A DNA stretch of 64,000 nucleotides from Bacteroidaceae bacterium (lineage in GTDB: Bacteria; Bacteroidota; Bacteroidia; Bacteroidales; Bacteroidaceae), in the NCBI GenBank assembly GCA_017469925.1, contig JAFUFK010000005.1, positions 84,684 through 148,683 on the forward strand, given 5' to 3'. Below are positions 1-64,000 of the stretch, piece by piece. The first letter of the stretch is position 1, and every line of letters starts with the position of its first letter. Position numbers and translations under genes: made by a program. Below the pieces are notes generated by a model that did not search any database, had not been told where the DNA came from, and saw only the letters and a list, made by a program, of their open reading frames with translations.

Positions 1-217
1 GCTGAGCATACCAGCGCAGGAAATCTTCCTCGTCAAATCGGTCAGACGTGCGGAGCACACCGTCCAGGCATTGCACTTCGGTGCTGGTGGAGCACAGGTC
101 GTGCAACCGTTCTGCAGTCAAATAGCGGCTAAACCAGAAGTCGCGATACTTTTCCCTGTCTCCTTCCGGCGATTCAGCGGCAAAGTATTGCGGGTATGTC
201 GTTTCTATTCTCTGCCG
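1..217 (-). other. In-frame continuation beyond the BspA-like stop codon
   Basis: Downstream of the TAG that ends the BspA-like gene, the same frame stays open for all 72 codons to the window edge, with normal-looking protein composition (for example REKYRDFWFSRYL and DEEDFLRWYAQ). No start codon or intergenic gap separates it from the upstream frame. The simplest reading is that the TAG at 218-220 is a nonsense change (CAG to TAG would do it), a readthrough site or a sequencing error, and that the native protein runs off the window. The tail vaguely resembles DUF3828-type secreted domains, but that is a weak impression. Confidence 0.5.
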
Positions 218-2128
218 CTAGTCGGCAGTCCAGTAGACGAGCCCATCGTCAGTGGTCGCGGTTGTCTCTCCGAGCATGGGAACCACCTCCTGTACGTACA
301 TTTCGCTATAGGGGAGTTCAATAGGCGAGTAGCAGGACTCGGGGACTCTCTGCCACCGACTATACTGAAATTGAGCCCCCTCGTCTGCGTGCTTATACGT
401 TCGGAAATCATAGATGGCGTATGCAAACATCTTTATCGAGTCTGATCCTGCCTTCAAGCAAGCATCGTCAAAAGGGAAAGGCTTGGCACAGCGAACGCTC
501 AACAGGCGGAGCCGGGCAAGAAATCTTGTGGGGCATGTAGCTCTTTGATAGTAATTATACTGACCAGTTATAGGGACTTGTATTGTCTCGGACTTGGCGG
601 CCGAATAGTCAATGGCGCCGTATGCGTTCTTCCCAAACAGGCTTTCCTGCATGATGGGAGCCTTCCACGTGCAGGGCAGTCCGAGTGTGTCTAACTGGAA
701 GTAGCTGCCACAGTTGAGCGGACAACAGAATTGTGCATGTGCCGTGTCGAAGGGCAGGGGAATCTCTTCCGTGCATATTCCCGTGGCGGGATAGGGAATG
801 ATCAGTTTGGAGACGGAGGGCAGCAACGTGCGCAGTTCCCCCTGACGCGTGTAGATGACCTTTCCGTCGTCCGACGTGTAGTAGAGCGGATGGTCTTCGG
901 GCAGGGTTATCTGCATGAGCGAGTCGCAGGCGTTGAAAGCCATTACGCCCAGCTCGCCCCGATAGGAAGAAAGTCCTTCCACTTGTCTGAGTTTCGATGC
1001 GGCAAAGGCCAGATGTCCGATGCGCTGCAGCGACTGCGGCAACCTCACCTCGGTCAGACTGTCACAACCCATGAACATGCGGTCGGCAATAGCAGATACG
1101 TCCTTGGACAGATGTATGCTCTTGAGGCTCCAACAACTATTGAACGCGCCCGCACCATACTCCACATCAGGCATTATCTCTGCGTGCTTCACACGTGTGC
1201 AGGAGAAAGCATACGCCCCCACGCTCTTCAGAGAGCCGGAAGCCGGGGCTGTCTCTATGTCTGAAAAGCTGAAAGCCCCCTCGCCTATGGTCCTGACAGT
1301 CTCGGGGATGGAGAATGTGGGCTGATAGAACCTGCACGAAGCGAAGGCGTGGTCGCCTATATCCGTAATCCAGTCCGGAAGTACAAATTCGCGTTTATAA
1401 AAACCTACATCATAGAAAGCATAGGGGCCAATGACGGCGACATCGCTGGGGATGGTAGTCCCCCAACAGCCTGCTGCCAGCGTGTTCGAGGCTGTATGAA
1501 CGATAGCATTACAGTCCCCTCGGCTGTCGTATGTAGCGTTCTCTTCGTCCACGCGAATCGTTTCCAGATTTCCTCTCAGGCAGCCAGCCACGTATGAGAC
1601 GTTCTTCGGAATCGTAATTTCCTTGAGGCCATTAGCCTGGAAAGCATACCGCCCGATATCCTTCAGCCCGACGGGCAGTTCGATGGAGGTCAATCCAGTA
1701 CCTGCGAAAGCCGCAAATCCTATCTTTGTGAGGGAAGCGGGCAGTTCGACGGATTTCAGTTTTCTTACGTCATAGAAACACATGTCAGCAATGGTCTTTA
1801 CCGTATTCGGAATCTTCATGATGATTTCGTCTATGCTGCTAATATACGGAAAAGAGCCGTTGAGGTCAATCTCTGTCACGGTAAATGTATTTCCGTTGTG
1901 CTCGACGTTGGAGGGTAGTGTTATTGTGGCTACTTTGTTTTCTACTTCGTAATAATAGTCATAGTGTGGTACTGCAACTAATGCTACGGTCTTTTCCTCG
2001 GCCGACAGTATCCGGTATTCCCAATTGGATTCGGTAAAGCGCTCTCCTTCGCCCTCTTGTTGTGCTGATACCTTGCTGCTCCACACGACAAGCGCGAGGA
2101 ACATCATCAAACGTGTAAAATACTTCAT
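218..2128 (-). CDS. BspA-like leucine-rich repeat surface protein, possibly truncated by a stop codon
   Basis: Secreted LRR_5 (BspA/TpLRR) protein of 636 aa as terminated here. Residues 1-23 form a signal peptide ending VSAQ. A short beta region follows, then from about residue 65 to 410 a run of LRR_5 repeats recognisable by spaced pieces such as SVELPASLTKIGFAAF, SIELPVGLKDIGRYAF and EVRLPQSLQRIGHLAF. The last 200 residues are not repeat-like. The family is used for surface exposure, adhesion or ligand binding in Bacteroidota and carries no catalytic residues. The ATG at 2128 is clear from the signal peptide. Open frame continues past the TAG to the window edge, so the true C-terminus may be missing. 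It is monocistronic as far as can be seen, behind a promoter near 2480-2510 and a leader of about 345 nt. Confidence 0.8.
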   Translation of the reverse strand: MKYFTRLMMFLALVVWSSKVSAQQEGEGERFTESNWEYRILSAEEKTVALVAVPHYDYYYEVENKVATITLPSNVEHNGNTFTVTEIDLNGSFPYISSIDEIIMKIPNTVKTIADMCFYDVRKLKSVELPASLTKIGFAAFAGTGLTSIELPVGLKDIGRYAFQANGLKEITIPKNVSYVAGCLRGNLETIRVDEENATYDSRGDCNAIVHTASNTLAAGCWGTTIPSDVAVIGPYAFYDVGFYKREFVLPDWITDIGDHAFASCRFYQPTFSIPETVRTIGEGAFSFSDIETAPASGSLKSVGAYAFSCTRVKHAEIMPDVEYGAGAFNSCWSLKSIHLSKDVSAIADRMFMGCDSLTEVRLPQSLQRIGHLAFAASKLRQVEGLSSYRGELGVMAFNACDSLMQITLPEDHPLYYTSDDGKVIYTRQGELRTLLPSVSKLIIPYPATGICTEEIPLPFDTAHAQFCCPLNCGSYFQLDTLGLPCTWKAPIMQESLFGKNAYGAIDYSAAKSETIQVPITGQYNYYQRATCPTRFLARLRLLSVRCAKPFPFDDACLKAGSDSIKMFAYAIYDFRTYKHADEGAQFQYSRWQRVPESCYSPIELPYSEMYVQEVVPMLGETTATTDDGLVYWTAD

Positions 2129-2472
2129 GCTGTTTAGAGTTTTTTAGTTGCCACCTTCCCCTAGAGCGGACATAATCTTCATTTCTGTGTACGAGAGAAG
2201 CGGGGGTAATGTCCTCACCCATCTTGTGACTGGTATCGCCAAACACCATCGCTGAAATGAACTGAAAACAATATACCCACCGCCGTTTATGCAGCTACAC
2301 AACGGCGGCGGGCCGTATGCGTACGTACTACATACATAGCAAGGGGCATTGTTTCGACATTCATCCTTCAGCTTTTGAAATTGGCGATTTCGTCACAAAG
2401 GATGAAAGCGTTGGACGCTCTCTTGGCCCCGTGGCTGTCAATCTTACCCTAAAGGGCAGAACGGTCCACAGG
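2129..2472 (-). promoter_or_regulatory. Long structured 5' leader, or small RNA, ahead of the BspA-like gene
   Basis: No convincing coding sequence lies here. Read on the minus strand it is the untranslated region between the promoter at 2480-2510 and the ATG at 2128. It contains two stem-loops: a 9-bp stem TTCATCCTT/AAGGATGAA (2360-2368 with 2398-2406) enclosing a second stem GAAAT/ATTTC (2377-2381 with 2387-2391), and an 8-bp GC-rich stem CCGCCGTT/AACGGCGG (2280-2287 with 2301-2308). The second could end a roughly 190-nt small RNA. I do not recognise a known riboswitch or a conserved RNA such as SRP RNA or RNase P. Confidence 0.4.
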
Positions 2473-2479
2473 ACAAGGG

Positions 2480-2510
2480 CAAAGGTACAAAGTTTTTGTG
2501 AATATACAAA
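2480..2510 (-). promoter_or_regulatory. Bacteroidota-type promoter for the BspA-like gene or leader RNA
   Basis: On the minus strand, TTTG (2507-2510), a 19-bp spacer and TACCTTTG (2480-2487) match the -33/-7 consensus TTTG-N19-TANNTTTG exactly. Transcription should start near 2474. Confidence 0.7.
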
Positions 2511-2550
2511 GTAATAGACAAGAAAACAGCGAGAATAGCGATATAAAAGC

Positions 2551-2592
2551 AATGCACCACCGTCGTAGAAGTTCTACTGGCGGTGGTGCATT
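2551..2592 (-). terminator. Hairpin terminator after trmB
   Basis: A perfect 12-bp stem AATGCACCACCG / CGGTGGTGCATT (2551-2562 with 2581-2592) has an inner GTAGAA/TTCTAC helix. It lies 37 bp past the trmB stop and on the minus strand is followed by GCTTTTAT. It closes the minus-strand operon that begins near 7784. Confidence 0.7.
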
Positions 2593-2628
2593 GGCTATTG
2601 TTGTTGATATGTGGACGGCCGGAATTGC

Positions 2629-3393
2629 TTATCGACTTGTCTCGCTTCCGCTTCGCTTACTCCTATTATACGAGCGGTATTCGTCCAGAAGAATCTCTAC
2701 GTCGGGCTCTGTGAGCGCACCCTCGTGGGGCAGGCGGAAGCGGAGGTACTTGATGGGGATGCCGCGCTCGCGCCACATCTGTTCGTAGTAGGTCTGGATG
2801 GATAAATCGAGTGAAGAATTGGCATCACTCCCATAGAGGTCGTTCGTACGGGCTTCTATGGGCAACTTGTTTGCCTTTAACATTTCCTCGGTATAGGTGA
2901 AGAGGAAGTTGCTGTCGGTCTTCAGGTGGATGTGGCCATCGTCCACGAGGAAGCGGCGGTAGCGCTGGAGGAAGTAGGTGCTGGTGAGGCGCTTCGTGGC
3001 CTTCTTCATTTGCGGGTCGGAGAAGGTGAGCCATATTTCGCTGACTTCGTTGGGAGCAAAGAAGCGGTCGATAAACTCGATGTGGGTGCGTAGGAAGGCC
3101 ACATTCGTCATCCCGCTGTCCAGGGCATCCTGTGCACCGGTCCACATGCGGGCGCCCTTGATATCGACACCAATGAAATTCTTATCGGGATAGCGGCGCG
3201 CCAGTCCCACGGTGTATTCGCCTCGGCCGCAACCGAGTTCCAGCACGATGGGGTTTGGGTTGTGGAAGAATAGGTCGTTCCAATGCCCTTTTAACTCAAA
3301 AACGGTTTCTTCCTTGATGGTGTTGAACGGTTGCTCGATGACCAACGGATTGGCGGCCATGTCGGCGAACTTTGCTAATTTCCCTTTTGACAT
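2629..3393 (-). CDS. trmB: tRNA (guanine-N7-)-methyltransferase TrmB
   Basis: Cytosolic SAM-dependent enzyme that makes m7G46 in the variable loop of tRNAs. The 254-aa protein shows the Rossmann SAM site [20 protein letters not shown] (about residues 50-69), an acidic ribose-binding end GVDIKG, and the family motif [15 protein letters not shown], whose Asp is catalytic (family knowledge), followed by [14 protein letters not shown]. Length and motif order are those of bacterial TrmB. It is the last gene of the minus-strand run that starts with the coiled-coil protein; 45 bp with 8-bp TTAACC repeats separate it from the EamA transporter. No oddities seen. Confidence 0.95.
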
Positions 3394-3406
3394 ATAAATA
3401 TTTGAA

Positions 3407-3436
3407 TTAACCTGTTAACCCGTTAACCTTTTAACC
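3407..3436. repeat. 8-bp TTAACC tandem repeat between trmB and the EamA gene
   Basis: TTAACC recurs at 3407, 3415, 3423 and 3431 with an 8-bp period. It fills most of the 45-bp gap between the two genes. Confidence 0.8.
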
Positions 3437-3438
3437 TT

Positions 3439-4404
3439 TTATACAAAGAATAGTGTTACGCCGAGGACGGCAATGATGGCACCAAAGACCTCGGCCGGGG
3501 TGACTTTTGTCTTGAAGATGAGGTGCGAGGGCCAGATGATGAGGATAGGGGTGAGCGACATCAGGGTCTGTGCTACGCCAGCCTTGGCATACTGAACGGC
3601 CAGTAGGCTTAGCGAGACGCCTACGGTGGGGCCGAGCAGCGTGGCCCAGAAGGCGAAGTGCATGCCCTGGCGATTACGGACGGCAGTTGTGAGGCGGCGG
3701 ACATGCCCCTTTGCTATGAGTAGAAGCAGGAAGCAGCCCAACCCGGCCAAGGCCCGAATCATGGTGCCGCCTACGGGATAGGCGAAGGTGGAAAGGCCTG
3801 ACTCCAACGGTGCGGAGGCGGTGTAGTGTTCCAGCCCAATCTTGCTCAGTACCAATCCGACGCCTTGGCCTAGGGCGGCTCCTGTGCCGAAGATGATGCC
3901 CCGGAAGGGGAGTTTGAAGTTGAAAGAATGAGAGAATGAGAAAATGGGAGAATGAGAATCCTTGTTCCTTGGCTCTTGCTCTTTCCCCATTATGCTCATG
4001 CTGATGCCCAAGATGGTGATGGCCATGCCCAGAATGCCCAACAGTGTCATTCGCTCGCCCAGCATCAGCCAGGCCGTGATGGCAGCAAAGGGCGAGGCCA
4101 GGGTCATAAAGAGTTGGCTGAAACGACTGCCGATGAGGTTGTAACTGTTGAACAGGCAGTAGTCGCCGAGACCGAAGCCCATCAGTCCGCTCAGGGCCAT
4201 CCACATCCACGTCTCGCCGTCGGCCAGGTAAGGGTAGGGGTGGCCCACCATAAACCACAGGGCTGTCCCTAATAGGAGTAGGGACAGCGCCATGCGGATT
4301 ACGTTAAGTTGCAGTGCTCCGAGTCGTTTGCTGGCCAGTTCGCCAAAGAGGGCGCCTGTGGTCCAGAGTACCGCTACGACCAGAGCAATGGATTCGCCAA
4401 TCAC
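3439..4404 (-). CDS. EamA (DMT superfamily) inner-membrane transporter
   Basis: Ten-helix drug/metabolite transporter-type permease of 321 aa, built from two EamA repeats; substrate unknown. Hydrophobic helices run through the whole protein except for a polar loop between the two halves at about residues 146-168 ([13 protein letters not shown] then [10 protein letters not shown]). That loop is encoded by a simple repeat at about 3911-3960 of the same ATTCTC type seen elsewhere in this window, so it looks like a tolerated expansion. The start is GTG at 4404, overlapping the kduI TGA by 4 bp (GTGA), which implies translational coupling. Its position behind the EIIC permease and KduI suggests, as inference only, export or import of a uronate-related metabolite. 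Confidence 0.85.
3911..3960. repeat. Coding simple repeat in the central loop of the EamA transporter
   Basis: Near-periodic GAATGAGA units on the plus strand (GAATGAGAGAATGAGAAAAT and neighbours) encode the Ser/Phe-rich loop between the two EamA halves. Related repeats encode part of the signal peptide of the gene at 42982-46179. Confidence 0.65.
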
Positions 4405-5372
4405 TTGATGTCGATGACGGGGATGTTATCCTTGTCGTTGTAGTAGAGGTTCTCGCCTGCCATGCCCCAGATGAAGGTGTAGTAGTAGGTGCCGGCAGCA
4501 GCGTGCATCGACCACTCGGGCGACATGATGGCCTGCTCGTTGTGGAGCCATACGACGCGGCTCTCCTGCGGCTCACCCATGATGTGGGCAATGGTCTGAC
4601 CCTCGGGCAGATTGAAGTAGTAGTAGGCCTCGATGCGGCGGCCGTGGGTGTGAGGTGGCATCGTGTTCCAGGCGGCGCCGGGATTAAGTTGAGTCAGGCC
4701 CAGTTGCAACTGGCAGGGACCCTCCTCCAGCACGTCGTTGACGATGAGCTTATAGACGGTGCGGTTGTTGCACTCCTCCAGGCTTCCTACGGGCCCCCAG
4801 ACGGCCGCTTTCAGCGAACCCTTGCGTCCGTCGAGCGTAATCCACTGGGTCTTGTAGTGCTGGTGGGCAGTAGCCGAATTAAGGTAGAACTTGGCGGGTT
4901 TTGAGGCATCCTTCGAGCGGAACAGCACTTCCTTGTTTACGTCCTTGTCCTTGCCGATGTGGCCGCGGCCGATGTAGAGGGCCTCCTTGGGCGAGAGGGC
5001 ATATTCCTTGCCATCGACGATGACCCAGCCGTCGCCCTCGCCGCAGTTGACGACACCGAGTTCGCGGTTGTAGAGGAAGTACTTGTCCTTGATGCCCGGG
5101 TCAACGTCGAGACCCAGTTCCAGGAAGTTCTCCAACTTCAGGTCTTTCGTGACAGGCATGGCACCGCCATAGATGAAGCGGTCGTAGTGGGAGTAGGTGA
5201 GGTTAATCTGGTCGGCCTCCATCACCTTCTCCATGACGAAGCGGTCGCGCAGGGTCTTGGTGTCGTAATGTTTCACGTCTTCGGGGTGACAAGCCGTCTG
5301 GAAATTGACGTGCTGCTGTGCGAAAGCTGTTGAGCCAACTGCCATGGCAATCAGAAGAAATAGTTTTTTCAT
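4401..5372 (-). CDS. kduI: 5-dehydro-4-deoxy-D-glucuronate isomerase KduI with an N-terminal signal peptide
   Basis: Cupin-fold isomerase converting 5-keto-4-deoxyuronate (DKI) to 2,5-diketo-3-deoxygluconate in catabolism of unsaturated uronic acids released by polysaccharide lyases. The zinc ligands are H241, H243, E248 and H290 (in [15 protein letters not shown] and [11 protein letters not shown]), with exactly the spacing of E. coli H196/H198/E203/H245 offset by 45. The offset arises because this protein starts [20 protein letters not shown], a typical signal peptide; most KduI proteins are cytosolic and about 280 aa, this one 323 aa. I chose the ATG at 5372 because the longer upstream frame is read out of the EIIC gene. 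It sits between the EIIC-GAT permease and EamA in one operon. A periplasmic location is inferred from the signal peptide. Confidence 0.92.
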
Positions 5373-5385
5373 ATTAGTGTATGTT

Positions 5386-6837
5386 TTAATTGTTTTCAGT
5401 TTCAGACTCCTTCTCTTCGCGGACGATACGCATGCGGTTCCATACCACCATGGCCAGCGTGACGAGCGTGAGCACGCCCATTCCAATCCACTGGAGGTAC
5501 TTCACGCAGGCATAGATGACGTAGCCGAAGAGCGACGAGGCAAAGTCCATGGCACCAGCCTCGAAGCCGGTGGGAATCTGTGCGGCCTTGTCCTGCGTAG
5601 CCTCAAAGACGGTGTTGGCTGCCAGCGTAAAGGCGGGAGCCATGTCGGTGACGAAATAAAGGCCGATGGTTACGGCTACCAGGCCGATGATGAAGGTCTT
5701 TACCACATTGCCCTTCGTGTAGGGCAGCACCATCACGAAGACGTAGAACATGCCAGCCAGTGAGGCTAGGGGCAGGAATTGGTTGCCAGCCTTCGACAGG
5801 GCAATGGCCAGAACCAGCGTCACGGGGATGAGCAACAGCGACACGACCAGCGTGGTGGGGTGGCCGATGACCAGGGCGGGCGACATGCCGATATAGACCT
5901 TCTTGCCGTGGAACTTTCTCTTCACCACCTCCTGTGTCTTCTCCGAGATGGGCATGAGACCGTCGATAAAGAGGCGGGTGATGCGGGGAATGAGTTCCAT
6001 CACGGCACCCATGGTCACACCGAGGAAGAGCACCGACTTGACAATGCTCATCACGGCATCAGCCGTCGAGTCGAAGCCTGCTGCATAGGCAGCAAAGTTG
6101 GTGAAGTGGTCGAAGTGGGCGGCAGCACCTATCAGGGCGCCCACGATGACGCCAAGTACCAGCGGTTCGCCCAGGACGCCGAACTTCTGCTTCAGTCCTT
6201 CGGCATCGATGTTCAACTTAGAGAAACCGGGAATCTTGTCCAACAGCCAATTGATGCCGATGGCAAAGAGCGTGAAACTCTGACAGAAGGGCTGCGGGAT
6301 GCTGATGCCGTCCATGTTGTCGTAGTAGCCCTGGAAACGGTCGGCTGTCAGGTCGGCCATGACCAGTGTGACGATGTAGCACGAGATGGCTGCGAAGTAG
6401 CCCCACAAGAGGCTCTGTCCCATGACGAAATAGGCCACGGCACCGATAAAGGCAAAGTGCCAGTAGTTCCAAAGGTCGATGTTGACCGTGCGCGTGCACT
6501 TGGTGACAAGCAACAGGAAGTTGATGCCCAGGCAGATGGGGATGATGAGTGCGCCGACGGCTGTGTTGTAGGCCACGGCGGCGGCGGCGGGCCATCCCAT
6601 GTCGAAGACCTTCAAGTCGAGTTGAAATATCTTGGAGATGGCGTCCAACGGGGTGTTGAAGTTGGTAGTCAGCAGGGCCGTGACGATGCCCAGACCGACG
6701 AAGCCGACACCTACGTAGAGGCCCGACTTCAGCGACTTGCCAAACTTCATGCCGATGCACAGGCCGATGATGGTAAACAGGATGGGCATCATGACCGATG
6801 CACCCAGACTGATGATGTACGAGAATACTTGTTCCAT
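5386..6837 (-). CDS. Galactitol-family PTS EIIC-like permease, orphan
   Basis: Polytopic inner-membrane protein of 483 aa with the EIIC-GAT (GatC-like, PF03611) sequence: the N-terminus [20 protein letters not shown], repeated glycine-rich helices, and [13 protein letters not shown] late in the protein. In PTS systems this subunit moves galactitol or related sugars with phosphorylation by EIIA and EIIB, but neither of those nor HPr/EI occurs in the window, and Bacteroidota generally lack a sugar PTS. Adjacent kduI, 13 bp downstream, suggests it carries a uronate or similar monosaccharide by facilitated or ion-coupled transport (inference). I start at the ATG at 6837; a TTG four codons upstream is less likely. 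Confidence 0.85.
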
Positions 6838-6870
6838 ATCAATTGTCAATTATCAATTATCAATTATCGC

Positions 6871-7758
6871 TCAATCCAGCGCAAACGTGGTTCCGCCGAT
6901 GCGGTTGCCGTCGGCAAAGATGTCGGCCCGGTACTGCCCGGCCAAGAGCGTCTCGTTTACGTCCCAATAGACGGTTACGGGTAACTCTTCGCCCGCATAC
7001 TCCACGTCCTTGCGCATCGAGTACTCCAGCGTGCGATTCTCGAAGGGGAACGTGCCCCCCTGCGTCAGCACCTGTCCCGTAGGCGTCGTCAACCTGACGT
7101 AGAGGCTCTTCATACCCGTCTGCGCCGTTACGTTTCGGCTGACGGTGAACGACACTTGCAGTCGCTTTACGTCCTTCACCTTCGAGGTCTGCTTCCCCTT
7201 CCGGTTCTTACCAATGGCCGATACGCCTGTGGCATCGAGTTGCGAGGCTATGGCCACCTTGTCGGTCAGCGACTCCTTCTCCGTGGTCAGGTTGCTGATG
7301 TGCTCCTGAGCCTGCTGGTTGACGGTGCGCAGGTTCTCGTTCTCCGTATTCAGTTGCTGGTTCAGTCGGTTCAGCGAGTCAATCTGCATCACGTAGTTGC
7401 GCAGTATGGCTCGGAGCGTGGCCAGTTCCTGCTTCAGTCGCATGATTTCGGCCGCGTCGTCGTCGCGCGTGCGACGCAACTGCTCCTGCAGTTCCTCCAC
7501 GCGCCGTTGCTCCTTCTCCAGTTGTTGCAGGAGCGAGTCGTTACGGATTTGTGTCTGTAGCTCGCGGTATTGCTGGGCAAACTCCTCGTACTCGTTCTCC
7601 ATCTCCCGCTTATCCATTTCGGCCAGTTGTTGCAGTTGTTCCATTTGCTGGCGGTCCTGCTCGGCCCGGTGGGTGCGCAAGGCCAGATAGGCAATGGCGC
7701 CCGCCATCAGCAACAGCAGGGCCGTGGCCGCCACTATCAGTAGATTCCTTTGTTTCAT
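6871..7758 (-). CDS. Membrane-anchored coiled-coil protein of unknown function
   Basis: Not recognised by name. The 295-aa protein starts MKQRNLLIVAATALLLLM with one transmembrane anchor (about residues 5-26). A Gln/Glu-rich coiled coil of roughly 150 residues follows (for example QLQQLAEMDKREMENEYEEF and later LNRLNQQLNTENENLR), then a basic linker GKNRKGKQTSKVKDVKR and a C-terminal beta-rich domain of about 100 residues with VSFTVSRNVT and LTTPTGQVL. The topology suggests an N-in anchor with a long periplasmic rod and an Ig-like tip. It has its own promoter at 7784-7814 and lies 33 bp before the EIIC gene, so it may lead that operon. I start at the ATG at 7758. Confidence 0.75.
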   Translation of the reverse strand: MKQRNLLIVAATALLLLMAGAIAYLALRTHRAEQDRQQMEQLQQLAEMDKREMENEYEEFAQQYRELQTQIRNDSLLQQLEKEQRRVEELQEQLRRTRDDDAAEIMRLKQELATLRAILRNYVMQIDSLNRLNQQLNTENENLRTVNQQAQEHISNLTTEKESLTDKVAIASQLDATGVSAIGKNRKGKQTSKVKDVKRLQVSFTVSRNVTAQTGMKSLYVRLTTPTGQVLTQGGTFPFENRTLEYSMRKDVEYAGEELPVTVYWDVNETLLAGQYRADIFADGNRIGGTTFALD

Positions 7759-7783
7759 GCCTGAGAAAGTTTGTTTACAGGTG

Positions 7784-7814
7784 CAAAGATAATACTTTTT
7801 TCTTATACCACAAA
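7784..7814 (-). promoter_or_regulatory. Promoter of the coiled-coil/EIIC/kduI/EamA/trmB run
   Basis: Minus-strand TTTG (7811-7814), 19-bp spacer, TATCTTTG (7784-7791). The start should fall about 20-25 bp upstream of the ATG at 7758. Confidence 0.75.
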
Positions 7815-7863
7815 CTTGTGTTACAGAAAAACCCGGCCCCCGAGCCTCGTCGGCTTGCTCGCG

Positions 7864-7914
7864 CACCTAATAATTTCGGGCCTTACACCTAGGGAAAATC
7901 ACATAACACCTAAG
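7864..7914. repeat. Degenerate 21/22-bp-period repeat, three units
   Basis: CACCTA begins at 7864, 7886 and 7907 (steps 22 and 21). The third unit reads ACACCTAAGTGT, nearly palindromic. The CACCTAAG word also occurs, on the minus strand, in the 22-bp array at 63921-64000. It lies between the ABC exporter stop and the coiled-coil gene promoter. Confidence 0.4.
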
Positions 7915-7983
7915 TGTAATCATTTTGGGAGTTTTGACATCACAAAAATGATGCTTTTTTACACGTCAAATCGTGTTTTGAAG

Positions 7984-9645
7984 TCAGTCGATGATTTTTT
8001 GTAGGCGAAGCACCTGACTGCAATGCTCGACAACGGCTTGGCGATGGGTGACGAAGAGCAGGGTCTGCTGGGGACGCATCCACTGGGTAAGGTTTTGCAG
8101 TAGTCGGGCTTCGGTCTGGGCGTCGAGGGCCGACGTGGCTTCGTCCAGCAGCAGGATGTTGCCCTGTCGCAACAGGGCGCGGGCAATGCTGATGCGCTGG
8201 GCCTGGCCTTGGGAGAGGCCGGTGCCGTCCTCGCCAATGCGACTGTCGAGTCCCAAGGGCAGGGAGAGGACAAATTCGGCACAGGCTGTGCGCAGGGCTT
8301 CCTCCATCTCCTGATCGGTGGCTTCTGGACGGCCGAGTTGCAGGTTTTGTCGGATGGTGCCTGAGAACAATGTGTTGCCCTGTGGTACATAGACGAGGTT
8401 GCAACGGGTGAGGGGGCTTACGTCCTGTGCGGAGTTTAGACTTTTGGCTGTGGAATACATTTCCACCCGTCCCTCTGTGGGGCGGAGTAGGGCCAGGACG
8501 AGGCGAATGAGCGTGGTCTTGCCTGCTCCAGTCTCGCCCAGAATGGCGGTGGAGGAACCTGGCGGGAAGTCGTAGTTGAGGTTGCGCAGTACGTAGCGCT
8601 CGTCTTCGGAGTATCGGAAACTGACGTCGGAGAGTCGCAGGCCGGCTCCTTCGGCAAAGCGCACGGGCAATCCCTCCTTTTCGACGGGAATTTCCTCGAG
8701 TTCCATAAGGCGTTCGCCAGCCGTAAAGGCACTGATGATGATGGGCACGAAGCGCGTCATCTCGCGGAAGGGACCTTGTATCTGGCCGACCAGTTGAATG
8801 AAGGCAAGCATCATGCCATAGGTGATGACTCCCTGATGGAGCCCGCGCACGCCCCATAGGAAGGCGAGCAGATAGCCTGTGGCAAAGCCTGCACTGAGCA
8901 GTGTGCCTGAGAGCGAAGAGAATACTGTGCGGTGGCGAACCTGTCGGCGCAGGTCTTGTTGGGTCTGGTCGAGGCGTTCGGTCATGGTGCCGATGCGTTC
9001 TAACGTCTTCAGCACGATGCGGTGCTGAATGCTCTCTTGCAGGATGCTTTGTATTTGGCTATCGGTATCACGTATTTCTCGAGTAATCCGTCGCATCTTC
9101 CTGACATAGAAACGACTAACGATTACAAAAATAGGGACGACACAGATGATGATGATGGCCAGTTGGGCATCCATCGAGTAGAGGAAGAAGAAGGCGCCGA
9201 CGAAGCGCGTCAGAACGCTGAATGAGGCGGGTAGGGTCTCGGTGATGGTCGAGGTGACGTCGGCGGCATCGCGAATAAGTCGGTTGAGGACATCACCGCT
9301 GTGATGAACTTCGCGTCCGTTCCACTCGCTGGCCAGCAGGCGGCGGAAGAGTTGCAACTGCATGCGGTTCTGGGCGCGTACGCCAAGTAGGGCACTAATC
9401 CATCGGCGAGAGAATCCGATAGCTACCTGCATGGCCATAATGGTAATGAGCAAAGCTGCGCCGCGTCGTAGGGGAATGTCAGTGATGCGATTGGTGGCAA
9501 TGTCGATGCAGAGTTTGGTGGACCAGATGAAGGCAAAGTCGAGTCCGACGCTCAGAATGCCGATGAGGGCGTTGAGCGTAGCCTGCAGACGTAGGCTCTT
9601 GGCCACGTCCCAAAACCAACGTATGATACTCCAACTATTTTTCAC
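7984..9645 (-). CDS. ABC exporter, fused permease and ATPase half-transporter
   Basis: Type IV (MsbA/Sav1866-like) ABC half-transporter of 553 aa that works as a homodimer in the inner membrane; substrate unknown. Six helices span about residues 20-300. The nucleotide-binding domain has Walker A GETGAGKTTL (about 370), the signature LSQGQAQRISIARALL (the family's usual LSGGQ is here LSQGQ), Walker B ILLLDEATSALD and the switch His in LFVTHR. The GTG start at 9645 gives a sensible N-terminus and no good ATG follows. It lies 27 bp downstream of nadK and is probably co-transcribed; the gap is filled with CTTCACTC-type repeats. Confidence 0.9.
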   Translation of the reverse strand: MKNSWSIIRWFWDVAKSLRLQATLNALIGILSVGLDFAFIWSTKLCIDIATNRITDIPLRRGAALLITIMAMQVAIGFSRRWISALLGVRAQNRMQLQLFRRLLASEWNGREVHHSGDVLNRLIRDAADVTSTITETLPASFSVLTRFVGAFFFLYSMDAQLAIIIICVVPIFVIVSRFYVRKMRRITREIRDTDSQIQSILQESIQHRIVLKTLERIGTMTERLDQTQQDLRRQVRHRTVFSSLSGTLLSAGFATGYLLAFLWGVRGLHQGVITYGMMLAFIQLVGQIQGPFREMTRFVPIIISAFTAGERLMELEEIPVEKEGLPVRFAEGAGLRLSDVSFRYSEDERYVLRNLNYDFPPGSSTAILGETGAGKTTLIRLVLALLRPTEGRVEMYSTAKSLNSAQDVSPLTRCNLVYVPQGNTLFSGTIRQNLQLGRPEATDQEMEEALRTACAEFVLSLPLGLDSRIGEDGTGLSQGQAQRISIARALLRQGNILLLDEATSALDAQTEARLLQNLTQWMRPQQTLLFVTHRQAVVEHCSQVLRLQKIID

Positions 9646-9672
9646 TCCTTCACTCCTTCACTTCATCACTTC

Positions 9673-10554
9673 TCAATTTCTAACATCATTTCCCCACATA
9701 AGTTTGTTACGTAGTGTCTTGAAGAACGAACTATCGGGCCGCTTCAGCACGCAGACGGCATAGGGAGCCTTATGGATGCGGAGGCGCTGGGTCTCGACAC
9801 AGGTCTCGCTGCGTCCGTCCAAGGCCACGAGAAACTGATGGTTACGGCTCTCTACGCAAAGCGTCACTGTTGCATCGTCGCAAAGCGTTACGGGACGTAT
9901 GCTAAGGCTGTGTGGGGCGACGGGTACAATTCCCAGCGTTTGGGCCTTTGGCGACATGATGGGGCCACCTACGCTCAGCGCATAGCCTGTAGAGCCCGTC
10001 GGTGTGTTGATGATGAGTCCGTCGGCCTGGTAGGTGGTCAGGTACTCATCGTTGACATCGACGCGAATGCTTATCATCGAAGAGTTGTCAAGTTTCAGCA
10101 CGGCCACCTCGTTCAGAGCATAGGGAATGCCCTGAGGCTGTCCTTCGCTGTATTCGACTTGCAGTACACTGCGTCGCTCGGTGCGGTAGATGCCCTCGAA
10201 AATGTTGTTTATGGTTTGGTCTATCTCGTCGCCCGAAACGTCGGCGAGGAAACCCAGCCTGCCCGTGTTGATGCCGATGATGGGGATTCCCTTGCTGGCT
10301 ATGCGACTGGCCGTTTGCAGAAAGGTGCCGTCGCCGCCCATTGATACGGCGAAGTCGGCCTCGAACTGGTCGCCCTCGAATAGGGCTGTAGGGCTGACGT
10401 CGATTTGCAATTGCCGGGAAAGATATTCGTGGAAGGGCCGGTCGATATAGACCTCGGCCTTGTGCTCCTCGAGCGAGCATAGGAGCTTCTTTACCAAAGT
10501 GGATTTCTTTGGCTGATAGATGTTACCGAAAAGGGCAAATCGCAGTCTGCGCAT
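9673..10554 (-). CDS. nadK: NAD kinase
   Basis: Phosphorylates NAD+ to NADP+ in the cytosol using ATP or polyphosphate. The 293-aa protein has the GGDGT motif at residues 73-77 ([10 protein letters not shown]), the [11 protein letters not shown] segment, the conserved Asn-Glu in YALNEVAV and the glycine-rich [15 protein letters not shown] loop, all in family order. I use the ATG at 10554; a GTG eight codons upstream overlaps the predicted promoter. It is divergent from pdxJ across about 100 bp that hold both promoters, and upstream of the ABC exporter. Confidence 0.95.
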
Positions 10555-10577
10555 AATCGTAATGGTGTATTTTCGCA

Positions 10578-10585
10578 CAAAAGTA
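10578..10585 (-). promoter_or_regulatory. -7 element of the nadK promoter
   Basis: Minus-strand TACTTTTG matches TANNTTTG, 24 bp upstream of the nadK ATG. The -33 element is poor, so this is tentative. Confidence 0.4.
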
Positions 10586-10630
10586 AGAAATAATTGTGAA
10601 TTATGGATTGTTAATTATGAATTTAATGCC

Positions 10631-10638
10631 TATCTTTG
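10631..10638 (+). promoter_or_regulatory. -7 element of the pdxJ operon promoter
   Basis: TATCTTTG lies 20 bp before the pdxJ ATG, with a TTG about 20 bp upstream as a possible -33 element. It would drive pdxJ, the DJ-1 gene, ispD and recG. Confidence 0.6.
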
Positions 10639-10657
10639 TAAAAAATATTGTGGAACT

Positions 10658-11371
10658 ATGACGAAACTGAGCGTAAACATCAATAAAATCGCCACCTTGC
10701 GCAATGCGCGTGGCGGTAACAATCCCGACGTCTTGAAGGTTGCCTTGGACTGCGAGCGCTTCGGTGCGCAGGGCATAACCGTTCATCCCCGACCCGACGA
10801 GCGACATATCCGTCGGCAGGATGTGCTGGACCTTCGGCCACGGCTCACCACGGAGTTCAATATCGAGGGCTATCCCTCGCCAGAGTTTATCGAACTGGTG
10901 CGCCTCGTCGTGCCAGTACAGGTTACCCTTGTGCCCGATGCTCCTGGACAACTGACCAGTAACCATGGTTGGGATACAAAGACCCACCTCGACTTCCTGA
11001 CCGATGTGACCGACCGGTTCCATGAAAAGGGCATCCGAGTAAGTATCTTCGTCGATGCCGACCCTGAAATGGTAGGGTATGCCGCTCGCACGGGAGCCGA
11101 CCGTGTGGAACTATATACCGAACCCTACGCCTCGATGTACCCGAAGGACAGGGAGGCGGCCGTTGCTCCTTTTGTCCGTGCCTCCGAGGAGGCTCATCGC
11201 CTGGGTCTCGGACTGAACATGGGACACGACCTGAGCCTTGTGAACCTGCGCTACCTGCGCGAGCGGATACCCTATATCGACGAATGCAGCATAGGCCATG
11301 CCCTCGTCTGTGATGCCCTCTACCTCGGTCTCGAGGAGACCATCCGTCGATATCGTGAGTGCCTTGCCTAA
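10658..11371 (+). CDS. pdxJ: Pyridoxine 5'-phosphate synthase PdxJ
   Basis: Condenses 3-amino-1-hydroxyacetone phosphate with 1-deoxyxylulose 5-phosphate to make PNP, the last ring-closing step of DXP-dependent vitamin B6 synthesis. The TIM-barrel protein (237 aa) has the family N-terminus [17 protein letters not shown], the phosphate-binding [37 protein letters not shown] and [15 protein letters not shown]. The ATG at 10658 is preferred; upstream in-frame codons run through the promoter. The nearby ispD also belongs to a DXP-linked pathway, which may explain the grouping. Confidence 0.95.
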
Positions 11372-11415
11372 CTAATTCTTAACTCTTACTTTTTAATTCT
11401 TAATTGAAATACCCC

Positions 11416-11976
11416 ATGATTTACACATTTCTTGCTACCGGCTTCGAGGACATAGAAGCACTGGCTCCCGTTGACATCATGCGCCGTGCAGGTCTCCAGG
11501 TTGAGACCGTCAGCATCACCGGCGAACGTATTGTAGTGAGTGCCCACGGCGTGGGTGTAGTGGCCGACCGTCTGCTGTCGGAGATTGACTTTCAGGATGC
11601 AGAACTGTTGTTTCTGCCGGGCGGACTGCCCGGGGCTACAAACCTCGACGCTTGCGAACCCTTGCGCGAAGGACTGCGCAACCACTATGAGGCTGGTCGC
11701 CTGATTGCCGCCATCTGTGCGGCTCCCCTTGTCCTTGGTCATCTGGGGCTGCTGGATGGATGTAAGGCAACTTGCTATCCCGGTTTCGAAACAGAACTGG
11801 GTGAGGCCCGCTACACCGCAGCCCTTGTGGAGCAGGATAGGCAGTTTCTGACTGGCAAAGGCCCAGGTGCAGCCTTCGCCCTCGGTTATGCTATCGTAGA
11901 ATGTCTGGTGGGTGCTAATGTATCTGAACAGTTACGTGAGGGTATGATGTATAACTTTCTGATTAAGAATGCTTAA
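11416..11976 (+). CDS. DJ-1/PfpI family protein (YajL-like)
   Basis: Glutamine-amidotransferase-like fold of 186 aa in the DJ-1/ThiJ/YajL group, linked to glyoxal detoxification, deglycation or chaperone roles in other organisms. Nucleophile C101 sits in the elbow [14 protein letters not shown]14 of GFEDIEAL is the expected partner acid; the oxyanion region [11 protein letters not shown] is intact. A TTG four codons earlier is possible but the ATG at 11416 gives the conserved start [10 protein letters not shown]. Its 3' end overlaps ispD by 8 bp, so the two are translationally linked. Confidence 0.88.
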
Positions 11977-12640
11977 TTATGCTGTAATAGTGGCGGGAGG
12001 CCGAGGCCTTAGGATGGGTGGGGACGTGCCTAAACAGTTTCTGCCAGTGGGTGGTGTGCCCATACTGATACGCACGCTGACGACCTTCCATGAGACCGAT
12101 AACGACCTGCGTCTTATCCTCGTCCTGCCACACGACCAACAAGCATATTGGCGGCAGTTGTGCGAAGAATATCACTTCGTTGTACCCCATCAGATAGCCG
12201 ATGGCGGCGAGACGCGTTTCCATAGTGTAAAGAACGGCCTGGACTTGATTCCCGATGATGCCGACGGTGTGGTTGGAGTACACGACGGTGTACGTCCTTT
12301 TGTCTCGGCTGAGGTCATCCGGCGTTGCTACGATGCAGCACGGGAGCATGGAGCCGTGGTGCCCGTCGTCCCTGTCGTGGAGACGGTGCGCCAGTTGCTT
12401 CCCGAAGGCGACAGCTTGACCGTCAATCGCTCGCTCTATCGTCTCGTGCAGACGCCGCAGGCGTTCCGCATCGCCCTGCTTAAGGAGGCATGCCGCCAAC
12501 CCTACCAGCCTCAGTTCACCGACGACGCATCGGTGGTGGAGGAACTTGGCTACCGCATCGCCTTGGTCGAGGGGAATCGCGAGAATATTAAGATAACGAC
12601 GCCGTCGGACATCCAGTACGCTGAATTTCTGTGTAAGTAA
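11969..12640 (+). CDS. ispD: 2-C-methyl-D-erythritol 4-phosphate cytidylyltransferase IspD
   Basis: Third step of the MEP isoprenoid pathway, transferring CMP from CTP to MEP in the cytosol. The 223-aa protein has the nucleotide-binding N-terminus [20 protein letters not shown] (residues 7-26), [23 protein letters not shown], the catalytic segment PVVETVRQ and TPQAFR, and the C-terminal TPSDIQYAE. The length is normal. It overlaps the DJ-1 gene by 8 bp and is followed 9 bp later by recG. Confidence 0.95.
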
Positions 12641-12649
12641 TGTTACGCT

Positions 12650-14749
12650 GTGGAGAAGGACGCGCTTAAATATCCGATTACGTATCTTTCCAACGTAGGT
12701 GCTACGAGGGCAAAGTTGCTGAAGGACGGGATGGGCATCTCGACCTATGGTGACCTGCTTCTCCAGTTCCCGACGAAGCACATCGACCGCAGCCGCTTTT
12801 ACTATACACACGAACTGACCTCGGAAATGCCCTACGTGCAGATGCGAGGCCAAATCCTGAGTTTCGAGGAACAGGGTTTCGGACGGAAGCGACGCATCGT
12901 CGGACACTTCTCGGACGGGCAAGGTATCGTAGATCTCGTATGGTTCAATGGCCTCCAGTATGTCGAGAAGTCGTACAAACTGCTGACGGACTATGTCATC
13001 TTCGGCAAGCCCACGCTCTACCGCGACCGCTTCAACATCACACACCCCGAAATAGAGAGCATCGAACGCTTCAACCGTTCGTCGATGGGGCTGCGTCCCT
13101 ATTATTCTATTCCCGAAAAGTTGCAGAAGCGCGGCATCAATACGCGCATGATGGAGCAGTGGGTGGCTACGGTCTTTCGCATCATCCACGAACCTCTGCC
13201 CGAGACGTTGCCCGAGTACCTGCTGCGCGAACTCCAACTCATGTCGCGCGACGAGGCCATCCGCACCATGCACTACCCACAGTCGGCGGAGCACCTCAGT
13301 CGGGCCTCTTTCCGCCTGAAGTTCGAAGAACTCTTCTTTATCCAACTGAACATTCTGAGGTACAGCCGCGAACGTAGCCGCCGATACGCCGGATATGTGT
13401 TCACGAGGGTGGGGGACGTGTTCAACGACTTCTACTACCACCATCTGCCTTTCCCACTGACGGAAGCGCAGAAACGTGTCATTCGCGAGATACATACCGA
13501 TATGAAGTCGGGCCGGCAGATGAACCGCCTGCTGCAGGGCGACGTGGGTAGTGGCAAGACCCTGGTGGCCCTGATGACGATGCTCATCGCCTTGGACAAC
13601 GGCTACCAGACCTGCATCATGGCACCCACCGAGATACTGGCCGAGCAGCACTTGGAGACGTTTCGCCAATTCCTCGGTGATATGCCCATCCGCGTTGAAC
13701 TCCTCACTGGTATGGTCAAAGGCAAGCGCCGTCAGGCCATCTTTGACGGGTTGCTGTCGGGCGAAGTCCATATCCTCATCGGCACCCATGCCGTAATCGA
13801 GGATAACGTGCAGTTCCGTTGCCTGGGCATGGTGGTCATCGACGAGCAGCACCGCTTCGGCGTAGCACAAAGGGCCAAGTTATGGTCGAAGAGCCAAACG
13901 CCACCTCACGTCCTGGTCATGACGGCCACACCTATCCCCCGTACGCTGGCGATGACGGTCTATGGCGACCTCGATGTGTCCATCATCGACGAACTACCGC
14001 CCGGGCGCAAACCCATACAGACCATCCACCACTACGAGAACAGGCTTGAAGACCTGTATCGCGGACTTCGGCAGCAAATCGACCTGGGTCGTCAGGCCTA
14101 CATCGTCTATCCGCTCATCAAGGAGTCGGAGAAGATAGACCTAAAGAATCTGGAGGAGGGCTACCAACAGTTCTGCCGTGCCTTCCCCGACCTCCGCATC
14201 AGCAAGGTACACGGCAAGATGAAGTCGGTCGAGAAGGACGCGGAGATGGAGCGCTTCGTCCGTGGCGAAACGCAGATACTGATGGCGACTACGGTCATCG
14301 AGGTTGGCGTGAACGTGCCCAATGCCTCGGTCATGGTCATCGAGAACGCCGAGCGTTTCGGCCTTGCCCAACTGCACCAGTTGCGCGGCAGGGTGGGGCG
14401 TGGCGCCGAGCAGTCGTACTGCATTCTGGTCACGGGCTTCAAGTTGGCGAGCGACACCCGTAGGCGCATACAGATTATGTGCGAGACCAACGACGGCTTC
14501 GAAATAGCGGAAGAGGACATGCGCCTGCGTGGCCCCGGCGACTTGGAGGGGACGCAGCAGAGCGGCATCCCCTTCGACCTGCACATAGCCAACTTGGCGC
14601 GCGACGGTCAGGTCGTGCAGTTGGCCCGCGATGTGGCTAAGCGTGTGCTCGAAAGCGACCCGCAATACGACCGCCCCGACCATGCCATGATGTGGCAAGC
14701 CCTAAGGGATTTGAACAAGAACTACATAGATTGGTCGGCCATCTCATAA
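12650..14749 (+). CDS. recG: ATP-dependent DNA helicase RecG
   Basis: Branched-DNA translocase that remodels stalled replication forks and Holliday junctions. The 699-aa protein has an N-terminal wedge/OB region, Walker A LLQGDVGSGKTLVAL near residue 300, the RecG/Mfd-type DEQH box VVIDEQHRFGVAQRAK near 397, motif III VLVMTATPIPRTL, and helicase C motifs including ATTVIEVGVNVPNAS and QLHQLRGRVGRG. The start is a GTG at 12650 (MEKDALKYPI); the nearby ATG at 12640 is out of frame. It is the last gene of the pdxJ operon and is followed by a hairpin. Confidence 0.95.
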   Translation: MEKDALKYPITYLSNVGATRAKLLKDGMGISTYGDLLLQFPTKHIDRSRFYYTHELTSEMPYVQMRGQILSFEEQGFGRKRRIVGHFSDGQGIVDLVWFNGLQYVEKSYKLLTDYVIFGKPTLYRDRFNITHPEIESIERFNRSSMGLRPYYSIPEKLQKRGINTRMMEQWVATVFRIIHEPLPETLPEYLLRELQLMSRDEAIRTMHYPQSAEHLSRASFRLKFEELFFIQLNILRYSRERSRRYAGYVFTRVGDVFNDFYYHHLPFPLTEAQKRVIREIHTDMKSGRQMNRLLQGDVGSGKTLVALMTMLIALDNGYQTCIMAPTEILAEQHLETFRQFLGDMPIRVELLTGMVKGKRRQAIFDGLLSGEVHILIGTHAVIEDNVQFRCLGMVVIDEQHRFGVAQRAKLWSKSQTPPHVLVMTATPIPRTLAMTVYGDLDVSIIDELPPGRKPIQTIHHYENRLEDLYRGLRQQIDLGRQAYIVYPLIKESEKIDLKNLEEGYQQFCRAFPDLRISKVHGKMKSVEKDAEMERFVRGETQILMATTVIEVGVNVPNASVMVIENAERFGLAQLHQLRGRVGRGAEQSYCILVTGFKLASDTRRRIQIMCETNDGFEIAEEDMRLRGPGDLEGTQQSGIPFDLHIANLARDGQVVQLARDVAKRVLESDPQYDRPDHAMMWQALRDLNKNYIDWSAIS

Positions 14750-14772
14750 AGTTAAATGATGTAAAATCGTAG

Positions 14773-14806
14773 CGAGTGCGAAGAAAAATCCGTATCTTCG
14801 CACTCG
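14773..14806 (+). terminator. Hairpin between recG and the membrane regulator
   Basis: A perfect 12-bp stem CGAGTGCGAAGA / TCTTCGCACTCG (14773-14784 with 14795-14806) with a 10-nt loop stands 23 bp after the recG stop. It is not followed by a good T-run, so it could be a weak terminator, an mRNA stabiliser or a binding site. Confidence 0.5.
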
Positions 14807-14828
14807 AATGGTATAAAAACGACGACGT

Positions 14829-15554
14829 ATGAAACGGACGACACCCCTATTGATGATGCTGCTGTTCGGTCTCACGGCCGCATGGACGAGCGTGCAGAGT
14901 TACCGCATCACGCAGCGCGAGATTACGAACCAACTGACCGAGGCCCTGCTCCTTACGCAGGCAGACATGCCCGCCGACTGGCTTTCGACCGACACCATAC
15001 GGCAGTTCCGCGGGCACATCCGGCAGGCTGAACTTAGGGAGAAGGCCGGGCTGGCGTTCTATACGGGCGAGGCCGACGACAGGCTGGCGGGGCTGCAAAG
15101 TCGGGAACTCCAGCTCTCGTCGTCGGTGCGTGCGCGCGGCTACCTCACCTATTCCGGCTGGCAGGTGTGGCGCATGTCCGACCAGCGCCTTACTGCCCTG
15201 CTGGCGCTGCTGATGCTGGCCAGCATGGCCTGGTCGCTGGGGGGAATCCGCCGGAGATACGGCGGACACGGTGGCCCGTCGCCCCACCTTTCGTTCCGTA
15301 TGTCGCCATTGAGTGGCGACAAACAGAACAGCCTTCGCCTCACACCGATGCAGGAGCAACTCGTCAGCCTGCTGATGTCGGCGCCGGAGCGTTGCATGAG
15401 CAAGCAGGACATCTGCCAGGCCTTGTGGCCCGGAAAGCCCGATGCCAGCGAGACGTTGTACACGCTTGTGCGGCGCACGAAGCAGGCCCTGGAGCCCGAA
15501 GGGCGCATCAGCATCGCCTCGGAGCGCGGCCGTTCGTATCGCATCGTTATGTAA
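14829..15554 (+). CDS. Membrane-anchored winged-helix transcriptional regulator
   Basis: One-component regulator of 241 aa. Residues about 5-23 form a first transmembrane helix, about 24-115 a presumed periplasmic sensor region, and about 118-136 (LTALLALLMLASMAWSLG) a second helix. A basic linker leads to a C-terminal OmpR/PhoB-type winged helix at about 168-241 (LRLTPMQEQLVSLLMSAPER, QDICQALWP, LYTLVRRTKQALEP, ISIASERGRSYRI). This is a ToxR/CadC-like logic with the DNA-binding domain at the C-terminus. The outer-membrane protein gene that follows has three 11-bp-spaced GTCAG repeats beside its promoter, a good candidate target. The periplasmic signal is unknown. Confidence 0.8.
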   Translation: MKRTTPLLMMLLFGLTAAWTSVQSYRITQREITNQLTEALLLTQADMPADWLSTDTIRQFRGHIRQAELREKAGLAFYTGEADDRLAGLQSRELQLSSSVRARGYLTYSGWQVWRMSDQRLTALLALLMLASMAWSLGGIRRRYGGHGGPSPHLSFRMSPLSGDKQNSLRLTPMQEQLVSLLMSAPERCMSKQDICQALWPGKPDASETLYTLVRRTKQALEPEGRISIASERGRSYRIVM

Positions 15555-15645
15555 GTTGAAAATTGAAAATTGAAAGTTGAAAGTTCTTTAACCCGTCGTT
15601 CCGGCGGTTTCATTATTTCCCCATTTCATCGAGGTTTTAGGCATT

Positions 15646-15672
15646 GTCAGTGAAATGTCAGACTAATGTCAG
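15646..15672 (+). promoter_or_regulatory. Candidate operator: three 11-bp direct repeats
   Basis: GTCAG occurs at 15646, 15657 and 15668, each preceded by ATT or AAT (ATTGTCAG, AATGTCAG, AATGTCAG), ending 10 bp before the -33 element of the next gene. Eleven-bp direct repeats with a TGTCA core are the binding-site layout of OmpR/PhoB-family winged helices. Confidence 0.6.
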
Positions 15673-15681
15673 CGAATATTC

Positions 15682-15712
15682 TTGGTGACGCGGTGGCAAG
15701 GTCGTAACTTTG
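15682..15712 (+). promoter_or_regulatory. Promoter of the outer-membrane beta-barrel gene
   Basis: TTGG (15682-15685), 19-bp spacer, TAACTTTG (15705-15712). The ATG at 15740 follows 28 bp later. Confidence 0.65.
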
Positions 15713-15739
15713 CCCCCGCAAAACAATATTCGCAATAGG

Positions 15740-17947
15740 ATGAAGACATTAGTTACAGCCCTGATGGCCCTGACCACGTTGGGAGCATGGGCACAGACAC
15801 AGGAGGAGAAGGCCGATTCCCTGCAGGAGGAACGGCGCGACAGCATCCAGTTGGAGGCCGAACTGCCGACCGTAGCCATCACGGCACAGCGGCAGTTGGT
15901 GACGCAGGACATCGACCGCATAGGCTACGACGTCTCGGCCGATGAGGACAGCCGTACGCACAGCGTCCTCGATATGCTTCGCAAGGTGCCTTTCGTGACT
16001 GTCGACGGCGAGGAGAATATCCTGGTGAAGGGTTCCTCGGCTTTTAAGATTTACAAGAACGGGCGCTTCGATCCCACGCTCACGAAGAACGCGCGCGAAG
16101 TCCTGCGCTCCATGCCGGCAACGATGGTGCGTCGCATCGAGGTCATCACGTCGCCGGGGGCCAAGGAAGACGCCGAAGGCACGGAGGCGATACTGAACAT
16201 CGTGCTCATGGACGGCAGGCACATGGAGGGGATGACGGGGAGCCTGTCGGCCAACATCAATACCCTGCTGCACCCGAATGCCAGCGCTTACCTGATGACG
16301 CAGGCGGGACGGCTGACCACGAGCCTGAACTATGGCTACGGAGGGATGTCGAAGCGCGAGACCCAGGGCTACTACGACGGCTGGATGGACTATGCGGAGA
16401 CGGGCCACCACGTCGCGAGCCAGAGTCGGCAGCAGTCGCCGGGCAGCGTGCACAACGTCAGCCTCGACATGAGCCTGGAACTGGACACGCTGAACCTCAT
16501 CTCCGCGTCCCTGGGCGGCTACTTCTACGACCTCAACGTACAGGGCGACTCGCACTGGGCCATGACCGACGCGACGGGCGCACCCCTGTATTCCTATTCC
16601 TCGCACTTCTGGATGCCCGACTACATGCACCAGTCGTGGCAGGGGCGGGCCGACTACGAACGGCGCACGCGGCGCAAGGACGAGCGACTGACCCTCTCCT
16701 ACATGCTGGCCCTGACGCGCCAGCGCACCGACGACGAGACTACGTACTCCGACCTCTGCGACGTGCCCTTCACGTACACGGGCCTGCTCAGCCGCAGCCG
16801 TGAGCACTTCACGGAGCATACGTGGCAACTCGACTGGCTGCGTCCGTTCTCACATGGTCACCAACTGGAGACGGGAGGGAAGTATATCTGCCGCCTGAAC
16901 CATAGCACGAACGAGCAGGACTATCAGGGGACACCGGACACTACGCGCACGACCTTCCGCCACCGCACCCACGTCGCTGCCCTCTACGGCGACTATACCT
17001 ACCGCCGTAAGCACCTGTCCTTGCGGACCGGGCTCCGCTACGAGTACAGCCGCATGGTGGGGTGGGGCATCCGCCATCGTCTGCACGACCTCGTCCCACG
17101 CGCCGTACTCCACTGGCGCATGTCCGACCGCCAGAGCCTGAAACTTGAGTACGTCACCACCATGAGCCGCCCGGGCATCGCCTACCTCAACCCCGCCGTC
17201 GAGCGCTCACCCTTCCGAGTCCGCCAGGGCAACGCCGCCTTGCGCAGCAGCCGACAGCAGAGCCTATACCTTATATATATGTATATGGGCCGCCGCCTGA
17301 CCCTCAACCTTGCGCCGGCGGTGAAGTGGAGCCACGACGGCATCGGCCCGGTGCTGACCACCCAGGGCGACGTCCACTACCAGACCTACGGCAACGTCAT
17401 CGACCACCGTCGCCTGCAACTTGAGGGCTACCTCCAGTGGCGACCGTGGGAAAAGACCACGGTCGCCGTGAACGCAAACCTGGGACAAGACCGCTACGCG
17501 AACGGGCAGTTGGCCTTGCACGACGGGCAGTCCGGCCTCCGCCTCTCGCGCTTCTCCGGCTTCGTCTACGGCTACGTGCAGCAGAAGGTCTGGTGGCGTC
17601 TGCAACTGACACTGGCTGGTTACGGCCAGGTGGGCCACGCCATCGCCGGCGTATACGGTTACGACGACCCGTGGTGGGCGGGCAGCATGAGCCTGCAACG
17701 CTCGTTCCTGCGCGACGACCGCCTCAGCCTTCGCCTCTCGGCCAACCTGCCCTTCACCGCCTACAAGGGCTACACGAATCATGTCATTCAGGGCGATTAC
17801 ACGCAGACGAGCCATCAACGCAGCCGCAGCCGCTCGTTCTTGCTCTCCCTCACCTACCGCTTCGGACAACTCAAGGCCCACATGCGCAAGGCCGAGACCA
17901 GTATCGAGAACGACGACATCGTCGGGGGGATAACGAAGGGAAATTAG
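15740..17947 (+). CDS. Outer-membrane beta-barrel protein, TonB-receptor-like (OMP_b-brl_3 type)
   Basis: Outer-membrane protein of 735 aa. The signal peptide MKTLVTALMALTTLGAWAQ is followed by a plug-like domain (about 45-155: LPTVAITAQRQLV, VLDMLRKVPFVTVDGEEN, EVLRSMPATMVRRIEVITSP) and a long beta-barrel of alternating aromatic strands. There is no N-terminal carboxypeptidase-regulatory-like domain and I see no SusD partner, so a SusC role is unlikely; peptide, siderophore or metal uptake, or a structural role, remain open. The ATG at 15740 is set by the signal peptide and preceded by AGGA. Expression is probably controlled by the membrane regulator immediately upstream through the 15646-15672 repeats. 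Confidence 0.82.
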   Translation: MKTLVTALMALTTLGAWAQTQEEKADSLQEERRDSIQLEAELPTVAITAQRQLVTQDIDRIGYDVSADEDSRTHSVLDMLRKVPFVTVDGEENILVKGSSAFKIYKNGRFDPTLTKNAREVLRSMPATMVRRIEVITSPGAKEDAEGTEAILNIVLMDGRHMEGMTGSLSANINTLLHPNASAYLMTQAGRLTTSLNYGYGGMSKRETQGYYDGWMDYAETGHHVASQSRQQSPGSVHNVSLDMSLELDTLNLISASLGGYFYDLNVQGDSHWAMTDATGAPLYSYSSHFWMPDYMHQSWQGRADYERRTRRKDERLTLSYMLALTRQRTDDETTYSDLCDVPFTYTGLLSRSREHFTEHTWQLDWLRPFSHGHQLETGGKYICRLNHSTNEQDYQGTPDTTRTTFRHRTHVAALYGDYTYRRKHLSLRTGLRYEYSRMVGWGIRHRLHDLVPRAVLHWRMSDRQSLKLEYVTTMSRPGIAYLNPAVERSPFRVRQGNAALRSSRQQSLYLIYMYMGRRLTLNLAPAVKWSHDGIGPVLTTQGDVHYQTYGNVIDHRRLQLEGYLQWRPWEKTTVAVNANLGQDRYANGQLALHDGQSGLRLSRFSGFVYGYVQQKVWWRLQLTLAGYGQVGHAIAGVYGYDDPWWAGSMSLQRSFLRDDRLSLRLSANLPFTAYKGYTNHVIQGDYTQTSHQRSRSRSFLLSLTYRFGQLKAHMRKAETSIENDDIVGGITKGN

Positions 17948-18363
17948 GATTTATGACAACGAAATTTATTTTTTTCAACAACGAATTTAACGAATTAAAC
18001 GAATTAAAGATATGGGATTAAAACACAGATTACACAGATTTCACAGATTAAGAATACTATTTTTCAACAACGAATTACACGAATTTCACGAATTATGGAT
18101 GTGGTATTTAAACACAGATTACACAGATTTCACAGATTAAGAATACTATTTTTCAACAACGAATTACACGAATTTCACGAATTAATTAAGTATTTGTTTG
18201 CGATAAAGGCCGTAAGGCCAATTCGTGAAATTCGTGTAATTCGTGGTTAAATAAAATAAAGTTAATTCGTTTAATTCGTTAAATTCGTTGTTAAATGAAA
18301 TAAAGATAATCTGTGAAATCCGTGTAATCTGTGTTGAAATGTCAGTTTAATAGTTGTTTAGAT
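17948..18363. repeat. Intergenic block of composite direct and inverted repeats
   Basis: No gene is seen in these 416 bases. A block of about 74 bp is present twice (18022-18095 and 18112-18184), combining an ACAGATTACACAGATTTCACAG motif split over units with a CGAATTACACGAATTTCACG-type motif. Inverted partners follow at about 18215-18245 (AATTCGTGAAATTCGTG), 18261-18290 (AATTCGTTTAATTCG) and 18308-18335 (AATCTGTGAAATCCGTG), mirroring the left-hand motifs, so the whole gap could fold on itself. A single AATGTCAG half-site like those at 15646-15672 lies near 18338-18345. Confidence 0.75.
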
Positions 18364-18930
18364 ATGAAGAGTTTATGCATTACATTCCTGTGTCTGGTGC
18401 TGTTGGCGGCGGTGCTTGCCGCACTGAACCACCATCGTGAGCACAGCCACGACGAGGACACGTACCTCGAAGGTCTGGAGCATCGGCTCCAGTGTGCCGA
18501 CTGGCAGGAGTACACCGACCCGACCTACGGCTACCGTATGCGCTATCCCTCGTGCTTCCTGCCCGCCGAGGCCGAGGGCGAGGGGGCCGTGCGCTTCGCC
18601 TACGTCGAGGAGATGCCGCTGCGCCAGGTCCAGTACATGACCCTGGAGGTCGATACCGAGGTCCTGCGCGACACCCTCGACCCCTACGCCGAGATGCGCC
18701 GTCGGGCCCAGGACATCGGCGGTGTCTGTCTGCGCCGAAGTCCCACGGAGTACCTCATGACTGCCCTCTTGAAGAGCCGCGACCCCCACGTCACCGCCTA
18801 CCACATGCAGGCGAAGTACGTCCTCCGCCAGCGCATCTGGTTCGTCCAGACCCTGCTCTATCCCGAGGACTTCGCCCCGGCCGTCGGCCGCCTTGTCCAC
18901 GAGGTCGAGGCCTGGCAACCGTGGGAGTAG
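18364..18930 (+). CDS. Small membrane-anchored or secreted protein of unknown function
   Basis: Unrecognised 188-aa protein. The N-terminus MKSLCITFLCLVLLAAVLAA is a signal anchor or signal peptide, followed by a His/Asp/Glu-rich stretch (NHHREHSHDEDTY) and a compact alpha/beta region containing YGYRMRYPSCFLPAEAEG, a phrasing seen in PsbP/DcrB-like stress proteins. That similarity is only suggestive. It sits 102 bp before the sigma-factor gene and may be its first co-transcribed partner. Start chosen at the ATG at 18364, directly before the hydrophobic segment. Confidence 0.65.
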   Translation: MKSLCITFLCLVLLAAVLAALNHHREHSHDEDTYLEGLEHRLQCADWQEYTDPTYGYRMRYPSCFLPAEAEGEGAVRFAYVEEMPLRQVQYMTLEVDTEVLRDTLDPYAEMRRRAQDIGGVCLRRSPTEYLMTALLKSRDPHVTAYHMQAKYVLRQRIWFVQTLLYPEDFAPAVGRLVHEVEAWQPWE

Positions 18931-19032
18931 CATCGCAAGTCCAAGTTTTTTTTGCCTCATCCGCTATTTTTTTCAATTTTCACCGACATATTCTCGTTAT
19001 ACCTGTGTATATAAGGGTAGAAAGGCAGAACG

Positions 19033-19584
19033 ATGGAAGACCTGGAACAACGAATGATAGATGCGGCCCGAAGGGGCCAGGCCGAGGGCTACGGGTACCT
19101 GATGACGAGGTACGGCCGTCGGGTACATCTGCTCGTGAGCCAGGTGATACGGGACGCCCGCGACGCGGAGGAGGTGGCGCAGGATGCCTTCGTCCGGGCC
19201 TTCGACAGGCTGGAGGCGTTCGACCCGGGGCGGGGCAGTTTCGCGACATGGATAGGGCGCATAGCCTGGAACTTGGCGCTGAACGCCGCGCGGGGGCAGG
19301 GCGACAAGGGGCTAGAGTTCCTAGACAATCTAGATAATCTAGAGAGACTAGATGGACTAGACAATCTAGGAAATCTAGACCATCTAGAAGAGACCGAGCG
19401 CCTCGCGCTGCTGGACAGGGCCATCGACCGCCTGCGCCCCGAGGAGCGGACGCTGCTGCACCTGCGCTACTACGACGGGCGGTCGCTCCAGGAAATCGCC
19501 GAGGTCATGCAGACGGCGACGGGGCCCCTGGCCAGCAGGCTGCAACGAATCAGACAGAAACTCAGTAAACTCATAGGCTTATGA
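19033..19584 (+). CDS. ECF-type RNA polymerase sigma factor
   Basis: Sigma-70 family, group 4, 183 aa. Region 2 (about residues 15-85) includes YGYLMTRYGRRVHLLVSQV, DAEEVAQDAFVRAFDRL and FATWIGRIAWNLALN. Region 4 (about 122-180) has LRPEERTLLHLRYYDGRSLQEIAEVM and a helix-turn-helix ending SRLQRIRQKLSKL. The linker between them, residues 94-120, is a pure (Leu-Asp/Glu-X)9 run encoded by nine tandem 9-bp CTAGNNNNN units. The stop overlaps the next gene's ATG (ATGA at 19581-19584), the usual coupling to an anti-sigma factor. Confidence 0.9.
   Translation: MEDLEQRMIDAARRGQAEGYGYLMTRYGRRVHLLVSQVIRDARDAEEVAQDAFVRAFDRLEAFDPGRGSFATWIGRIAWNLALNAARGQGDKGLEFLDNLDNLERLDGLDNLGNLDHLEETERLALLDRAIDRLRPEERTLLHLRYYDGRSLQEIAEVMQTATGPLASRLQRIRQKLSKLIGL
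19312..19392 (+). repeat. Nine tandem 9-bp CTAGA-type units inside the sigma-factor linker
   Basis: Units begin at 19312, 19321, 19330, 19339, 19348, 19357, 19366, 19375 and 19384; eight start CTAGA and one CTAGG. Each encodes Leu, then Asp, Glu or Gly, then a variable residue. The repeat replaces the normally variable linker between sigma regions 2 and 4 and keeps the frame. Confidence 0.9.
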
Positions 19585-20297
19585 AAGAGACGATGGACAA
19601 ACCGAATGACGGACTCCGGCGCACAGCCGCAGGGCGACGCGAGGGCGACCTCGACGACCTGCTGCGCGAAGCCCTGGAGCGGCGGGCCGAGAGGGTTCCG
19701 GCCCTGTCGGACGACTTTCAGGACAGGGTGATGGCACGGATAAGGCCCCTGTCCAACTCCCCTCGAGGGGAGGAGGGCCGAGGCCAGCGCCGCTGGTGGA
19801 TGGTGTCCCCGGCCATCGGGGTGGCAGCGGCCGTCGTTGTCGGGCTGTTCTTCCTTTGGCAAGAGCCGAAGGGCGGGGCGAACGGGTTTGACGGGCACGA
19901 TGAGTCGGCGGCCCGTGTTGTGGCCACGGAGGGCGAGAGGCCGGGCGGTGAGGCGGCAACGCCGGCGGGGAGGGCGGAAACATCGGCGGGAAAACCGCCG
20001 ACCACACTGCCCTTGGTCGCCGAGGCCCCCGCGCCTGTCCCCTCCCAACAAGGGAGAGCCGGGGGTGGGACCCCTGGGAGGACCGGGGGGGAGCCTGCCA
20101 AGAGGGCAGGGGATGGTGCCCCTAGGAGGGCCGGGGGAAAGTCGGCCAAGAGGGTGGGGGGCGACCCCGTGTCTGCCGCCTCTGTTGCCGACCTCTACGC
20201 CACCATCGACCTGATGACCGACCAGGCACTACGCGATGCCGAGCGCCTGGCGATAGAGACCCTCTCGCGCAATGTCGCTGCCGATACGCCGTCTTAG
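19581..20297 (+). CDS. Putative anti-sigma factor, single-pass membrane protein with low-complexity tail
   Basis: Translationally coupled to the sigma gene, which is the main ground for the assignment. The 238-aa protein has a charged cytosolic N-terminus (LDDLLREALERRAERVPALS, about 24-43, and DDFQDRVMARIRPL) that could be the sigma-binding helix bundle, one transmembrane helix at about 73-92 (VSPAIGVAAAVVVGLFFLW) and a Gly/Ala/Pro/Arg-rich periplasmic region of about 110 residues. A short helical end follows (ADLYATIDLMTDQALRDAER). The low-complexity region is encoded by GC-rich repeats (20041-20165) that look like intergenic filler. No zinc-finger (ZAS) motif is visible. Confidence 0.65.
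   Translation: MKETMDKPNDGLRRTAAGRREGDLDDLLREALERRAERVPALSDDFQDRVMARIRPLSNSPRGEEGRGQRRWWMVSPAIGVAAAVVVGLFFLWQEPKGGANGFDGHDESAARVVATEGERPGGEAATPAGRAETSAGKPPTTLPLVAEAPAPVPSQQGRAGGGTPGRTGGEPAKRAGDGAPRRAGGKSAKRVGGDPVSAASVADLYATIDLMTDQALRDAERLAIETLSRNVAADTPS
20041..20165 (+). repeat. GC-rich intergenic-type repeats within the anti-sigma coding sequence
   Basis: Loose repeats of AAGGGAGAGCCGGGGGTGGG, CTGGGAGGACCGGGGGG, AAGAGGGCAGGGGATGG and related strings encode the GRAGGGTPGRTGGEPAKRAG-like region. A shorter piece, CCCCTCGAGGGGAGGAGGGC, lies near 19758-19780. A seven-G tract lies at 20085-20091. Confidence 0.65.
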
Positions 20298-20385
20298 TGC
20301 ATAGTTCACAGTTCATAGTTCATAGTTCATAGTTCATAATGCATAATTCTTCATTCTTCTTTCTTGATTCTTAATTAATATAGAC
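20298..20385. repeat. 9-bp AGTTCAT tandem repeat before the secreted-protein gene
   Basis: AGTTCAT recurs four to five times at a 9-bp period from about 20305 to 20340. It is followed by TTCTTCATTCTTC-type repeats up to the ATG at 20386. Confidence 0.7.
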
Positions 20386-22440
20386 ATGAAACGCCTAATC
20401 TTTCTTCTCTTAACTTTCAACTTTCAACTTTCAACTTTCAACTCCCTTCGGGCTCAACCCCACGTCGATGCCGCCTTCCGTGCACTGGCCTTGGAGGCCA
20501 CCGGCGGGGAGATGGCGGAGGAAAAGGTGCATTCCTCGGCCACGGATGCCCGGTTTACGCTCAAGATGCACGTGCCCTTCTACCTCCGACCCGAGCAACA
20601 AGGGCTGCTGACGGCCGTGTATGAGGCCATGGAGACCGACCGCGCGACGCGCACACAATACTACCTTCAGGACGCCTTCTCGGCCCGGCAGCGGCCCATC
20701 CGCATGGACACGCCCCACCAGTCGTCGTACTGGCTGACCGACGAGTCCTCGAACGTCTTGTGGGGAGGCTTCTTCGTCGAGGCCGACGAGGAGGTGGACC
20801 TGCCGACCACGGTCCTGGCCCCCGGGCAGTCGCGTCCCACGCTTTACCGCTACTACTTCCTGTCCTACCAGATCGAGGGCGATGGCATGATGTCGGGATT
20901 CATCGAGCGCATCACCTTCGACGCCGATACGCAGGAGCCGCACATCCAGCCGGTCGGCCGGCCGAAGTACCAGCCCCTCGTCGACGCCATCACGGCCTTC
21001 GGTGCCGACCCGAATGTGCAGTTGCGCCGCAACCTCAGCGAACGCCGCGCCGCAGCCACGGGACAGTGGACCCACATCCACTCGACCCTGGGCTTCAACC
21101 TGCCCCTCGAGGACGAGGCACGTCTGCTGGGACCGCTCTGGAAGGCCTTCCTCCAGGAGGAGCAACACGCCTACCGTTTCCTGAACAAACCCGCGGGGCA
21201 GGTGGCCAGCGACGTGCAGATCGTCTGCGACGAACAGGGACATACCATCGGACTGGGCAGCCAGCAGGGCTGGAACATCGTGTACGTGTACTTCAACGAC
21301 GAGGACTTCCCGCGCAACCGCTACGTCTATGCCCTGTGGTACAAGGCGGACGTGCCCCGCCAGCGCATCGTGGGCGAACTCATCAAGATCAACACCCTGC
21401 GCCCCGAAGGCGGTACCGTGCAGTGGCCCTTCGTGCAGACGACGGTGCCCACATACCTGTGGCGCATGACCGTCAACCCCTACGACTATCGGGTGCAGGA
21501 ACAGGACGTCGTCGCCCCCTCCTCCTACCGTATGGAGCCCGACGTCGCTCGCATGCAAGCCATACTCCAGGACCTTCCCGGCCTCGACCTCCAGCCCCTG
21601 CGCGTCATGCTCGACACCCTGATGGCCGGGCGTGTGCGGCAAATCGACGCCTTCAACGTGGAGATGCTGGACATACAAGACCGCTATCGCGAGTCGCTCG
21701 AGGGGCTTCGCGACATGCAGAAACTGAACATCGACGCCCAGGAGTACAAGCGCATGACGCCCCAGGAACGTATCGACTACAACAACCGGGCCAGGGAGGA
21801 GTACCAGGCAGAGTTGGACCGATTGAACGAGATGTACTCGGAGTACGTAGTCAACATCGTCCGACGTCATAACACCCAGGACTACGGCATCTTCCGCCGC
21901 GACTCCCTGCCCAGCGACGTGTTCCGCGCGACATTCGGCATCCTCGTCATGGCCTACCGGGGCGACGGCTCCGAACACGATGCCCTGGTGGCCGAGCGCC
22001 TGCGCCAGATGGCCGAGATGGCCGGCGACGAAGCCTCGCGCCCCGTCCGCCTGGGTATGCTTCAGAAACTCGACAGCCTCGCGAACCTGCCCCATCCGAA
22101 CCTGCCCCGCAACATCGTCAGCGTGCCGCAGGAGAGCCTCGCCGAAGCGGTCATGGCCCTCGATGTCCGGCCCGACAAGCCGCACGCCTCCACCGAGCCA
22201 CCGTCGTCACCGCTGTTCCTTGTCGGCAAGAAAGTCCGGCTACCCAACGGCCAGATTGCCGTACACTCCTTGGACAAGACCACGCTCACGCTGCCCAACG
22301 GCGACACCATCCGTGCCGGAAAGATAACCGTCCACAACCGCAAGATGCGGAAGGCCGAACGCCGCCTCCGGCGAGCCGTGAAGCGAGCCAAACGGCGTTC
22401 TGAAAACATGCATCGCATGATTGAACGGCGATGGAAGTAA
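20386..22440 (+). CDS. Large secreted protein of unknown function
   Basis: I do not recognise the family. The 684-aa protein has a signal peptide (residues 1-23, ending LRAQ) whose middle, TFNFQLSTFN, is encoded by a 7-bp tandem repeat. The first 370 residues look globular with mixed alpha/beta composition (MHVPFYLRPEQQGLL, YRYYFLSYQIEGDGM, WNIVYVYFNDEDFPRNRYVY). Residues about 390-480 are helical and charged (MQKLNIDAQEYKRM, EYQAELDRLNEMYSEYV). A C-terminal end rich in Lys and Arg (KMRKAERRLRRAVKRAKRRS) closes it. As the last gene after sigma/anti-sigma it may be the main regulated product of that cassette (inference). Confidence 0.65.
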   Translation: MKRLIFLLLTFNFQLSTFNSLRAQPHVDAAFRALALEATGGEMAEEKVHSSATDARFTLKMHVPFYLRPEQQGLLTAVYEAMETDRATRTQYYLQDAFSARQRPIRMDTPHQSSYWLTDESSNVLWGGFFVEADEEVDLPTTVLAPGQSRPTLYRYYFLSYQIEGDGMMSGFIERITFDADTQEPHIQPVGRPKYQPLVDAITAFGADPNVQLRRNLSERRAAATGQWTHIHSTLGFNLPLEDEARLLGPLWKAFLQEEQHAYRFLNKPAGQVASDVQIVCDEQGHTIGLGSQQGWNIVYVYFNDEDFPRNRYVYALWYKADVPRQRIVGELIKINTLRPEGGTVQWPFVQTTVPTYLWRMTVNPYDYRVQEQDVVAPSSYRMEPDVARMQAILQDLPGLDLQPLRVMLDTLMAGRVRQIDAFNVEMLDIQDRYRESLEGLRDMQKLNIDAQEYKRMTPQERIDYNNRAREEYQAELDRLNEMYSEYVVNIVRRHNTQDYGIFRRDSLPSDVFRATFGILVMAYRGDGSEHDALVAERLRQMAEMAGDEASRPVRLGMLQKLDSLANLPHPNLPRNIVSVPQESLAEAVMALDVRPDKPHASTEPPSSPLFLVGKKVRLPNGQIAVHSLDKTTLTLPNGDTIRAGKITVHNRKMRKAERRLRRAVKRAKRRSENMHRMIERRWK
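20411..20441 (+). repeat. 7-bp AACTTTC tandem repeat encoding a signal-peptide core
   Basis: AACTTTC is repeated about four times without interruption. Because 21 nt is both three repeat units and seven codons, it encodes TFNFQLS then TFN. Similar GTTGAAA units appear in the intergenic DNA at 15553-15590. Confidence 0.8.
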
Positions 22441-22563
22441 TCCCCATCTCATACCGTTAGGTTTGAGGTTTAGTAAATAAGTTTAGTTTCTCGTGCCCCG
22501 CGGCCTGCGATAGGTAGCGGGGTACTTTATTGTCTGTTTATGATAGGCGAACCATGCCATCGG

Positions 22564-22685
22564 GGTAGTACAGCCTCGGCGTCATGGTAGTACAGCCTTG
22601 GCGCGATGGTAGTACAACCTCGGCATGATGGTTGTACAACCTCGGACACATGCTATATGCAATCTCGGCCATAAGGCTTATGCCC
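22564..22685. repeat. 22-bp-period array with palindromic centres, six units
   Basis: Twelve-base cores begin exactly every 22 bp at 22564, 22586, 22608, 22630, 22652 and 22674: GGTAGTACAGCC twice, GGTAGTACAACC, GGTTGTACAACC (a perfect palindrome), GCTATATGCAAT and AGGCTTATGCCC. The 10-bp linkers follow a loose TCGGNNNNAT pattern. It fills the gap between the convergent secreted-protein gene and folE. Confidence 0.85.
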
Positions 22686-22695
22686 TATGGCCGAG
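22664..22695. terminator. Hairpin at the end of the 22-bp array, possibly bidirectional
   Basis: A 10-bp stem CTCGGCCATA / TATGGCCGAG (22664-22673 with 22686-22695) encloses the sixth array core, which has its own GGC/GCC pairing. It lies between the stops of two convergent genes. The T-runs are poor, so termination is inferred from position. Confidence 0.5.
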
Positions 22696-22735
22696 GATTT
22701 ATATTCTGGAGTTCTTGCTCCGGAAGGTCTGTCGC

Positions 22736-23305
22736 TTACGACTCGTGACTGATGAGCTTGAGGAACTCGTCGCGCGTCTTGGCTGCACGGAAAGCGCCCG
22801 TGAAGTCGCTGGTGGTCGTGACGGAGCCTTGCTTTTCAACACCTCGCATCTGCATACACATGTGCTGGGCCTCGACTACGACCATGACACCAAGGGGGTG
22901 CAGGGCCTGCTGTATAGCCTCGCGTATCTGCAGGGTCATGCGCTCTTGTACCTGAAGACGATGGCTATAGCAATCTACGACCCGGGCTATCTTCGAGAGA
23001 CCCGTAATGTAGCCGTTGGGGATGTATGCCACATGGGCTTTGCCGTAGAAAGGTAGCAGGTGGTGCTCGCAGAGGCTGTAGAAGTTGATGTCTTTCACAA
23101 TGACCATCTGGCTGTAGTCTTCCTTGAACTTGGCCTGGTTGAGAATCTTGATGGGGTCTTCGTCGTAGCCTCGGGTGAGGTCAGCCATGGCTTTTGCTAC
23201 GCGGGAAGGTGTCTTCAGGAGCCCTTCGCGTCCGGCGTCTTCCCCGATGAGGGAGAGCATCTCGCGCACTCGCGTCTCAATATTCTGTTGCTGTTGGTTG
23301 TTCAT
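22736..23305 (-). CDS. folE: GTP cyclohydrolase I FolE
   Basis: First step of tetrahydrofolate (pterin) synthesis, GTP to dihydroneopterin triphosphate, as a cytosolic decamer. The 189-aa protein carries zinc ligands C79, H82 and C150 with the same spacing as E. coli C110/H113/C181, in [20 protein letters not shown] and [11 protein letters not shown]; the active-site His of the HHLLPF motif is present. I start at [10 protein letters not shown] (23305); M codons at 23317 and 23350 are possible but overlap the SPOR gene further. It is the last gene of the ndk operon. Confidence 0.95.
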
Positions 23306-23837
23306 AGACGTAGGCATTAATCTTACAACGTACGGTGATGGCTTCGCCAAACTTGCCTGTCCGGCGCATGTCCTTCAGAAGGGCTAACGCTTCGGCTCGC
23401 GTCTTGAAGTCGCCCACATGGCATATCCATCGGGGGTTGACGAATCGGGTATATACGGGTTGGTCCGGGAACTTCGACTTCACGAGGCCTTCCATCTGGT
23501 AGGCCTTGCGCTTGGCATCTCGTGAGTTCCCACCAGCATAGACCTGAACGCGATAGCCGTTAATCCTGACCTTGCGGGGTTGGATGCCCAAGAGGTCGGC
23601 TGAGAGGGTCGAGTCGGCGAGCAGCTGCGACAGGCCCGTTATGGTAGTCTCCGCCTGGGGCGTGGCGTTACCAGGTGTCTTGCGTCCGTTGACTAGGGCA
23701 TCGATGTCGGTATCGTGATGGATGCGAACCGTACCCTGTCCCGTCAGTACACGCTGAAGGCGCTCGGTGAACGTCTGTGCGGGCGCTAATGAACAATGGG
23801 CTATGAAGAGAGAAAGGATGACAACGAGCTGTTTCAT
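23277..23837 (-). CDS. SPOR-domain secreted protein
   Basis: The 186-aa exported protein has a signal peptide ([21 protein letters not shown]), a middle region of about 75 residues and a C-terminal SPOR domain at about 100-175 ([20 protein letters not shown], then [20 protein letters not shown]). SPOR domains bind denuded peptidoglycan strands at the septum, so a periplasmic cell-wall role is likely. The start at 23837 overlaps the tpiA stop by 4 bp, and the end overlaps folE by 29 bp. The order DoxX, tpiA, SPOR, folE is one I recall as common in Bacteroidales. Confidence 0.88.
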
Positions 23838-24592
23838 GTCCAAGCATCGATGATGCCCTTGAAGTCTTCGCACTTGAGGGCTGCGCCTCCAATGAGGCCG
23901 CCGTCGACGTCGGGCTTCGAGAAGATGTCCTTGGCGTTAGAGGGCTTGCAGCTGCCACCATACAGGATGCTGGTCTGCTCGGCCACTTCGGCACCAAACT
24001 GCTTCTTGATTTCGCCACGGATGAAGGCGTGCATGTCCTGTGCCTGGTCGCTGGTAGCGGTCTTACCAGTACCGATGGCCCATACGGGTTCGTAGGCAAG
24101 GATGACGTTCTTCATCTGCTCGGCGGTGAGGTCGTAGAGGCTGCCTGCCAACTGTGCGCCGACTACATCGTTCTGCTTGCCAGTCTCGCGCTCTTCGAGT
24201 ACTTCGCCAATGCAGAAGATGACCTTCAGACCATTGGCCAAGGCCAGGTTGACCTTCTGCTTCAGAATCTCGGCGGTCTCGCCATAGTAGGCGCGGCGCT
24301 CCGAGTGGCCGAGGATAACGTACTGGGCTCCCGTACTCTTGACCTGGGCAGCGCTGACCTCACCCGTGTAGGCACCTTTCTCCTTGTCGGCGCAGTTCTC
24401 CGCACCAAGGCCAATGACAGTGCCTTCTACCACGCCGGCCACGGTGGCCAGATGGATGAAGGGGGTACAGATGACAACGTCACAATTGGGTTTCTCGGCA
24501 GCGAGAGCTGCCTTTAACTCGGTAGCCAGTGCTACACCTTCTTGCAGGTTGAGGTTCATCTTCCAGTTTCCTGCTACAATCTTCTTTCTCAT
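23834..24592 (-). CDS. tpiA: Triosephosphate isomerase
   Basis: Glycolytic interconversion of dihydroxyacetone phosphate and glyceraldehyde 3-phosphate. The 252-aa TIM barrel shows substrate-binding N9 and K11 (VAGNWKMN), catalytic H96 ([10 protein letters not shown]), catalytic E168 ([13 protein letters not shown]) and the phosphate-binding [11 protein letters not shown] loop. Length and motifs are standard. It lies 20 bp downstream of the DoxX gene and overlaps the SPOR gene by 4 bp. Confidence 0.97.
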
Positions 24593-24612
24593 ATGATTTA
24601 AAATTAAATGGT

Positions 24613-25797
24613 TTAATGTCTTAATCTCTCATGTATCTTGTGCCGCTCGTAGAACTTGCGGCCTACCCAGATGCGGTCAATTAGCGTCCAGACGAGTATC
24701 GGTGCCAGAAACCACAAAAGTAGCCGGTAAAGAGCGCGCATGCGGCTCTGCGACTGCATGTGGCCTATGCGCAACTCCTCGAGTGGGGGCGTCTGCTCGT
24801 CAAGACTTGGCAGGTTGTTGGCTGACCACTTTTGTATGATGGTGCCGTCGTGGAGCAACAGGAGGCCGGGGTTGGAGCGTATCATGGTCTTCAGTACGGT
24901 GCCATCGGTCTGGGCAAAGTCGTATTCGGAGCCGGTAAGGTCCTTCCAGCGGTCGATGCTCTCAGCTATGCTCGACGTGAGTCCCAAGAAGGGGTAGCCC
25001 CGCTCGAGGCAATAGTCGTAGGCAGAGTTTATCTTGTCCATTGTGCTGTCGTCGGCCCTCTCGAGATAGGGCGAGACGAGCAGAAACTTGTAACCGGGCT
25101 GTCCGAGCCAGTCAAAAGTGATGTCGTCGCCTCTCTCGAGGTTCTGTATGGCGAAGTCGGTGTACAGCATTTCTGTACCATCGCTCTCCCATTCGGCCAT
25201 CATGGCCTTTGGCAAATCGACTCCGATACGATAGGGGCGGAAGTCGATGATGGGCAGATAGCGGATTTCGTAGATGGCCAAGAATAGGGCAAACACCATC
25301 GTGTAGAGCCACAAGAGCCACTGGTTGCGCTCGGTAATGAAACGTGTTAGGCGCCGAGGGTTCAGCATGACTGCCAAGGCGGCCAAGAGCAGTACCACGT
25401 TCTTTGTAAACGTCTGCCAATGGGTAAGATGGAGCGCATCGCCAAAGCATCCGCAATCGGAGATGGCGTTGGTCAGGGCCAAGTAGAGCGTGATGGGCGT
25501 CAGCACAAGCATCATGGCAAAGGCCAGACGGGTAGTCGTGCGGCGCCGGATGCCGTAGAAGAGGTTGAAGCCAACGTACGTCTCGAGGAGGGCCAAAGCC
25601 ACCGCAAGTATCAAAGGAGGCAGATAGGCTGTAACGGATGTCAAGCCAAAGGCTATGGCATAGTCTTCTATTTTGTATTGCGTGCCTCGTGGGTCAATCA
25701 ACTTCACCACACCGGAGAAGATGAAAGTGGCGGAGAGCAGCAATCGGCATAGGTTAACGCCCAGCCACTGGAACCACCTCTTCGTCTTGGTCGTCAT
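24613..25797 (-). CDS. BT_3928-type DoxX/MauE-like membrane protein
   Basis: Polytopic membrane protein of 394 aa. The N-terminal half is DoxX-like ([20 protein letters not shown], then three or four further helices) and contains a CxC pair in [10 protein letters not shown], as in MauE-type electron carriers. Two more helices precede a soluble extracytoplasmic region (about 200-350) and a final helix. Such proteins may pass electrons or support disulfide chemistry, but the substrate is unknown. ATG at 25797 chosen over a TTG two codons earlier; it overlaps the DUF1599 gene by 44 bp. Confidence 0.82.
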
Positions 25798-26335
25798 CGC
25801 CAAAGGTCAGCTTTATCAGTCCGAAGACCGCATAGTTCATCATGTCCATATAGTTTGCGTCGATGCCCTCTGACACCAACGTCGCTCCGCTGAGCGATTC
25901 TATCTGTTTCGTTCGGAATATCTTCATCAAGATGAGGTCGGTATAGCTGCTGACGCGCATGCCTCGCCACGCTTCGTCGTAGTCGTGATTTTTGCGTAGC
26001 ATGAGTTTCAGGGTAGAGTCGGCCCATTTGTCGTAAGCAGCCAAGGCCTCTTCGGGACTCATGTCGTCAACCGATTCTGCATAACCTAGGTCGAGTTGTA
26101 TCAAGCCCACGATGGCGTAGTTGACAATGCCGATGAACTCGGGACGTATGCCCTCATCAACAAGTGCAATGCCCTTGATCTCGATACTGCGAATACGGTT
26201 GGCCTTGATATATATCTGGTCGGTTACGGAGGAGGGACGCATAATACGCCAAGCTGCTCCGTAATCGTGCAACTTGTTGGCAAACAGTTCACGACACTCG
26301 GCCATAACCTGTCTGAATTGTTGTTCGGTATTCAT
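25754..26335 (-). CDS. DUF1599 domain protein
   Basis: The 193-aa cytosolic protein is built of two copies of the DUF1599 (nucleotide-modification-associated domain 1) motif: LFANKLHDYGAAWRIMRPSS and, about 90 residues later, LMLRKNHDYDEAWRGMRVSS, each followed by D(Q/L)I, an I(K/R)xxxIxxxxLVxEGI element and a MNYAxxGLI end. The function is not established; conserved DY and W suggest nucleotide or base binding. It starts 6 bp after the M23 peptidase gene and overlaps the DoxX gene by 44 bp. Confidence 0.85.
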   Translation of the reverse strand: MNTEQQFRQVMAECRELFANKLHDYGAAWRIMRPSSVTDQIYIKANRIRSIEIKGIALVDEGIRPEFIGIVNYAIVGLIQLDLGYAESVDDMSPEEALAAYDKWADSTLKLMLRKNHDYDEAWRGMRVSSYTDLILMKIFRTKQIESLSGATLVSEGIDANYMDMMNYAVFGLIKLTFGDDDQDEEVVPVAGR

Positions 26336-26341
26336 ATCAGA

Positions 26342-27292
26342 TTAGGAACATTTCAGAATCTGACCTGGACGCAATGCCTTGAGCTTCGAGATGTGGTTGA
26401 GTTGGCATAGGCGATCGACGGTGATTCCGTGTTTCTTGGCAATCTGGGTCAGGGTGTCGCCCTTGCGTACCTTATAGACCTGAGAACGATTGGAACGACT
26501 GGCCATGCGCTGCTGTTGGTAGGCGCGGGATTCTTCGGCCTTCGATACAGCATCTTCGGCCGTTTCGGGCAGACGGCTCACGTCGTGGGCAGCCATCAGC
26601 TGGGAGCGGCCGTTACGGCGATAGATGTAGAAGTCGCCACGCACATCGCCTGCTTCGAAGCAGAAAAGTTTCTCGGGGTCAATCTTCTCGCCCAGCAAAC
26701 GCGTCTCGAAGTGGAGATGAGGCCCCGTGGAGAAGCCTGTGCTACCACCCAATCCGATAGGCTCGCCGGCCTTTATTACTTGGTCGGGGCGTACAAGCTG
26801 TTTCGACAAGTGGCCATAGGTCGTCTCGAGGCCATTGGGATGACGAATGATGACGTACTTGCCATAGCCCTTGCGCCCTTGGTTTTGTACGACGCGCACC
26901 TTGCCAGAGAAGGCAGCTCGGATGGTGTCGCCCATATAGACCTTGATGTCCGTTCCGTAGTGGTTGCGGCCGAACTGGCGGCGGTAGCCGTAGTGGCTGT
27001 TCACAACGCGACTATCGCAAGGCATGTGGAACTGGCGCAGGTCGATTCGGTGCTCAGCAGGTAGTGCCTGATTGTATGTGATAAATTCGTTCGACCAGTC
27101 TTGATAGAGGTCGCCTGCAGGTGCGTCCATAGCCTCGACTTGAAGGAGCCGATGTATGGCCACGGAATCTACCGCTCGCAGTTTGACATCAATTGGTGCC
27201 TGTCGAGCCATAAGGTCCTGCCCTTTCATGGAGGTTGCGGACATCAGTGCGACAAGTGCTATACCAGATTTCAGTATGTTCCTAATTTTCAT
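26342..27292 (-). CDS. M23 family metallopeptidase with C-terminal LysM domain
   Basis: Periplasmic peptidoglycan hydrolase or regulator of 316 aa. A signal peptide (about 1-24) is followed by the peptidase_M23 domain at about 95-205 with zinc ligands in GRNHYGTDIKVYMGD (His and Asp) and GPHLHFETR (His-x-His), all intact, so an active endopeptidase is expected. A linker rich in Ala/Glu leads to a LysM at about 270-315 (YKVRKGDTLTQIAKKHGITV) for wall binding. It is 18 bp after ndk in the same operon. Confidence 0.92.
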   Translation of the reverse strand: MKIRNILKSGIALVALMSATSMKGQDLMARQAPIDVKLRAVDSVAIHRLLQVEAMDAPAGDLYQDWSNEFITYNQALPAEHRIDLRQFHMPCDSRVVNSHYGYRRQFGRNHYGTDIKVYMGDTIRAAFSGKVRVVQNQGRKGYGKYVIIRHPNGLETTYGHLSKQLVRPDQVIKAGEPIGLGGSTGFSTGPHLHFETRLLGEKIDPEKLFCFEAGDVRGDFYIYRRNGRSQLMAAHDVSRLPETAEDAVSKAEESRAYQQQRMASRSNRSQVYKVRKGDTLTQIAKKHGITVDRLCQLNHISKLKALRPGQILKCS

Positions 27293-27310
27293 GGTCAGGG
27301 GTTAATAGGA

Positions 27311-27778
27311 TTACAAATCGACTTCGTCAACGGCATAGAGCGAACTGAAGTTCAAATCGCCGAAGTCAAAGATTTCCTCGGGTTTGAAGAAACGGGCAAT
27401 TTCTTCCTTAGCCACGTGCACGCCGTCGCTGGCATGTACGATATTCTGCTGGTTACTCATCGAGTAATCACCACGAATGGTGCCGATGGCGGCATTGCGG
27501 CCATTCGTGACACCTGCCATGGCACGCACTACGCGAACGACCTCGACGCCTTCGATACACATAGCTACCACAGGAGTGGCTTGCATCGACTTCTTCAAAA
27601 GGGGGAAAAAAGGTTTGTCTTTAAGATGGGAATAATGCTCTTCAAGCAGTTGGTCGGTCATGTAGAGCATCTTCATACCTATGATTCTGAGTCCCTTACG
27701 TTCGAATCGGCTAATGATTTCGCCCATAAGCATGCGCTTGACAACGGAGGGCTTCAGCAGTACTAAGGTTCTTTCCAT
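27311..27778 (-). CDS. ndk: Nucleoside diphosphate kinase
   Basis: Balances NTP pools by gamma-phosphate transfer through a phosphohistidine. The 155-aa protein has the start MERTLVLLKPSVVKRM, the signature NIVHASDG with the catalytic His (about residue 116), the GVTNGRNAAIGTIRGDY loop, and a C-terminal extension typical of Bacteroidota. First gene of a seven-gene minus-strand run ending with folE, with a promoter about 60 bp upstream. Confidence 0.95.
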   Translation of the reverse strand: MERTLVLLKPSVVKRMLMGEIISRFERKGLRIIGMKMLYMTDQLLEEHYSHLKDKPFFPLLKKSMQATPVVAMCIEGVEVVRVVRAMAGVTNGRNAAIGTIRGDYSMSNQQNIVHASDGVHVAKEEIARFFKPEEIFDFGDLNFSSLYAVDEVDL

Positions 27779-27839
27779 TATGTATTGTTTTGGTTGTAGG
27801 TTATATTACATATAACGCATAATAACACAATTTCGTGTG

Positions 27840-27871
27840 CAAAGATACGAAATTCTTTGCGCACGCGCAAA
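27840..27871 (-). promoter_or_regulatory. Promoter of the ndk-folE run
   Basis: Minus-strand TTTG (27868-27871), 20-bp spacer, TATCTTTG (27840-27847). The leader would be about 57 nt. Confidence 0.7.
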
Positions 27872-27900
27872 TGTATTAAGTTTTTTTAGGATTTTGGAGG

Positions 27901-29070
27901 TTACTTTCTTGTGCGCCACATGACGACGCTTGCTACAAGGAAGTAGGCTGCGGCCTGTATCCACAACGCTCTTAGCTCGGGCATTACATCGGCTGCCGTT
28001 GCTCCCATCGAGCCCACCCGCACGTAGGCACGTATGGCAAAGGTCGAAGGTATTAGCGCCCCTACCTTTTGCCAGAAGACTGGGATTGAGCTCAACGGCC
28101 ACGAAACTCCCGAAAGGAAGAGAAAGGGCACAGACGTGAAGACGACCAGCAAAAGCACGTTCTCACGGTATCGTACCATCCACGAAAGCATCAGACCAAA
28201 GGAGATGCAAGCCAGCAGGTAAGGAAACATGATAGCCAGTAGGTCGCGCCATTGGGCTATCATCACCAAGCCAAACAGGCGAGGCACGACAATCGAGAGA
28301 TAAGCTGCCCAGACGGAATAGACCATGAAATAGGCCAGCCCCTTGCCTAAAGCCAGCCGGAGCCCGTAGCCGTGACTGGGATGTAAGTGGGCTACCGTGA
28401 GCATGCGACGCCGTTCTCGGCGCGTTCCCTCCGAAAGACCGATGCCCAACATTAGCGTTTGTTGCAGGACAAGCATCAGGACACAAGGCAGGATAAAACC
28501 GGCATAACCGCCTGACGGATTGAAGATGGGTACCTCTTCGAAGCGGAGTGGGGCGGCCGAAATGTCCTCGTCGCGCTGGGTCGTCAACTTTGTCATCCGA
28601 CTGATGCGGATGTCCTTGTTCATCTGCCCTACCACGCTGGTGGCTGTCATATAGATGGCCTTATATTGGAGTGTCATAGCCATATCGGCATAGACACTTA
28701 CGAACGTCCGTCGCCCCTCATAGACGGCATCGGCGAGTTCGGCAGGTAGGTAGTATATGCCACGAACCTCTTGGCGCTCGACCATTCGCCGGGCTTCGTC
28801 AAGGCTGGCGGCACGATAGGCGACAGATACATCGGGAGCCGCATCGGCCTTTTGGATGAATTCGCGGCTCAATGCCGAATGTGACTCATCGACCACCGCC
28901 ACAGGAACCTCGCGTATGACTTCGTTGTTGTATATCCAGGCATATAGCAACGGATAGACGGCAGGCATGAGCAGGCAGAAGAGAAAGACCCCCTCGTCAC
29001 GAACAAAGGTCTTCATCTCGTCGCGCCATACAGCACAGACGTCGCATAGCTTTTCGTAGATAATATTCAT
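27901..29070 (-). CDS. ABC-2 type permease, second of a pair
   Basis: Inner-membrane export permease of about 389 aa (YhhJ/YbhR type). One helix lies near the N-terminus (GVFLFCLLMPAVYPLLYAWI), then a large periplasmic loop of about 140 residues (VPVAVVDESHSALSREF) and five C-terminal helices (FILPCVLMLVLQQTLMLGIG onward). The conserved late segment VPFLFLSGVSWPLSSIPVFW is typical. A start at 29085 (MSHRL) is equally possible and would overlap the previous gene. It works with the neighbouring permease, HlyD and TolC genes; the energising ATPase is not in the window. Confidence 0.87.
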   Translation of the reverse strand: MNIIYEKLCDVCAVWRDEMKTFVRDEGVFLFCLLMPAVYPLLYAWIYNNEVIREVPVAVVDESHSALSREFIQKADAAPDVSVAYRAASLDEARRMVERQEVRGIYYLPAELADAVYEGRRTFVSVYADMAMTLQYKAIYMTATSVVGQMNKDIRISRMTKLTTQRDEDISAAPLRFEEVPIFNPSGGYAGFILPCVLMLVLQQTLMLGIGLSEGTRRERRRMLTVAHLHPSHGYGLRLALGKGLAYFMVYSVWAAYLSIVVPRLFGLVMIAQWRDLLAIMFPYLLACISFGLMLSWMVRYRENVLLLVVFTSVPFLFLSGVSWPLSSIPVFWQKVGALIPSTFAIRAYVRVGSMGATAADVMPELRALWIQAAAYFLVASVVMWRTRK

Positions 29071-29074
29071 CAGC

Positions 29075-30238
29075 CTATGGGACATAAACGTAATACTTCA
29101 ACGCCTTCTTGATGCGGGGATAGACAAACAACGGCAGCAGGGCAAAGGCCACCAGCGCCACGACGTGCAGCCACACGTTGGCTACGGAATAGCCATTGAA
29201 TACGACTGCCTGATACACCATGAAATAGTGGCGTAGCGGGAAGAGCCAAGTAAGAGCCTCCAGCGGAGCGTCCATGTTGGCCGCAGGGAATATGGAACCT
29301 GCCATCGAGAAACTCAGCACGGCCCACAACGAGCAGATGCTCATCGACATACGCAACTGGGGCATCAGTCCAAACATGAATATTCCAAAGCCCAGCGATG
29401 CCACAACCGTCAGCAGTCCCAGCCACACGAGAGGCCAGGGGCCTCCCAGATGTGGGAATCCGAGGATATAATAGACGTAGAGTTCGTAACTATAGAATAT
29501 TGCCAGAGAGATGATGAACAGGGGCAGCATCTTGCCCGTGATGGCCACCCAGATGTTGTCGCCCGCCATGTGGAGCAGGTTGGGGCCTGTCTCGAACTTC
29601 AGTTCCGTGCCTAGAGAATAGGCTGCCAGAAGGAATAGGAAGAGCGTCAGCACGCCTGGTACGAGTGTAGTCGAGAGGTAGGCATTATAGTCGAGCGTGG
29701 GGTTGGCTACCTGATGAAGGTCGATGGTGATGGGTTGCAGGTAGGTCATTATTTGGTCGTCCGTCGCCCCCCGAGCCCGGAGGGTGGCCTGCATTAGACC
29801 GGCATTAGCCAGCGAGGAGATGGTCTTCAAATCGCGAAAGAGCAGCGAGCCCGATGTCATCGATGTCATGGAATAGTAGAACGAAATCGTCGGTTTGCGG
29901 CTTGCAAGCAACTTGGCCGAAGTTCCCTTGGGTACGTACAGGAACGCATAGATTTCGTTACGCTGAATGGCCTCTCGCGCCTCGCTTACTGTAGCATATT
30001 GGCCGGCAATGCGAGTCGTCTGGAAGGCATCGAGCAGGCGTGCCATGCGGCGTGTGATTGGCGTATAGTCCTCGTCGACGATGCCCACGGGCATCTCTGT
30101 AGGTTGCCCGCTGCTCAGAATGGTCGTAAAGAAGAGCACGGCCACAATCGGCATCACTACCATGAAGACCAGGTAGATGGGGTTGCGCTGTAAGATGCGC
30201 AACTCACGCTTCAGTATGATGACGACTCTCTTCAGCAC
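29075..30238 (-). CDS. ABC-2 type permease, first of a pair
   Basis: Export permease of 387 aa with the same architecture as its neighbour: an N-terminal helix (IYLVFMVVMPIVAVLFFTTI), a periplasmic loop starting EMPVGIVDEDYTPITRRM, and a cluster of C-terminal helices with SFSMAGSIFPAANMDAPLEA and PLRHYFMVYQ. The start is GTG at 30238, 4 bp after the HlyD stop; no ATG is nearby. The pair of distinct permeases probably forms a heterodimer. Confidence 0.87.
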   Translation of the reverse strand: MLKRVVIILKRELRILQRNPIYLVFMVVMPIVAVLFFTTILSSGQPTEMPVGIVDEDYTPITRRMARLLDAFQTTRIAGQYATVSEAREAIQRNEIYAFLYVPKGTSAKLLASRKPTISFYYSMTSMTSGSLLFRDLKTISSLANAGLMQATLRARGATDDQIMTYLQPITIDLHQVANPTLDYNAYLSTTLVPGVLTLFLFLLAAYSLGTELKFETGPNLLHMAGDNIWVAITGKMLPLFIISLAIFYSYELYVYYILGFPHLGGPWPLVWLGLLTVVASLGFGIFMFGLMPQLRMSMSICSLWAVLSFSMAGSIFPAANMDAPLEALTWLFPLRHYFMVYQAVVFNGYSVANVWLHVVALVAFALLPLFVYPRIKKALKYYVYVP

Positions 30239-30242
30239 TCCT

Positions 30243-31226
30243 TTATTTTATGACAACTGACATGCCTGGGCGCAGTCCCTCGATGGTCTCAGCCGGCCGA
30301 GCCTTTACCTCGAACGTCTTCAGGTCGTAGCGGCCATTGGCCTTAGTGGCCTTCCATACGGCATAGGCCCCGACGTCCTTCATGTAGAAGACCTTCATCT
30401 TCAGCATCCGGTCGAAGGCCGGCACGTAGGCTTCTATCTCGTCACCCACCTTCAAGCCCTTCAACTGGTCCTCGCGGATGTTGAACGAGCCCCACATGTC
30501 GCTCATAATAGCCACACTCATGATGGGGGAGCCCGTACCTACGAGTTCGCCCACCTGAGGATAGACATCTGTCACCTCGCCCTCCATCTGGGCTATCTGC
30601 ACCGTCTCGCCGATGTACGAACTGACCTCGGCTACGGCTCCCTTGGCCTGCTGCACCTTGGCAGCGGCAGCCATCTTCTCTTCACGGCGGGCCCCATTGA
30701 CGGCCATCTCGTACTGGCTCTCTGCGGCCTTGGCCTGAGCCTGGGCTGCCGTGTATTGGGCATACGCTTCGTCGCGCTTTTGTTCGCTCAGTACACCTTC
30801 TTCGTAGAGGTGTTGCACGCGCTGGTACGACTTTTCGTGAATCTCCAGTGCAGCCTTGGCCTGCTGCCACAACTGATAGGCCCCCTGCACCTGTTCCTGG
30901 CGGGCCCCCTTTTGAGCCATCTCGCTCATGGCCGAGGCCGCCGACTCTACGGCATTGGCCTGCTCGCTCTTGGCGCGAATCTCAGGCGCATCGAGGATGG
31001 CCAGCGTGTCGCCCACGCGGACGTAGTCGCCCTCGTGCTTACAAATCTTCAGGATGCGTCCGGGCACCTTGCTCGACACACGATATTCCGTCACGTCCAT
31101 TTGTCCCTGTATCACTTCGGGTTCGTTGCCCAGAGTGAAGAAACCAATGAGGGCCACCAGGGCCACTACGACCGCAAAACACAATACGGCCAGCAATACA
31201 TTGGTATGTTGTGATTTCTCGCTCAT
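30243..31226 (-). CDS. HlyD-family periplasmic adaptor subunit
   Basis: Membrane-fusion protein of 327 aa linking an inner-membrane pump to TolC. There is one N-terminal helix (LLAVLCFAVVVALVALIGFF, about 10-29), a lipoyl-like half-motif YRVSSKVPGRILKICKHEGDYV, a long helical hairpin at about 85-195, and the returning beta-barrel EGEVTDVYPQVGELVGTGSP. The length fits the short EmrA/YbhG class. It lies 33 bp after the tolC-like gene and 4 bp before the permease. Confidence 0.9.
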   Translation of the reverse strand: MSEKSQHTNVLLAVLCFAVVVALVALIGFFTLGNEPEVIQGQMDVTEYRVSSKVPGRILKICKHEGDYVRVGDTLAILDAPEIRAKSEQANAVESAASAMSEMAQKGARQEQVQGAYQLWQQAKAALEIHEKSYQRVQHLYEEGVLSEQKRDEAYAQYTAAQAQAKAAESQYEMAVNGARREEKMAAAAKVQQAKGAVAEVSSYIGETVQIAQMEGEVTDVYPQVGELVGTGSPIMSVAIMSDMWGSFNIREDQLKGLKVGDEIEAYVPAFDRMLKMKVFYMKDVGAYAVWKATKANGRYDLKTFEVKARPAETIEGLRPGMSVVIK

Positions 31227-31259
31227 TATATTGGTGGTTTAGTGATTTCGTGATTTGGA

Positions 31260-32708
31260 TTAGAAGACAAGAGTTCCGAGGGCCTTTTGCAGGGCGGTCT
31301 GGCTCAGTTTTACGTCAATCTGGGCATCAATCTTCTGGGTCTGTGCCAGTTGCCAGGCGGTCTGCGCCTCCATGACGGTGGTTGCATCGAGCACCCCCTC
31401 GCTGAAGCCCGCGTTGGCACACCGCAAGTTCTCCTCGGCGCTGGCTATGTTCTTGCGAGCGCGGTCCAGTCGCTTCTCGGCCTCCGACACCTTGAACCGG
31501 CTCTGTGCAACCTGCAGACCAATCTTCTCCCGAGCATCGTCAAGCGTAGTCTGGGCAATGGCGGTCGCGGCCTTGGCAGCCCGCACCTTGTAACGGCCCT
31601 CCATCCAGTTCCAGACAGGGACGTGTACGAGCACCCCCACATTCCAGAACCCTGCTACCTTCTTCTCGAAACTATTGAACACGTTAGGGTTAGAGAACGT
31701 ATAGCCCCCTACGGCACCCACGTGGGGCAGGTAGGCCGAGAGCACCAGGCGCTCGTTTTGCCGGCTCAGGCTGACCATGTTCTCCAGCATCTGCAGTTCG
31801 GGCCTTGCGGCCACGCTCTCCGCATCGGCAACGGGGTCGTCCTCAAACGTGCTCTGAGCCTCGTCGGCCAATTCAAACTTGGTATCAACCGGCAGGCCGC
31901 ACGTCTGGCAAAGCAGCATGCGCGCCAATACCAGCCCGTTCTCGACCTCCGTCAGTTGCATTTCGGCCTCGTTCGTGCGCACATCCACCTTCAGCCCGTC
32001 GGCCCTCGTGGCTACGCCTTCGTCAATCATCTTGTGTACGTCCTCGTCGAGGTGTTGTACCAGGTCGCGATAGCTCTCTGCCAAGCGTTGCTTCTGGCGA
32101 AGCGAGACTACGAGCCAATAGACCTTATCGACGTCGTAGAGGGTCGATTGCAGTTGCTGGGCAATCTGGTTGTCAGCCATCGTCTTGCTGATGTCGGCCA
32201 TGCGGTTGGCAGCCCGTACGGCACCTCCCATATAGAGGGGCTGGCGCACCATGACGCTACCGGCCCACATGCTGCGCGTGTCCGTCCGGAAGGCATCGAC
32301 GATGCCTTGACCTGTCTGGTCGAGCGCGGCGGGTAGGGTAGAGAGTATCTGTGGATTGATGCCCATCTGTGCCAGCGCCTGGGCCAATTGTGTGGCCAGG
32401 CCAGAGGCGTTGAGGCCCGCCCCCAGGTTGGTCCCCAGATTGCTGAGTGCCGACTTCTGTTCGTCGCTCAGTATGGATACCTCCTTGTTCATGTACGAAT
32501 AGCCTCCGATGGCATCGACCTTGGGCAGATATTTGGTCCTCGCTGCCCTCTGCACGTTCTCGGCCACGTCGCGCTTCAGCCGGGCGGTAGCCAATTGCCT
32601 ATTGCCCTGAAGGGCCAGCGTGCGGCAACTGTCCAGTGTCAGCACCGACTGGGGCGATGCCGACACGCCCAATGCCAGAAAGAGGCCTAAGAGAAATAGT
32701 TTCTTCAT
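31260..32708 (-). CDS. TolC-family outer-membrane efflux protein
   Basis: Outer-membrane channel of 482 aa. The signal peptide MKKLFLLGLFLALGVSASPQ is followed by two OEP repeats with SVLTLDSCRTLALQGNRQL at the start and long amphipathic helices (QQLQSTLYDVDKVYWLVV and AEKRLDRARKNIASAEENLR). It provides the exit duct for the HlyD/ABC-2 pump downstream. Start at ATG 32708; MGK at 32717 is an alternative. The divergent gene DUF4492 shares the upstream region. Confidence 0.92.
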   Translation of the reverse strand: MKKLFLLGLFLALGVSASPQSVLTLDSCRTLALQGNRQLATARLKRDVAENVQRAARTKYLPKVDAIGGYSYMNKEVSILSDEQKSALSNLGTNLGAGLNASGLATQLAQALAQMGINPQILSTLPAALDQTGQGIVDAFRTDTRSMWAGSVMVRQPLYMGGAVRAANRMADISKTMADNQIAQQLQSTLYDVDKVYWLVVSLRQKQRLAESYRDLVQHLDEDVHKMIDEGVATRADGLKVDVRTNEAEMQLTEVENGLVLARMLLCQTCGLPVDTKFELADEAQSTFEDDPVADAESVAARPELQMLENMVSLSRQNERLVLSAYLPHVGAVGGYTFSNPNVFNSFEKKVAGFWNVGVLVHVPVWNWMEGRYKVRAAKAATAIAQTTLDDAREKIGLQVAQSRFKVSEAEKRLDRARKNIASAEENLRCANAGFSEGVLDATTVMEAQTAWQLAQTQKIDAQIDVKLSQTALQKALGTLVF

Positions 32709-32735
32709 TTTTCCCATTGCTTCATAAATCGGGTG

Positions 32736-32766
32736 CAAAGATAGTATAAAAAATCCTTTGCTGCAA
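32736..32766 (-). promoter_or_regulatory. Promoter of the TolC/HlyD/permease operon
   Basis: Minus-strand TTGC (32763-32766), 19-bp spacer, TATCTTTG (32736-32743), about 28 bp before the ATG. Confidence 0.6.
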
Positions 32767-32874
32767 CAAAAAGGACCACGGAATGCGAGGGTAACGAGTC
32801 GGTTGACGACATTTTGAACATTTCCGGCTACATCTCCGACCAATCCCCCCCCACGAATAAAAAAGCGCAGAAAG

Positions 32875-32908
32875 TTTGTGAGGATTCCAAATCTTTTTTC
32901 TATATTTG
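32875..32908 (+). promoter_or_regulatory. Promoter of the DUF4492-cydAB operon, near-leaderless
   Basis: TATATTTG (32901-32908) with TTTG at 32875-32878 (22-bp spacer). The -7 box ends only 4 bp before the DUF4492 ATG at 32913, so the transcript would have almost no leader. Confidence 0.5.
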
Positions 32909-32912
32909 TCGC

Positions 32913-33113
32913 ATGAAGTTTCTGCGAAGAGTATGGGACCTGTACTACGACGGCTTCCGAAGCATGACGCTTGGGCGGACGTTGTGGGCCATCATCCTTA
33001 TCAAGCTGTTCGTAATGTTCTTCGTGCTCAAGCTCTTTTTCTTCCCGAACTATATAAAGGAACACGCGCAAGGTGACCCTGCCGAGTTCGTGGCCAACGA
33101 GATAATACCTTAA
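32913..33113 (+). CDS. DUF4492 small membrane protein of the cytochrome bd operon
   Basis: The 66-aa protein starts MKFLRRVWDLYYDGFRSMTL, has one transmembrane helix (about 25-45: LWAIILIKLFVMFFVLKLFF) and a short soluble end (PNYIKEHAQGDPAEFV). DUF4492 proteins are found ahead of cydAB in Bacteroidota and are plausible accessory subunits or assembly factors of the oxidase, analogous to CydX but unrelated in sequence (inference). cydA begins 17 bp downstream. The ATG at 32913 was chosen because upstream codons overlap the promoter. Confidence 0.88.
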   Translation: MKFLRRVWDLYYDGFRSMTLGRTLWAIILIKLFVMFFVLKLFFFPNYIKEHAQGDPAEFVANEIIP

Positions 33114-33130
33114 CCTTAAATAGTAGCACT

Positions 33131-34684
33131 ATGACGAATCTTTTATCTATCGACATGGGAATGGTGGACTGGGCTCGAGCCCAGTTTGCCCTGACGGCTA
33201 TCTACCACTGGCTGTTCGTACCCCTGACGCTGGGCCTGGCCGTGATTATGGGTATCATGGAGACCCTCTATTACCGCACAGGCAGCGAGTTCTGGAAAGA
33301 GACGACGAAGTTTTGGCAGCGCCTCTTTGGCATAAACTTCGCCATGGGTGTGGCCACGGGCCTCATCCTGGAGTTCGAGTTCGGCACGAACTGGAGCAAC
33401 TACTCCTACCTCGTGGGCGACATCTTCGGAGCCCCCTTGGCTATCGAGGGCATCGTCGCCTTCTTCATGGAATCGACCTTTGTGGCCGTGATGTTCTTCG
33501 GCTGGAAAAAGGTTTCGAAGGGTTTCCACCTGGCCTCGACATGGCTCACAGGCCTTGGTGCCACCATCTCGGCTTGGTGGATTCTGGTGGCTAACTCCTG
33601 GATGCAACATCCCGTGGGCCAGCAGTTCAACCCCGACACTATGCGCAACGAGATGACCAGTTTCCTCGACGTTGCCCTTTCGCCCGTAGCCGTCGATAAG
33701 TTTGTCCATACGTTACTCTCCACGTGGGTACTGGGTGCCGTCTTCGTGGTAGGCGTATCGTCTTGGTACCTGCTGAAAGGCCGCCAACTGGAGTTTGCCA
33801 CGAAGAGCCTCCGCATAGGGGCATGGTTCGGGCTCATCGCTACCGGCATGCTCATGCTATCGGGCGACCACTCGGCCTACACCATCGGGCAGACCCAGCC
33901 TATGAAGTTGGCCGCTATGGAAGGCCTCTACAAGGGTGGTCCCGACCAGGGGCTGACCATCATCTCAGCCGTCAATCCCTTCCGGCAACCCGACTATGAA
34001 ACGCAGGACGAGCCGGCCCTGAAGATTGCCGTACCCTATGCCCTCTCGTTCCTGGCCACACGTGACTTCCACGGCTACGTGCCCGGCGTGCGTGACCTGC
34101 TTGATGGCTATACGAAGGACGACGGCACCGTGGAGCCCTCGCTCGAGGAAAAGATAAGCCGTGGCCAATGTGCCATCACCGACCTGCAGACCTATCGCCA
34201 GGCCAAGCGTGAGGGAGCCGACGAGGAGGCGCTCTCGGCCCTGGCCGCAGAGATTCAGGAGAACATGCCCTACTTTGGCTATGGCTACATCAAGGACCGC
34301 TCCGAGGCAGTGCCCTACATCCCCGTTTGCTTCTATGCCTTCCGCGTCATGGTCGGCGGCGGATGTCTGTTTGTCCTGCTGTTTGTCCTAACGCTCTTCT
34401 TCCTGTATAAGAAGGATATTGCCCGAGTCCACTGGATCCACTGGGTTGCCCTGCTCTGCATCCCCCTGGCCTATATCGTAAGCGAGAGCGGATGGCTCGT
34501 GGCCGAGTTTGGCCGTCAGCCCTGGGCCATCCAGGACATGCTCCCCACCTGGGTCGGTGTCAGCCAGCTTAGCAGTTCGGCCGTGATGACGACGTTCTTC
34601 CTCTTCCTCGTCCTCTTCACCACCATGCTGGCCGTAGAGATCAGTATCATGTGCAAACAAATCAAGAAAGGACCACAACTATGA
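33131..34684 (+). CDS. cydA: Cytochrome bd quinol oxidase subunit I
   Basis: Haem-bearing subunit of the high-affinity terminal oxidase that reduces O2 with quinol electrons in the inner membrane. The 517-aa protein carries the expected haem ligands: His in TAIYHWLFVPLTLG (b595), His in DKFVHTLLSTWVLG and Met in FYAFRVMVGGG (b558). GWLVAEFGRQPW near the C-terminus is the family signature. The large hydrophilic Q-loop lies at about residues 255-400. Its end overlaps cydB by ATGA. It gives an otherwise anaerobic fermenter a way to scavenge traces of oxygen. Confidence 0.96.
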   Translation: MTNLLSIDMGMVDWARAQFALTAIYHWLFVPLTLGLAVIMGIMETLYYRTGSEFWKETTKFWQRLFGINFAMGVATGLILEFEFGTNWSNYSYLVGDIFGAPLAIEGIVAFFMESTFVAVMFFGWKKVSKGFHLASTWLTGLGATISAWWILVANSWMQHPVGQQFNPDTMRNEMTSFLDVALSPVAVDKFVHTLLSTWVLGAVFVVGVSSWYLLKGRQLEFATKSLRIGAWFGLIATGMLMLSGDHSAYTIGQTQPMKLAAMEGLYKGGPDQGLTIISAVNPFRQPDYETQDEPALKIAVPYALSFLATRDFHGYVPGVRDLLDGYTKDDGTVEPSLEEKISRGQCAITDLQTYRQAKREGADEEALSALAAEIQENMPYFGYGYIKDRSEAVPYIPVCFYAFRVMVGGGCLFVLLFVLTLFFLYKKDIARVHWIHWVALLCIPLAYIVSESGWLVAEFGRQPWAIQDMLPTWVGVSQLSSSAVMTTFFLFLVLFTTMLAVEISIMCKQIKKGPQL

Positions 34685-35811
34685 CTTACCTGTTTCTTCA
34701 ACACTACTGGTGCTTCGTGGTAGCACTGCTGGCCGCGCTGCTCGTATTCCTCATGTTCGTGCAGGGCGCCAACTCACTCATATTCACCATCGGCAAGACG
34801 GAGGACGAGCGTCGCATGCTGGTAAACGCCACGGGGCGTAAGTGGGAATTCACCTTCACCACGCTCGTCACCTTCGGCGGAGCCTTCTTCGCCTCCTATC
34901 CCCTGTTCTATTCGACGAGTTTCGGCGGGGCCTACTGGCTATGGATGATTATCCTCTTCTCCTTCGTGCTTCAGGCCGTAAGCTATGAGTTCCAAGGTAA
35001 ACTCGGCAATCTGTTGGGTGCCAAGACCTTCCAATGGCTGTTGGTGTTGAACGGAGTCCTGGGCCCCCTGCTCCTGGGCGGAGCCGTCGCCACCTTCTTC
35101 ACGGGCAGCAACTTCATCGTCGAGCGCGGGGACATGGTCACCAGTCGCTGGGCCAACGCCTCGCACGGGCTGGATGCCCTCTTGAACCCCTGGAACCTCT
35201 GTCTCGGCCTGGCCGTATTCTTCCTGGCCAGGGTACTGGGCTGCCTCTACATCCACAAGCAGGTCGATGACGCCCAGTTCGAGGGCCACAACGCCATCGT
35301 CCGCCCCCTCTGGCGCAGCACCATTCTGTTCCTCGGCCTCTTCCTCGCCTTCCTTGGCCACATACTCACCTGCGAAGGCTATGCCTACGACTCCGAGTCG
35401 GGCACCGTCTTCATGGAGCCCCATAAGTACCTCCACAACCTCCTGACGATGTGGCCCCTGCTGGCCATGCTGCTGGTGGGCGTCGTGTTCGTCCTGTTCG
35501 GCATCCTGTGGTCGCTGTCCCATAAGGAGTGGAAGCGGGGCTTCTGGGTAGTAGGATTTGGAACCGTAGTCACCGTGCTCGTCCTCCTGCTCCTGACGGC
35601 TTGGAACAATACAGCCTACTATCCCTCGACGGCCGACCTCCAGTCGTCGCTCACTCTGCAGAACTCCTCCAGCAGCGAGTTCACCCTTCGCACCATGTTC
35701 TGGGTCTCGCTGCTCGTACCCTTTGTCCTGGCCTACATTGCCTATGCCTGGCAGGCCATCGACCGCAAGACCCTGACCCCCGACGAACTGGCCGACGACC
35801 ATGCCTACTGA
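34681..35811 (+). CDS. cydB: Cytochrome bd quinol oxidase subunit II
   Basis: Partner of CydA, 376 aa, with about nine transmembrane helices and no haem ligands of its own. Typical elements are VFLMFVQGANSLIFTIGKTE near the N-terminus, RKWEFTFTTLVTFGGAFFASY, and the C-terminal helix with PFVLAYIAYAWQAIDRKTLT. The start ATG overlaps the cydA stop by 4 bp. The gene ends in a 290-bp convergent gap with GH3. Confidence 0.95.
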   Translation: MTYLFLQHYWCFVVALLAALLVFLMFVQGANSLIFTIGKTEDERRMLVNATGRKWEFTFTTLVTFGGAFFASYPLFYSTSFGGAYWLWMIILFSFVLQAVSYEFQGKLGNLLGAKTFQWLLVLNGVLGPLLLGGAVATFFTGSNFIVERGDMVTSRWANASHGLDALLNPWNLCLGLAVFFLARVLGCLYIHKQVDDAQFEGHNAIVRPLWRSTILFLGLFLAFLGHILTCEGYAYDSESGTVFMEPHKYLHNLLTMWPLLAMLLVGVVFVLFGILWSLSHKEWKRGFWVVGFGTVVTVLVLLLLTAWNNTAYYPSTADLQSSLTLQNSSSSEFTLRTMFWVSLLVPFVLAYIAYAWQAIDRKTLTPDELADDHAY

Positions 35812-35891
35812 CAGACAGAGTGCAATAACTACCAATCGTTTGTTTGCCATAATAGTTGTTCTTTAGTTGTTAATAGTGTGGCGGGCTCACT

Positions 35892-35935
35892 GCCTTGGCG
35901 TTTCGCGACGTTCGCCTGGGCGTTCCTTCCCGTTT
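35892..35935. repeat. Two units of a 22-bp repeat
   Basis: GCCTTGGCGTTTCG begins at 35892 and GCCTGGGCGTTCC at 35914, exactly 22 bp apart. The first closely resembles the GCCTTAGGCGTTTCG units of the array at 63921-64000. The rest of the 35812-36101 gap holds a minus-strand promoter-like sequence and nothing else I recognise. Confidence 0.5.
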
Positions 35936-35942
35936 GCAATGG

Positions 35943-35973
35943 CAAAGGTACAAAAAAGCCTCGGCCTGTGCAA
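35943..35973 (-). promoter_or_regulatory. Orphan promoter reading antisense into the cydB 3' end
   Basis: Minus-strand TTGC (35970-35973), 19-bp spacer, TACCTTTG (35943-35950). Downstream there is no minus-strand gene before cydB (plus strand), so it would make a small or antisense RNA. Confidence 0.4.
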
Positions 35974-36101
35974 CCGTGTGCGGGCGCGAGAGTGGTCGTT
36001 GGGCCACATTTCTCGGGTATTACGTTGTTAACTACTTGGCAGACATACGGTTGATTTTCTTTCGGGGCTGCTCAAAGTCCGTGAGTCTGCCGTCCCCCCC
36101 C

Positions 36102-38705
36102 CTATTGTAGGGTCACCTCCAGGCGCTGGAGGTCCTGGGGGCGGGAGCTTGTGCCGTAGAGCAGTTCGTACCGTCCGGCATGGGGGCGCATGGTGTTGGT
36201 CGAGGGGTCGAAGAGTTCGAAGGTCTTCGGGGTAAGGTTCAGGACCACGTTAGCCGAGGCGCCGGGTTTCAGGTCGATGCGCTGGAAGGCTCGTAGCGAA
36301 CGCAGGGGGCCTTCCTTGTCCTCGAGGTCGCGGACGTAGAGTTGGAGGACTTCGGTGCCCTGCCGCTTGCCCACGTTGCGCACAGGGATGGTGAGTTGGG
36401 CATTGAGGTCCGAGAGGGGCAGGGTCTGCGCCGTGACGGTGGCCGTCCCGACCTTGAAGGTGGTGTAGCTGAGGCCGTAGCCGAAGGCGAAGAGGGGGTC
36501 GGAGAAGTAACGGTAGGTGCGGCCGCGCATCGAGTAATCCTCGTAGTCGGGCAACTGGTCGGTGCTGCGATAGAAGGTGACGGGGAGTTTACCGCTGGGA
36601 TTGACGTTGCCGAAGAGTACGTCGGCGACGGCGGTTCCGCCTTCCTGTCCGGCGTACCAGGCCTGGACGATGGCGTCGCAGGTTTCCGTCTCGGGGGCCA
36701 GGGCTATGGCCGAACCGGAACAGTTGACCAGGACGACGCGCTTGCCGGCCTCATGGAGTGCGCGCAGGAACTCCCGCTGGACGCGTGGCAACTCTATGCT
36801 CGTGCGGTCGCCGCCCTGGAAGCCTTCGAGCCGGACGGGCATTTCTTCGCCTTCCAGGGCGGGCGATATGCCTCCTACAAAGACGACGGTCTGGATGCCG
36901 TGGAGTTTGTCGATGGCGGCCTGGTAGTCGATGGGGCGCTCCTGGGCGATGTCAATCTTGAGGTCTGAGCCCCAGGTCGCTACATACTGGTAGCGTACCT
37001 CTATCCGGTACTCCCGTCCGGCCTCGGCCTCGAGGACGGTGCGGGTGGGCGTGGTGCGCCACGAGTGGATGCGCTGTCGGCGCTCGCCATCGACATAGAC
37101 TTCGAAGTGCCCTGTACCCTCTACGTTGACCACATACTGGCCCGCCACTGAGGGAGCGAAGGTGGTCTCGTAGCGGGCCGAAAAATCGGTCAGGTCCACA
37201 TTAGGGGCGAACTGGTGCATGCCGGCCGTGGTCACGGCCACGGGCTGGGTGTATTGCTCTTCGGTTACGGGCTGGCCCTCCATCGTCAGGTTGTTCCAGA
37301 ATGTGCCTTTCAGGCCTCGCCGCCCGTCGGCCCGGCATCGGGTGGCCAACTGGCTGTCCATAATCTTGTCGTCCACCAGGTCGCAACCGGGCAGGTAGAG
37401 CACTTTTTTGTGCTTCGCCCTGATGCCGTCGAGGATGGTGACGGTGTGGTTGGGCGTGCCGTTGTAGTTGCCCCACATCATCTTGGCGTTGTCGGCATTG
37501 GGACCGATGACGGCGATGCGCCCTGCGCCGGGCTTGAGGGGCAATAGGTTGCCCCGGTTTTGCAGGAGGACGATGGTCTGGCGGGCCATGTCGAGGGACT
37601 TCCGGGCACTCTCGGGCGAGGACATGGCGCTATAGGGAATCTTCGACCAGGGGACGAGCGAGGGGGCGTCCATCTCACCAAGGTCGAACCGACCCTCGAG
37701 GAGACGCAGGACGTGCTTGTCCACCTTGGCTTCGGTCAGTAGTCCGCGGCGAACGGCTTCGGGTATGCTGCGATAGGTGTAGTTCCACCCGCACTCGACG
37801 TCGGTACCGGCCAGGGCGCCAACGGCGGCTGCGTGTACGGCGTCCGACGAGGTCTTGTGGCTCGTATAGATGTCGCTCACGGCTCCGCAGTCGGAGACGA
37901 CGAGATACTGGAACCCCCATTCGTCGCGCAAGATTTGTTGCAGGAGACGACGGTTTCCGCAACATGGTTCGTCGTCGAGCCGCTGATAGGCACACATCAC
38001 CTCGCGCACCTTGGCGTCCTGTACGAGCGCCTTGAAGGCGGGGAGGTAGGTCTCCCAGAGATCGCGCACCGAGACGTCGTTCAGGTTGGCCGTATGGCGG
38101 GTGTACTCCGGACCGCTGTGTACGGCATAATGCTTGGCACAGGCCCAAAGTTTACGGTACTTCGACGACTCCGGACCTTGCAGTCCGCGCACCACCTGGA
38201 TTCCCATCACCGAGGTCAGGTAGGGGTCTTCGCCATAGGTCTCCTGTCCGCGGCCCCAGCGCGGGTCGCGGAAGATATTGACGTTTGGCGTCCAGACGCT
38301 CAGGCTGTGGAACTTCTGGTCTTCGCCGCCCGAGTCCATGCGCTTGTGATATTGGGCCCGAAACTCGGTGCTGGCTACGTCGAAGACCTGATAGACCATA
38401 TCGGGATTAAACGAGGCGGCCATTGCCACGGGTTCGGGGAATACGGTCACGTTCTCCATATTCGCTGCTCCGTGCAGGGCCTCGCTCCACCAGAAGAACT
38501 TTTTGATGCCCAGTCGTGGGATGGCGGGCGACTCGTCCTGCATGAGCAGGGCTTTCTCCTCGAGGGTCAGGCGTTGGCACAAGTCCTTGGCTCGCTCGCG
38601 GGCCGGGAGATTGGGGTTCTGGTACGGAAGGTCCTGGGCTTGGAGGCTACAGACGTGGGCCAGCAGGAGGCCAATGATAAGGAGGGCGAACGAGTGTTTC
38701 ATCAT
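36102..38705 (-). CDS. GH3 beta-glucosidase/beta-xylosidase with PA14 insert
   Basis: Secreted exo-glycosidase of 867 aa. The signal peptide ends SLQAQ. The GH3 N-domain (about 30-360) includes FFWWSEALHG, WTPNVNIFRDPRWGRGQETYGEDPYL split over two stretches, KHYAVHSGPE, and the nucleophile Asp in LVVSDCGAVSDI. The C-domain is interrupted at about 460-610 by a PA14-like module (FSARYETTFAPSVAGQYVVN, GHFEVYVDGE), and a fibronectin-III-like end closes it. This layout matches Bacteroidota beta-xylosidases and beta-glucosidases. The acid/base residue cannot be fixed by eye. Last gene of the minus-strand run starting at pepT, 38 bp after GH20. Confidence 0.9.
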   Translation of the reverse strand: MMKHSFALLIIGLLLAHVCSLQAQDLPYQNPNLPARERAKDLCQRLTLEEKALLMQDESPAIPRLGIKKFFWWSEALHGAANMENVTVFPEPVAMAASFNPDMVYQVFDVASTEFRAQYHKRMDSGGEDQKFHSLSVWTPNVNIFRDPRWGRGQETYGEDPYLTSVMGIQVVRGLQGPESSKYRKLWACAKHYAVHSGPEYTRHTANLNDVSVRDLWETYLPAFKALVQDAKVREVMCAYQRLDDEPCCGNRRLLQQILRDEWGFQYLVVSDCGAVSDIYTSHKTSSDAVHAAAVGALAGTDVECGWNYTYRSIPEAVRRGLLTEAKVDKHVLRLLEGRFDLGEMDAPSLVPWSKIPYSAMSSPESARKSLDMARQTIVLLQNRGNLLPLKPGAGRIAVIGPNADNAKMMWGNYNGTPNHTVTILDGIRAKHKKVLYLPGCDLVDDKIMDSQLATRCRADGRRGLKGTFWNNLTMEGQPVTEEQYTQPVAVTTAGMHQFAPNVDLTDFSARYETTFAPSVAGQYVVNVEGTGHFEVYVDGERRQRIHSWRTTPTRTVLEAEAGREYRIEVRYQYVATWGSDLKIDIAQERPIDYQAAIDKLHGIQTVVFVGGISPALEGEEMPVRLEGFQGGDRTSIELPRVQREFLRALHEAGKRVVLVNCSGSAIALAPETETCDAIVQAWYAGQEGGTAVADVLFGNVNPSGKLPVTFYRSTDQLPDYEDYSMRGRTYRYFSDPLFAFGYGLSYTTFKVGTATVTAQTLPLSDLNAQLTIPVRNVGKRQGTEVLQLYVRDLEDKEGPLRSLRAFQRIDLKPGASANVVLNLTPKTFELFDPSTNTMRPHAGRYELLYGTSSRPQDLQRLEVTLQ

Positions 38706-38743
38706 GTCGGTGTGTGTTATGAGGTTATTAGGTTGTTATCGTA

Positions 38744-40345
38744 TCAGCGGACTATAATCTCGTCGGTGAAGAGCCATCCGCCCCTGGCGTCGGGCTCGGA
38801 CTGGAGACGAAGATAGCGGGCCCGTGCGGAACCGTGCCACTCGTGGAGTCGCAGGACGTCGGGACGGGGGGCTTCAGCGGGATGCTGGTCGCAGAGTTGC
38901 GTCCATCGGCGTCCGTCGTCGCTGGCACTGACCACGAAGCGCGAGGGCAGGTATATCTCTACGCCCCGGCTCTGGAGGAACGTGGCCAAGACGGAACGGA
39001 CCCTTTGCCGGTGGCCCAAGTCGATGACTACGTCGATGGGGCCCAGGAAGCCCTGCCATCGGCCGTCGGTGTTAGCCCATCCGCCCTGCATGCCGTCGGT
39101 GAGGGCTCCCAGGCCGCTGCTCGGATAGGCGGGGCTGTAGGGAGTGTTGTAGGTGACGGGGCACAAGCGTGCCTTGTGCAGGGCCATCTGGCTGTACTCG
39201 GGTCGCTGGCCTTCCTCGCCCTCGATGTCGTAGGCATCGATGCCGCGGGCACGTAGCTTGCGGCACTCCTCCTCGGCCCATCGACGGAAGTCTTCGGGCT
39301 CTCGCGGATGGGGCTTCAGTATCTCGGCCAGGGCCAGCAGGCGAGGCCAGAGCATGCGCTCCGCATCCTTTTGGGTCGGGACGTATTCGGTCCAGAGGCA
39401 AAGGGCCAGGGAGGTCCCTCTCCAGCCTTCCCCTGAAAGTTGTGAGAGGTGGCTATATACCGAATCCACAGGCAGATAACCGCCCATGGCACGGGGTTGC
39501 AGGGAGGGCTTGTCCTGATATCGGTCGAGATAGCAGTAGCGCGAAGGGCACAGGACGACGTCGTGTCCCGCTCTGCTGGCCAAGCGGGCAGTCTCGGGGT
39601 CGCGCCATACCATGATGGCTACCGACGTGTCGCGGAGTCCGCCGGTGAAGACTTCGTCCCAGCAAATCATCTTCCTACCCAGACGGTGTACGATGGCGTT
39701 CACTCGTTCCATCGCCCTTGCCTGGGTCATGTCCTTACAGCGCGGACACGTGCGCCAAGCCTGGCCCGAGGCTTCGTCTCCGCCCAGGTGCAGATACTCG
39801 GACGGGAAGATACTTGCTACCTCGCTCAGTATGCGCGACATGAAGGCATAGGTGCTATCGGAGCCGATGCACAGGTCGGCCGAGGAATAGGCCTCGTCCG
39901 AACAGGCCAGCCAAGGGTAGGCGGCGGTCACCTCCTCGCTATGGGCCGGGAATTCTATCTCGGGGATAATCTCCACACCTCGCTCTCGGGCAAAGCTTAC
40001 GAGGGCTCGCATCTCGGCCTGGGTGTAGTAGCCTCCGTAGCCTTGTTGGGCATTGCTATAGCGACGGTCGCCCTGCCACCAGTCGGCCCAAAGCGCCTCA
40101 GTACGCCATGCCCCCATATCGGTCAGCCGAGGATACGACTTTATCTCCAGTCGCCAGCCTGCGGCATCGGTCAGGTGGAGCTGCATGGCGGGAATGCCGT
40201 AGCGGGCAAGTTCCTCGACTTGGCGGTAGAGGAAGTCGAGGGGCATGAAGTGTCGTGACACATCAACCATCACGATTCCCCGGGGCGGTTGTCCCATGGC
40301 CAGCCCTACGAGGCACGATAGCAGGAGAGTCAGGATTCGTTTCAT
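38744..40345 (-). CDS. GH20 beta-N-acetylhexosaminidase, short form
   Basis: Secreted exo-hexosaminidase (533 aa) expected to release terminal GlcNAc or GalNAc by substrate-assisted catalysis. The catalytic Asp-Glu pair is D190-E191 in YLHLGGDEASGQ; substrate residues include DVSRHFMP and LHLTDAAGWRLEIKSYPRL. The signal peptide (1-18) leads directly into the barrel: the usual N-terminal GH20b domain is missing. The C-terminal 130 residues look like an F5/8-type (CBM32-like) beta-sandwich (VVIDLGHRQRVRSVLATF, FVVSASDDGRRWTQL). It lies between dnaG (19 bp) and GH3 (38 bp). Confidence 0.9.
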   Translation of the reverse strand: MKRILTLLLSCLVGLAMGQPPRGIVMVDVSRHFMPLDFLYRQVEELARYGIPAMQLHLTDAAGWRLEIKSYPRLTDMGAWRTEALWADWWQGDRRYSNAQQGYGGYYTQAEMRALVSFARERGVEIIPEIEFPAHSEEVTAAYPWLACSDEAYSSADLCIGSDSTYAFMSRILSEVASIFPSEYLHLGGDEASGQAWRTCPRCKDMTQARAMERVNAIVHRLGRKMICWDEVFTGGLRDTSVAIMVWRDPETARLASRAGHDVVLCPSRYCYLDRYQDKPSLQPRAMGGYLPVDSVYSHLSQLSGEGWRGTSLALCLWTEYVPTQKDAERMLWPRLLALAEILKPHPREPEDFRRWAEEECRKLRARGIDAYDIEGEEGQRPEYSQMALHKARLCPVTYNTPYSPAYPSSGLGALTDGMQGGWANTDGRWQGFLGPIDVVIDLGHRQRVRSVLATFLQSRGVEIYLPSRFVVSASDDGRRWTQLCDQHPAEAPRPDVLRLHEWHGSARARYLRLQSEPDARGGWLFTDEIIVR

Positions 40346-40364
40346 GGTGGTGGTGGCGGTGGTT

Positions 40365-42515
40365 TTATCTCATGACGCGTCCGCCCTGTTGCCCTGCAAG
40401 GCGGCGTTCGATGGCCTTGAGTTCCTTGTAGCGCGACATGACCTCGGTAAAGCGCTGAGGGTCGCGGATGAGCGCCGGGTCTTGGGTCTGGCGCAGGGTC
40501 TCGCGAAGTTGGCGTTCGACAATCTCCATCTTGTAGTCGGTAAGGACGTGCTCGACGAGTGTGGCGAGGTCGTATTCCTGCTTCTGGGCGTATGTGTTCC
40601 TCGCTTGGTGCATCTTGCTCAGTTGCTCCTGGTCGGAGGCCAGGTCGAAGGCTAGTGCGCTGATGGTCGGGTCGGGATTGTTGATAAAGTGGCGCTCGGC
40701 CCGGAAGTCGGGCTCGTGGATGTTCTGCAAGGCTTCGTCGAGCAGGGTCTTGTGTATGGGAAGTGTCAGGTCCAGTTCGTCCTGGATGAGGGAGGCGGCG
40801 ATGTACTCGGCAGCCGTAACGGGGCGAGGCTGGCCTTGCTCGTCTTCCATCGTGCCGACTATCTGCTCTCCGTTGCGTACGACGATGCGCATGAGTTCAC
40901 GCTCCTTCTGCAGGAGGCGTTGCTCCTCGCGGTTGCGGTTGCCCTGGACGAGGGGGGCGTAAGGACTGCCGTCGGGCTTCGGGAGTTCGCCTGCGGCGTT
41001 TTGGTCGGGCGCGGGTATGCCGCTCGCGTCTGGCATGGGTGGCATGTCTTCGGGCATCGGCGGCACGTCTCCGACACTGGGCATAGTCCTTCTTGCGCGT
41101 TCCCTTTCGCGTTGTTTCTGCGATTCCTCGTGGTTGGTTAGCACCTGTTTGGAGACTGCGTCGGCGATGAGCCTTTCCTGCATCTGCATGGTGGCGGCCG
41201 TTTCCTGGATGTAAACGGCACGGGTGATTTCGTTGGGGATGACGGCGATGCTCTGTACGATATTGTTGACGAGTTGGCTCTTCTTCACGGGGTCGCCCTG
41301 TGCCTCCTCGAGCAGGAGGTTGGTCTTGAACTTGATGAAATCGACCTGATGCTCGGCAAGATACTTCTGGAACTCCTCGGCATTGTGCTTGCGGGCAAAA
41401 GAGTCGGGGTCGTCACCATCAGGCAGCAGGAGCAGGCGCACGTTCATGCCTTGGGCCAGCAGCATGTCGATACCGCGCTGGGAGGCCTTGATACCAGCGT
41501 CGTCGCCGTCGTAGATGACGGTAATGTTGTCGGTCAGTCGGTGGATGAGGCGTATTTGGTCGTCGGTCAGGGCCGTGCCCGAGGAGGCCACGACATTCTC
41601 TACGCCGCTCTGGTGCATGGCCATGACGTCGGTATAGCCTTCGACCAGGAAGCAGAGGTCCTGCTTGCGAATGGCCATCTTGGCCTGGAAGAGTCCGTAG
41701 AGTTCGCGTTTCTTAGAGTAGATGATGCTCTCGGGCGAGTTCTGGTACTTGACGTTGACGCCCTTGGTGGCGGCATCGAGCACACGTCCGCCGAAGCCTA
41801 CGACCTTGCCCGACATGGTGAAGATGGGGAAGATGACGCGGCCCCAGTATCGGTCGCGCAGGGCTCCGCGGTCGGTCTTGATGCTCATGCCCGTACCGAT
41901 GCCCGTCTCGGGGTCGTTGATGAGGTACTTTTCCTGGTAGCCGGCCTTCAGGGCATCGTCGCTCATGGCACCAAAGCGCAGGAGGCGTGTCTCGCCGTCC
42001 TCGTTGGTCACGTTGACCTCATGGCTTTGGTCGGGACAGAAACCTACCTGAAACTTCTTTAGTATGTCGTCGCGGAAGCCGCGTCCGCGGAAGTAGGCCA
42101 GTCCGATGGCGCGCCCGTCGGGCGTTTCGTTGAGTTGGTGCTGGAACCACTTGTTGGCCCATTCGTTGACGATGAACATCGACTCGCGGTCGTCCTGCCG
42201 TTGCACTTCCTCCTTTGTCATCTCCCGTTCCTCGATGGTGATGCCGTACTTCTTGGCCAGATAGCGCAGGGCCTCGGGATAGGTGATTTGCTCATGTTCC
42301 ATGATGAAGCCCACGGGGTTGCCTCCCTTGCCGCAGGCGAAGCACTTGCAGTAGTTCTTGGCGGGTGAGACCATGAACGACGGGGTGCGGTCGTCGTGGA
42401 AGGGGCACAGACCCTTCAGGTTGGCTCCGGCCCGTTTCAGGGTTACGAAGTCGGAGACGACATCGACGATATTCGCCGCGTCCATAATCTTGTTGACTGT
42501 CGCTCGGTCTATCAT
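40365..42515 (-). CDS. dnaG: DNA primase DnaG
   Basis: Synthesises RNA primers at the replication fork. The 716-aa protein has the CHC2 zinc finger (C37, H40, C58, C61: GLCPFHDDRTPSF and CKCFACGKGG), a catalytic core with WGRVIFPIF, and the TOPRIM motif VEGYTDVMAM at 291-300 followed by IYDGDDAGIKASQRGIDMLL. The C-terminal region carries a Pro/Met-rich insert (residues about 470-525) and a helical DnaB-interaction domain. It overlaps the Lrp gene by 4 bp and lies inside a run with glycoside hydrolases, an unusual setting for a replication gene. Confidence 0.95.
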   Translation of the reverse strand: MIDRATVNKIMDAANIVDVVSDFVTLKRAGANLKGLCPFHDDRTPSFMVSPAKNYCKCFACGKGGNPVGFIMEHEQITYPEALRYLAKKYGITIEEREMTKEEVQRQDDRESMFIVNEWANKWFQHQLNETPDGRAIGLAYFRGRGFRDDILKKFQVGFCPDQSHEVNVTNEDGETRLLRFGAMSDDALKAGYQEKYLINDPETGIGTGMSIKTDRGALRDRYWGRVIFPIFTMSGKVVGFGGRVLDAATKGVNVKYQNSPESIIYSKKRELYGLFQAKMAIRKQDLCFLVEGYTDVMAMHQSGVENVVASSGTALTDDQIRLIHRLTDNITVIYDGDDAGIKASQRGIDMLLAQGMNVRLLLLPDGDDPDSFARKHNAEEFQKYLAEHQVDFIKFKTNLLLEEAQGDPVKKSQLVNNIVQSIAVIPNEITRAVYIQETAATMQMQERLIADAVSKQVLTNHEESQKQRERERARRTMPSVGDVPPMPEDMPPMPDASGIPAPDQNAAGELPKPDGSPYAPLVQGNRNREEQRLLQKERELMRIVVRNGEQIVGTMEDEQGQPRPVTAAEYIAASLIQDELDLTLPIHKTLLDEALQNIHEPDFRAERHFINNPDPTISALAFDLASDQEQLSKMHQARNTYAQKQEYDLATLVEHVLTDYKMEIVERQLRETLRQTQDPALIRDPQRFTEVMSRYKELKAIERRLAGQQGGRVMR

Positions 42516-42976
42516 ATGTTTATGCCGTATTCATGTTTGATGTCACCCATGACGAAGGTGCTCTCGATACTGCCCACGCTCTCTATCTTGCCCAGTTTGT
42601 CGAGGATGAAGGCTTGGTAGGCGCGCATGTCGGGAACGTGGACCTTCAGTAGGTAGTCGAAGTTGCCGGAGATGTTGTAGCACTCCGTCACCTCGGGAAC
42701 CTCTCGGATGCGCTCTACGAAGTCCATCGCGATGTCGTGGTTCATGCGCCGCAGCTTCACGTTGACGAAGACGACGAAGCCCAGGTTGAGTTTGTCGGCA
42801 TCGAGCACGGCGATGTAGCGTTTGATGTATCCCGCCCGCTCCAGCCGTTTCCAGCGTTCGAAGACGGGTGTGGTGCTGAGGTTGACCTCTGCCGCCAGTT
42901 CCTTGGTGGTCAGCCGCGAGTTGTGCTGAAGGGCGCGCAGGATGTTGAGGTCGGTCGTATCGAGTCGTTCTGTCAT
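42512..42976 (-). CDS. Lrp/AsnC family transcriptional regulator
   Basis: The 154-aa regulator has an N-terminal helix-turn-helix (LDTTDLNILRALQHNSRL, ELAAEVNLSTTPVFERWKRL) and a C-terminal RAM ligand-binding domain (VFVNVKLRRMNHD, VTECYNISGNFDYLLKVHV). Such proteins form octamers or 16-mers and sense amino acids. Its target is unknown; the location inside the CAZyme/dnaG run makes local control possible. It overlaps dnaG by 4 bp and starts 5 bp after the large lyase-like gene. Confidence 0.93.
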   Translation of the reverse strand: MTERLDTTDLNILRALQHNSRLTTKELAAEVNLSTTPVFERWKRLERAGYIKRYIAVLDADKLNLGFVVFVNVKLRRMNHDIAMDFVERIREVPEVTECYNISGNFDYLLKVHVPDMRAYQAFILDKLGKIESVGSIESTFVMGDIKHEYGINI

Positions 42977-42981
42977 GGGGC

Positions 42982-45900
42982 TTATTTTAGGGTTTTCTTT
43001 CCGTCGTGTATGTATATGCCCTTGGGCCGTTGTTCGTGGTCAGCGACGCGCACTCCGCCGAGGGTGTACGTGCCGCCCACGGCGAAAGGGCGCTTCTGGA
43101 GTGGGCTGATGCTATCCTCCATGCCGGGATAGACGTGCATGGTCTCTCCCTCCCGGAGGGTCAATTGTATGGTGTAGGTCGAGTCGGGGGTGACGATGCT
43201 CACCTCTGCCCGTGTGTCGGCGGTTGCCGTCAGGTAGGCGGCCTCGTCGCTCTCGCTATCCTGATGGGCCGTAATGTCGGAGCCTTTGACGAATACCCTC
43301 AGTGCCTGGCCCGTGCTCGCATTCTCCGAGACCTTGAAGGTGGCCTGTGAGTGGTCGGCGGCGATGGTAGTCTCCTCGCGGAATATGGGTGCGCCCAGCG
43401 GGCAGGTGATGCCCCCGAGGGTTGTCTCTCCCGCATTGCCGGCGAAGTGGCAGAGCAGGAGGTAGCGCGTGCCGTCGGGGTCGGGGGCGATAAGGCCGTT
43501 CCATCCGTCGGGAACCGCGTTGGTCAGTACCTGCAGTTCGCGCTCCATGCGAGCCGTCTCCTCGGCCGAGATGTTGCTGTAGTAGATGATATTGCGCCTA
43601 TCAACCACGCTGCCCTTCTGGAACGTGCGGCTCTCGGTGGAGTAGGAGGGGTAGAGGCGGGCCGTAAGGATGCTGTTGTTGTTCGCGCGGTCGCCAAAGG
43701 CCATGCGCTTGTCGCTTTGTGAGACGAAGCCCACCTGCCCGTCGATGTTCAGCCAGTTGGTCGTAAAGGGCTGCAGGCTTGAGCCGTCGAGCCGCTTGCG
43801 TCCGCCCTCGTAGTAGAGGGTGCGTTGGGTGCGGGTCAGCTCATCTACGGAGATGGCCATCAGTCCGCCCCGCTCGCCCGTGATGGTGCCAGAGGTAAGG
43901 CCTTGCACGAGGTCGAGGTAGATGACGGCATTGCCCGGGGTGGAGTAGAGGGCAAAGCGGTTGTCGAGCGACGAGCCGTTGGTCCGGAGTTCGCCGTTCA
44001 TCGTGTAGGCGTCGCCCATCAGTTCGTACTTGCCGCTCAGGACGGGTGTGGCGTCGGTCGATTTCCCATCGACGGTGTACCAGCCGAGGAAATTGCCTGT
44101 ATTGTTGGCGCGGAAGGGCACGATAATCTTATTCTTATCCACCGAGTTCGAGGCGATGTAGCCCGTGTAGCTCTTCAGGCCGGTGCTCCAGGAGAAGGTG
44201 GTGAAGCGGTCGCGGGTGAAGGCTCTCACCACGTTCTGGCAGGGCAGCACCTTGGCCTCGCTGTAGGTGCGGCGGAAGTCGTCCCAGCGGGTGGGCTCGA
44301 GGTCGGCCGTCGAGTTGGTCAGGTGCATCAGGTAGGTCATCATGACGCGGTGAGCCTCTACGCCCATGCGGCGGGCCTGTACGTCGGGGCGGAGTAGCCA
44401 CGAGCCGTCGCTGGTGGTCGTCTGACGCGCTTTGATGTATTTGTAGGCCAGGTTCTCCAGCATCAGGGCATTCGCATCGCGCTGGAAGCAGGCCTGCGTC
44501 GTGTATGACGTGATTTGGTCGTAGAGGAACAGGCTCCAGTCGTTGCCGTTCGGCATAGCCAGTTCGCCGTCGGTCAGGGCCAGCCAGTTCAGTACCTGGT
44601 CCATCACCTCCTGGTTATGGTGCATCAGGGCACGGGTATGCCACTTGGCTTCGCCGCCTTGGAATAGTTGCAGGGCCAGGGCCGCCTCGCCCAGTTCCTG
44701 CATGACGACGTTCTGGTACGAGGTATGGAAGAGGTTGTGGTTCTGCAAGGTGTAGTCGTCGTAGAGGTTTTGCCCGACGTACAGGTCGGCTATGGTCTTC
44801 TGGTCGTACCAGGGGTCGATGACGGTGCGGTCTTGGGCGTCGGTGGTGTGGCTGTAGCTGTTGATGGCAAACTGGCGCAGGCGCTCGAACCACTTCGGGG
44901 CCAGTTCGTCGTCGGGCGAGAGTCCCAGTGTGGCGGCCAGTACGTCGGCCTCCCAACCATTCTCCTCGGCCTTCGTGTCGCCGTTGTAGCCGGTGGGTAT
45001 GGAGCGGTTGAGTTCGTAGTTACATTCGGCCTTCAGTAGGTTGCACACATAGCCGCGCTGGGCCTCCGAGAGGCGTTCCCACTGGAAGTAGGCCGAATAG
45101 GCTACGGACATGGCCCAGAGGGAGGATTCCCAGACGTGGTCGCTCCCGCTCGTACTGCCCCAGTAGTCGCCGCCGGAGCATACCTTCAGCTTGTTGGCCT
45201 TATGCGTAGAATAGGCAAAGATCAGGGTCTTCAGGGCCATATCCTCAATCTTTTCCCACGTGACGCCCTCGGGCAGACTGATGCCCGCCGGCTTGGCGTA
45301 CTTCACCAGGAAGGCGCATATCATCGACAGGTCGGCATTGGTGCGGACTCCGGCTTCGTTGCTGGCCATCGTGCTCTCGCCGCGGAAGCAGCCGCACTCT
45401 TCGTCGAGGCTGTTGGGCCACTGGCAGGCCTGATAGTCGCCCACCAGATAGGTGCTGAACCGGGCGAGCATCTGCAGCAGCCCCTGCATCATCTCCGCCT
45501 CAGGCACGAAGTCGCTCGTGATGACTCCCTCGGTGGGCGAACTGACCTGCGTCGTGTCCTCGGGCTCGATGTAGTCGTCGGGCATGCGGTAGAGCCGGAA
45601 GTTGTCGATAAGCACCGAACCGCCTGCCCCGCTGCCGAACTGGACGCTGAGGCCCACGTCGAGCGCCGTCTCCTTCGTGAGTCGGAAGGTCAGGCCCGTC
45701 GTCTGCCACTCGCTGGGCATGGCCGAGAGGAAGGTCAGACCCGTCTCCTCGTCGCCTGCCACAAGGCTGGCCGAGTGCTGGGCCGTGGTCACACACTTGT
45801 TATCGACCGTCAGTCGCCACGTGCCCTCGGGCAGGGTGATGCGCTGCAGCAGACTTGCCGTCGAGGCCTGCCAGGCGTTGCGGATGTAGTACATCTGCCG

Positions 45901-46179
45901 TCCGTCGCTCGGCGTTCCGGGCCGTCCGAAGTTGTTGTCGGTGGCCGTGGCCGAGGCCGTCATGATGTCGCTTACGCCATAGCTGCCCGTCAGTGTCCAA
46001 CCCTCGACGCTCGAGGCCGTGTAGGCTCCGCGCGTGGCGTCGGGCGTCAGTTGTGTGATGTCGTCCTGTTCGAACGAGGGGTTCCTCAGGTACTCGGCCG
46101 TCACGTCGGTTTGGGCCATTGTACCGGGAATGAGAAGATGAGAAATTGAGAAAATGAGCAGTAGTGCCAGTCGTTTCAT
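42982..46179 (-). CDS. Large secreted polysaccharide-lyase-like protein, family not assigned
   Basis: A 1065-aa exported protein I cannot place firmly. The signal peptide ends GTMAQ and its core is encoded by a TTCTCATT-like repeat. Residues about 28-200 form a carbohydrate-binding-like sandwich (YLRNPSFEQDD, ITLPEGTWRLTVDNK, SVLIDNFRLYRMP). Residues about 215-610 look like an alpha/alpha toroid (DHVWESSLWAMSVAYSAYFQ, GWEADVLAATLGLSP, NHNLFHTSYQNVVMQELGEA). Two beta-sandwich regions follow, as in PL8/PL21-type lyases. The last 30 residues (YTLGGVRVADHEQRPKGIYI) resemble the C-terminal tail domain of Bacteroidota secreted proteins. Candidate catalytic residues are His, Tyr and Asn of the NHNLFHTSY segment. 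Neighbouring GH20 and GH3 support a glycan role. Confidence 0.55.
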   Translation of the reverse strand: MKRLALLLIFSISHLLIPGTMAQTDVTAEYLRNPSFEQDDITQLTPDATRGAYTASSVEGWTLTGSYGVSDIMTASATATDNNFGRPGTPSDGRQMYYIRNAWQASTASLLQRITLPEGTWRLTVDNKCVTTAQHSASLVAGDEETGLTFLSAMPSEWQTTGLTFRLTKETALDVGLSVQFGSGAGGSVLIDNFRLYRMPDDYIEPEDTTQVSSPTEGVITSDFVPEAEMMQGLLQMLARFSTYLVGDYQACQWPNSLDEECGCFRGESTMASNEAGVRTNADLSMICAFLVKYAKPAGISLPEGVTWEKIEDMALKTLIFAYSTHKANKLKVCSGGDYWGSTSGSDHVWESSLWAMSVAYSAYFQWERLSEAQRGYVCNLLKAECNYELNRSIPTGYNGDTKAEENGWEADVLAATLGLSPDDELAPKWFERLRQFAINSYSHTTDAQDRTVIDPWYDQKTIADLYVGQNLYDDYTLQNHNLFHTSYQNVVMQELGEAALALQLFQGGEAKWHTRALMHHNQEVMDQVLNWLALTDGELAMPNGNDWSLFLYDQITSYTTQACFQRDANALMLENLAYKYIKARQTTTSDGSWLLRPDVQARRMGVEAHRVMMTYLMHLTNSTADLEPTRWDDFRRTYSEAKVLPCQNVVRAFTRDRFTTFSWSTGLKSYTGYIASNSVDKNKIIVPFRANNTGNFLGWYTVDGKSTDATPVLSGKYELMGDAYTMNGELRTNGSSLDNRFALYSTPGNAVIYLDLVQGLTSGTITGERGGLMAISVDELTRTQRTLYYEGGRKRLDGSSLQPFTTNWLNIDGQVGFVSQSDKRMAFGDRANNNSILTARLYPSYSTESRTFQKGSVVDRRNIIYYSNISAEETARMERELQVLTNAVPDGWNGLIAPDPDGTRYLLLCHFAGNAGETTLGGITCPLGAPIFREETTIAADHSQATFKVSENASTGQALRVFVKGSDITAHQDSESDEAAYLTATADTRAEVSIVTPDSTYTIQLTLREGETMHVYPGMEDSISPLQKRPFAVGGTYTLGGVRVADHEQRPKGIYIHDGKKTLK
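46125..46160. repeat. Coding simple repeat in the signal peptide of the lyase-like gene
   Basis: Plus-strand GAATGAGAAGATGAGAAA and following units encode the hydrophobic core LLLIFSISHLLIPG on the minus strand. It is the same repeat type as in the EamA loop at 3911-3960. Confidence 0.6.
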
Positions 46180-46194
46180 ATCGGTATGGGTTAG

Positions 46195-46578
46195 TTAGTC
46201 GGAAAGGTCGAAGAAGTCGTCCAGCTGGCGGCGTTCCTTCTTGGTGGGGCGTCCCGTGCCTCGGGCACGATCGACGAAACCACTGATGCGGCTCATCTCC
46301 AGCAGTTCGTACTGGTCGTCGGGGGTCACGTTCTCCAGCACCTCAGGCACCAACTTCGCGCCCACGCGGTTTTCGATGGCTTGCAGGATGCGGAACGAGT
46401 AGGTGACGGGGGCCTTCCTGACCTCTACCACCTCGCCCACACGCACCATGCGCGAGGGTTTCACCTGTTGGCCGCCGATGGCCACCTGGCCTCGCTTGCA
46501 GGCTGCCGCAGCCAGGGTGCGTGTCTTGTAGATGCGGGCGGCCCAGAGCCACTTGTCGATGCGTGCTTCCGTCGTCAT
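46195..46578 (-). CDS. S4-domain RNA-binding protein (Hsp15-like)
   Basis: The 127-aa protein has an S4 domain at the N-terminus ([40 protein letters not shown]) and a basic end ([18 protein letters not shown]). Hsp15 homologues bind stalled 50S subunits carrying peptidyl-tRNA. The start at 46578 overlaps the pepT stop by 4 bp, which points to co-translation; the longer upstream frame lies inside pepT. Confidence 0.88.
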
Positions 46579-47807
46579 TGGGCCACCAGTTTGCAGATGT
46601 TGATGACCGTCTCCGTGGCCCGCTCCATACTCTGGATAGGCACGAACTCGTGACGCCCGTGGAAGTTCAGTCCGCCGGCGAAGATGTTGGGACAGGGCAG
46701 TCCGCGGAAGCTCAGCTGAGCTCCGTCGGTACCCCCTCGGATGGGAATCACCTCGCACCGCCCGCACGCTTCCTCGATGGCCTTCCGGGCTATGTCGGTG
46801 ACGTGTGGTTTGTCCTCCAGTTGCTCCCGCATGTTACGATACTGGTCGCGCAGGACGAGGGTGGCCGTACCTCTTCCGTAGGTTTCATTTATATGGTCTA
46901 TTAATGTGGTAATCTGTTGTTTACGTTCGTCAAATTTCTGTGCATCGTGGTCGCGGATGATGTAGCTCAGGTTTGCCTCCTCCACGCTCCCATTCATCTG
47001 GGTCAGGTGGTAGAAACCCTCGTAGCCCTCCGTCGTCTCGGGCCGTTCGGCCTTGAGTGCCTCCACCAGTTCGTGGGCCACCAGCATGGCGTTCACCATC
47101 TTGCCCTTGGCATAGCCGGGGTGGACGTTGCGGCCGCGTATCGTAATCTTGGCCGAGGCGGCGTTGAAGTTCTCATACTCCAGTTCGCCCACCTCGCTGC
47201 CGTCCATCGTGTAGGCCCATTGGCAGCCGAAGCGCTCGACGTCGAACAGCCGGGCTCCCATGCCAATCTCCTCGTCGGGGTTGAAGGCCACGCGCACTCG
47301 CCCGTGCTCCACCTCGGGATGGGCCAGCAGCCACGTCATGGCCGTCACTATCTCGGCGATGCCCGCCTTGTCGTCGGCCCCCAGGAGGGTCGTCCCGTCG
47401 GTGACGATGAGGTCCTCGCCTCGGTGCCTGAGCAGTTCGGGGAACTCGCTGACGCGCGTCACCACCTCGTCGTTGAGCCGGATGTCCTGGCCCTGATAGT
47501 CGCGTATGATGCGTGGACGCACGTTCGCGCCCGAGCAGTCGGGACTCGTGTCCATGTGTGCGATGAATCCTATGCAGGGGATGTCCCTCGTCGTGTTTGC
47601 CGGCAGTGTGGCATAGACGTAGGCGTGCTCGTCCACCACCACGTCCTCCAGTCCCACCTTTGTCAGTTCATCCCTAAGGTACTCGGCCAGTCGCCATTGC
47701 TTCGGGGTCGAAGGGCACTGGTCCTCGGCCTCCTCGCTCGATTGCGTGTCAAATGTCACGTAGCGCAGAAAGCGCTCAGTCAGTTCTTCAGTATATTTCT
47801 TTTCCAT
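46575..47807 (-). CDS. pepT: Peptidase T (tripeptidase)
   Basis: Cytosolic dinuclear-zinc aminotripeptidase of the M20B family. The 410-aa protein has metal ligands in [13 protein letters not shown] and LLGADDKAG, the catalytic Glu in [11 protein letters not shown], and the C-terminal metal-binding [14 protein letters not shown]. The ATG at 47807 gives the canonical N-terminus [17 protein letters not shown]; an in-frame ATG at 47885 would lie upstream of the promoter. It is the first gene of the long minus-strand run to GH3. Confidence 0.95.
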
Positions 47808-47815
47808 ATTTGGGT

Positions 47816-47847
47816 CAAAGGTACGAATAAGCGAGCGAAAAAGCAAA
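47816..47847 (-). promoter_or_regulatory. Promoter of the pepT run, very short leader
   Basis: Minus-strand TTTG (47844-47847), 20-bp spacer, TACCTTTG (47816-47823). The box ends 8 bp before the pepT ATG, so the leader is only a few nucleotides. Confidence 0.65.
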
Positions 47848-47922
47848 CGCAAAAGCAAATTTCTTTGCAATTTGCCTTGCTTCATTTATGCTTGGTTACC
47901 CACTGAGGAGGGCCTCTTATCG

Positions 47923-48083
47923 TTCGGACATGACCGAACCATCGTTCAATGCGCATTGAACGAACGACCGATGCGCATCGAACGAACGTTCCATCGCGAT
48001 GGAACGACGAAAGGTTCTCATCGTTCGTCCGCGGACGAACGAACGTTCCACCGTGGTCGAATCATCGTTCCACCGCGGCCGAA
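47923..48083. repeat. 22-bp-period array of seven 16-bp palindromes with changing sequence
   Basis: Cores of 16 bp begin at 47923, 47945, 47967, 47989, 48024, 48046 and 48068, all 22 bp apart except one 35-bp step. They read TTCGGACATGACCGAA, TTCAATGCGCATTGAA, ACCGATGCGCATCGAA, TTCCATCGCGATGGAA, TTCGTCCGCGGACGAA, TTCCACCGTGGTCGAA and TTCCACCGCGGCCGAA. The second, fourth and fifth are perfect palindromes, and the rest have one to three mismatched pairs. The ends TTC...GAA stay while the middle changes. Six-base linkers are mostly CGAACG or NCATCG. It lies between the divergent pepT promoter and the DUF4468 gene. Confidence 0.92.
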
Positions 48084-48190
48084 CGACGTAAGGGACGAGA
48101 ACTTTTCCGCCGAATCCCTTTGTCGTTTCGGAATCTCTTCGTAAATTTGCAACGTGTTCAAGTGAGAACACACCCTTTTATTGCTCAATT

Positions 48191-48307
48191 CTCTGCCGAA
48201 TTAGGACCTCGTAAGAGACATAAGAGCGAACCCGATACATGTTGGAACTACGCAATAGCGTAGGCCTTGTCCATAATGTATCGGAGGCAGTCCTAAGCCT
48301 GGCAGAG
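48191..48307 (+). other. Large nested stem-loop ahead of the DUF4468 gene
   Basis: Four helices nest around one centre: CTCTGCC/GGCAGAG (48191-48197 with 48301-48307), TTAGGAC/GTCCTAA (48201-48207 with 48290-48296), CCGATACAT/ATGTATCGG (48232-48240 with 48276-48284) and CTACGC/GCGTAG around an AATA loop (48248-48263). This could be a structured RNA, a leader element or a hairpin-ended mobile remnant. It does not resemble a tRNA, and no coding sequence fits it. Confidence 0.75.
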
Positions 48308-48400
48308 ATATGGTTGGGTCTGCGCTTCTTCTTTTTTGTAAGAGTTAGTGCTGACGGTGAGATGAAGGACACATTTAGTATTAACTTAAAAATAAAAAAC

Positions 48401-49087
48401 ATGAAAAGAATTTTATTAGTAGTATGTGTGCTGCTTATGGCTTTAAATGCTAACGCGCAATTGATGAGAACCGAAGAACTAGATGCTTATGCAAAAGAGA
48501 AGTATGGAGAAAAGTGGACAGAAGCCGCTGAGAATCTAGCATCGACTCTTTCTTTGGACAAGAACAACTCGATTACCTACTCCCAAGTCGTAGAATGCCC
48601 CGGGCAGACCAAAGAGCAGTTATATGTATTACTTAATTATTGGTTCTCAGCATCTTTTAATGATGCGAATTCAGTCATTCAGTTGAATGATAAGGAGCAA
48701 GGAGTAATCATAGCTCAGGGCTATGTCTCAAACGTTGCTCAACACACAGGTGGTTCAAATGCTTATGTGGTCGACCTTAAGCCTGTTATTAAGGTCGATA
48801 TCAAAAATGAAAAGATACGCATCACTTATACTCTTCAGGGCTATAATGTTATAAAGTCCGTTGGCGGCGGAATCTTGGGAGCAATGTCTGGAGTTCGCCC
48901 AACAAATGTAGAACAGGTGTGGGTTCTAGAAAAAACATTTCCTTTTGCCGAAAAAGATGCATATAAAGCCAAGAAAACGGAATCAAAGGCTCTTGTAATG
49001 GCCCATGCCTATTCTAATGTAATAATGGATAAGATAGAAGAAGCCGTAAAAAATGGTATCGTAGGAAACGAAAATGATGACTGGTAA
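48401..49087 (+). CDS. DUF4468-type secreted protein
   Basis: The 228-aa protein has a signal peptide (MKRILLVVCVLLMALNANAQ) and a body with the DUF4468 look: SQVVECPGQTKEQLYVLLNY, a middle VIIAQGYVSNVAQH, and VVDLKPVIKVDIKNEKIRIT. Function unknown; members are probably periplasmic with a TBP-like fold. The gene is clearly AT-richer than its neighbours (A/T-ending codons such as TTA, AAA and ATA are common), suggesting more recent acquisition or relaxed codon selection. ATG at 48401 is set by the signal peptide. It is monocistronic, followed by a terminator hairpin. Confidence 0.75.
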   Translation: MKRILLVVCVLLMALNANAQLMRTEELDAYAKEKYGEKWTEAAENLASTLSLDKNNSITYSQVVECPGQTKEQLYVLLNYWFSASFNDANSVIQLNDKEQGVIIAQGYVSNVAQHTGGSNAYVVDLKPVIKVDIKNEKIRITYTLQGYNVIKSVGGGILGAMSGVRPTNVEQVWVLEKTFPFAEKDAYKAKKTESKALVMAHAYSNVIMDKIEEAVKNGIVGNENDDW

Positions 49088-49118
49088 GTTTTATAATAAC
49101 AAGTAGAGACCCTATATT

Positions 49119-49146
49119 GCCCCTTCCCCACAAAGGAGGGGCTTTT
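49119..49146 (+). terminator. Terminator of the DUF4468 gene
   Basis: Stem GCCCCTTC / GGAGGGGC (49119-49126 with 49135-49142) is followed by TTTT, 32 bp after the stop codon. Confidence 0.7.
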
Positions 49147-49177
49147 CGTTCCTCCCCCTTGTCTATTACCCTTAGAC

Positions 49178-49211
49178 ACAAAAAATCCCTCCCCATTACG
49201 GAGGAGGGATT
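49178..49211 (-). terminator. Terminator of the L25/pth operon
   Basis: On the minus strand a 9-bp stem AATCCCTCC / GGAGGGATT (49203-49211 with 49184-49192) runs into seven to eight T residues at 49178-49185, 43 bp past the pth stop. Confidence 0.8.
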
Positions 49212-49253
49212 AGGGAGAGGGCTTTGTCCCCTGTCTGCGCTTGCTGTTGTCCC

Positions 49254-49886
49254 TTACGTTTCTTTCTTCCCGGGGCCGTTGTAGTGGTTCATGGCGAAGG
49301 GAAGGCCGCAGAGGGCGTAGGCGCGGACGGCGTCGCAGGCCTGGGGGATGCGCTCGCGCAACAGCGCCTCCTCGTCGGGCAGGAAACGGCCCAGTACGTA
49401 ATCGACCTGGCCGCCGCGGGGGAAGTCGCCTCCGACGCCGAAGCGCAGGCGCTGGAACTGCTGGGTGCCGAGGACCTGGGCAATGTGCTTGAGGCCGTTG
49501 TGGCCGCCGTCGGCTCCGCCCTGGCGGATGCGGATGGTGCCGAGGGGCAGGGCGATATCGTCGCAGAGGATAAGCACGCGCTCGAGGGGGACGTTCTCCT
49601 CTTTCATCCAATAACGGACGGCATTGCCAGAAAGATTCATGTAAGTGGAGGGCTTCAGCAGGACGAGTTCCTGGTTCTTGCAGCGCATGCGGGCTACGAA
49701 ACCGTAGCGGCGGTCCTGAAAAACGACATTGGACGCACTCTGTGCGAGTGCATCCAATATCCGGAATCCGATGTTGTGACGGGTACCATCGTACTCTTGT
49801 CCGATGTTGCCCAGCCCTACAATCAGGTGCTTCATCTCGTTCGCTGGTTCCTTGTGGCCAAAGAGGTGGCGCAGGAATTGGAACAT
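49254..49886 (-). CDS. pth: Peptidyl-tRNA hydrolase
   Basis: Recycles peptidyl-tRNAs released from stalled ribosomes. The 210-aa protein has LIVGLGNIGQEYDGTRHNIGF with the catalytic His, STYMNLSGNAVRYWM with the conserved Asn, ILCDDIALPLGTIRIR with the catalytic Asp, and GGHNGLKHIAQVL. The start at 49886 overlaps the L25 stop as TAATG, adding 17 residues before the usual MKHLIVGLGN; the ATG at 49835 is the alternative. Pairing of L25 (ctc) with pth is a common bacterial gene order. Confidence 0.95.
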   Translation of the reverse strand: MFQFLRHLFGHKEPANEMKHLIVGLGNIGQEYDGTRHNIGFRILDALAQSASNVVFQDRRYGFVARMRCKNQELVLLKPSTYMNLSGNAVRYWMKEENVPLERVLILCDDIALPLGTIRIRQGGADGGHNGLKHIAQVLGTQQFQRLRFGVGGDFPRGGQVDYVLGRFLPDEEALLRERIPQACDAVRAYALCGLPFAMNHYNGPGKKET

Positions 49887-50485
49887 TACTCGGCAGCTGC
49901 CTTAGAGGCGGCGGAGAGGGCCGAGCGGGTCATCTTCACCTGACATACTACAACCGAAGCGGGGGTAACCATCTCGAGACCTTCGAACTGGAGCTCGCCT
50001 GCCTTGATGGTCTTGCCGAGGCCGAGGTTGGTGACGTCGATGTCGAGGCGCTCAGGTATCTGAGTGTAGGGAGCACGTACCTTGAGCTTGCGCACGTTGG
50101 CAGCGAGCTTACCACCAGCCTTTACGCCTTCTGCGAGGCCGTTGAGCTTGATGGGAACTTCCATGACGATGGGCTTCTCGGGGGTGACTTCATAGAAATC
50201 GACGTGGAGGAGCTGGTCGCTTACGGGATGGAACTGGAGCTCGCGCATAACGGCGGTGTACTGCTTGCCGTCGATGTCGAGGTTGACCGAGTAAATTTCG
50301 GGGGTGTAAACGAGGTTGCGCAGGCCTGCTGCGGTTACGGTGAAACTGAGGGCCTTGGGCAGGCCGTTTTCGTCACGGGCTTCGCCGTAGAGGTTGCAGG
50401 GTACGCTGCCTTCCTTGCGGATGAGCTTTGCGGCTTTCTTGCCAGTTTCGGTACGAAGGGTACCTTTGATGTCGATGCTTTTCAT
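49886..50485 (-). CDS. rplY: 50S ribosomal protein L25 / general stress protein Ctc
   Basis: Binds 5S rRNA in the large subunit. The 199-aa protein is the long Ctc form: the L25 domain at 1-95 (MKSIDIKGTLRTETGKKAAK, KLIRKEGSVPCNLYGE) plus the C-terminal TL5-like beta domain (PEKPIVMEVPIKLNGLAEGV, VRAPYTQIPERLDIDVTNL). It ends in an Ala-rich tail. Translationally linked to pth by TAATG. A promoter -7 box lies about 80 bp upstream. Confidence 0.95.
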   Translation of the reverse strand: MKSIDIKGTLRTETGKKAAKLIRKEGSVPCNLYGEARDENGLPKALSFTVTAAGLRNLVYTPEIYSVNLDIDGKQYTAVMRELQFHPVSDQLLHVDFYEVTPEKPIVMEVPIKLNGLAEGVKAGGKLAANVRKLKVRAPYTQIPERLDIDVTNLGLGKTIKAGELQFEGLEMVTPASVVVCQVKMTRSALSAASKAAAE

Positions 50486-50565
50486 CTTTTCTTTTTGTTT
50501 TGTGTTACTATAAATTAAGTCGTGCTTAATTCGCCATCACACGTGATGTGCTCCGAAAGCGGGTG

Positions 50566-50573
50566 CAAAGATA
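50566..50573 (-). promoter_or_regulatory. -7 element of the rplY-pth promoter
   Basis: Minus-strand TATCTTTG; no clear -33 match. An inverted repeat CATCACACGTGATG lies near 50535-50548 between it and the gene. Confidence 0.5.
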
Positions 50574-50615
50574 CAAAAAAAATGTGAATTACGAGTTACG
50601 AAGTGCGATTTTTTT

Positions 50616-50957
50616 TCAGAAGTCGAGGTCGATTCGTATTTCGTCGTCGGTGTGTTCGGGGCGTGGCTCGGCTTTTCCCTGCTCAGTCTCGATGTAGGCG
50701 ATGGCTTCGTGCATGGCTTCGAGGAACTTCTCGAAGTCTTCGCGGTAGATGAATACCTTGTGCTTTTCGAAGCTGACGTTCTGGTTGGCGAAGTCGGTAC
50801 CGGTGACTATCTTCTTGCTTTCGGTCAGGGCCAGGTAGAGTTCGTCCTTGCGGTTGCGCTTGACGTCGATGTAGTAGATGCGCTTGCCGGCTTTTACGGT
50901 GCGGGAGAAGGCAATGTCGCGTTCCTTCGAGTCGTCGGTTCTCTTAAAATCTTCCAT
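50616..50957 (-). CDS. DUF3276 / PUR-family nucleic-acid-binding protein
   Basis: The 113-aa protein has a single PUR-like beta-beta-beta-beta-alpha unit: FSRTVKAGKRIYYIDVKRNR, ELYLALTESKKI, HKVFIYREDFEKFLEAMHEA. Bacteroidota members bind single-stranded DNA and RNA as dimers, like eukaryotic Pur-alpha. An acidic tail (PEHTDDEIRIDLDF) ends it. It stands alone between rplY and the divergent nusB. Confidence 0.88.
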   Translation of the reverse strand: MEDFKRTDDSKERDIAFSRTVKAGKRIYYIDVKRNRKDELYLALTESKKIVTGTDFANQNVSFEKHKVFIYREDFEKFLEAMHEAIAYIETEQGKAEPRPEHTDDEIRIDLDF

Positions 50958-51033
50958 AATAGATAGTTAAAGTGTGGTTTTAGGCTTCAAAATTGCATCT
51001 ATTTTCCGTAACTTCCAAAAAAAACGGTGAGAA

Positions 51034-51065
51034 TTTGCGTTTATGAGGCACATTTTGTACCTTTG
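51034..51065 (+). promoter_or_regulatory. Promoter of the nusB operon
   Basis: TTTG (51034-51037), 20-bp spacer, TACCTTTG (51058-51065), 40 bp before the nusB ATG. Confidence 0.75.
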
Positions 51066-51104
51066 CACTGCATTTAAGACACACAACAGGCATTCTTTGA
51101 TAAG

Positions 51105-52028
51105 ATGATTAACCGCGAATTGATTAGAATTAAGGTAGTCCAACTCGTCTATGCGTATTATCAGAATGAGGGCAAGACGATGGAAACTGCTGAGAAAGAG
51201 TTCGTTCACAGCCTAGACAAGGCGTATGAGTTGTACCACACCTTACTTCTTCTGATGCTTGCCATCAACCACATGGCTACGCGCATGGTGGAGATGGAGC
51301 AGAGCAAGGCGCGGCGTCTGCACTGGGACAAGGAGATTCCTACGAAGTTTATCGAAAACCAGTTCATCGCCCAGCTCAAGGCCAACAAGCAGTTGCAGGC
51401 CTTTGCCAAGCGCAACGGCAACCTGTGGGACGACGAAGAGGAACTGTTGCGCAACCTGTACAAGCAGATTACGCAGCAGGAGATATACCTTGAATACATA
51501 AGCACGCCTGCGCGCTCGTACGAGGAAGACCGCACCCTGTGGCGCAACATCTACCGCGCGCTCCTCTGCAACAACGACCAACTGGATGAGGTATTGGAGG
51601 ACCAGAGCCTGTACTGGAACGACGACAAGGTGGTCATCGACACGTTTGTGCTGAAGACCATCCGCCGCTTCGAGCCCGAGAACGGGGCCGACCAGGAACT
51701 CCTGCCCGAGTACCGTAGCGACGAGGACCTGCGCTTTGCCATGACTCTCTTCCGCACTGCCATCGACGGCAAGGAGACCTTCCGCCAACTCATTGCCGAG
51801 CAGACCCGAAACTGGGACCTCGAGCGCATAGCCACGATGGACCTGCTCATCATGCAGATAGCCTTGGCCGAGATAACGGCTTGCCCTGAGATTCCCTTGA
51901 GCGTGAGCATCAACGAATACGTCGAACTGGCCAAACTCTATAGCACACCCCGCAGCGGAAGCTATATCAACGGTATGCTCGACACCATTGCCAAGCGCCT
52001 TATTTCCGAAGGGCGCCTGGACAAATAA
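51105..52028 (+). CDS. nusB: NusB-family transcription antitermination protein, long Bacteroidota form
   Basis: RNA-binding factor that with NusE and NusA supports rRNA antitermination. At 307 aa it is more than twice the length of E. coli NusB, as is usual in Bacteroidota. The N-terminal RELIRIKVVQLVYAYYQNEG matches the NusB start, and the C-terminal RNWDLERIATMDLLIMQIAL, PEIPLSVSINEYVELAKLYS and GMLDTIAKRLISEG give the conserved core. The intervening 170 residues are a helical insertion. First gene of the nusB-DUF5606 operon. Confidence 0.93.
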   Translation: MINRELIRIKVVQLVYAYYQNEGKTMETAEKEFVHSLDKAYELYHTLLLLMLAINHMATRMVEMEQSKARRLHWDKEIPTKFIENQFIAQLKANKQLQAFAKRNGNLWDDEEELLRNLYKQITQQEIYLEYISTPARSYEEDRTLWRNIYRALLCNNDQLDEVLEDQSLYWNDDKVVIDTFVLKTIRRFEPENGADQELLPEYRSDEDLRFAMTLFRTAIDGKETFRQLIAEQTRNWDLERIATMDLLIMQIALAEITACPEIPLSVSINEYVELAKLYSTPRSGSYINGMLDTIAKRLISEGRLDK

Positions 52029-52058
52029 TCCCCTCGATAACCCCATAAAAAGTAAGTT

Positions 52059-52379
52059 ATGAATACAATGTTCGTATTACTACAGGCAGCCCAGCCACAA
52101 GGTGGCGGTGGCATGTCCTTCCTGCTGATGATGGTCATCATCTTTGTCATCATGTGGTTCTTCATGATTCGCCCTCAGCAGAAGAAGCAAAAGGAAATCC
52201 AGAACTTCCGCAACAGCATCACGGTGGGTAGTTCCATCGTTACGGCTGGCGGCATCTATGGCACGGTGAAGGCCATCGAGGACGAGGACAATACCCTCAT
52301 CATCGAGGTGGCCCGCGACGTACGCCTCAAGGTGGACCGCAACTCGGTCTATGCCTCAGCTCCCGTAAGTCAGAATTAA
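52059..52379 (+). CDS. yajC: Sec translocon accessory protein YajC
   Basis: Small inner-membrane partner of SecDF. The 106-aa protein has a short Gly/Gln-rich N-terminus, one helix (MSFLLMMVIIFVIMWFFM, about 19-36), the family motif RPQQKKQKEIQNF and a C-terminal beta domain with GSSIVTAGGIYGTVKAIE. It follows nusB by 30 bp; here it is separate from secD. Confidence 0.93.
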   Translation: MNTMFVLLQAAQPQGGGGMSFLLMMVIIFVIMWFFMIRPQQKKQKEIQNFRNSITVGSSIVTAGGIYGTVKAIEDEDNTLIIEVARDVRLKVDRNSVYASAPVSQN

Positions 52380-52403
52380 CACGCAACCGCGGGGGGCTGG
52401 GCG

Positions 52404-53411
52404 ATGGACCGGTATAGCGTAGCGAAATGGTGGCGCCAGGCGTGCGACTTCTTCTTTAGCCGCAGAAGTCGTGAACTGGGCGTGTTCCTTTTCTTCCTGG
52501 TAGTGTCGGCAGGCTTCTGGCTCTTGCAGACGCTCGACGAGACGTTTGAGACGGATGTCGTCGTGCCCCTGCAGCTGACCGATGTGCCTGACGAGGTGGT
52601 CATTACGACACCTCTGCCCGGCCATCTCACCGTTACGATTCGCGACCGCGGGACAGCGCTCACCCGCTATTGGCGCCACGACATCGACACGCTCCGCCTC
52701 TCCTTCCGCGATTATGACGCAGGGACGACGAATGGCCGCGTGCGCATCCCCCAGGCCGACGTGCTGAAGCACATACAGGGCGCACTGGCTACAACCAGCC
52801 GCGTGCAAGCCATCCGGCCCGATACGCTTGAATACTACTACAACCACGGCCTCAATGCTACTATACCCGTGCAGGTGGCTGGCGACGTCGATACCAACCC
52901 CCATTATTACCTGCTCGACCTACAGACTTCGCCTCAGGAGGTGCAGGTATTTGCCTCGGCAGCTACGCTCGACACCCTGACGGCCGTTCGCACGATGCCC
53001 GTTAACCTGACTGACCTCCAGGAGAACACCACCGTCGAGGTGGCCCTGCGCCCGATTCGCGGTGCTAAGCTCGAACCTGACCGCGTCCAGCTGACTGCTA
53101 CCGTTGATGTCTATATGGAGAATACCCTGGAAGTGCCCGTCGTGTCCCTCAACTTCCCTGCCGGAAAGCAATTGCGCACCTTCCCATCGACCGTACACGT
53201 GACCTACACCGTAGGCTATGCCCACAGCCGCGATATTACGCGCAAGAACTTCGTGAGCCTCGTGACCTATGAGGAGATTCTCGACTTGCAGTCGCAGGGC
53301 GCTACGAAGATTCCCGTCCGCCTGAAGAGCATACCCGAGGGCGTAAGCAATGTCCGCATCGAACCCAGCGAGGTCGATTACCTCGTCGAAACCGTTAGTG
53401 AGGAAGAGTAA
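52404..53411 (+). CDS. YbbR-like domain membrane protein
   Basis: The 335-aa protein has a basic cytosolic start, one helix (about 26-44: LGVFLFFLVVSAGFWLLQT) and three to four YbbR-like repeats outside (VVVPLQLTDVPDEVVITTPL, VTIRDRGTAL, PVQVAGDVDTNPHYY, VPVVSLNFPAGKQLRTFPS). In Firmicutes YbbR (CdaR) regulates the cyclic-di-AMP synthase CdaA; no cdaA is adjacent here, so the role is open. It lies between yajC and coaE, with 5 bp to coaE. Confidence 0.85.
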   Translation: MDRYSVAKWWRQACDFFFSRRSRELGVFLFFLVVSAGFWLLQTLDETFETDVVVPLQLTDVPDEVVITTPLPGHLTVTIRDRGTALTRYWRHDIDTLRLSFRDYDAGTTNGRVRIPQADVLKHIQGALATTSRVQAIRPDTLEYYYNHGLNATIPVQVAGDVDTNPHYYLLDLQTSPQEVQVFASAATLDTLTAVRTMPVNLTDLQENTTVEVALRPIRGAKLEPDRVQLTATVDVYMENTLEVPVVSLNFPAGKQLRTFPSTVHVTYTVGYAHSRDITRKNFVSLVTYEEILDLQSQGATKIPVRLKSIPEGVSNVRIEPSEVDYLVETVSEEE

Positions 53412-53416
53412 GGCGG

Positions 53417-54001
53417 ATGGTACGACTTGGCATTACTGGTGGCATCGGGAGCGGCAAGAGCTATGTAAGTCGCCTGCTTCAGGAGGACTTTGGCATAAGC
53501 GTATATAATTGTGACATACGTGCCCGCCTGCTCATGCTCTCCGACCCCGACCTTCGCAGCCAACTCTCCAGCCTCATAGAGGGTGCGTACGATACCCAGG
53601 GGGAACTGGACAAACGCCGTCTGGCTGACTACCTGTTTGCCTCTGAAGAGCATGCCCGGAGGGTTAACGCCATCGTCCATCCGGCTGTCCGAAAAGATTT
53701 GCACGAGTGGACATCCATGCTCCACTATGAGGACGTCCTGGCCGTAGAGAGTGCGATACTCTATGAGGCCGGATTCGACACGGAAGTGGATCGGGTAGTC
53801 TTCGTCGATGCCTCACAGGACCTTCGTATCCGGCGCACGATGGCGCGCGATGGGCTCCGTCGTAGGCAAGTACTCCAGCGAATAACCACACAACGGAGCG
53901 AGGAGGCCCGCCAACGGGCCGACTATATTCTGTTGAACGACGGGCAGGCCAACCTCCATGCCCAACTGACCTCTATCCTGGACTCCATAAAATCACCATA
54001 A
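53417..54001 (+). CDS. coaE: Dephospho-CoA kinase
   Basis: Last step of coenzyme A synthesis, phosphorylating the 3'-hydroxyl of dephospho-CoA. The 194-aa P-loop kinase has Walker A LGITGGIGSGKSYVSRLL, the substrate-binding NCDIRARLL and VHPAVRKDL, and the lid IRRTMARDGL. The length is normal. It starts 5 bp after the ybbR-like gene and is followed 38 bp later by DUF5606. Confidence 0.95.
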   Translation: MVRLGITGGIGSGKSYVSRLLQEDFGISVYNCDIRARLLMLSDPDLRSQLSSLIEGAYDTQGELDKRRLADYLFASEEHARRVNAIVHPAVRKDLHEWTSMLHYEDVLAVESAILYEAGFDTEVDRVVFVDASQDLRIRRTMARDGLRRRQVLQRITTQRSEEARQRADYILLNDGQANLHAQLTSILDSIKSP

Positions 54002-54039
54002 CGAAATAACGCAATCACGCAATAACGAAAGTAAGGAAT

Positions 54040-54480
54040 ATGTTAAAGACCATTCTCGCCATCTCTGGCAAGCCCGGACTCTACCGATTGGTATCCCGCG
54101 GCAACCGCAGTCTCATTGTAGAAACCCTCGACGATGCCCATAAGCGCACTCCCGCATTTGGCACTGATCGCATCATCTCGCTGGCCGACATCGCCATGTA
54201 CACCGATGAGGAAGAAGTGCCCCTGCGCCAAGTCCTTAACGCCATAAAGGCTCAGGAGGAAGGAAAGTGCGTTACGAGCATCGACCTGAAGACCGCCTCG
54301 AAGGACCAGCTTTTCGACTTCATGGGCCGAGTGCTCCCTTCGTTCGACCGCGACCGCGTTCATGCCTCTGACGTCAAGAAGCTGATTCAGTGGTACAACA
54401 TCCTCATCCAGCAGGGCATCACCGACTTCGACGAAGACCTGCAGGAGACCGAGGGTGACAACCTCGACGACAGAAAGTAG
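54040..54480 (+). CDS. DUF5606 domain protein
   Basis: The 146-aa cytosolic protein has the conserved Bacteroidota layout: N-terminal SH3-like LKTILAISGKPGLYRLVSRG, a middle DRIISLADIAMYTDEEEVPL and a helical SDVKKLIQWYNILIQQGITD. An acidic tail closes it. The function is unknown; it regularly accompanies coaE and nusB, as here. Confidence 0.88.
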   Translation: MLKTILAISGKPGLYRLVSRGNRSLIVETLDDAHKRTPAFGTDRIISLADIAMYTDEEEVPLRQVLNAIKAQEEGKCVTSIDLKTASKDQLFDFMGRVLPSFDRDRVHASDVKKLIQWYNILIQQGITDFDEDLQETEGDNLDDRK

Positions 54481-54492
54481 AGTAGAGAAGGC

Positions 54493-55071
54493 TTACATCA
54501 GCAATAGACCGGCTACGGCACAAAGCAGGATGATGCGTATAGGACTCATCTTGTAGATGGTCACGCTCACGAGCGCAAACAGGAAGATGAGTACGCTCAC
54601 CCAGAACTGCCATGGGCACTCGGTGGGTGTGGAGAAGTTCTCAGGCGTCATTAGGCAAAGGGCTGCTGCAGCCAGCAAACCCACTACGGCGGGGCGAAGC
54701 CACGTGAAGACCTGTTCCACCGTAGGGTGGTTCTTGTAAGCCATCAGGAAACGGCTAATCACAATCATCAGTATGAACGACGGCAGGACTACGGCAAAGG
54801 TGGCTACTGCCGAACCCAGTATGCCCCACGCCGGGGCATAGCCGGCTCCCGTAATGCTGGTGTAGCCTACGTAGGTGGCAGCATTGATGCCGATAGGTCC
54901 AGGTGTCATTTGTGAGATGGCCACGATGTCGGTAAACTGGCTCGTCGTCATCCAGTGATAGTGGCCTACGACCTCACCCTGTATCATCGAGAGCATGGCA
55001 TAGCCGCCCCCGAAGCCGAAGAGGCCAATCTGGAAGAATGTCCAGAAGAGCAGTATGAGGATACTAATCAT
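54493..55071 (-). CDS. Chromate transporter family half protein, second of a pair
   Basis: The 192-aa inner-membrane protein is one CHR domain: FWTFFQIGLFGFGGGYAMLS at the start, ISQMTPGPIGINAATYVGY in the middle and about six helices in all. Short CHR proteins are encoded in pairs and assemble as heterodimers that export chromate or another oxyanion, or have unknown substrates. It overlaps its partner by 4 bp and is the last gene of the glucokinase-to-chromate run. Confidence 0.9.
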   Translation of the reverse strand: MISILILLFWTFFQIGLFGFGGGYAMLSMIQGEVVGHYHWMTTSQFTDIVAISQMTPGPIGINAATYVGYTSITGAGYAPAWGILGSAVATFAVVLPSFILMIVISRFLMAYKNHPTVEQVFTWLRPAVVGLLAAAALCLMTPENFSTPTECPWQFWVSVLIFLFALVSVTIYKMSPIRIILLCAVAGLLLM

Positions 55072-55601
55072 ATCTTGTCGTCTTTAACTTGTCCATAAAC
55101 GTAGCCTCCTATGCCTGCCAGCAGGACGACATAGATGGGACTGAAGCCTAACGCCCAGATGAGCAGGGTAGCCACTATGGGTATCCATATGTTATGTCGG
55201 TTGACCTTGGCCATACGCCCCATCTTGAAGACGGGTGCCAAGATGAGCGCCACCACGGCCGGACGAATGCCTCGGAAGGCTCGCTCGACGTAGATATTGT
55301 CGCGGAAGCGCGTGAAGCACAGGGCTATCGTCAGAATGATAAGGAACGAGGGTAGGGCAGTGGCCAGTGTAGCAAGGGTAGCTCCGCGCATCCCCCGCAA
55401 CTTGTAGCCGATGAATATGCTGATGTTGATGGCAAAGATGCCCGGACATGACTGCGCAACGGCAATCAGGTCGAGCAAATCCTCGCGACTCAACCAGTGT
55501 TTCTCATCGACGACCTTTGCCTCGATGAGCGGTATCATGGCATATCCCCCCCCAATGGTGAAGAGCCCAATACGGAAGAATGTACTAAACAGCTGCCACA
55601 T
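55068..55601 (-). CDS. Chromate transporter family half protein, first of a pair
   Basis: The 177-aa CHR domain protein starts MWQLFSTFFRIGLFTIGGGY; IAVAQSCPGIFAINISIFIGY is the counterpart of the partner's PGP loop. About six helices. ATG at 55601 is preferred to a TTG two codons earlier; it overlaps the purL end by 17 bp. The Gly-Gly-Gly of TIGGGYAM is encoded by an eight-G run near 55546-55553, a site where slippage could switch the gene off. Confidence 0.88.
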   Translation of the reverse strand: MWQLFSTFFRIGLFTIGGGYAMIPLIEAKVVDEKHWLSREDLLDLIAVAQSCPGIFAINISIFIGYKLRGMRGATLATLATALPSFLIILTIALCFTRFRDNIYVERAFRGIRPAVVALILAPVFKMGRMAKVNRHNIWIPIVATLLIWALGFSPIYVVLLAGIGGYVYGQVKDDKI

Positions 55602-58600
55602 TTTCAATCCACTTACGTGCGTTGACGAAGGCCTCTATCCAAGGTGTAACCTCGTCGTGTCGGCGGTCCTCCGGATACCAGCCACATTGCCAGGGGAAGA
55701 TGGCACGTTCCAAATGGGGCATCATGGCCAGGTGGCGGCCGTCGGCCGAGCAGATACCTGCCACGCTATAGTCCGAGCCGTTGGGGTTGGCAGGGTACTC
55801 GTCGTAGCAGTACTTGGCTACGATATTGTAGTCGCTCTCCGAGCCAGGTAGGCTGAACTTGCCCTCTCCGTGGGCCACCCAGATGCCGAGTCGGCTTCCG
55901 CTGAGCGAGCCGAACATCACACTCTCGTTCTTGGGAATGGTCAGGCCCAGGTAGGCTGATTCGAACTTACGGCTATCGTTGTGCAGCATCTTGGCCTTGG
56001 GCGCACCCAGCAGGCCCAGTTCGACCATAAGCTGGCAGCCGTTGCAGATGCCCAGCGACAGCGTGTCGGGACGGGCATAGAAGCGGTCGAGTGCGGCCTT
56101 TGCCTTGGAATTATACAGGAATGCACCTGCCCATCCCTTGGCCGAGCCCAGCACGTCGCTATTCGAGAATCCGCCACAGAAGACAATCATGTTCACGTCG
56201 TCGAGCGTCTCGCGACCCGTAACGAGGTCGGTCATCATGACGTCCTTCACATCAAAGCCTGCAAGATACATTGAGTAGGCCATTTCGCGTTCGCCATTGG
56301 TGCCCTTCTCGCGGATGATGGCAGCTCGGATGCCTGACGGCTTTCTGCGGTCGGCACTAATTCCATACTGTGCCAGACGGTCCGTAAAGCGCTGGGGCAG
56401 ACGGAGGGAGACGGGTTGCTTCTTATAGTTTTCGAAGCGGGCTTCTGCACGTCCGTTCATGCTCTGGCGGCGGTCGAGTAGGTAGGAGGAGCGATACCAT
56501 GTGTCGCGCAATTGGTCGATGTCGAGGTTTTCCTCGTGCTCACCCTTGCGGATTCGCAGGTTACGCTCGCGGCAAGGCACACCAATATAGATGTATCCTA
56601 CGCCCTCCTCGTCCAGAAACTTCTTGAACTCGGCCTCGTGCTTGTCGCTTACCTGCACTACGACACCGGGATTCTCGGCAAAGAGTATCTTCATGATGTC
56701 CTCCTCCTCGAAGCGGTTGAGGTTCACCTTCAGTCCGCCATGTGTATTGGCAAAGACCATCTCCAGCAAGGTGGTGATAAGACCTCCAGCCGATATGTCG
56801 TGACCTGCCAACAGGAGGCCTCTCTTTACGAGTTCCTGCACGGCATTAAAAGCATCGCGGAAATATTCGGGATTGGTTACCGTAGGTACGTCGCTGCCTA
56901 CCTTGCCGAGCGTCTGTGCTAAGGCACTTCCGCCCAGTCGCAACAGGTCGAATGAGAAGTCTATGTGGTATAGGGCGCTCTTGGGTTCGTCGGCCAATAC
57001 GGGGCTGACAACCTTGCGGATGTCGCTCACCTCGCCGCCAGAGGTGACGATGACCGTTCCCGGGGAGATAATCTTCGACCCATCGGGGTACTTCTGGCTC
57101 ATAGAGAGGCTGTCCTTACCCGTTGGTACGTTTATGGCCAGGTCGCAGCAGAAGTTGCTCAGTGCCTCTACGGCCTGATAAAGGCGAGCGTCCTCGCCCT
57201 TCTGCGAACGGCAAGGCCACATCCAGTTGGCGCTCAGGCTTACGCTATCGAGGCCCTCAGCGAGCGGAGCCCACACAATATTCGTAAGACTCTCGGCCAC
57301 GCTAAGTACAGAACCTGCGGCGGGATTGGCCAAACCTGCCTGAGGCGCATGGCCCAGTGCGGTAGCTATGCCCTTTCGGCCGCGATAGTCGAGGGCCACA
57401 ACACCACAATCGCTCAAGGGCAACTGCAGGGGACCTTGACATTGCTGGCGAGCCACCTTGCCCGTTACCGAGCGGTCCACCTTGTTGGTGAGCCAGTCCT
57501 TACAGGCTACGGCCTCAAGACTTAAGACTTCCGAAAGTAGGTCCTTAAGGCCTTTGGGATAAGCCCTTAGGTCTTCATACGTGCGTTCTACGGTCTCATC
57601 CACCATCACGGTCTTAGGCGAGTGACCGAACATCTGTGCCACGTCGAGGTCGAAAGGCCTGATGCCGTCGCCCTGTTCGAAGGCGAAGTGTGCATCGCCC
57701 GTCGTCTCGCCTACGACATAAAGCGGAGCACGCTCGCGTTCGGCTATCTTTCTCACATGGTCGAGATGTTCTTCCTGTATGAGCAGTCCCATACGCTCCT
57801 GGCTCTCGTTGGCAATAATCTCTTTCGATGAGAGGGTGGGGTCGCCGATGGGCAACTTGGTCATGTCGATGTGTCCGCCACACTCCTCCACAAGTTCCGA
57901 AAGGCAGTTGACGTGCCCCGCCGAGCCGTGGTCGTGAATCGATACGACGGGATTCACATCCTCTTCACAAAGTGCGCGTACGAGGTTGTTGGCACGTTTC
58001 TGCATCTCGGGATTGGCGCGTTGTACGGCATTTAGTTCGATGCCGCTCGAGTAGCGTCCCGTATCAACAGAACTTACCGAACCGCCTCCCAGACCGATGC
58101 GATAGTTATCACCACCTACGACCACGATTTTGTTGCCCTTCTGTGGTGTGCCCTTCAGACAATCGCGCTTGGTACCATAGCCCACACCTCCTGCAAGCAT
58201 GATGACTTTGTCGTAGCCATACTGCTCGTTGTTCTCCTTATGCTCGAAGGTTAGCACAGAACCGGTGATTAAAGGCTGTCCGAACTTGTTGCCGAAGTCG
58301 CTTGCTCCGTTCGATGCCTTGATGAGTATCTGTTCGGGTGTCTGATAGAGCCAGGGGCGTTCGGCCAGGTGGCCTTCCCACTCAGCTTCTTTGTTGCGCG
58401 GGTAACTGGTCATATAGACTGCCGTTCCGGCTATTGGCCACGAACCTACGCCTCCGCCCATGCGGTCGCGTATCTCTCCGCCCGTTCCCGTCGAGGCTCC
58501 GTTGAAAGGCTCTACGGTAGTCGGGAAATTGTGGGTTTCGGCCTTGATGCTGATGACACTCTCTATGTCCTTGATGACAAAGTAGTCGCTCGTCGAATGG

Positions 58601-59280
58601 TCCTTGGGCGCAAACTGTTCGACCACAGGGCCTTGAGCAAAGGCAACATTGTCCTTATAGGCCGAGAGAATCTTGTGCGGGTTCTCTTGCGTCGTCTTCT
58701 TAATCATCTGGAACAGACTGCTGGGCTTCTCCTCCCCGTCGATAATGAAGGTGCCACCGAATATCTTGTGGCGACAATGCTCTGAATTAATCTGGGCAAA
58801 GCCGAAGACCTCTGAGTCGGTAAGCCGACGTCCGAGCTGGCGTTCCACATTGTGCAGGTAGTCAATCTCCTCGGGGCTCAAGGCCAGACCCTCTTCCTCG
58901 TTATAGGCTTCAAGGTCTTCGATAAGACGGATGGGGGCCGGTTCGATGTTGACCGTAAAGATATCCTGGTCGAGCCCCTTGTAGAGGCGCTGGAGCATTG
59001 GGTCGTACTCTGCCTCTTCGCTGGTCACGGGGAAGTACTCTTCGATGCGCATGATGCCCTGGATGCTCATGTTCTGCGTAATTTCTACGGCATTGGTACT
59101 CCAAGGGGTTATCATTTCGCGGCGGGGACCTACGAAACATCCCTCGAGACTTGGGGCCGCTTCTGCCGTTGCTCCACCATAAAGCCACTGGAGTTTATCG
59201 ATGTCTTCGCGGGTGAGTTCACACTTGCTCTGCGTAGCGATGATGGTCGCCTGCGGGGTCTTGAAAAAGGTTATAGCCAT
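55585..59280 (-). CDS. purL: Phosphoribosylformylglycinamidine synthase, single-chain PurL
   Basis: Fourth step of purine synthesis, FGAR to FGAM with glutamine and ATP. The 1231-aa protein is the large fused form: N-terminal PurS-like region, two AIRS-like FGAM-synthase halves (SVISIKAETHNFPTTVEPFN, GASTGTGGEIRDRMGGGVGS, LAGGVGYGTKRDC), and a C-terminal glutaminase with the nucleophile in LSLGICNGCQLMVELGLLG and its partner WVAHGEGKF. The ATG at 59280 gives MAITFFKTPQ, and upstream codons overlap DUF5723. The chromate transporter gene begins within its last codons. Confidence 0.96.
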   Translation of the reverse strand: MAITFFKTPQATIIATQSKCELTREDIDKLQWLYGGATAEAAPSLEGCFVGPRREMITPWSTNAVEITQNMSIQGIMRIEEYFPVTSEEAEYDPMLQRLYKGLDQDIFTVNIEPAPIRLIEDLEAYNEEEGLALSPEEIDYLHNVERQLGRRLTDSEVFGFAQINSEHCRHKIFGGTFIIDGEEKPSSLFQMIKKTTQENPHKILSAYKDNVAFAQGPVVEQFAPKDHSTSDYFVIKDIESVISIKAETHNFPTTVEPFNGASTGTGGEIRDRMGGGVGSWPIAGTAVYMTSYPRNKEAEWEGHLAERPWLYQTPEQILIKASNGASDFGNKFGQPLITGSVLTFEHKENNEQYGYDKVIMLAGGVGYGTKRDCLKGTPQKGNKIVVVGGDNYRIGLGGGSVSSVDTGRYSSGIELNAVQRANPEMQKRANNLVRALCEEDVNPVVSIHDHGSAGHVNCLSELVEECGGHIDMTKLPIGDPTLSSKEIIANESQERMGLLIQEEHLDHVRKIAERERAPLYVVGETTGDAHFAFEQGDGIRPFDLDVAQMFGHSPKTVMVDETVERTYEDLRAYPKGLKDLLSEVLSLEAVACKDWLTNKVDRSVTGKVARQQCQGPLQLPLSDCGVVALDYRGRKGIATALGHAPQAGLANPAAGSVLSVAESLTNIVWAPLAEGLDSVSLSANWMWPCRSQKGEDARLYQAVEALSNFCCDLAINVPTGKDSLSMSQKYPDGSKIISPGTVIVTSGGEVSDIRKVVSPVLADEPKSALYHIDFSFDLLRLGGSALAQTLGKVGSDVPTVTNPEYFRDAFNAVQELVKRGLLLAGHDISAGGLITTLLEMVFANTHGGLKVNLNRFEEEDIMKILFAENPGVVVQVSDKHEAEFKKFLDEEGVGYIYIGVPCRERNLRIRKGEHEENLDIDQLRDTWYRSSYLLDRRQSMNGRAEARFENYKKQPVSLRLPQRFTDRLAQYGISADRRKPSGIRAAIIREKGTNGEREMAYSMYLAGFDVKDVMMTDLVTGRETLDDVNMIVFCGGFSNSDVLGSAKGWAGAFLYNSKAKAALDRFYARPDTLSLGICNGCQLMVELGLLGAPKAKMLHNDSRKFESAYLGLTIPKNESVMFGSLSGSRLGIWVAHGEGKFSLPGSESDYNIVAKYCYDEYPANPNGSDYSVAGICSADGRHLAMMPHLERAIFPWQCGWYPEDRRHDEVTPWIEAFVNARKWIENVAAV

Positions 59281-59305
59281 GCTGTTGTCTGTTTTAGTTT
59301 TAGTG

Positions 59306-60757
59306 TCAGTTCTCCCGAACCTTGCCGAACGGGATGTTGATGCCAAAGGTGAAGTCGGCGTTGCTCTTGAGCGGAACGTACTGCTTCGAGAGTTTGCCGA
59401 GCACGTGGTCCATACCGATGAATAGGTTCAGACCGCGTGGGTGGATGTTGATGACGCCGCCTACGCTTGCTCCCTGAGTGCCCACGGCGGCCGACAGGGC
59501 GAATTCAAAAGCTTTCGCGGGCGAGAGGCTGATGCTTACTCGCTCTTCGTTCCAGCTATATACACCTTGTATACGCGTAGTCGAGAGCAGACCGAAACTC
59601 AGCTTGTCGTAAGAGGGCAGGGCATACTCGAGGCCTATGTTCAGGGTCGCGCCCAGCCCCTTGACTTTCGAGGTGGTCTCGCCGGCCTCCAGTTGGTAGA
59701 GGTCTTCCAGTCGGTCGTCCACGTCCTCCCATTGGTCTTCTATCTTCACGCCGTCGCCGTGTCCGACCTTAACGTCGTGGAAACCATCAAACTCAAAGGT
59801 TCCCCCGCGGTTGGCGGCTGTCAGGGTGTTGTTCCACTTGATGAAGCCCAGGTCGAGTAAGGCAGCGGACAGTTTGAGACCTTTCACGAGGTCCTGCTTG
59901 CCCATGTCCCATTCCGTACCAAAGTCGAAGGCAACGCCTCCGCCGCCGATACCTGGGTCTTTGACGTCGAGGTTATCGAAATCAACCTCCTGATAGGTAC
60001 GCGAGGCCTCGGGATGTCGCTTCATATACTCTGCGCTGCGCTCCTTCGTCTTCAGTTGACCCCAGGTCAGGCCCTTCATGCTTGCTTCTACGCTGGCGTT
60101 AGCCGTGGCGGTCCACTTATCCTCGGCCGAGAGGTCGAGGCTAAGGTTGTCAGCCTTCACGTCGGCACGGGCGCCACCCAGAAGAATCTTCATCTTGGCA
60201 CCAAAACGCCAGGCCTTGTTGATTTGGTGGCTGTGGCCCAGTCCCACTTCGACCCATCCGCTTGCTGTAGCGCCTACGTCGCTGATGTCGTAGTCCTTGT
60301 TCTGCAGGTTCTTCATCACGTCAAAGAACTCGTAGGGAATGTTAGCTCCCCCATTGGCGCGTACGGCGATGTTGAATGTGTTGAACCCATGGAAGCCTCG
60401 GAAACCAAAGCCGAAGACCTCTACGCGACTGTCGAGGAGCAACTTATTGTTGTTGTGAAAGTTTCCCATGACCTCCTTTACGCTGAGGTTGGGATTGAGG
60501 AAGGTCGTTAGCCCTTCGCCATTCGGGTTCTTGTAGAGCAAGTTCTTCAGGTTCAGGTTGCCATGAACGCCGAAGTTGATGTGTGATAGTCCGGGGAAGG
60601 CCACATAGCCCTTACGGTCATAAGCCTTCGCAGGGTTCATCTCATGGCCATAGGTGTAGCCGTCGAGGAAGTAAGCCGAATTCAGGTTTTGTGCCGATGC
60701 GTTGCCCGCCAAAAGCATGATGGCGACGCCCAGCATATATCTCATAGCCTTTTTCAT
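59306..60757 (-). CDS. DUF5723 family outer-membrane protein
   Basis: Probable outer-membrane beta-barrel of 483 aa. The signal peptide MKKAMRYMLGVAIMLLAGNASAQ is followed by the family opening NLNSAYFLDGYTYGHEMNPA, repeated beta strands with Phe/Gly (RVEVFGFGFRGFHGFNTFNI) and a C-terminus FGINIPFGKVREN ending near an aromatic strand. The function is unknown. It is 22 bp after the lipoprotein gene at 60780-62762, with which it may form an envelope complex. Confidence 0.85.
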   Translation of the reverse strand: MKKAMRYMLGVAIMLLAGNASAQNLNSAYFLDGYTYGHEMNPAKAYDRKGYVAFPGLSHINFGVHGNLNLKNLLYKNPNGEGLTTFLNPNLSVKEVMGNFHNNNKLLLDSRVEVFGFGFRGFHGFNTFNIAVRANGGANIPYEFFDVMKNLQNKDYDISDVGATASGWVEVGLGHSHQINKAWRFGAKMKILLGGARADVKADNLSLDLSAEDKWTATANASVEASMKGLTWGQLKTKERSAEYMKRHPEASRTYQEVDFDNLDVKDPGIGGGGVAFDFGTEWDMGKQDLVKGLKLSAALLDLGFIKWNNTLTAANRGGTFEFDGFHDVKVGHGDGVKIEDQWEDVDDRLEDLYQLEAGETTSKVKGLGATLNIGLEYALPSYDKLSFGLLSTTRIQGVYSWNEERVSISLSPAKAFEFALSAAVGTQGASVGGVINIHPRGLNLFIGMDHVLGKLSKQYVPLKSNADFTFGINIPFGKVREN

Positions 60758-60779
60758 AATCTTTGCGTGGTTATAGGGG

Positions 60780-62762
60780 TTAGTCGTCGTCATCGTCATT
60801 CAGGTCATAGGTGATGCCACCCTTTACGGTAGCCTTGATGTCGTGGATGCGTATGTGGGCCGTCTTGTATATGGTCTCGCCCTTGATGGACTCATTGATA
60901 CGGGCTTCGTAGGTCATGCCGTCGAGTCGGTTTACTCCGTTCTTTCCGGCCAGGGCATCATTGAGCGTGTGACCAGGCGCGGGCTCGAGGGTGATAGTGA
61001 TGTCGTAGTCCTTCGCATTAGGCGGGGCTTGTGCACTATTGACCTTAATGGCCGAGATGCGCTGACCATTCTCGTCAAGGGGAATCAGGGTAAGGGTAAT
61101 CTTCGCAGGCATGTTGCTATCGACCTTGCCCTTCAGTTCAATCTTACCCACGTCGAGCTTGTCCAGGTCCTCCAGATCTTCAATCCAGCCGCGCTCGGTA
61201 TCGCGATAAACCATCATGAACTCCTCACCGATGGTCAGCGGAGCAAATATCTTGTACTCTACACTCAGGTCGTACCGCTTCGTGACGTCGAAGTCTTTGG
61301 CCTCCAGCGTAACGGGAGCCACGCCTACGGTTATCTCTTCGGGAATTTTCTTGATAAGCGAAGCCACGTTGCCCGTGACATCGAGTGGTTTGGCCTGTTT
61401 GTATTCGTCGGGCATAAAGCGAGGCTTCGAGTTGGCCATATAATAGAGGTTGGTGCCCTGCTGGATGACTACGTTGCTGGCTGTAACCGTATTCCTTGTC
61501 GTTCCGACCGTACTGCCCAGCGTCAGGCCTGTCCGGGCGTCAGCCGTAAGTCCGCTGACTGCCTTGAGCAGGATGACGGGGTTCTCGAGGTCGAGCACTA
61601 CGTCGTCGTCGTTCAGGAAGTCGGGCATGTCTTCGAGGCGGATAGGCTCAATCTCTGCGATGTCGTGTTGTAGGGTACCCGTGACATTGGTCACGATGAT
61701 GTCGCGCATTTCGGCTGTTCCGTGCACGTCGATTTCCTTGGGCATGATGCTATGCATCGAGTTCTCCTCGTGTATTCGCTCGGCCACGCTGGGGTTCTTG
61801 GCCAGATATGCATTGAGCAAGGGCTCATCGACGTCGGCCGTATTGAAGCGGAAGATGCCTTGCACCTCGAACTCGCCGTTGGCCGTTACGGTACCTTGTT
61901 CGCCATCGGATGCGCTGTTGGGGGTGAAGACGAAGTGGCGCCCAGTGCTTAGGCCCTTGAAGGTGATGTCCAGTTCTACGCCCCGCTTGGCGCTAATCTT
62001 GATGTTCGTCTCGGTCAGGGGGATAATGGTCAGCCCCCGTGCCTCGTCCTTGCCGAACTCGGTAATGGTGTTCTTCACGACGGTGCTTCCTTCGCCATAG
62101 GCGGTAAAGACGCACGACGCGATTTCCATTTCATCGGGCAGGTAGAGCCGGCCATTCTCGAGGTAGAAGTACTCGAGCCAGTCGGGCAGTTCGGGCACAT
62201 AGACGTTGAGATGTGCCGTATTGTCCTTGATGGTAATGTGTTCGAGGGCACGCACGTCCTTGTTCACGTCGGCTTTTGCATCGGTGAAGGTGCTCTTGGC
62301 ATTGTCCTCCTCCGTCACTTCATATTCATAATAGTAGTCGGGCACCTCGAACTGTAGCGTGCCGGTGTTGATGGAAACCTTGCGACGGCCCGAGTGTTTG
62401 GCAGCCTCGTCGGCAGGATAGAAGGCGCTGAGGTCAACGTGTGTGTCGATATCGGTCAGGCCTGGGGAGACGCTGATCTCCTTTATCTCTATGGGTTCGA
62501 TATCGGCCTTGCCGTCCTGAACTATGGCGAAGCACTCGTTACCATTCTCGTCGGTGATGAACTGCACAATGCCGTCGTCTTCCAGGCTCATGAGATCCTT
62601 CAGCAGGATATCGCCTGTGCTCGATAGGGGCAGGGTGATGTCGGCCGTCGTGCCAATGGTCTTGTCGATGTGGTCGAGGTCGTAGCTTTCATCGATGCAA
62701 GAAAAAAGCAGGGTGGTGGCTGCAATGCACAGCACCACCCCTAACCTTGTTTGTCTGGTCAT
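60780..62762 (-). CDS. Large lipoprotein of unknown function
   Basis: The 660-aa protein starts MTRQTRLGVVLCIAATTLLF and has a lipobox LLFSC, so it is anchored in a membrane. The body is Asp/Glu-rich and beta-rich, with repeated segments of similar phrasing (ADITLPLSSTGDILLKDLMS, VDLSAFYPADEA, LNVYVPELPDWLEYFYLENG, TDARTGLTLGSTVGTTRNTV). It ends in an acidic run NDDDDD. I do not recognise a named family. Immediate neighbours are glucokinase (28 bp upstream) and DUF5723. ATG 62762 gives a standard lipoprotein signal; M at 62798 is possible but overlaps the glucokinase gene. Confidence 0.75.
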   Translation of the reverse strand: MTRQTRLGVVLCIAATTLLFSCIDESYDLDHIDKTIGTTADITLPLSSTGDILLKDLMSLEDDGIVQFITDENGNECFAIVQDGKADIEPIEIKEISVSPGLTDIDTHVDLSAFYPADEAAKHSGRRKVSINTGTLQFEVPDYYYEYEVTEEDNAKSTFTDAKADVNKDVRALEHITIKDNTAHLNVYVPELPDWLEYFYLENGRLYLPDEMEIASCVFTAYGEGSTVVKNTITEFGKDEARGLTIIPLTETNIKISAKRGVELDITFKGLSTGRHFVFTPNSASDGEQGTVTANGEFEVQGIFRFNTADVDEPLLNAYLAKNPSVAERIHEENSMHSIMPKEIDVHGTAEMRDIIVTNVTGTLQHDIAEIEPIRLEDMPDFLNDDDVVLDLENPVILLKAVSGLTADARTGLTLGSTVGTTRNTVTASNVVIQQGTNLYYMANSKPRFMPDEYKQAKPLDVTGNVASLIKKIPEEITVGVAPVTLEAKDFDVTKRYDLSVEYKIFAPLTIGEEFMMVYRDTERGWIEDLEDLDKLDVGKIELKGKVDSNMPAKITLTLIPLDENGQRISAIKVNSAQAPPNAKDYDITITLEPAPGHTLNDALAGKNGVNRLDGMTYEARINESIKGETIYKTAHIRIHDIKATVKGGITYDLNDDDDD

Positions 62763-62790
62763 ATGTGTCAATGGCTTGGTATGTAATAGT

Positions 62791-63798
62791 TTACGCAATT
62801 CCTTGGTTCAGTGCAACGCCCTTCTCCATAGCAACTTCCCATCCGAGGGCACTGGCTCCGAGTACGGCGGCCTTGGCGTCGTCGAGTTGGCTGATGAGTA
62901 TCTTGGCCTTGCCGCGGTATATCTTCAGTACGGTCTCCTCATAGGCGCGCTTGATGGGCTCCATGATGAGGTCGCCGGCTTTAGTGAGTCCGCCGAAGAA
63001 GATGAAGGCTTCGGGGCTGTTGAAGGCGGCAAAGTTGGCACATGCCTCGCCCAGCATACGGCCGGTGAACTCAAAGATTTCCTTTGCCACTTCGTCGCCC
63101 TTTGCGGCGGCGATGCTTACGTCCTTGCTCTCGATTTGGTCGAGGGGGATTTCGCGCAAGAGGGTTGGCTTGTCGGTCTTGCTGATGATTTCGCGGGCGG
63201 TGCGTGCTACACCCGTTGCCGAGCAATATGCCTCGAGGCAGCCTTTGCGACCGCAGCCGCACTCACGTCCGTCCTTTTCGACGATGACGTGCCCGAGTTC
63301 GCCAGCCATGCCGTCGCAGCCATAGACCATCTGTCCGTTGACGACGATGCCCGAACCTACGCCCGTGCCCAGGGTAATCATGATGAAGTTCTTCATGCCC
63401 TTGGCGGCTCCGTAGGTCATCTCGCCTATTGCGGCCGCATTGGCGTCGTTGGTCATGGCCACGGGTATGCCCAGGGCGTCGGAGAACATCTTGGCCAGGG
63501 GAACTACCTCGCGCCCCCACGAGAGGTTGGGCGCAAACTCGATGCAGCCCGTATAATAGTTGCCGTTGGGGGCACCTATGCCCATGGCGCTGATCTTTTC
63601 TATGCCGCCCACCTGGTCGATAATCTTGCGAAGCTCGACGAGACAATCGTCAACGTACTGCTGGGCATTATCGTTATGGCCGCGGGTCTTCACGGAGGTT
63701 TCTGCTACTACATGGGCGTCGGCATCGACGATACCGAACACTGAATTGGTGCCGCCAAGGTCGAGACCAATTACATAAGGCTTTTCGGGTGAAATCAT
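62791..63798 (-). CDS. ROK-family glucokinase
   Basis: Cytosolic sugar kinase (335 aa), most likely phosphorylating glucose. It has the phosphate-1 motif YVIGLDLGGTNSVFGIVDA, catalytic Asp in MTNDANAAAIGE, the phosphate-2 motif IMITLGTGVGSGIVVNG, and the ROK zinc motif ECGCGRKGCLEAYCS with the preceding GELGHVIVE. Typical of the polyphosphate/ATP glucokinases of Bacteroidota, which lack a glucose PTS. First gene of a six-gene minus-strand run through purL to the chromate transporter genes. Confidence 0.93.
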   Translation of the reverse strand: MISPEKPYVIGLDLGGTNSVFGIVDADAHVVAETSVKTRGHNDNAQQYVDDCLVELRKIIDQVGGIEKISAMGIGAPNGNYYTGCIEFAPNLSWGREVVPLAKMFSDALGIPVAMTNDANAAAIGEMTYGAAKGMKNFIMITLGTGVGSGIVVNGQMVYGCDGMAGELGHVIVEKDGRECGCGRKGCLEAYCSATGVARTAREIISKTDKPTLLREIPLDQIESKDVSIAAAKGDEVAKEIFEFTGRMLGEACANFAAFNSPEAFIFFGGLTKAGDLIMEPIKRAYEETVLKIYRGKAKILISQLDDAKAAVLGASALGWEVAMEKGVALNQGIA

Positions 63799-63830
63799 GA
63801 TAGGATAGGTTTGTTTTTACTAATGACGTA

Positions 63831-63860
63831 CAAAGATACAAAAAATATGCTAACGGCAAA
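63831..63860 (-). promoter_or_regulatory. Promoter of the glucokinase run
   Basis: Minus-strand TTTG (63857-63860), 18-bp spacer, TATCTTTG (63831-63838). The ATG at 63798 follows about 33 bp later. Confidence 0.65.
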
Positions 63861-63920
63861 AGACTTACGGGCGTTTTTTTTGTCGTTTCGGCTTCCGACC
63901 TTTGCCGATTGTCCTTTCGG

Positions 63921-64000
63921 CACAAAGCCTTAGGCGTTTCGACATAAAGACTTAGGTGTCTCGTCGCAAAGCCTTAGGCGTTTCGTCAAAAGGCCTTAGG
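63921..64000. repeat. 22-bp tandem array at the right edge, three full units and one partial
   Basis: Units begin at 63921, 63943, 63965 and 63987, with consensus CRYAAAGNCTTAGGYGTYTC then GW. Each is centred on GCCTTAGGC or ACTTAGGT. The array runs off the window. It lies about 60 bp upstream of the glucokinase promoter. Confidence 0.85.

Follow-up and report, generated by a model that had tools for sequence, protein, structure and literature searches.

Why should a genome keep, beside a peptidase gene, a row of short palindromes that hold their symmetry from unit to unit and change their sequence? The question is raised by positions 47923-48083 of the window, by which is meant the whole stretch of 64,000 nucleotides that was analysed; it belongs to a genome of 2.87 Mb in 28 contigs (G000). 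A first-pass annotation had described seven 16-bp palindromes at this place and had offered several explanations, and these are taken up below together with the results that bear on them.

Layout of the array and its surroundings

Seven 16-bp dyads were counted, in agreement with that description. Four of them occupy 47923-48004 (no strand assigned) and start at 47923, 47945, 47967 and 47989, with 7, 8, 6 and 8 of the 8 possible pairs; the right-hand group of three, 48024-48083 (again without strand), starts at 48024, 48046 and 48068 with 8, 6 and 6 pairs. Three of the seven dyads are thus perfect and four imperfect, as had been stated, one of the four having seven pairs and three having six. 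The 22-bp lattice holds for most of the row and fails at one step: from the fourth to the fifth unit the distance is 35 bp, i.e. a slip of 13 bp, and all other steps are 22. Likewise, the common ends TTC...GAA are found in 6/7 units, the exception being the third (47967), which starts with ACC. The last three dyads of the left-hand group (47945, 47967, 47989) are referred to as module A, with cores ATGCGCAT / ATCGCGAT, a type also present upstream of a gene for an HU-wHTH protein described below; the three right-hand dyads, with CCG/CGG cores, form module B.

The divergent neighbour of the array is a putative pepT-like peptidase gene (46575-47807, minus strand), so labelled in the first-pass annotation. 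On its side a -7-like box, reading TACCTTTG on the minus strand, occupies 47816-47823; the centre of the first dyad is 107 bp away. Towards the other side, a promoter-like pair lies on the plus strand at 48119-48149, consisting of TTTG (48119-48122), 19 bp and TAAATTTG (48142-48149), which we take to be of the Bacteroidetes type. The start of this box at 48142 is 58 bp from the end of the array, the corresponding distance at the HU-wHTH gene being 57. Further along come a structured RNA and, downstream of it, a small secreted-protein-like gene (48401-49087, plus strand), whose start codon was picked by its signal-peptide-like beginning. As a known RNA family over the array, Rfam gave only sub-threshold matches (mir-278 over module B and snoR100 beside the array), which were taken as chance.

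Lag-22 stretches were detected in the window at 22564, 47941, 48018 and 63913. They include two further arrays with no strand assigned, at 22544-22657 (GGTWGTACARCC core) and 63906-64000 (GCCTTAGGCG type, cut by the window end); other arrays of the same period with different cores had been noted in the annotation.

A repeat class of the genus

Array windows were defined by at least 34 of 50 matches at a given lag. In 720 kb of G000, 36 windows pass at lag 22, against none at lags 20, 24, 25 and 26, five at lag 21, nine at lag 23 and between 0 and 4 at each of the remaining lags from 10 to 43; the multiples of the periods are also visible, with 20 windows at lag 44 and seven at lag 46. Base shuffles of the G000 sample gave no window at lags 20-24. 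Because of the excess at lag 22 and the empty shuffles, the array pattern must be regarded as real and far beyond chance, and it extends outside 47923-48083. Nearly all of these arrays (37/38 in 784 kb of G000) are intergenic, the gene boundaries being codon-usage calls made for this analysis.

Lag-22 arrays number 47.2 per Mb in G000 (34 arrays, 720 kb). Two samples drawn from congeneric species give 46.8 and 45.0 per Mb (16/342 kb and 18/400 kb); the family's other genera give 3.8 per Mb (a single array, 267 kb), and the 254 kb sampled from other families contain none. The lag-21 control gave 5, 6, 5, 5 and 0 arrays in the same five sets in the same order. At this sampling, lag-22 arrays are a class of this genus, and the proposal of a genome-wide 22-bp repeat class holds for the intergenic DNA of G000 and of its genus.

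The class comprises many unrelated dyad cores on a common build, a dyad of about 16 bp followed by a variable spacer of about 6 bp. Core families in G000 include F1 (GTGCCACNNATGGCAC, found at 21 double-unit places), F2 (AAGAYGCGCGTCTT), F4 (GAACCATGGTTC), F5 (AAGATAGTTATCTT), F6 (CAAAATACCTATTTTG), F8 (AACCAGTSACTGGTT) and F12 (GGTTGTACAACC). The cores had been supposed to be specific to each locus; they are specific to families instead, several of which are scattered across the genome at many loci.

Palindromic tandem repeats without function could in principle be a mutational by-product of slippage or of hairpin copying, since self-complementary tandem units could arise in this way, and the dominance of one period would fit. 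Basic replication machinery, however, should be common to the other genera and families in which next to no arrays were counted; moreover, the F4 core is kept while its spacer varies (by eye), and at the HU-wHTH genes the distance to the promoter is fixed. An origin of this kind is therefore scarcely credible.

Three other repeat observations belong here. Lag-22 arrays of a second kind, with CCTAAT/CTTAGG cores, flank palindromic arrays of G000 at L031:9556-9803 and at L040, L049 and L054. Eight intergenic lag-23 arrays occur in 784 kb of G000 (on contigs C6 and C19, e.g. C6:121785-121894), and six of the eight belong to the GTTA..TTAAC type, in which the dyad centre is odd. An F6 array is duplicated together with a leader of about 70 bp (G000:C19:63208 and C19:226255), and the copy at C19:63208 is absent from the HU-HIG places matched by profile.

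Arrays upstream of HU-HIG genes

Members of the HU-HIG family (PF18291) are numerous in these organisms, with 19 matches in G000 and 2-12 in 24 other genomes of the genus. Genomes of other families, of which 16 were searched, have 1 to 4 each, except G035 with 12; since that genome, which stands outside the lag samples, belongs to another family, the number of HU-HIG genes alone does not define the array class.

In G000, 8/16 HU-HIG genes (16 of the 19 matches were examined) have a lag-22 array in the roughly 400 bp upstream, as compared with 21/503 other genes of the G000 sample with an array within 400 bp upstream (Fisher p 3e-7). Over 13 genomes the figure is 19/46, with equal counts for 700 and about 400 bp; the other 27/46 are without such an array in their vicinity. 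The cores differ from gene to gene (GAACCATGGTTC, AACCAGTSACTGGTT, GGATAATTATCC, CAAAATACCTATTTTG, AAGACGCGCGTCTT, AAGATAACTATCTT), i.e. different HU-HIG proteins go with different cores, and for F5 and F6 both gene and core are common to G000 and G014. A Mantel test between proteins and arrays (45 arrays) gave rho 0.59, with a null maximum of 0.26 in 1000, a correlation that may in part reflect common descent. Among the loci examined, no HU-HIG gene adjoins core families F1, F7 and F9-F13 or the lag-23 arrays.

The distance to the promoter recurs as well. From the centre of the last dyad to the -7 box it is 63.0 bp at four HU-HIG genes other than the HU-wHTH gene, with unrelated cores; other distances are 175.5 bp (C22), 41 bp (C18a) and 107 bp (G020), and at five more HU-HIG genes no -7 box was found.

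The HU-wHTH gene and its upstream array

The member of the family that concerns the present array most directly is the HU-wHTH gene at G000:C19:288390-289004, which has the module A core directly upstream, module B cores being absent from that place. Its product matches PF18291 over residues 1-125 with 64.5 bits (cut-off 26.2). Residues 142-201 give a weak match to the winged helix of Penicillinase_R (18.4 bits, below the cut-off of 22.6); the product thus probably carries a C-terminal winged helix, whose putative recognition helix was assigned by alignment. A search for relatives of solved structure returned none that was convincing. The protein was matched in 67/139 genomes of the genus.

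For the upstream regions, 30 HU-wHTH loci were taken, one from each of 30 genomes. A lag-22 array is present within 300 bp upstream in 26/30, and every other lag from 15 to 30 gave 0/30. The G000 gene itself has two dyads only, below the lag-22 threshold; L245 has a longer leader, with its array some 300 bp upstream, and L241 and L247 have none by the threshold test. Between array and gene there is a TAnnTTTG -7 box in 26/26 arrays, and the distance from array end to box is exactly 57 bp in 21/26, though the cores differ. The remaining five distances are 58, 59, 60, 46 and 90 bp, of which 46 and 90 (off 57 by 11 and 33) are expected if the choice of dyad phase was off by half-steps of the lattice. 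In L239 and L245 the box is likewise at 57 bp.

At this fixed place it is the symmetry that is conserved. The 78 units of the 26 loci amount to 69 different 16-mers; even so, 458/624 dyad positions pair, as against 279 +/- 17 when the right half is taken from another species (maximum 340 in 2000 shuffles). Since palindromy had guided the choice of dyad phase, a test independent of phase was run as well, and 20/26 loci show palindromy at p < 0.05. Sister species keep a three-palindrome array at the HU-wHTH gene, at an unchanged distance from its promoter, with protein and palindromes changing together. The earlier suggestion of selection on symmetry, on behalf of a dimeric DNA-binding protein, gains support from this excess over half-swapped controls, and the excess of compensatory change that had been looked for upstream of pepT, whose relatives have no array, is found upstream of the HU-wHTH gene.

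The other purpose once proposed for the symmetry, the formation of cruciforms or hairpins, is not needed, given that the array is upstream of the promoter box in all 26 cases. The same placement bears on the idea that the arrays act as RNA hairpins in transcripts, as terminators or stabilisers. The palindromes could fold, and 6/7 F1 arrays of the sample are located 4-103 bp after a stop codon; but with the promoter box between array and gene in 26/26, the array is outside the HU-wHTH transcript, an argument that covers the HU-wHTH genes and not F1, and co-variation with a helix that reads DNA would be hard to expect of an RNA element. We hold this to be very improbable.

Recognition helix and outer dyad bases

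Residues 170-171, at the predicted start of the recognition helix, follow the outer bases. A non-basic residue 170 together with His171 agrees, yes or no, with TTC ends in 26/26 rows, and Arg170-Asn171 agrees with CTN in 25/26, in classes of residues and ends that were drawn up post hoc, after the table had been seen. Omitted from the rows were L241 and L247 (no arrays) and L242 and L259 (phase unclear); the assignment of L255, L239 and L245 was made by eye. A tree computed with these columns removed yields three independent pairs, each of them agreeing (sign test p 0.25); the apparent co-variation of residues and dyads rests on about three independent changes, too few for significance.

The sharpest case is that of closely related proteins. 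Those of L264 (genome G104) and L267 (genome G282) differ at 12/206 residues, three of them on the recognition helix (171, 175 and 178), and their dyads, three each, agree at 32/48 bases (examples CTCCTACATGAAGGAG and CACATACATGTATGTG). Between the proteins of L264 and L266 there are 13 residue differences, all outside that helix, and the dyads agree at 47/48. The three loci form a natural mutant series by which a protein-DNA code becomes testable. The G000 protein has Leu-His, and the TTC...GAA ends of 6/7 units in the array at 47923-48083 are as the code says.

Copies of the array elsewhere in the genome

Was the array, then, acquired for pepT? In a set of 30 pepT loci including the present one (for L136 only 141 bp of upstream DNA), none of the 29 relatives shows a lag-22 array in the 300 bp upstream, by which a conserved element specific to pepT is ruled out. 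The closest pepT relatives have 76-78% amino acid identity, and in L120 lag-22 arrays are found more than 1 kb upstream.

BLAST with the array gave 37 matches in G000, grouped here into 15 loci, and in 40 relatives weak matches in one only (G003). Modules A and B stand alone or joined: joined at seven loci, including 47923-48083, with B alone at two others. An outward -7 box (TAnnTTTG) lies 35-92 bp from the array at 11/15 of these A/B loci, the same test at random intergenic points giving 1467/12000; for helical phasing, the test over these 15 loci reaches significance on just one of the two sides (p 0.003 and 0.30). The adjoining genes, as named from their sequences, are presumably of mixed housekeeping kinds, and one target gene we take to be ruvB. 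One A/B array is upstream of tmRNA; the tag of this tmRNA and the promoter type both suggest Bacteroidales. A match to module A in other organisms, one stretch of a Paraburkholderia contig, was taken as chance.

Similar dispersal is seen for the dyad of another species: that of the HU-wHTH gene of G013 is found at 91 places in G013 and at none in 19 other genomes of the genus. By a weaker test, the count of CAYATACATGTATRTG, there are 6 places in G005, 5 in G013 and one each in G282, G050, G067 and G080, with none in 14 other genomes of the genus; the G282 core was found once only in G282 itself. Near the dispersed F2, F4, F5 and F6 arrays of the sample no -7 box was found, which speaks against promoter control as a general role of all dispersed arrays. 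Operators of HU-type proteins thus appear to be dispersed, and the evidence for promoter placement points to the A/B family only.

The array beside pepT shares up to 96% identity with those elsewhere in the genome, and duplication therefore contributes to the pattern, which the first-pass annotation had set against simple duplication. Near-identity of this degree at separate loci calls for some copying process, and it leads to the main competing explanation, namely that the arrays are selfish palindromic repeats of a MITE- or REP-like kind, moved by a transposase, which the HU-HIG genes merely carry as upstream insertions. Several A/B copies have, by eye, ends resembling inverted repeats (CCYTTTCRTCGTTC-like), the seven F1 copies of the sample are set in unrelated flanks, and the BrickBuilt repeat of P. 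gingivalis is described as a 23-nt minisatellite inside a MITE (PMC4596501). Insertion alone, however, would not be expected to hit one and the same spot, precisely 57 bp from the -7 box, in 21/26 arrays at the relatives of one gene, nor to let the sequence be replaced with the symmetry kept. Y1/RAYT transposases are, besides, below cut-off in G000 and in 12/15 other genomes of the genus examined. Mobility as the full explanation is accordingly unlikely, though the arrays may well be mobile in addition.

The rivals considered here explain dispersal or palindromy, not a fixed promoter distance together with co-variation of protein and site. Two specific origins were also rejected. For RAYT/REP in G000, Y1_Tnp reaches 20.4 bits against a cut-off of 23 in an assembly that is 86% complete; for a phage or viral origin, scans that reach close relatives only found in viral contigs neither a close relative of HU-wHTH or of the HU protein of F2 nor the array motif.

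Proposed working of the array

The array is very probably a set of operator sites for the protein encoded at C19:288390-289004, in which an HU-HIG domain would be joined to a C-terminal winged helix. The sequence shows the arrays, where they stand and how symmetric they are, that they are paired with HU-HIG genes and that helix and dyad apparently co-vary; from this we infer binding, dimerisation, bending and a sign of regulation. Dimers would bind the 16-bp dyads, whose outer bases the winged helix would read; adjacent dimers, 22 bp or two turns apart, would stand on one face of the DNA, and the HU part would bend or stack it. The array would be situated about 65 bp upstream of the -7 box, counted from the centre of the last dyad. 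Since it is upstream of the -33 box, activation or an architectural role is likelier than steric repression. At its own gene the HU-wHTH protein would act in cis, i.e. by autoregulation; operator copies would serve near about a dozen other promoters of G000, the present one between pepT and the promoter that fronts the structured RNA.

The most economical account would be one of paralogous HU-type regulators that bind their own promoters and further sites and whose specificity changes fast. A wider picture is conceivable, though we put it forward tentatively and would not yet count on it: a genus whose HU-fold regulators diversify rapidly, each with a private code on a 22-bp lattice, its operators homogenised over dozens of sites per genome, with the result that, from one species to the next, a regulator and its regulon would change code jointly by concerted evolution, the arrays being spread by copying. 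The results raise a general question about transcription factors, namely how dozens of sites change in step with their regulator. Operator function would also account for part of an intergenic repeat class that is present in these genomes at a density of about 46 per Mb.

Relation to known systems

REP, BIME and REPIN elements with their RAYT proteins are dispersed intergenic palindromes, some of them in clusters, and in these respects resemble the present arrays. They differ in that G000 is without a RAYT over the cut-off and that its arrays have a strict 22-bp lattice, a fixed promoter distance and, as cognate protein, something other than a transposase. Rows of several 16-17 bp dyads in front of a regulator's own promoter are familiar from the operators of phage lambda and from class I activator sites. 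Autoregulated repressors and activators are thus alike in having tandem dyads upstream of their own promoters; the differences are that the protein is HU-like here, that copies of the array stand at other loci and that the cores are replaced between species of the genus.

The HU-HIG family itself is the nearest match on the protein side, in that the gene beside the module A core passes the cut-off of PF18291 and the genus is rich in paralogues, and differs in that the paralogues are here paired with arrays of 22-bp dyads. A paper on the HU superfamily by Burroughs and co-workers, which appeared in Cell Cycle in 2017, reportedly treats HU-HIG. It is cited (Burroughs et al. 2017, Cell Cycle 16:1093) in PMC12218091. 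In the open-access literature searched, no described binding site of an HU-HIG protein was found, and the present results provide a concrete hypothesis of such a site, which opens a so far undescribed protein family, and the code by which it would read DNA, to direct testing.

No paper on 22-bp palindromic arrays in Bacteroidales was found in the open-access literature either; palindromes are mentioned in the available part of PMC5771137 only within the name CRISPR. The nearest description is BrickBuilt of Porphyromonas gingivalis, whose 23-nt intergenic arrays, 19 elements in one strain, are described with promoter elements (PMC4596501). The likeness is in intergenic arrays with a period of about two helical turns. 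BrickBuilt differs in being one repeat sequence in a MITE, with leader and tail, and the consulted part describes no link to an HU-type protein; the lag-22 class has a main period of 22 and many cores, with no common leader or tail in the families compared. In Table 1 of that paper, BrickBuilt_14 adjoins a PF00216 (HU-type) gene, which may be a related pairing in another family.

Structured RNAs behind array promoters

Downstream of the promoter-like pair, a rod-like structured RNA is predicted at 48156-48345 on the plus strand (z -4.2 vs shuffles), and it would probably be transcribed from this array-side promoter. It resembles 6S RNA in shape only, and Rfam gave no match on the plus strand over 48156-48345. 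A similar RNA is present in the species G012 (L084:18070-18285, 79% mean column identity), where it too is preceded by a lag-22 array (from 17902), whose core is different. In G000 a second rod-like RNA was seen on contig C19 (L057:15463-15662, z -3.9); it follows a copy of that promoter stretch (92% identity), with tmRNA on the opposite side of the array.
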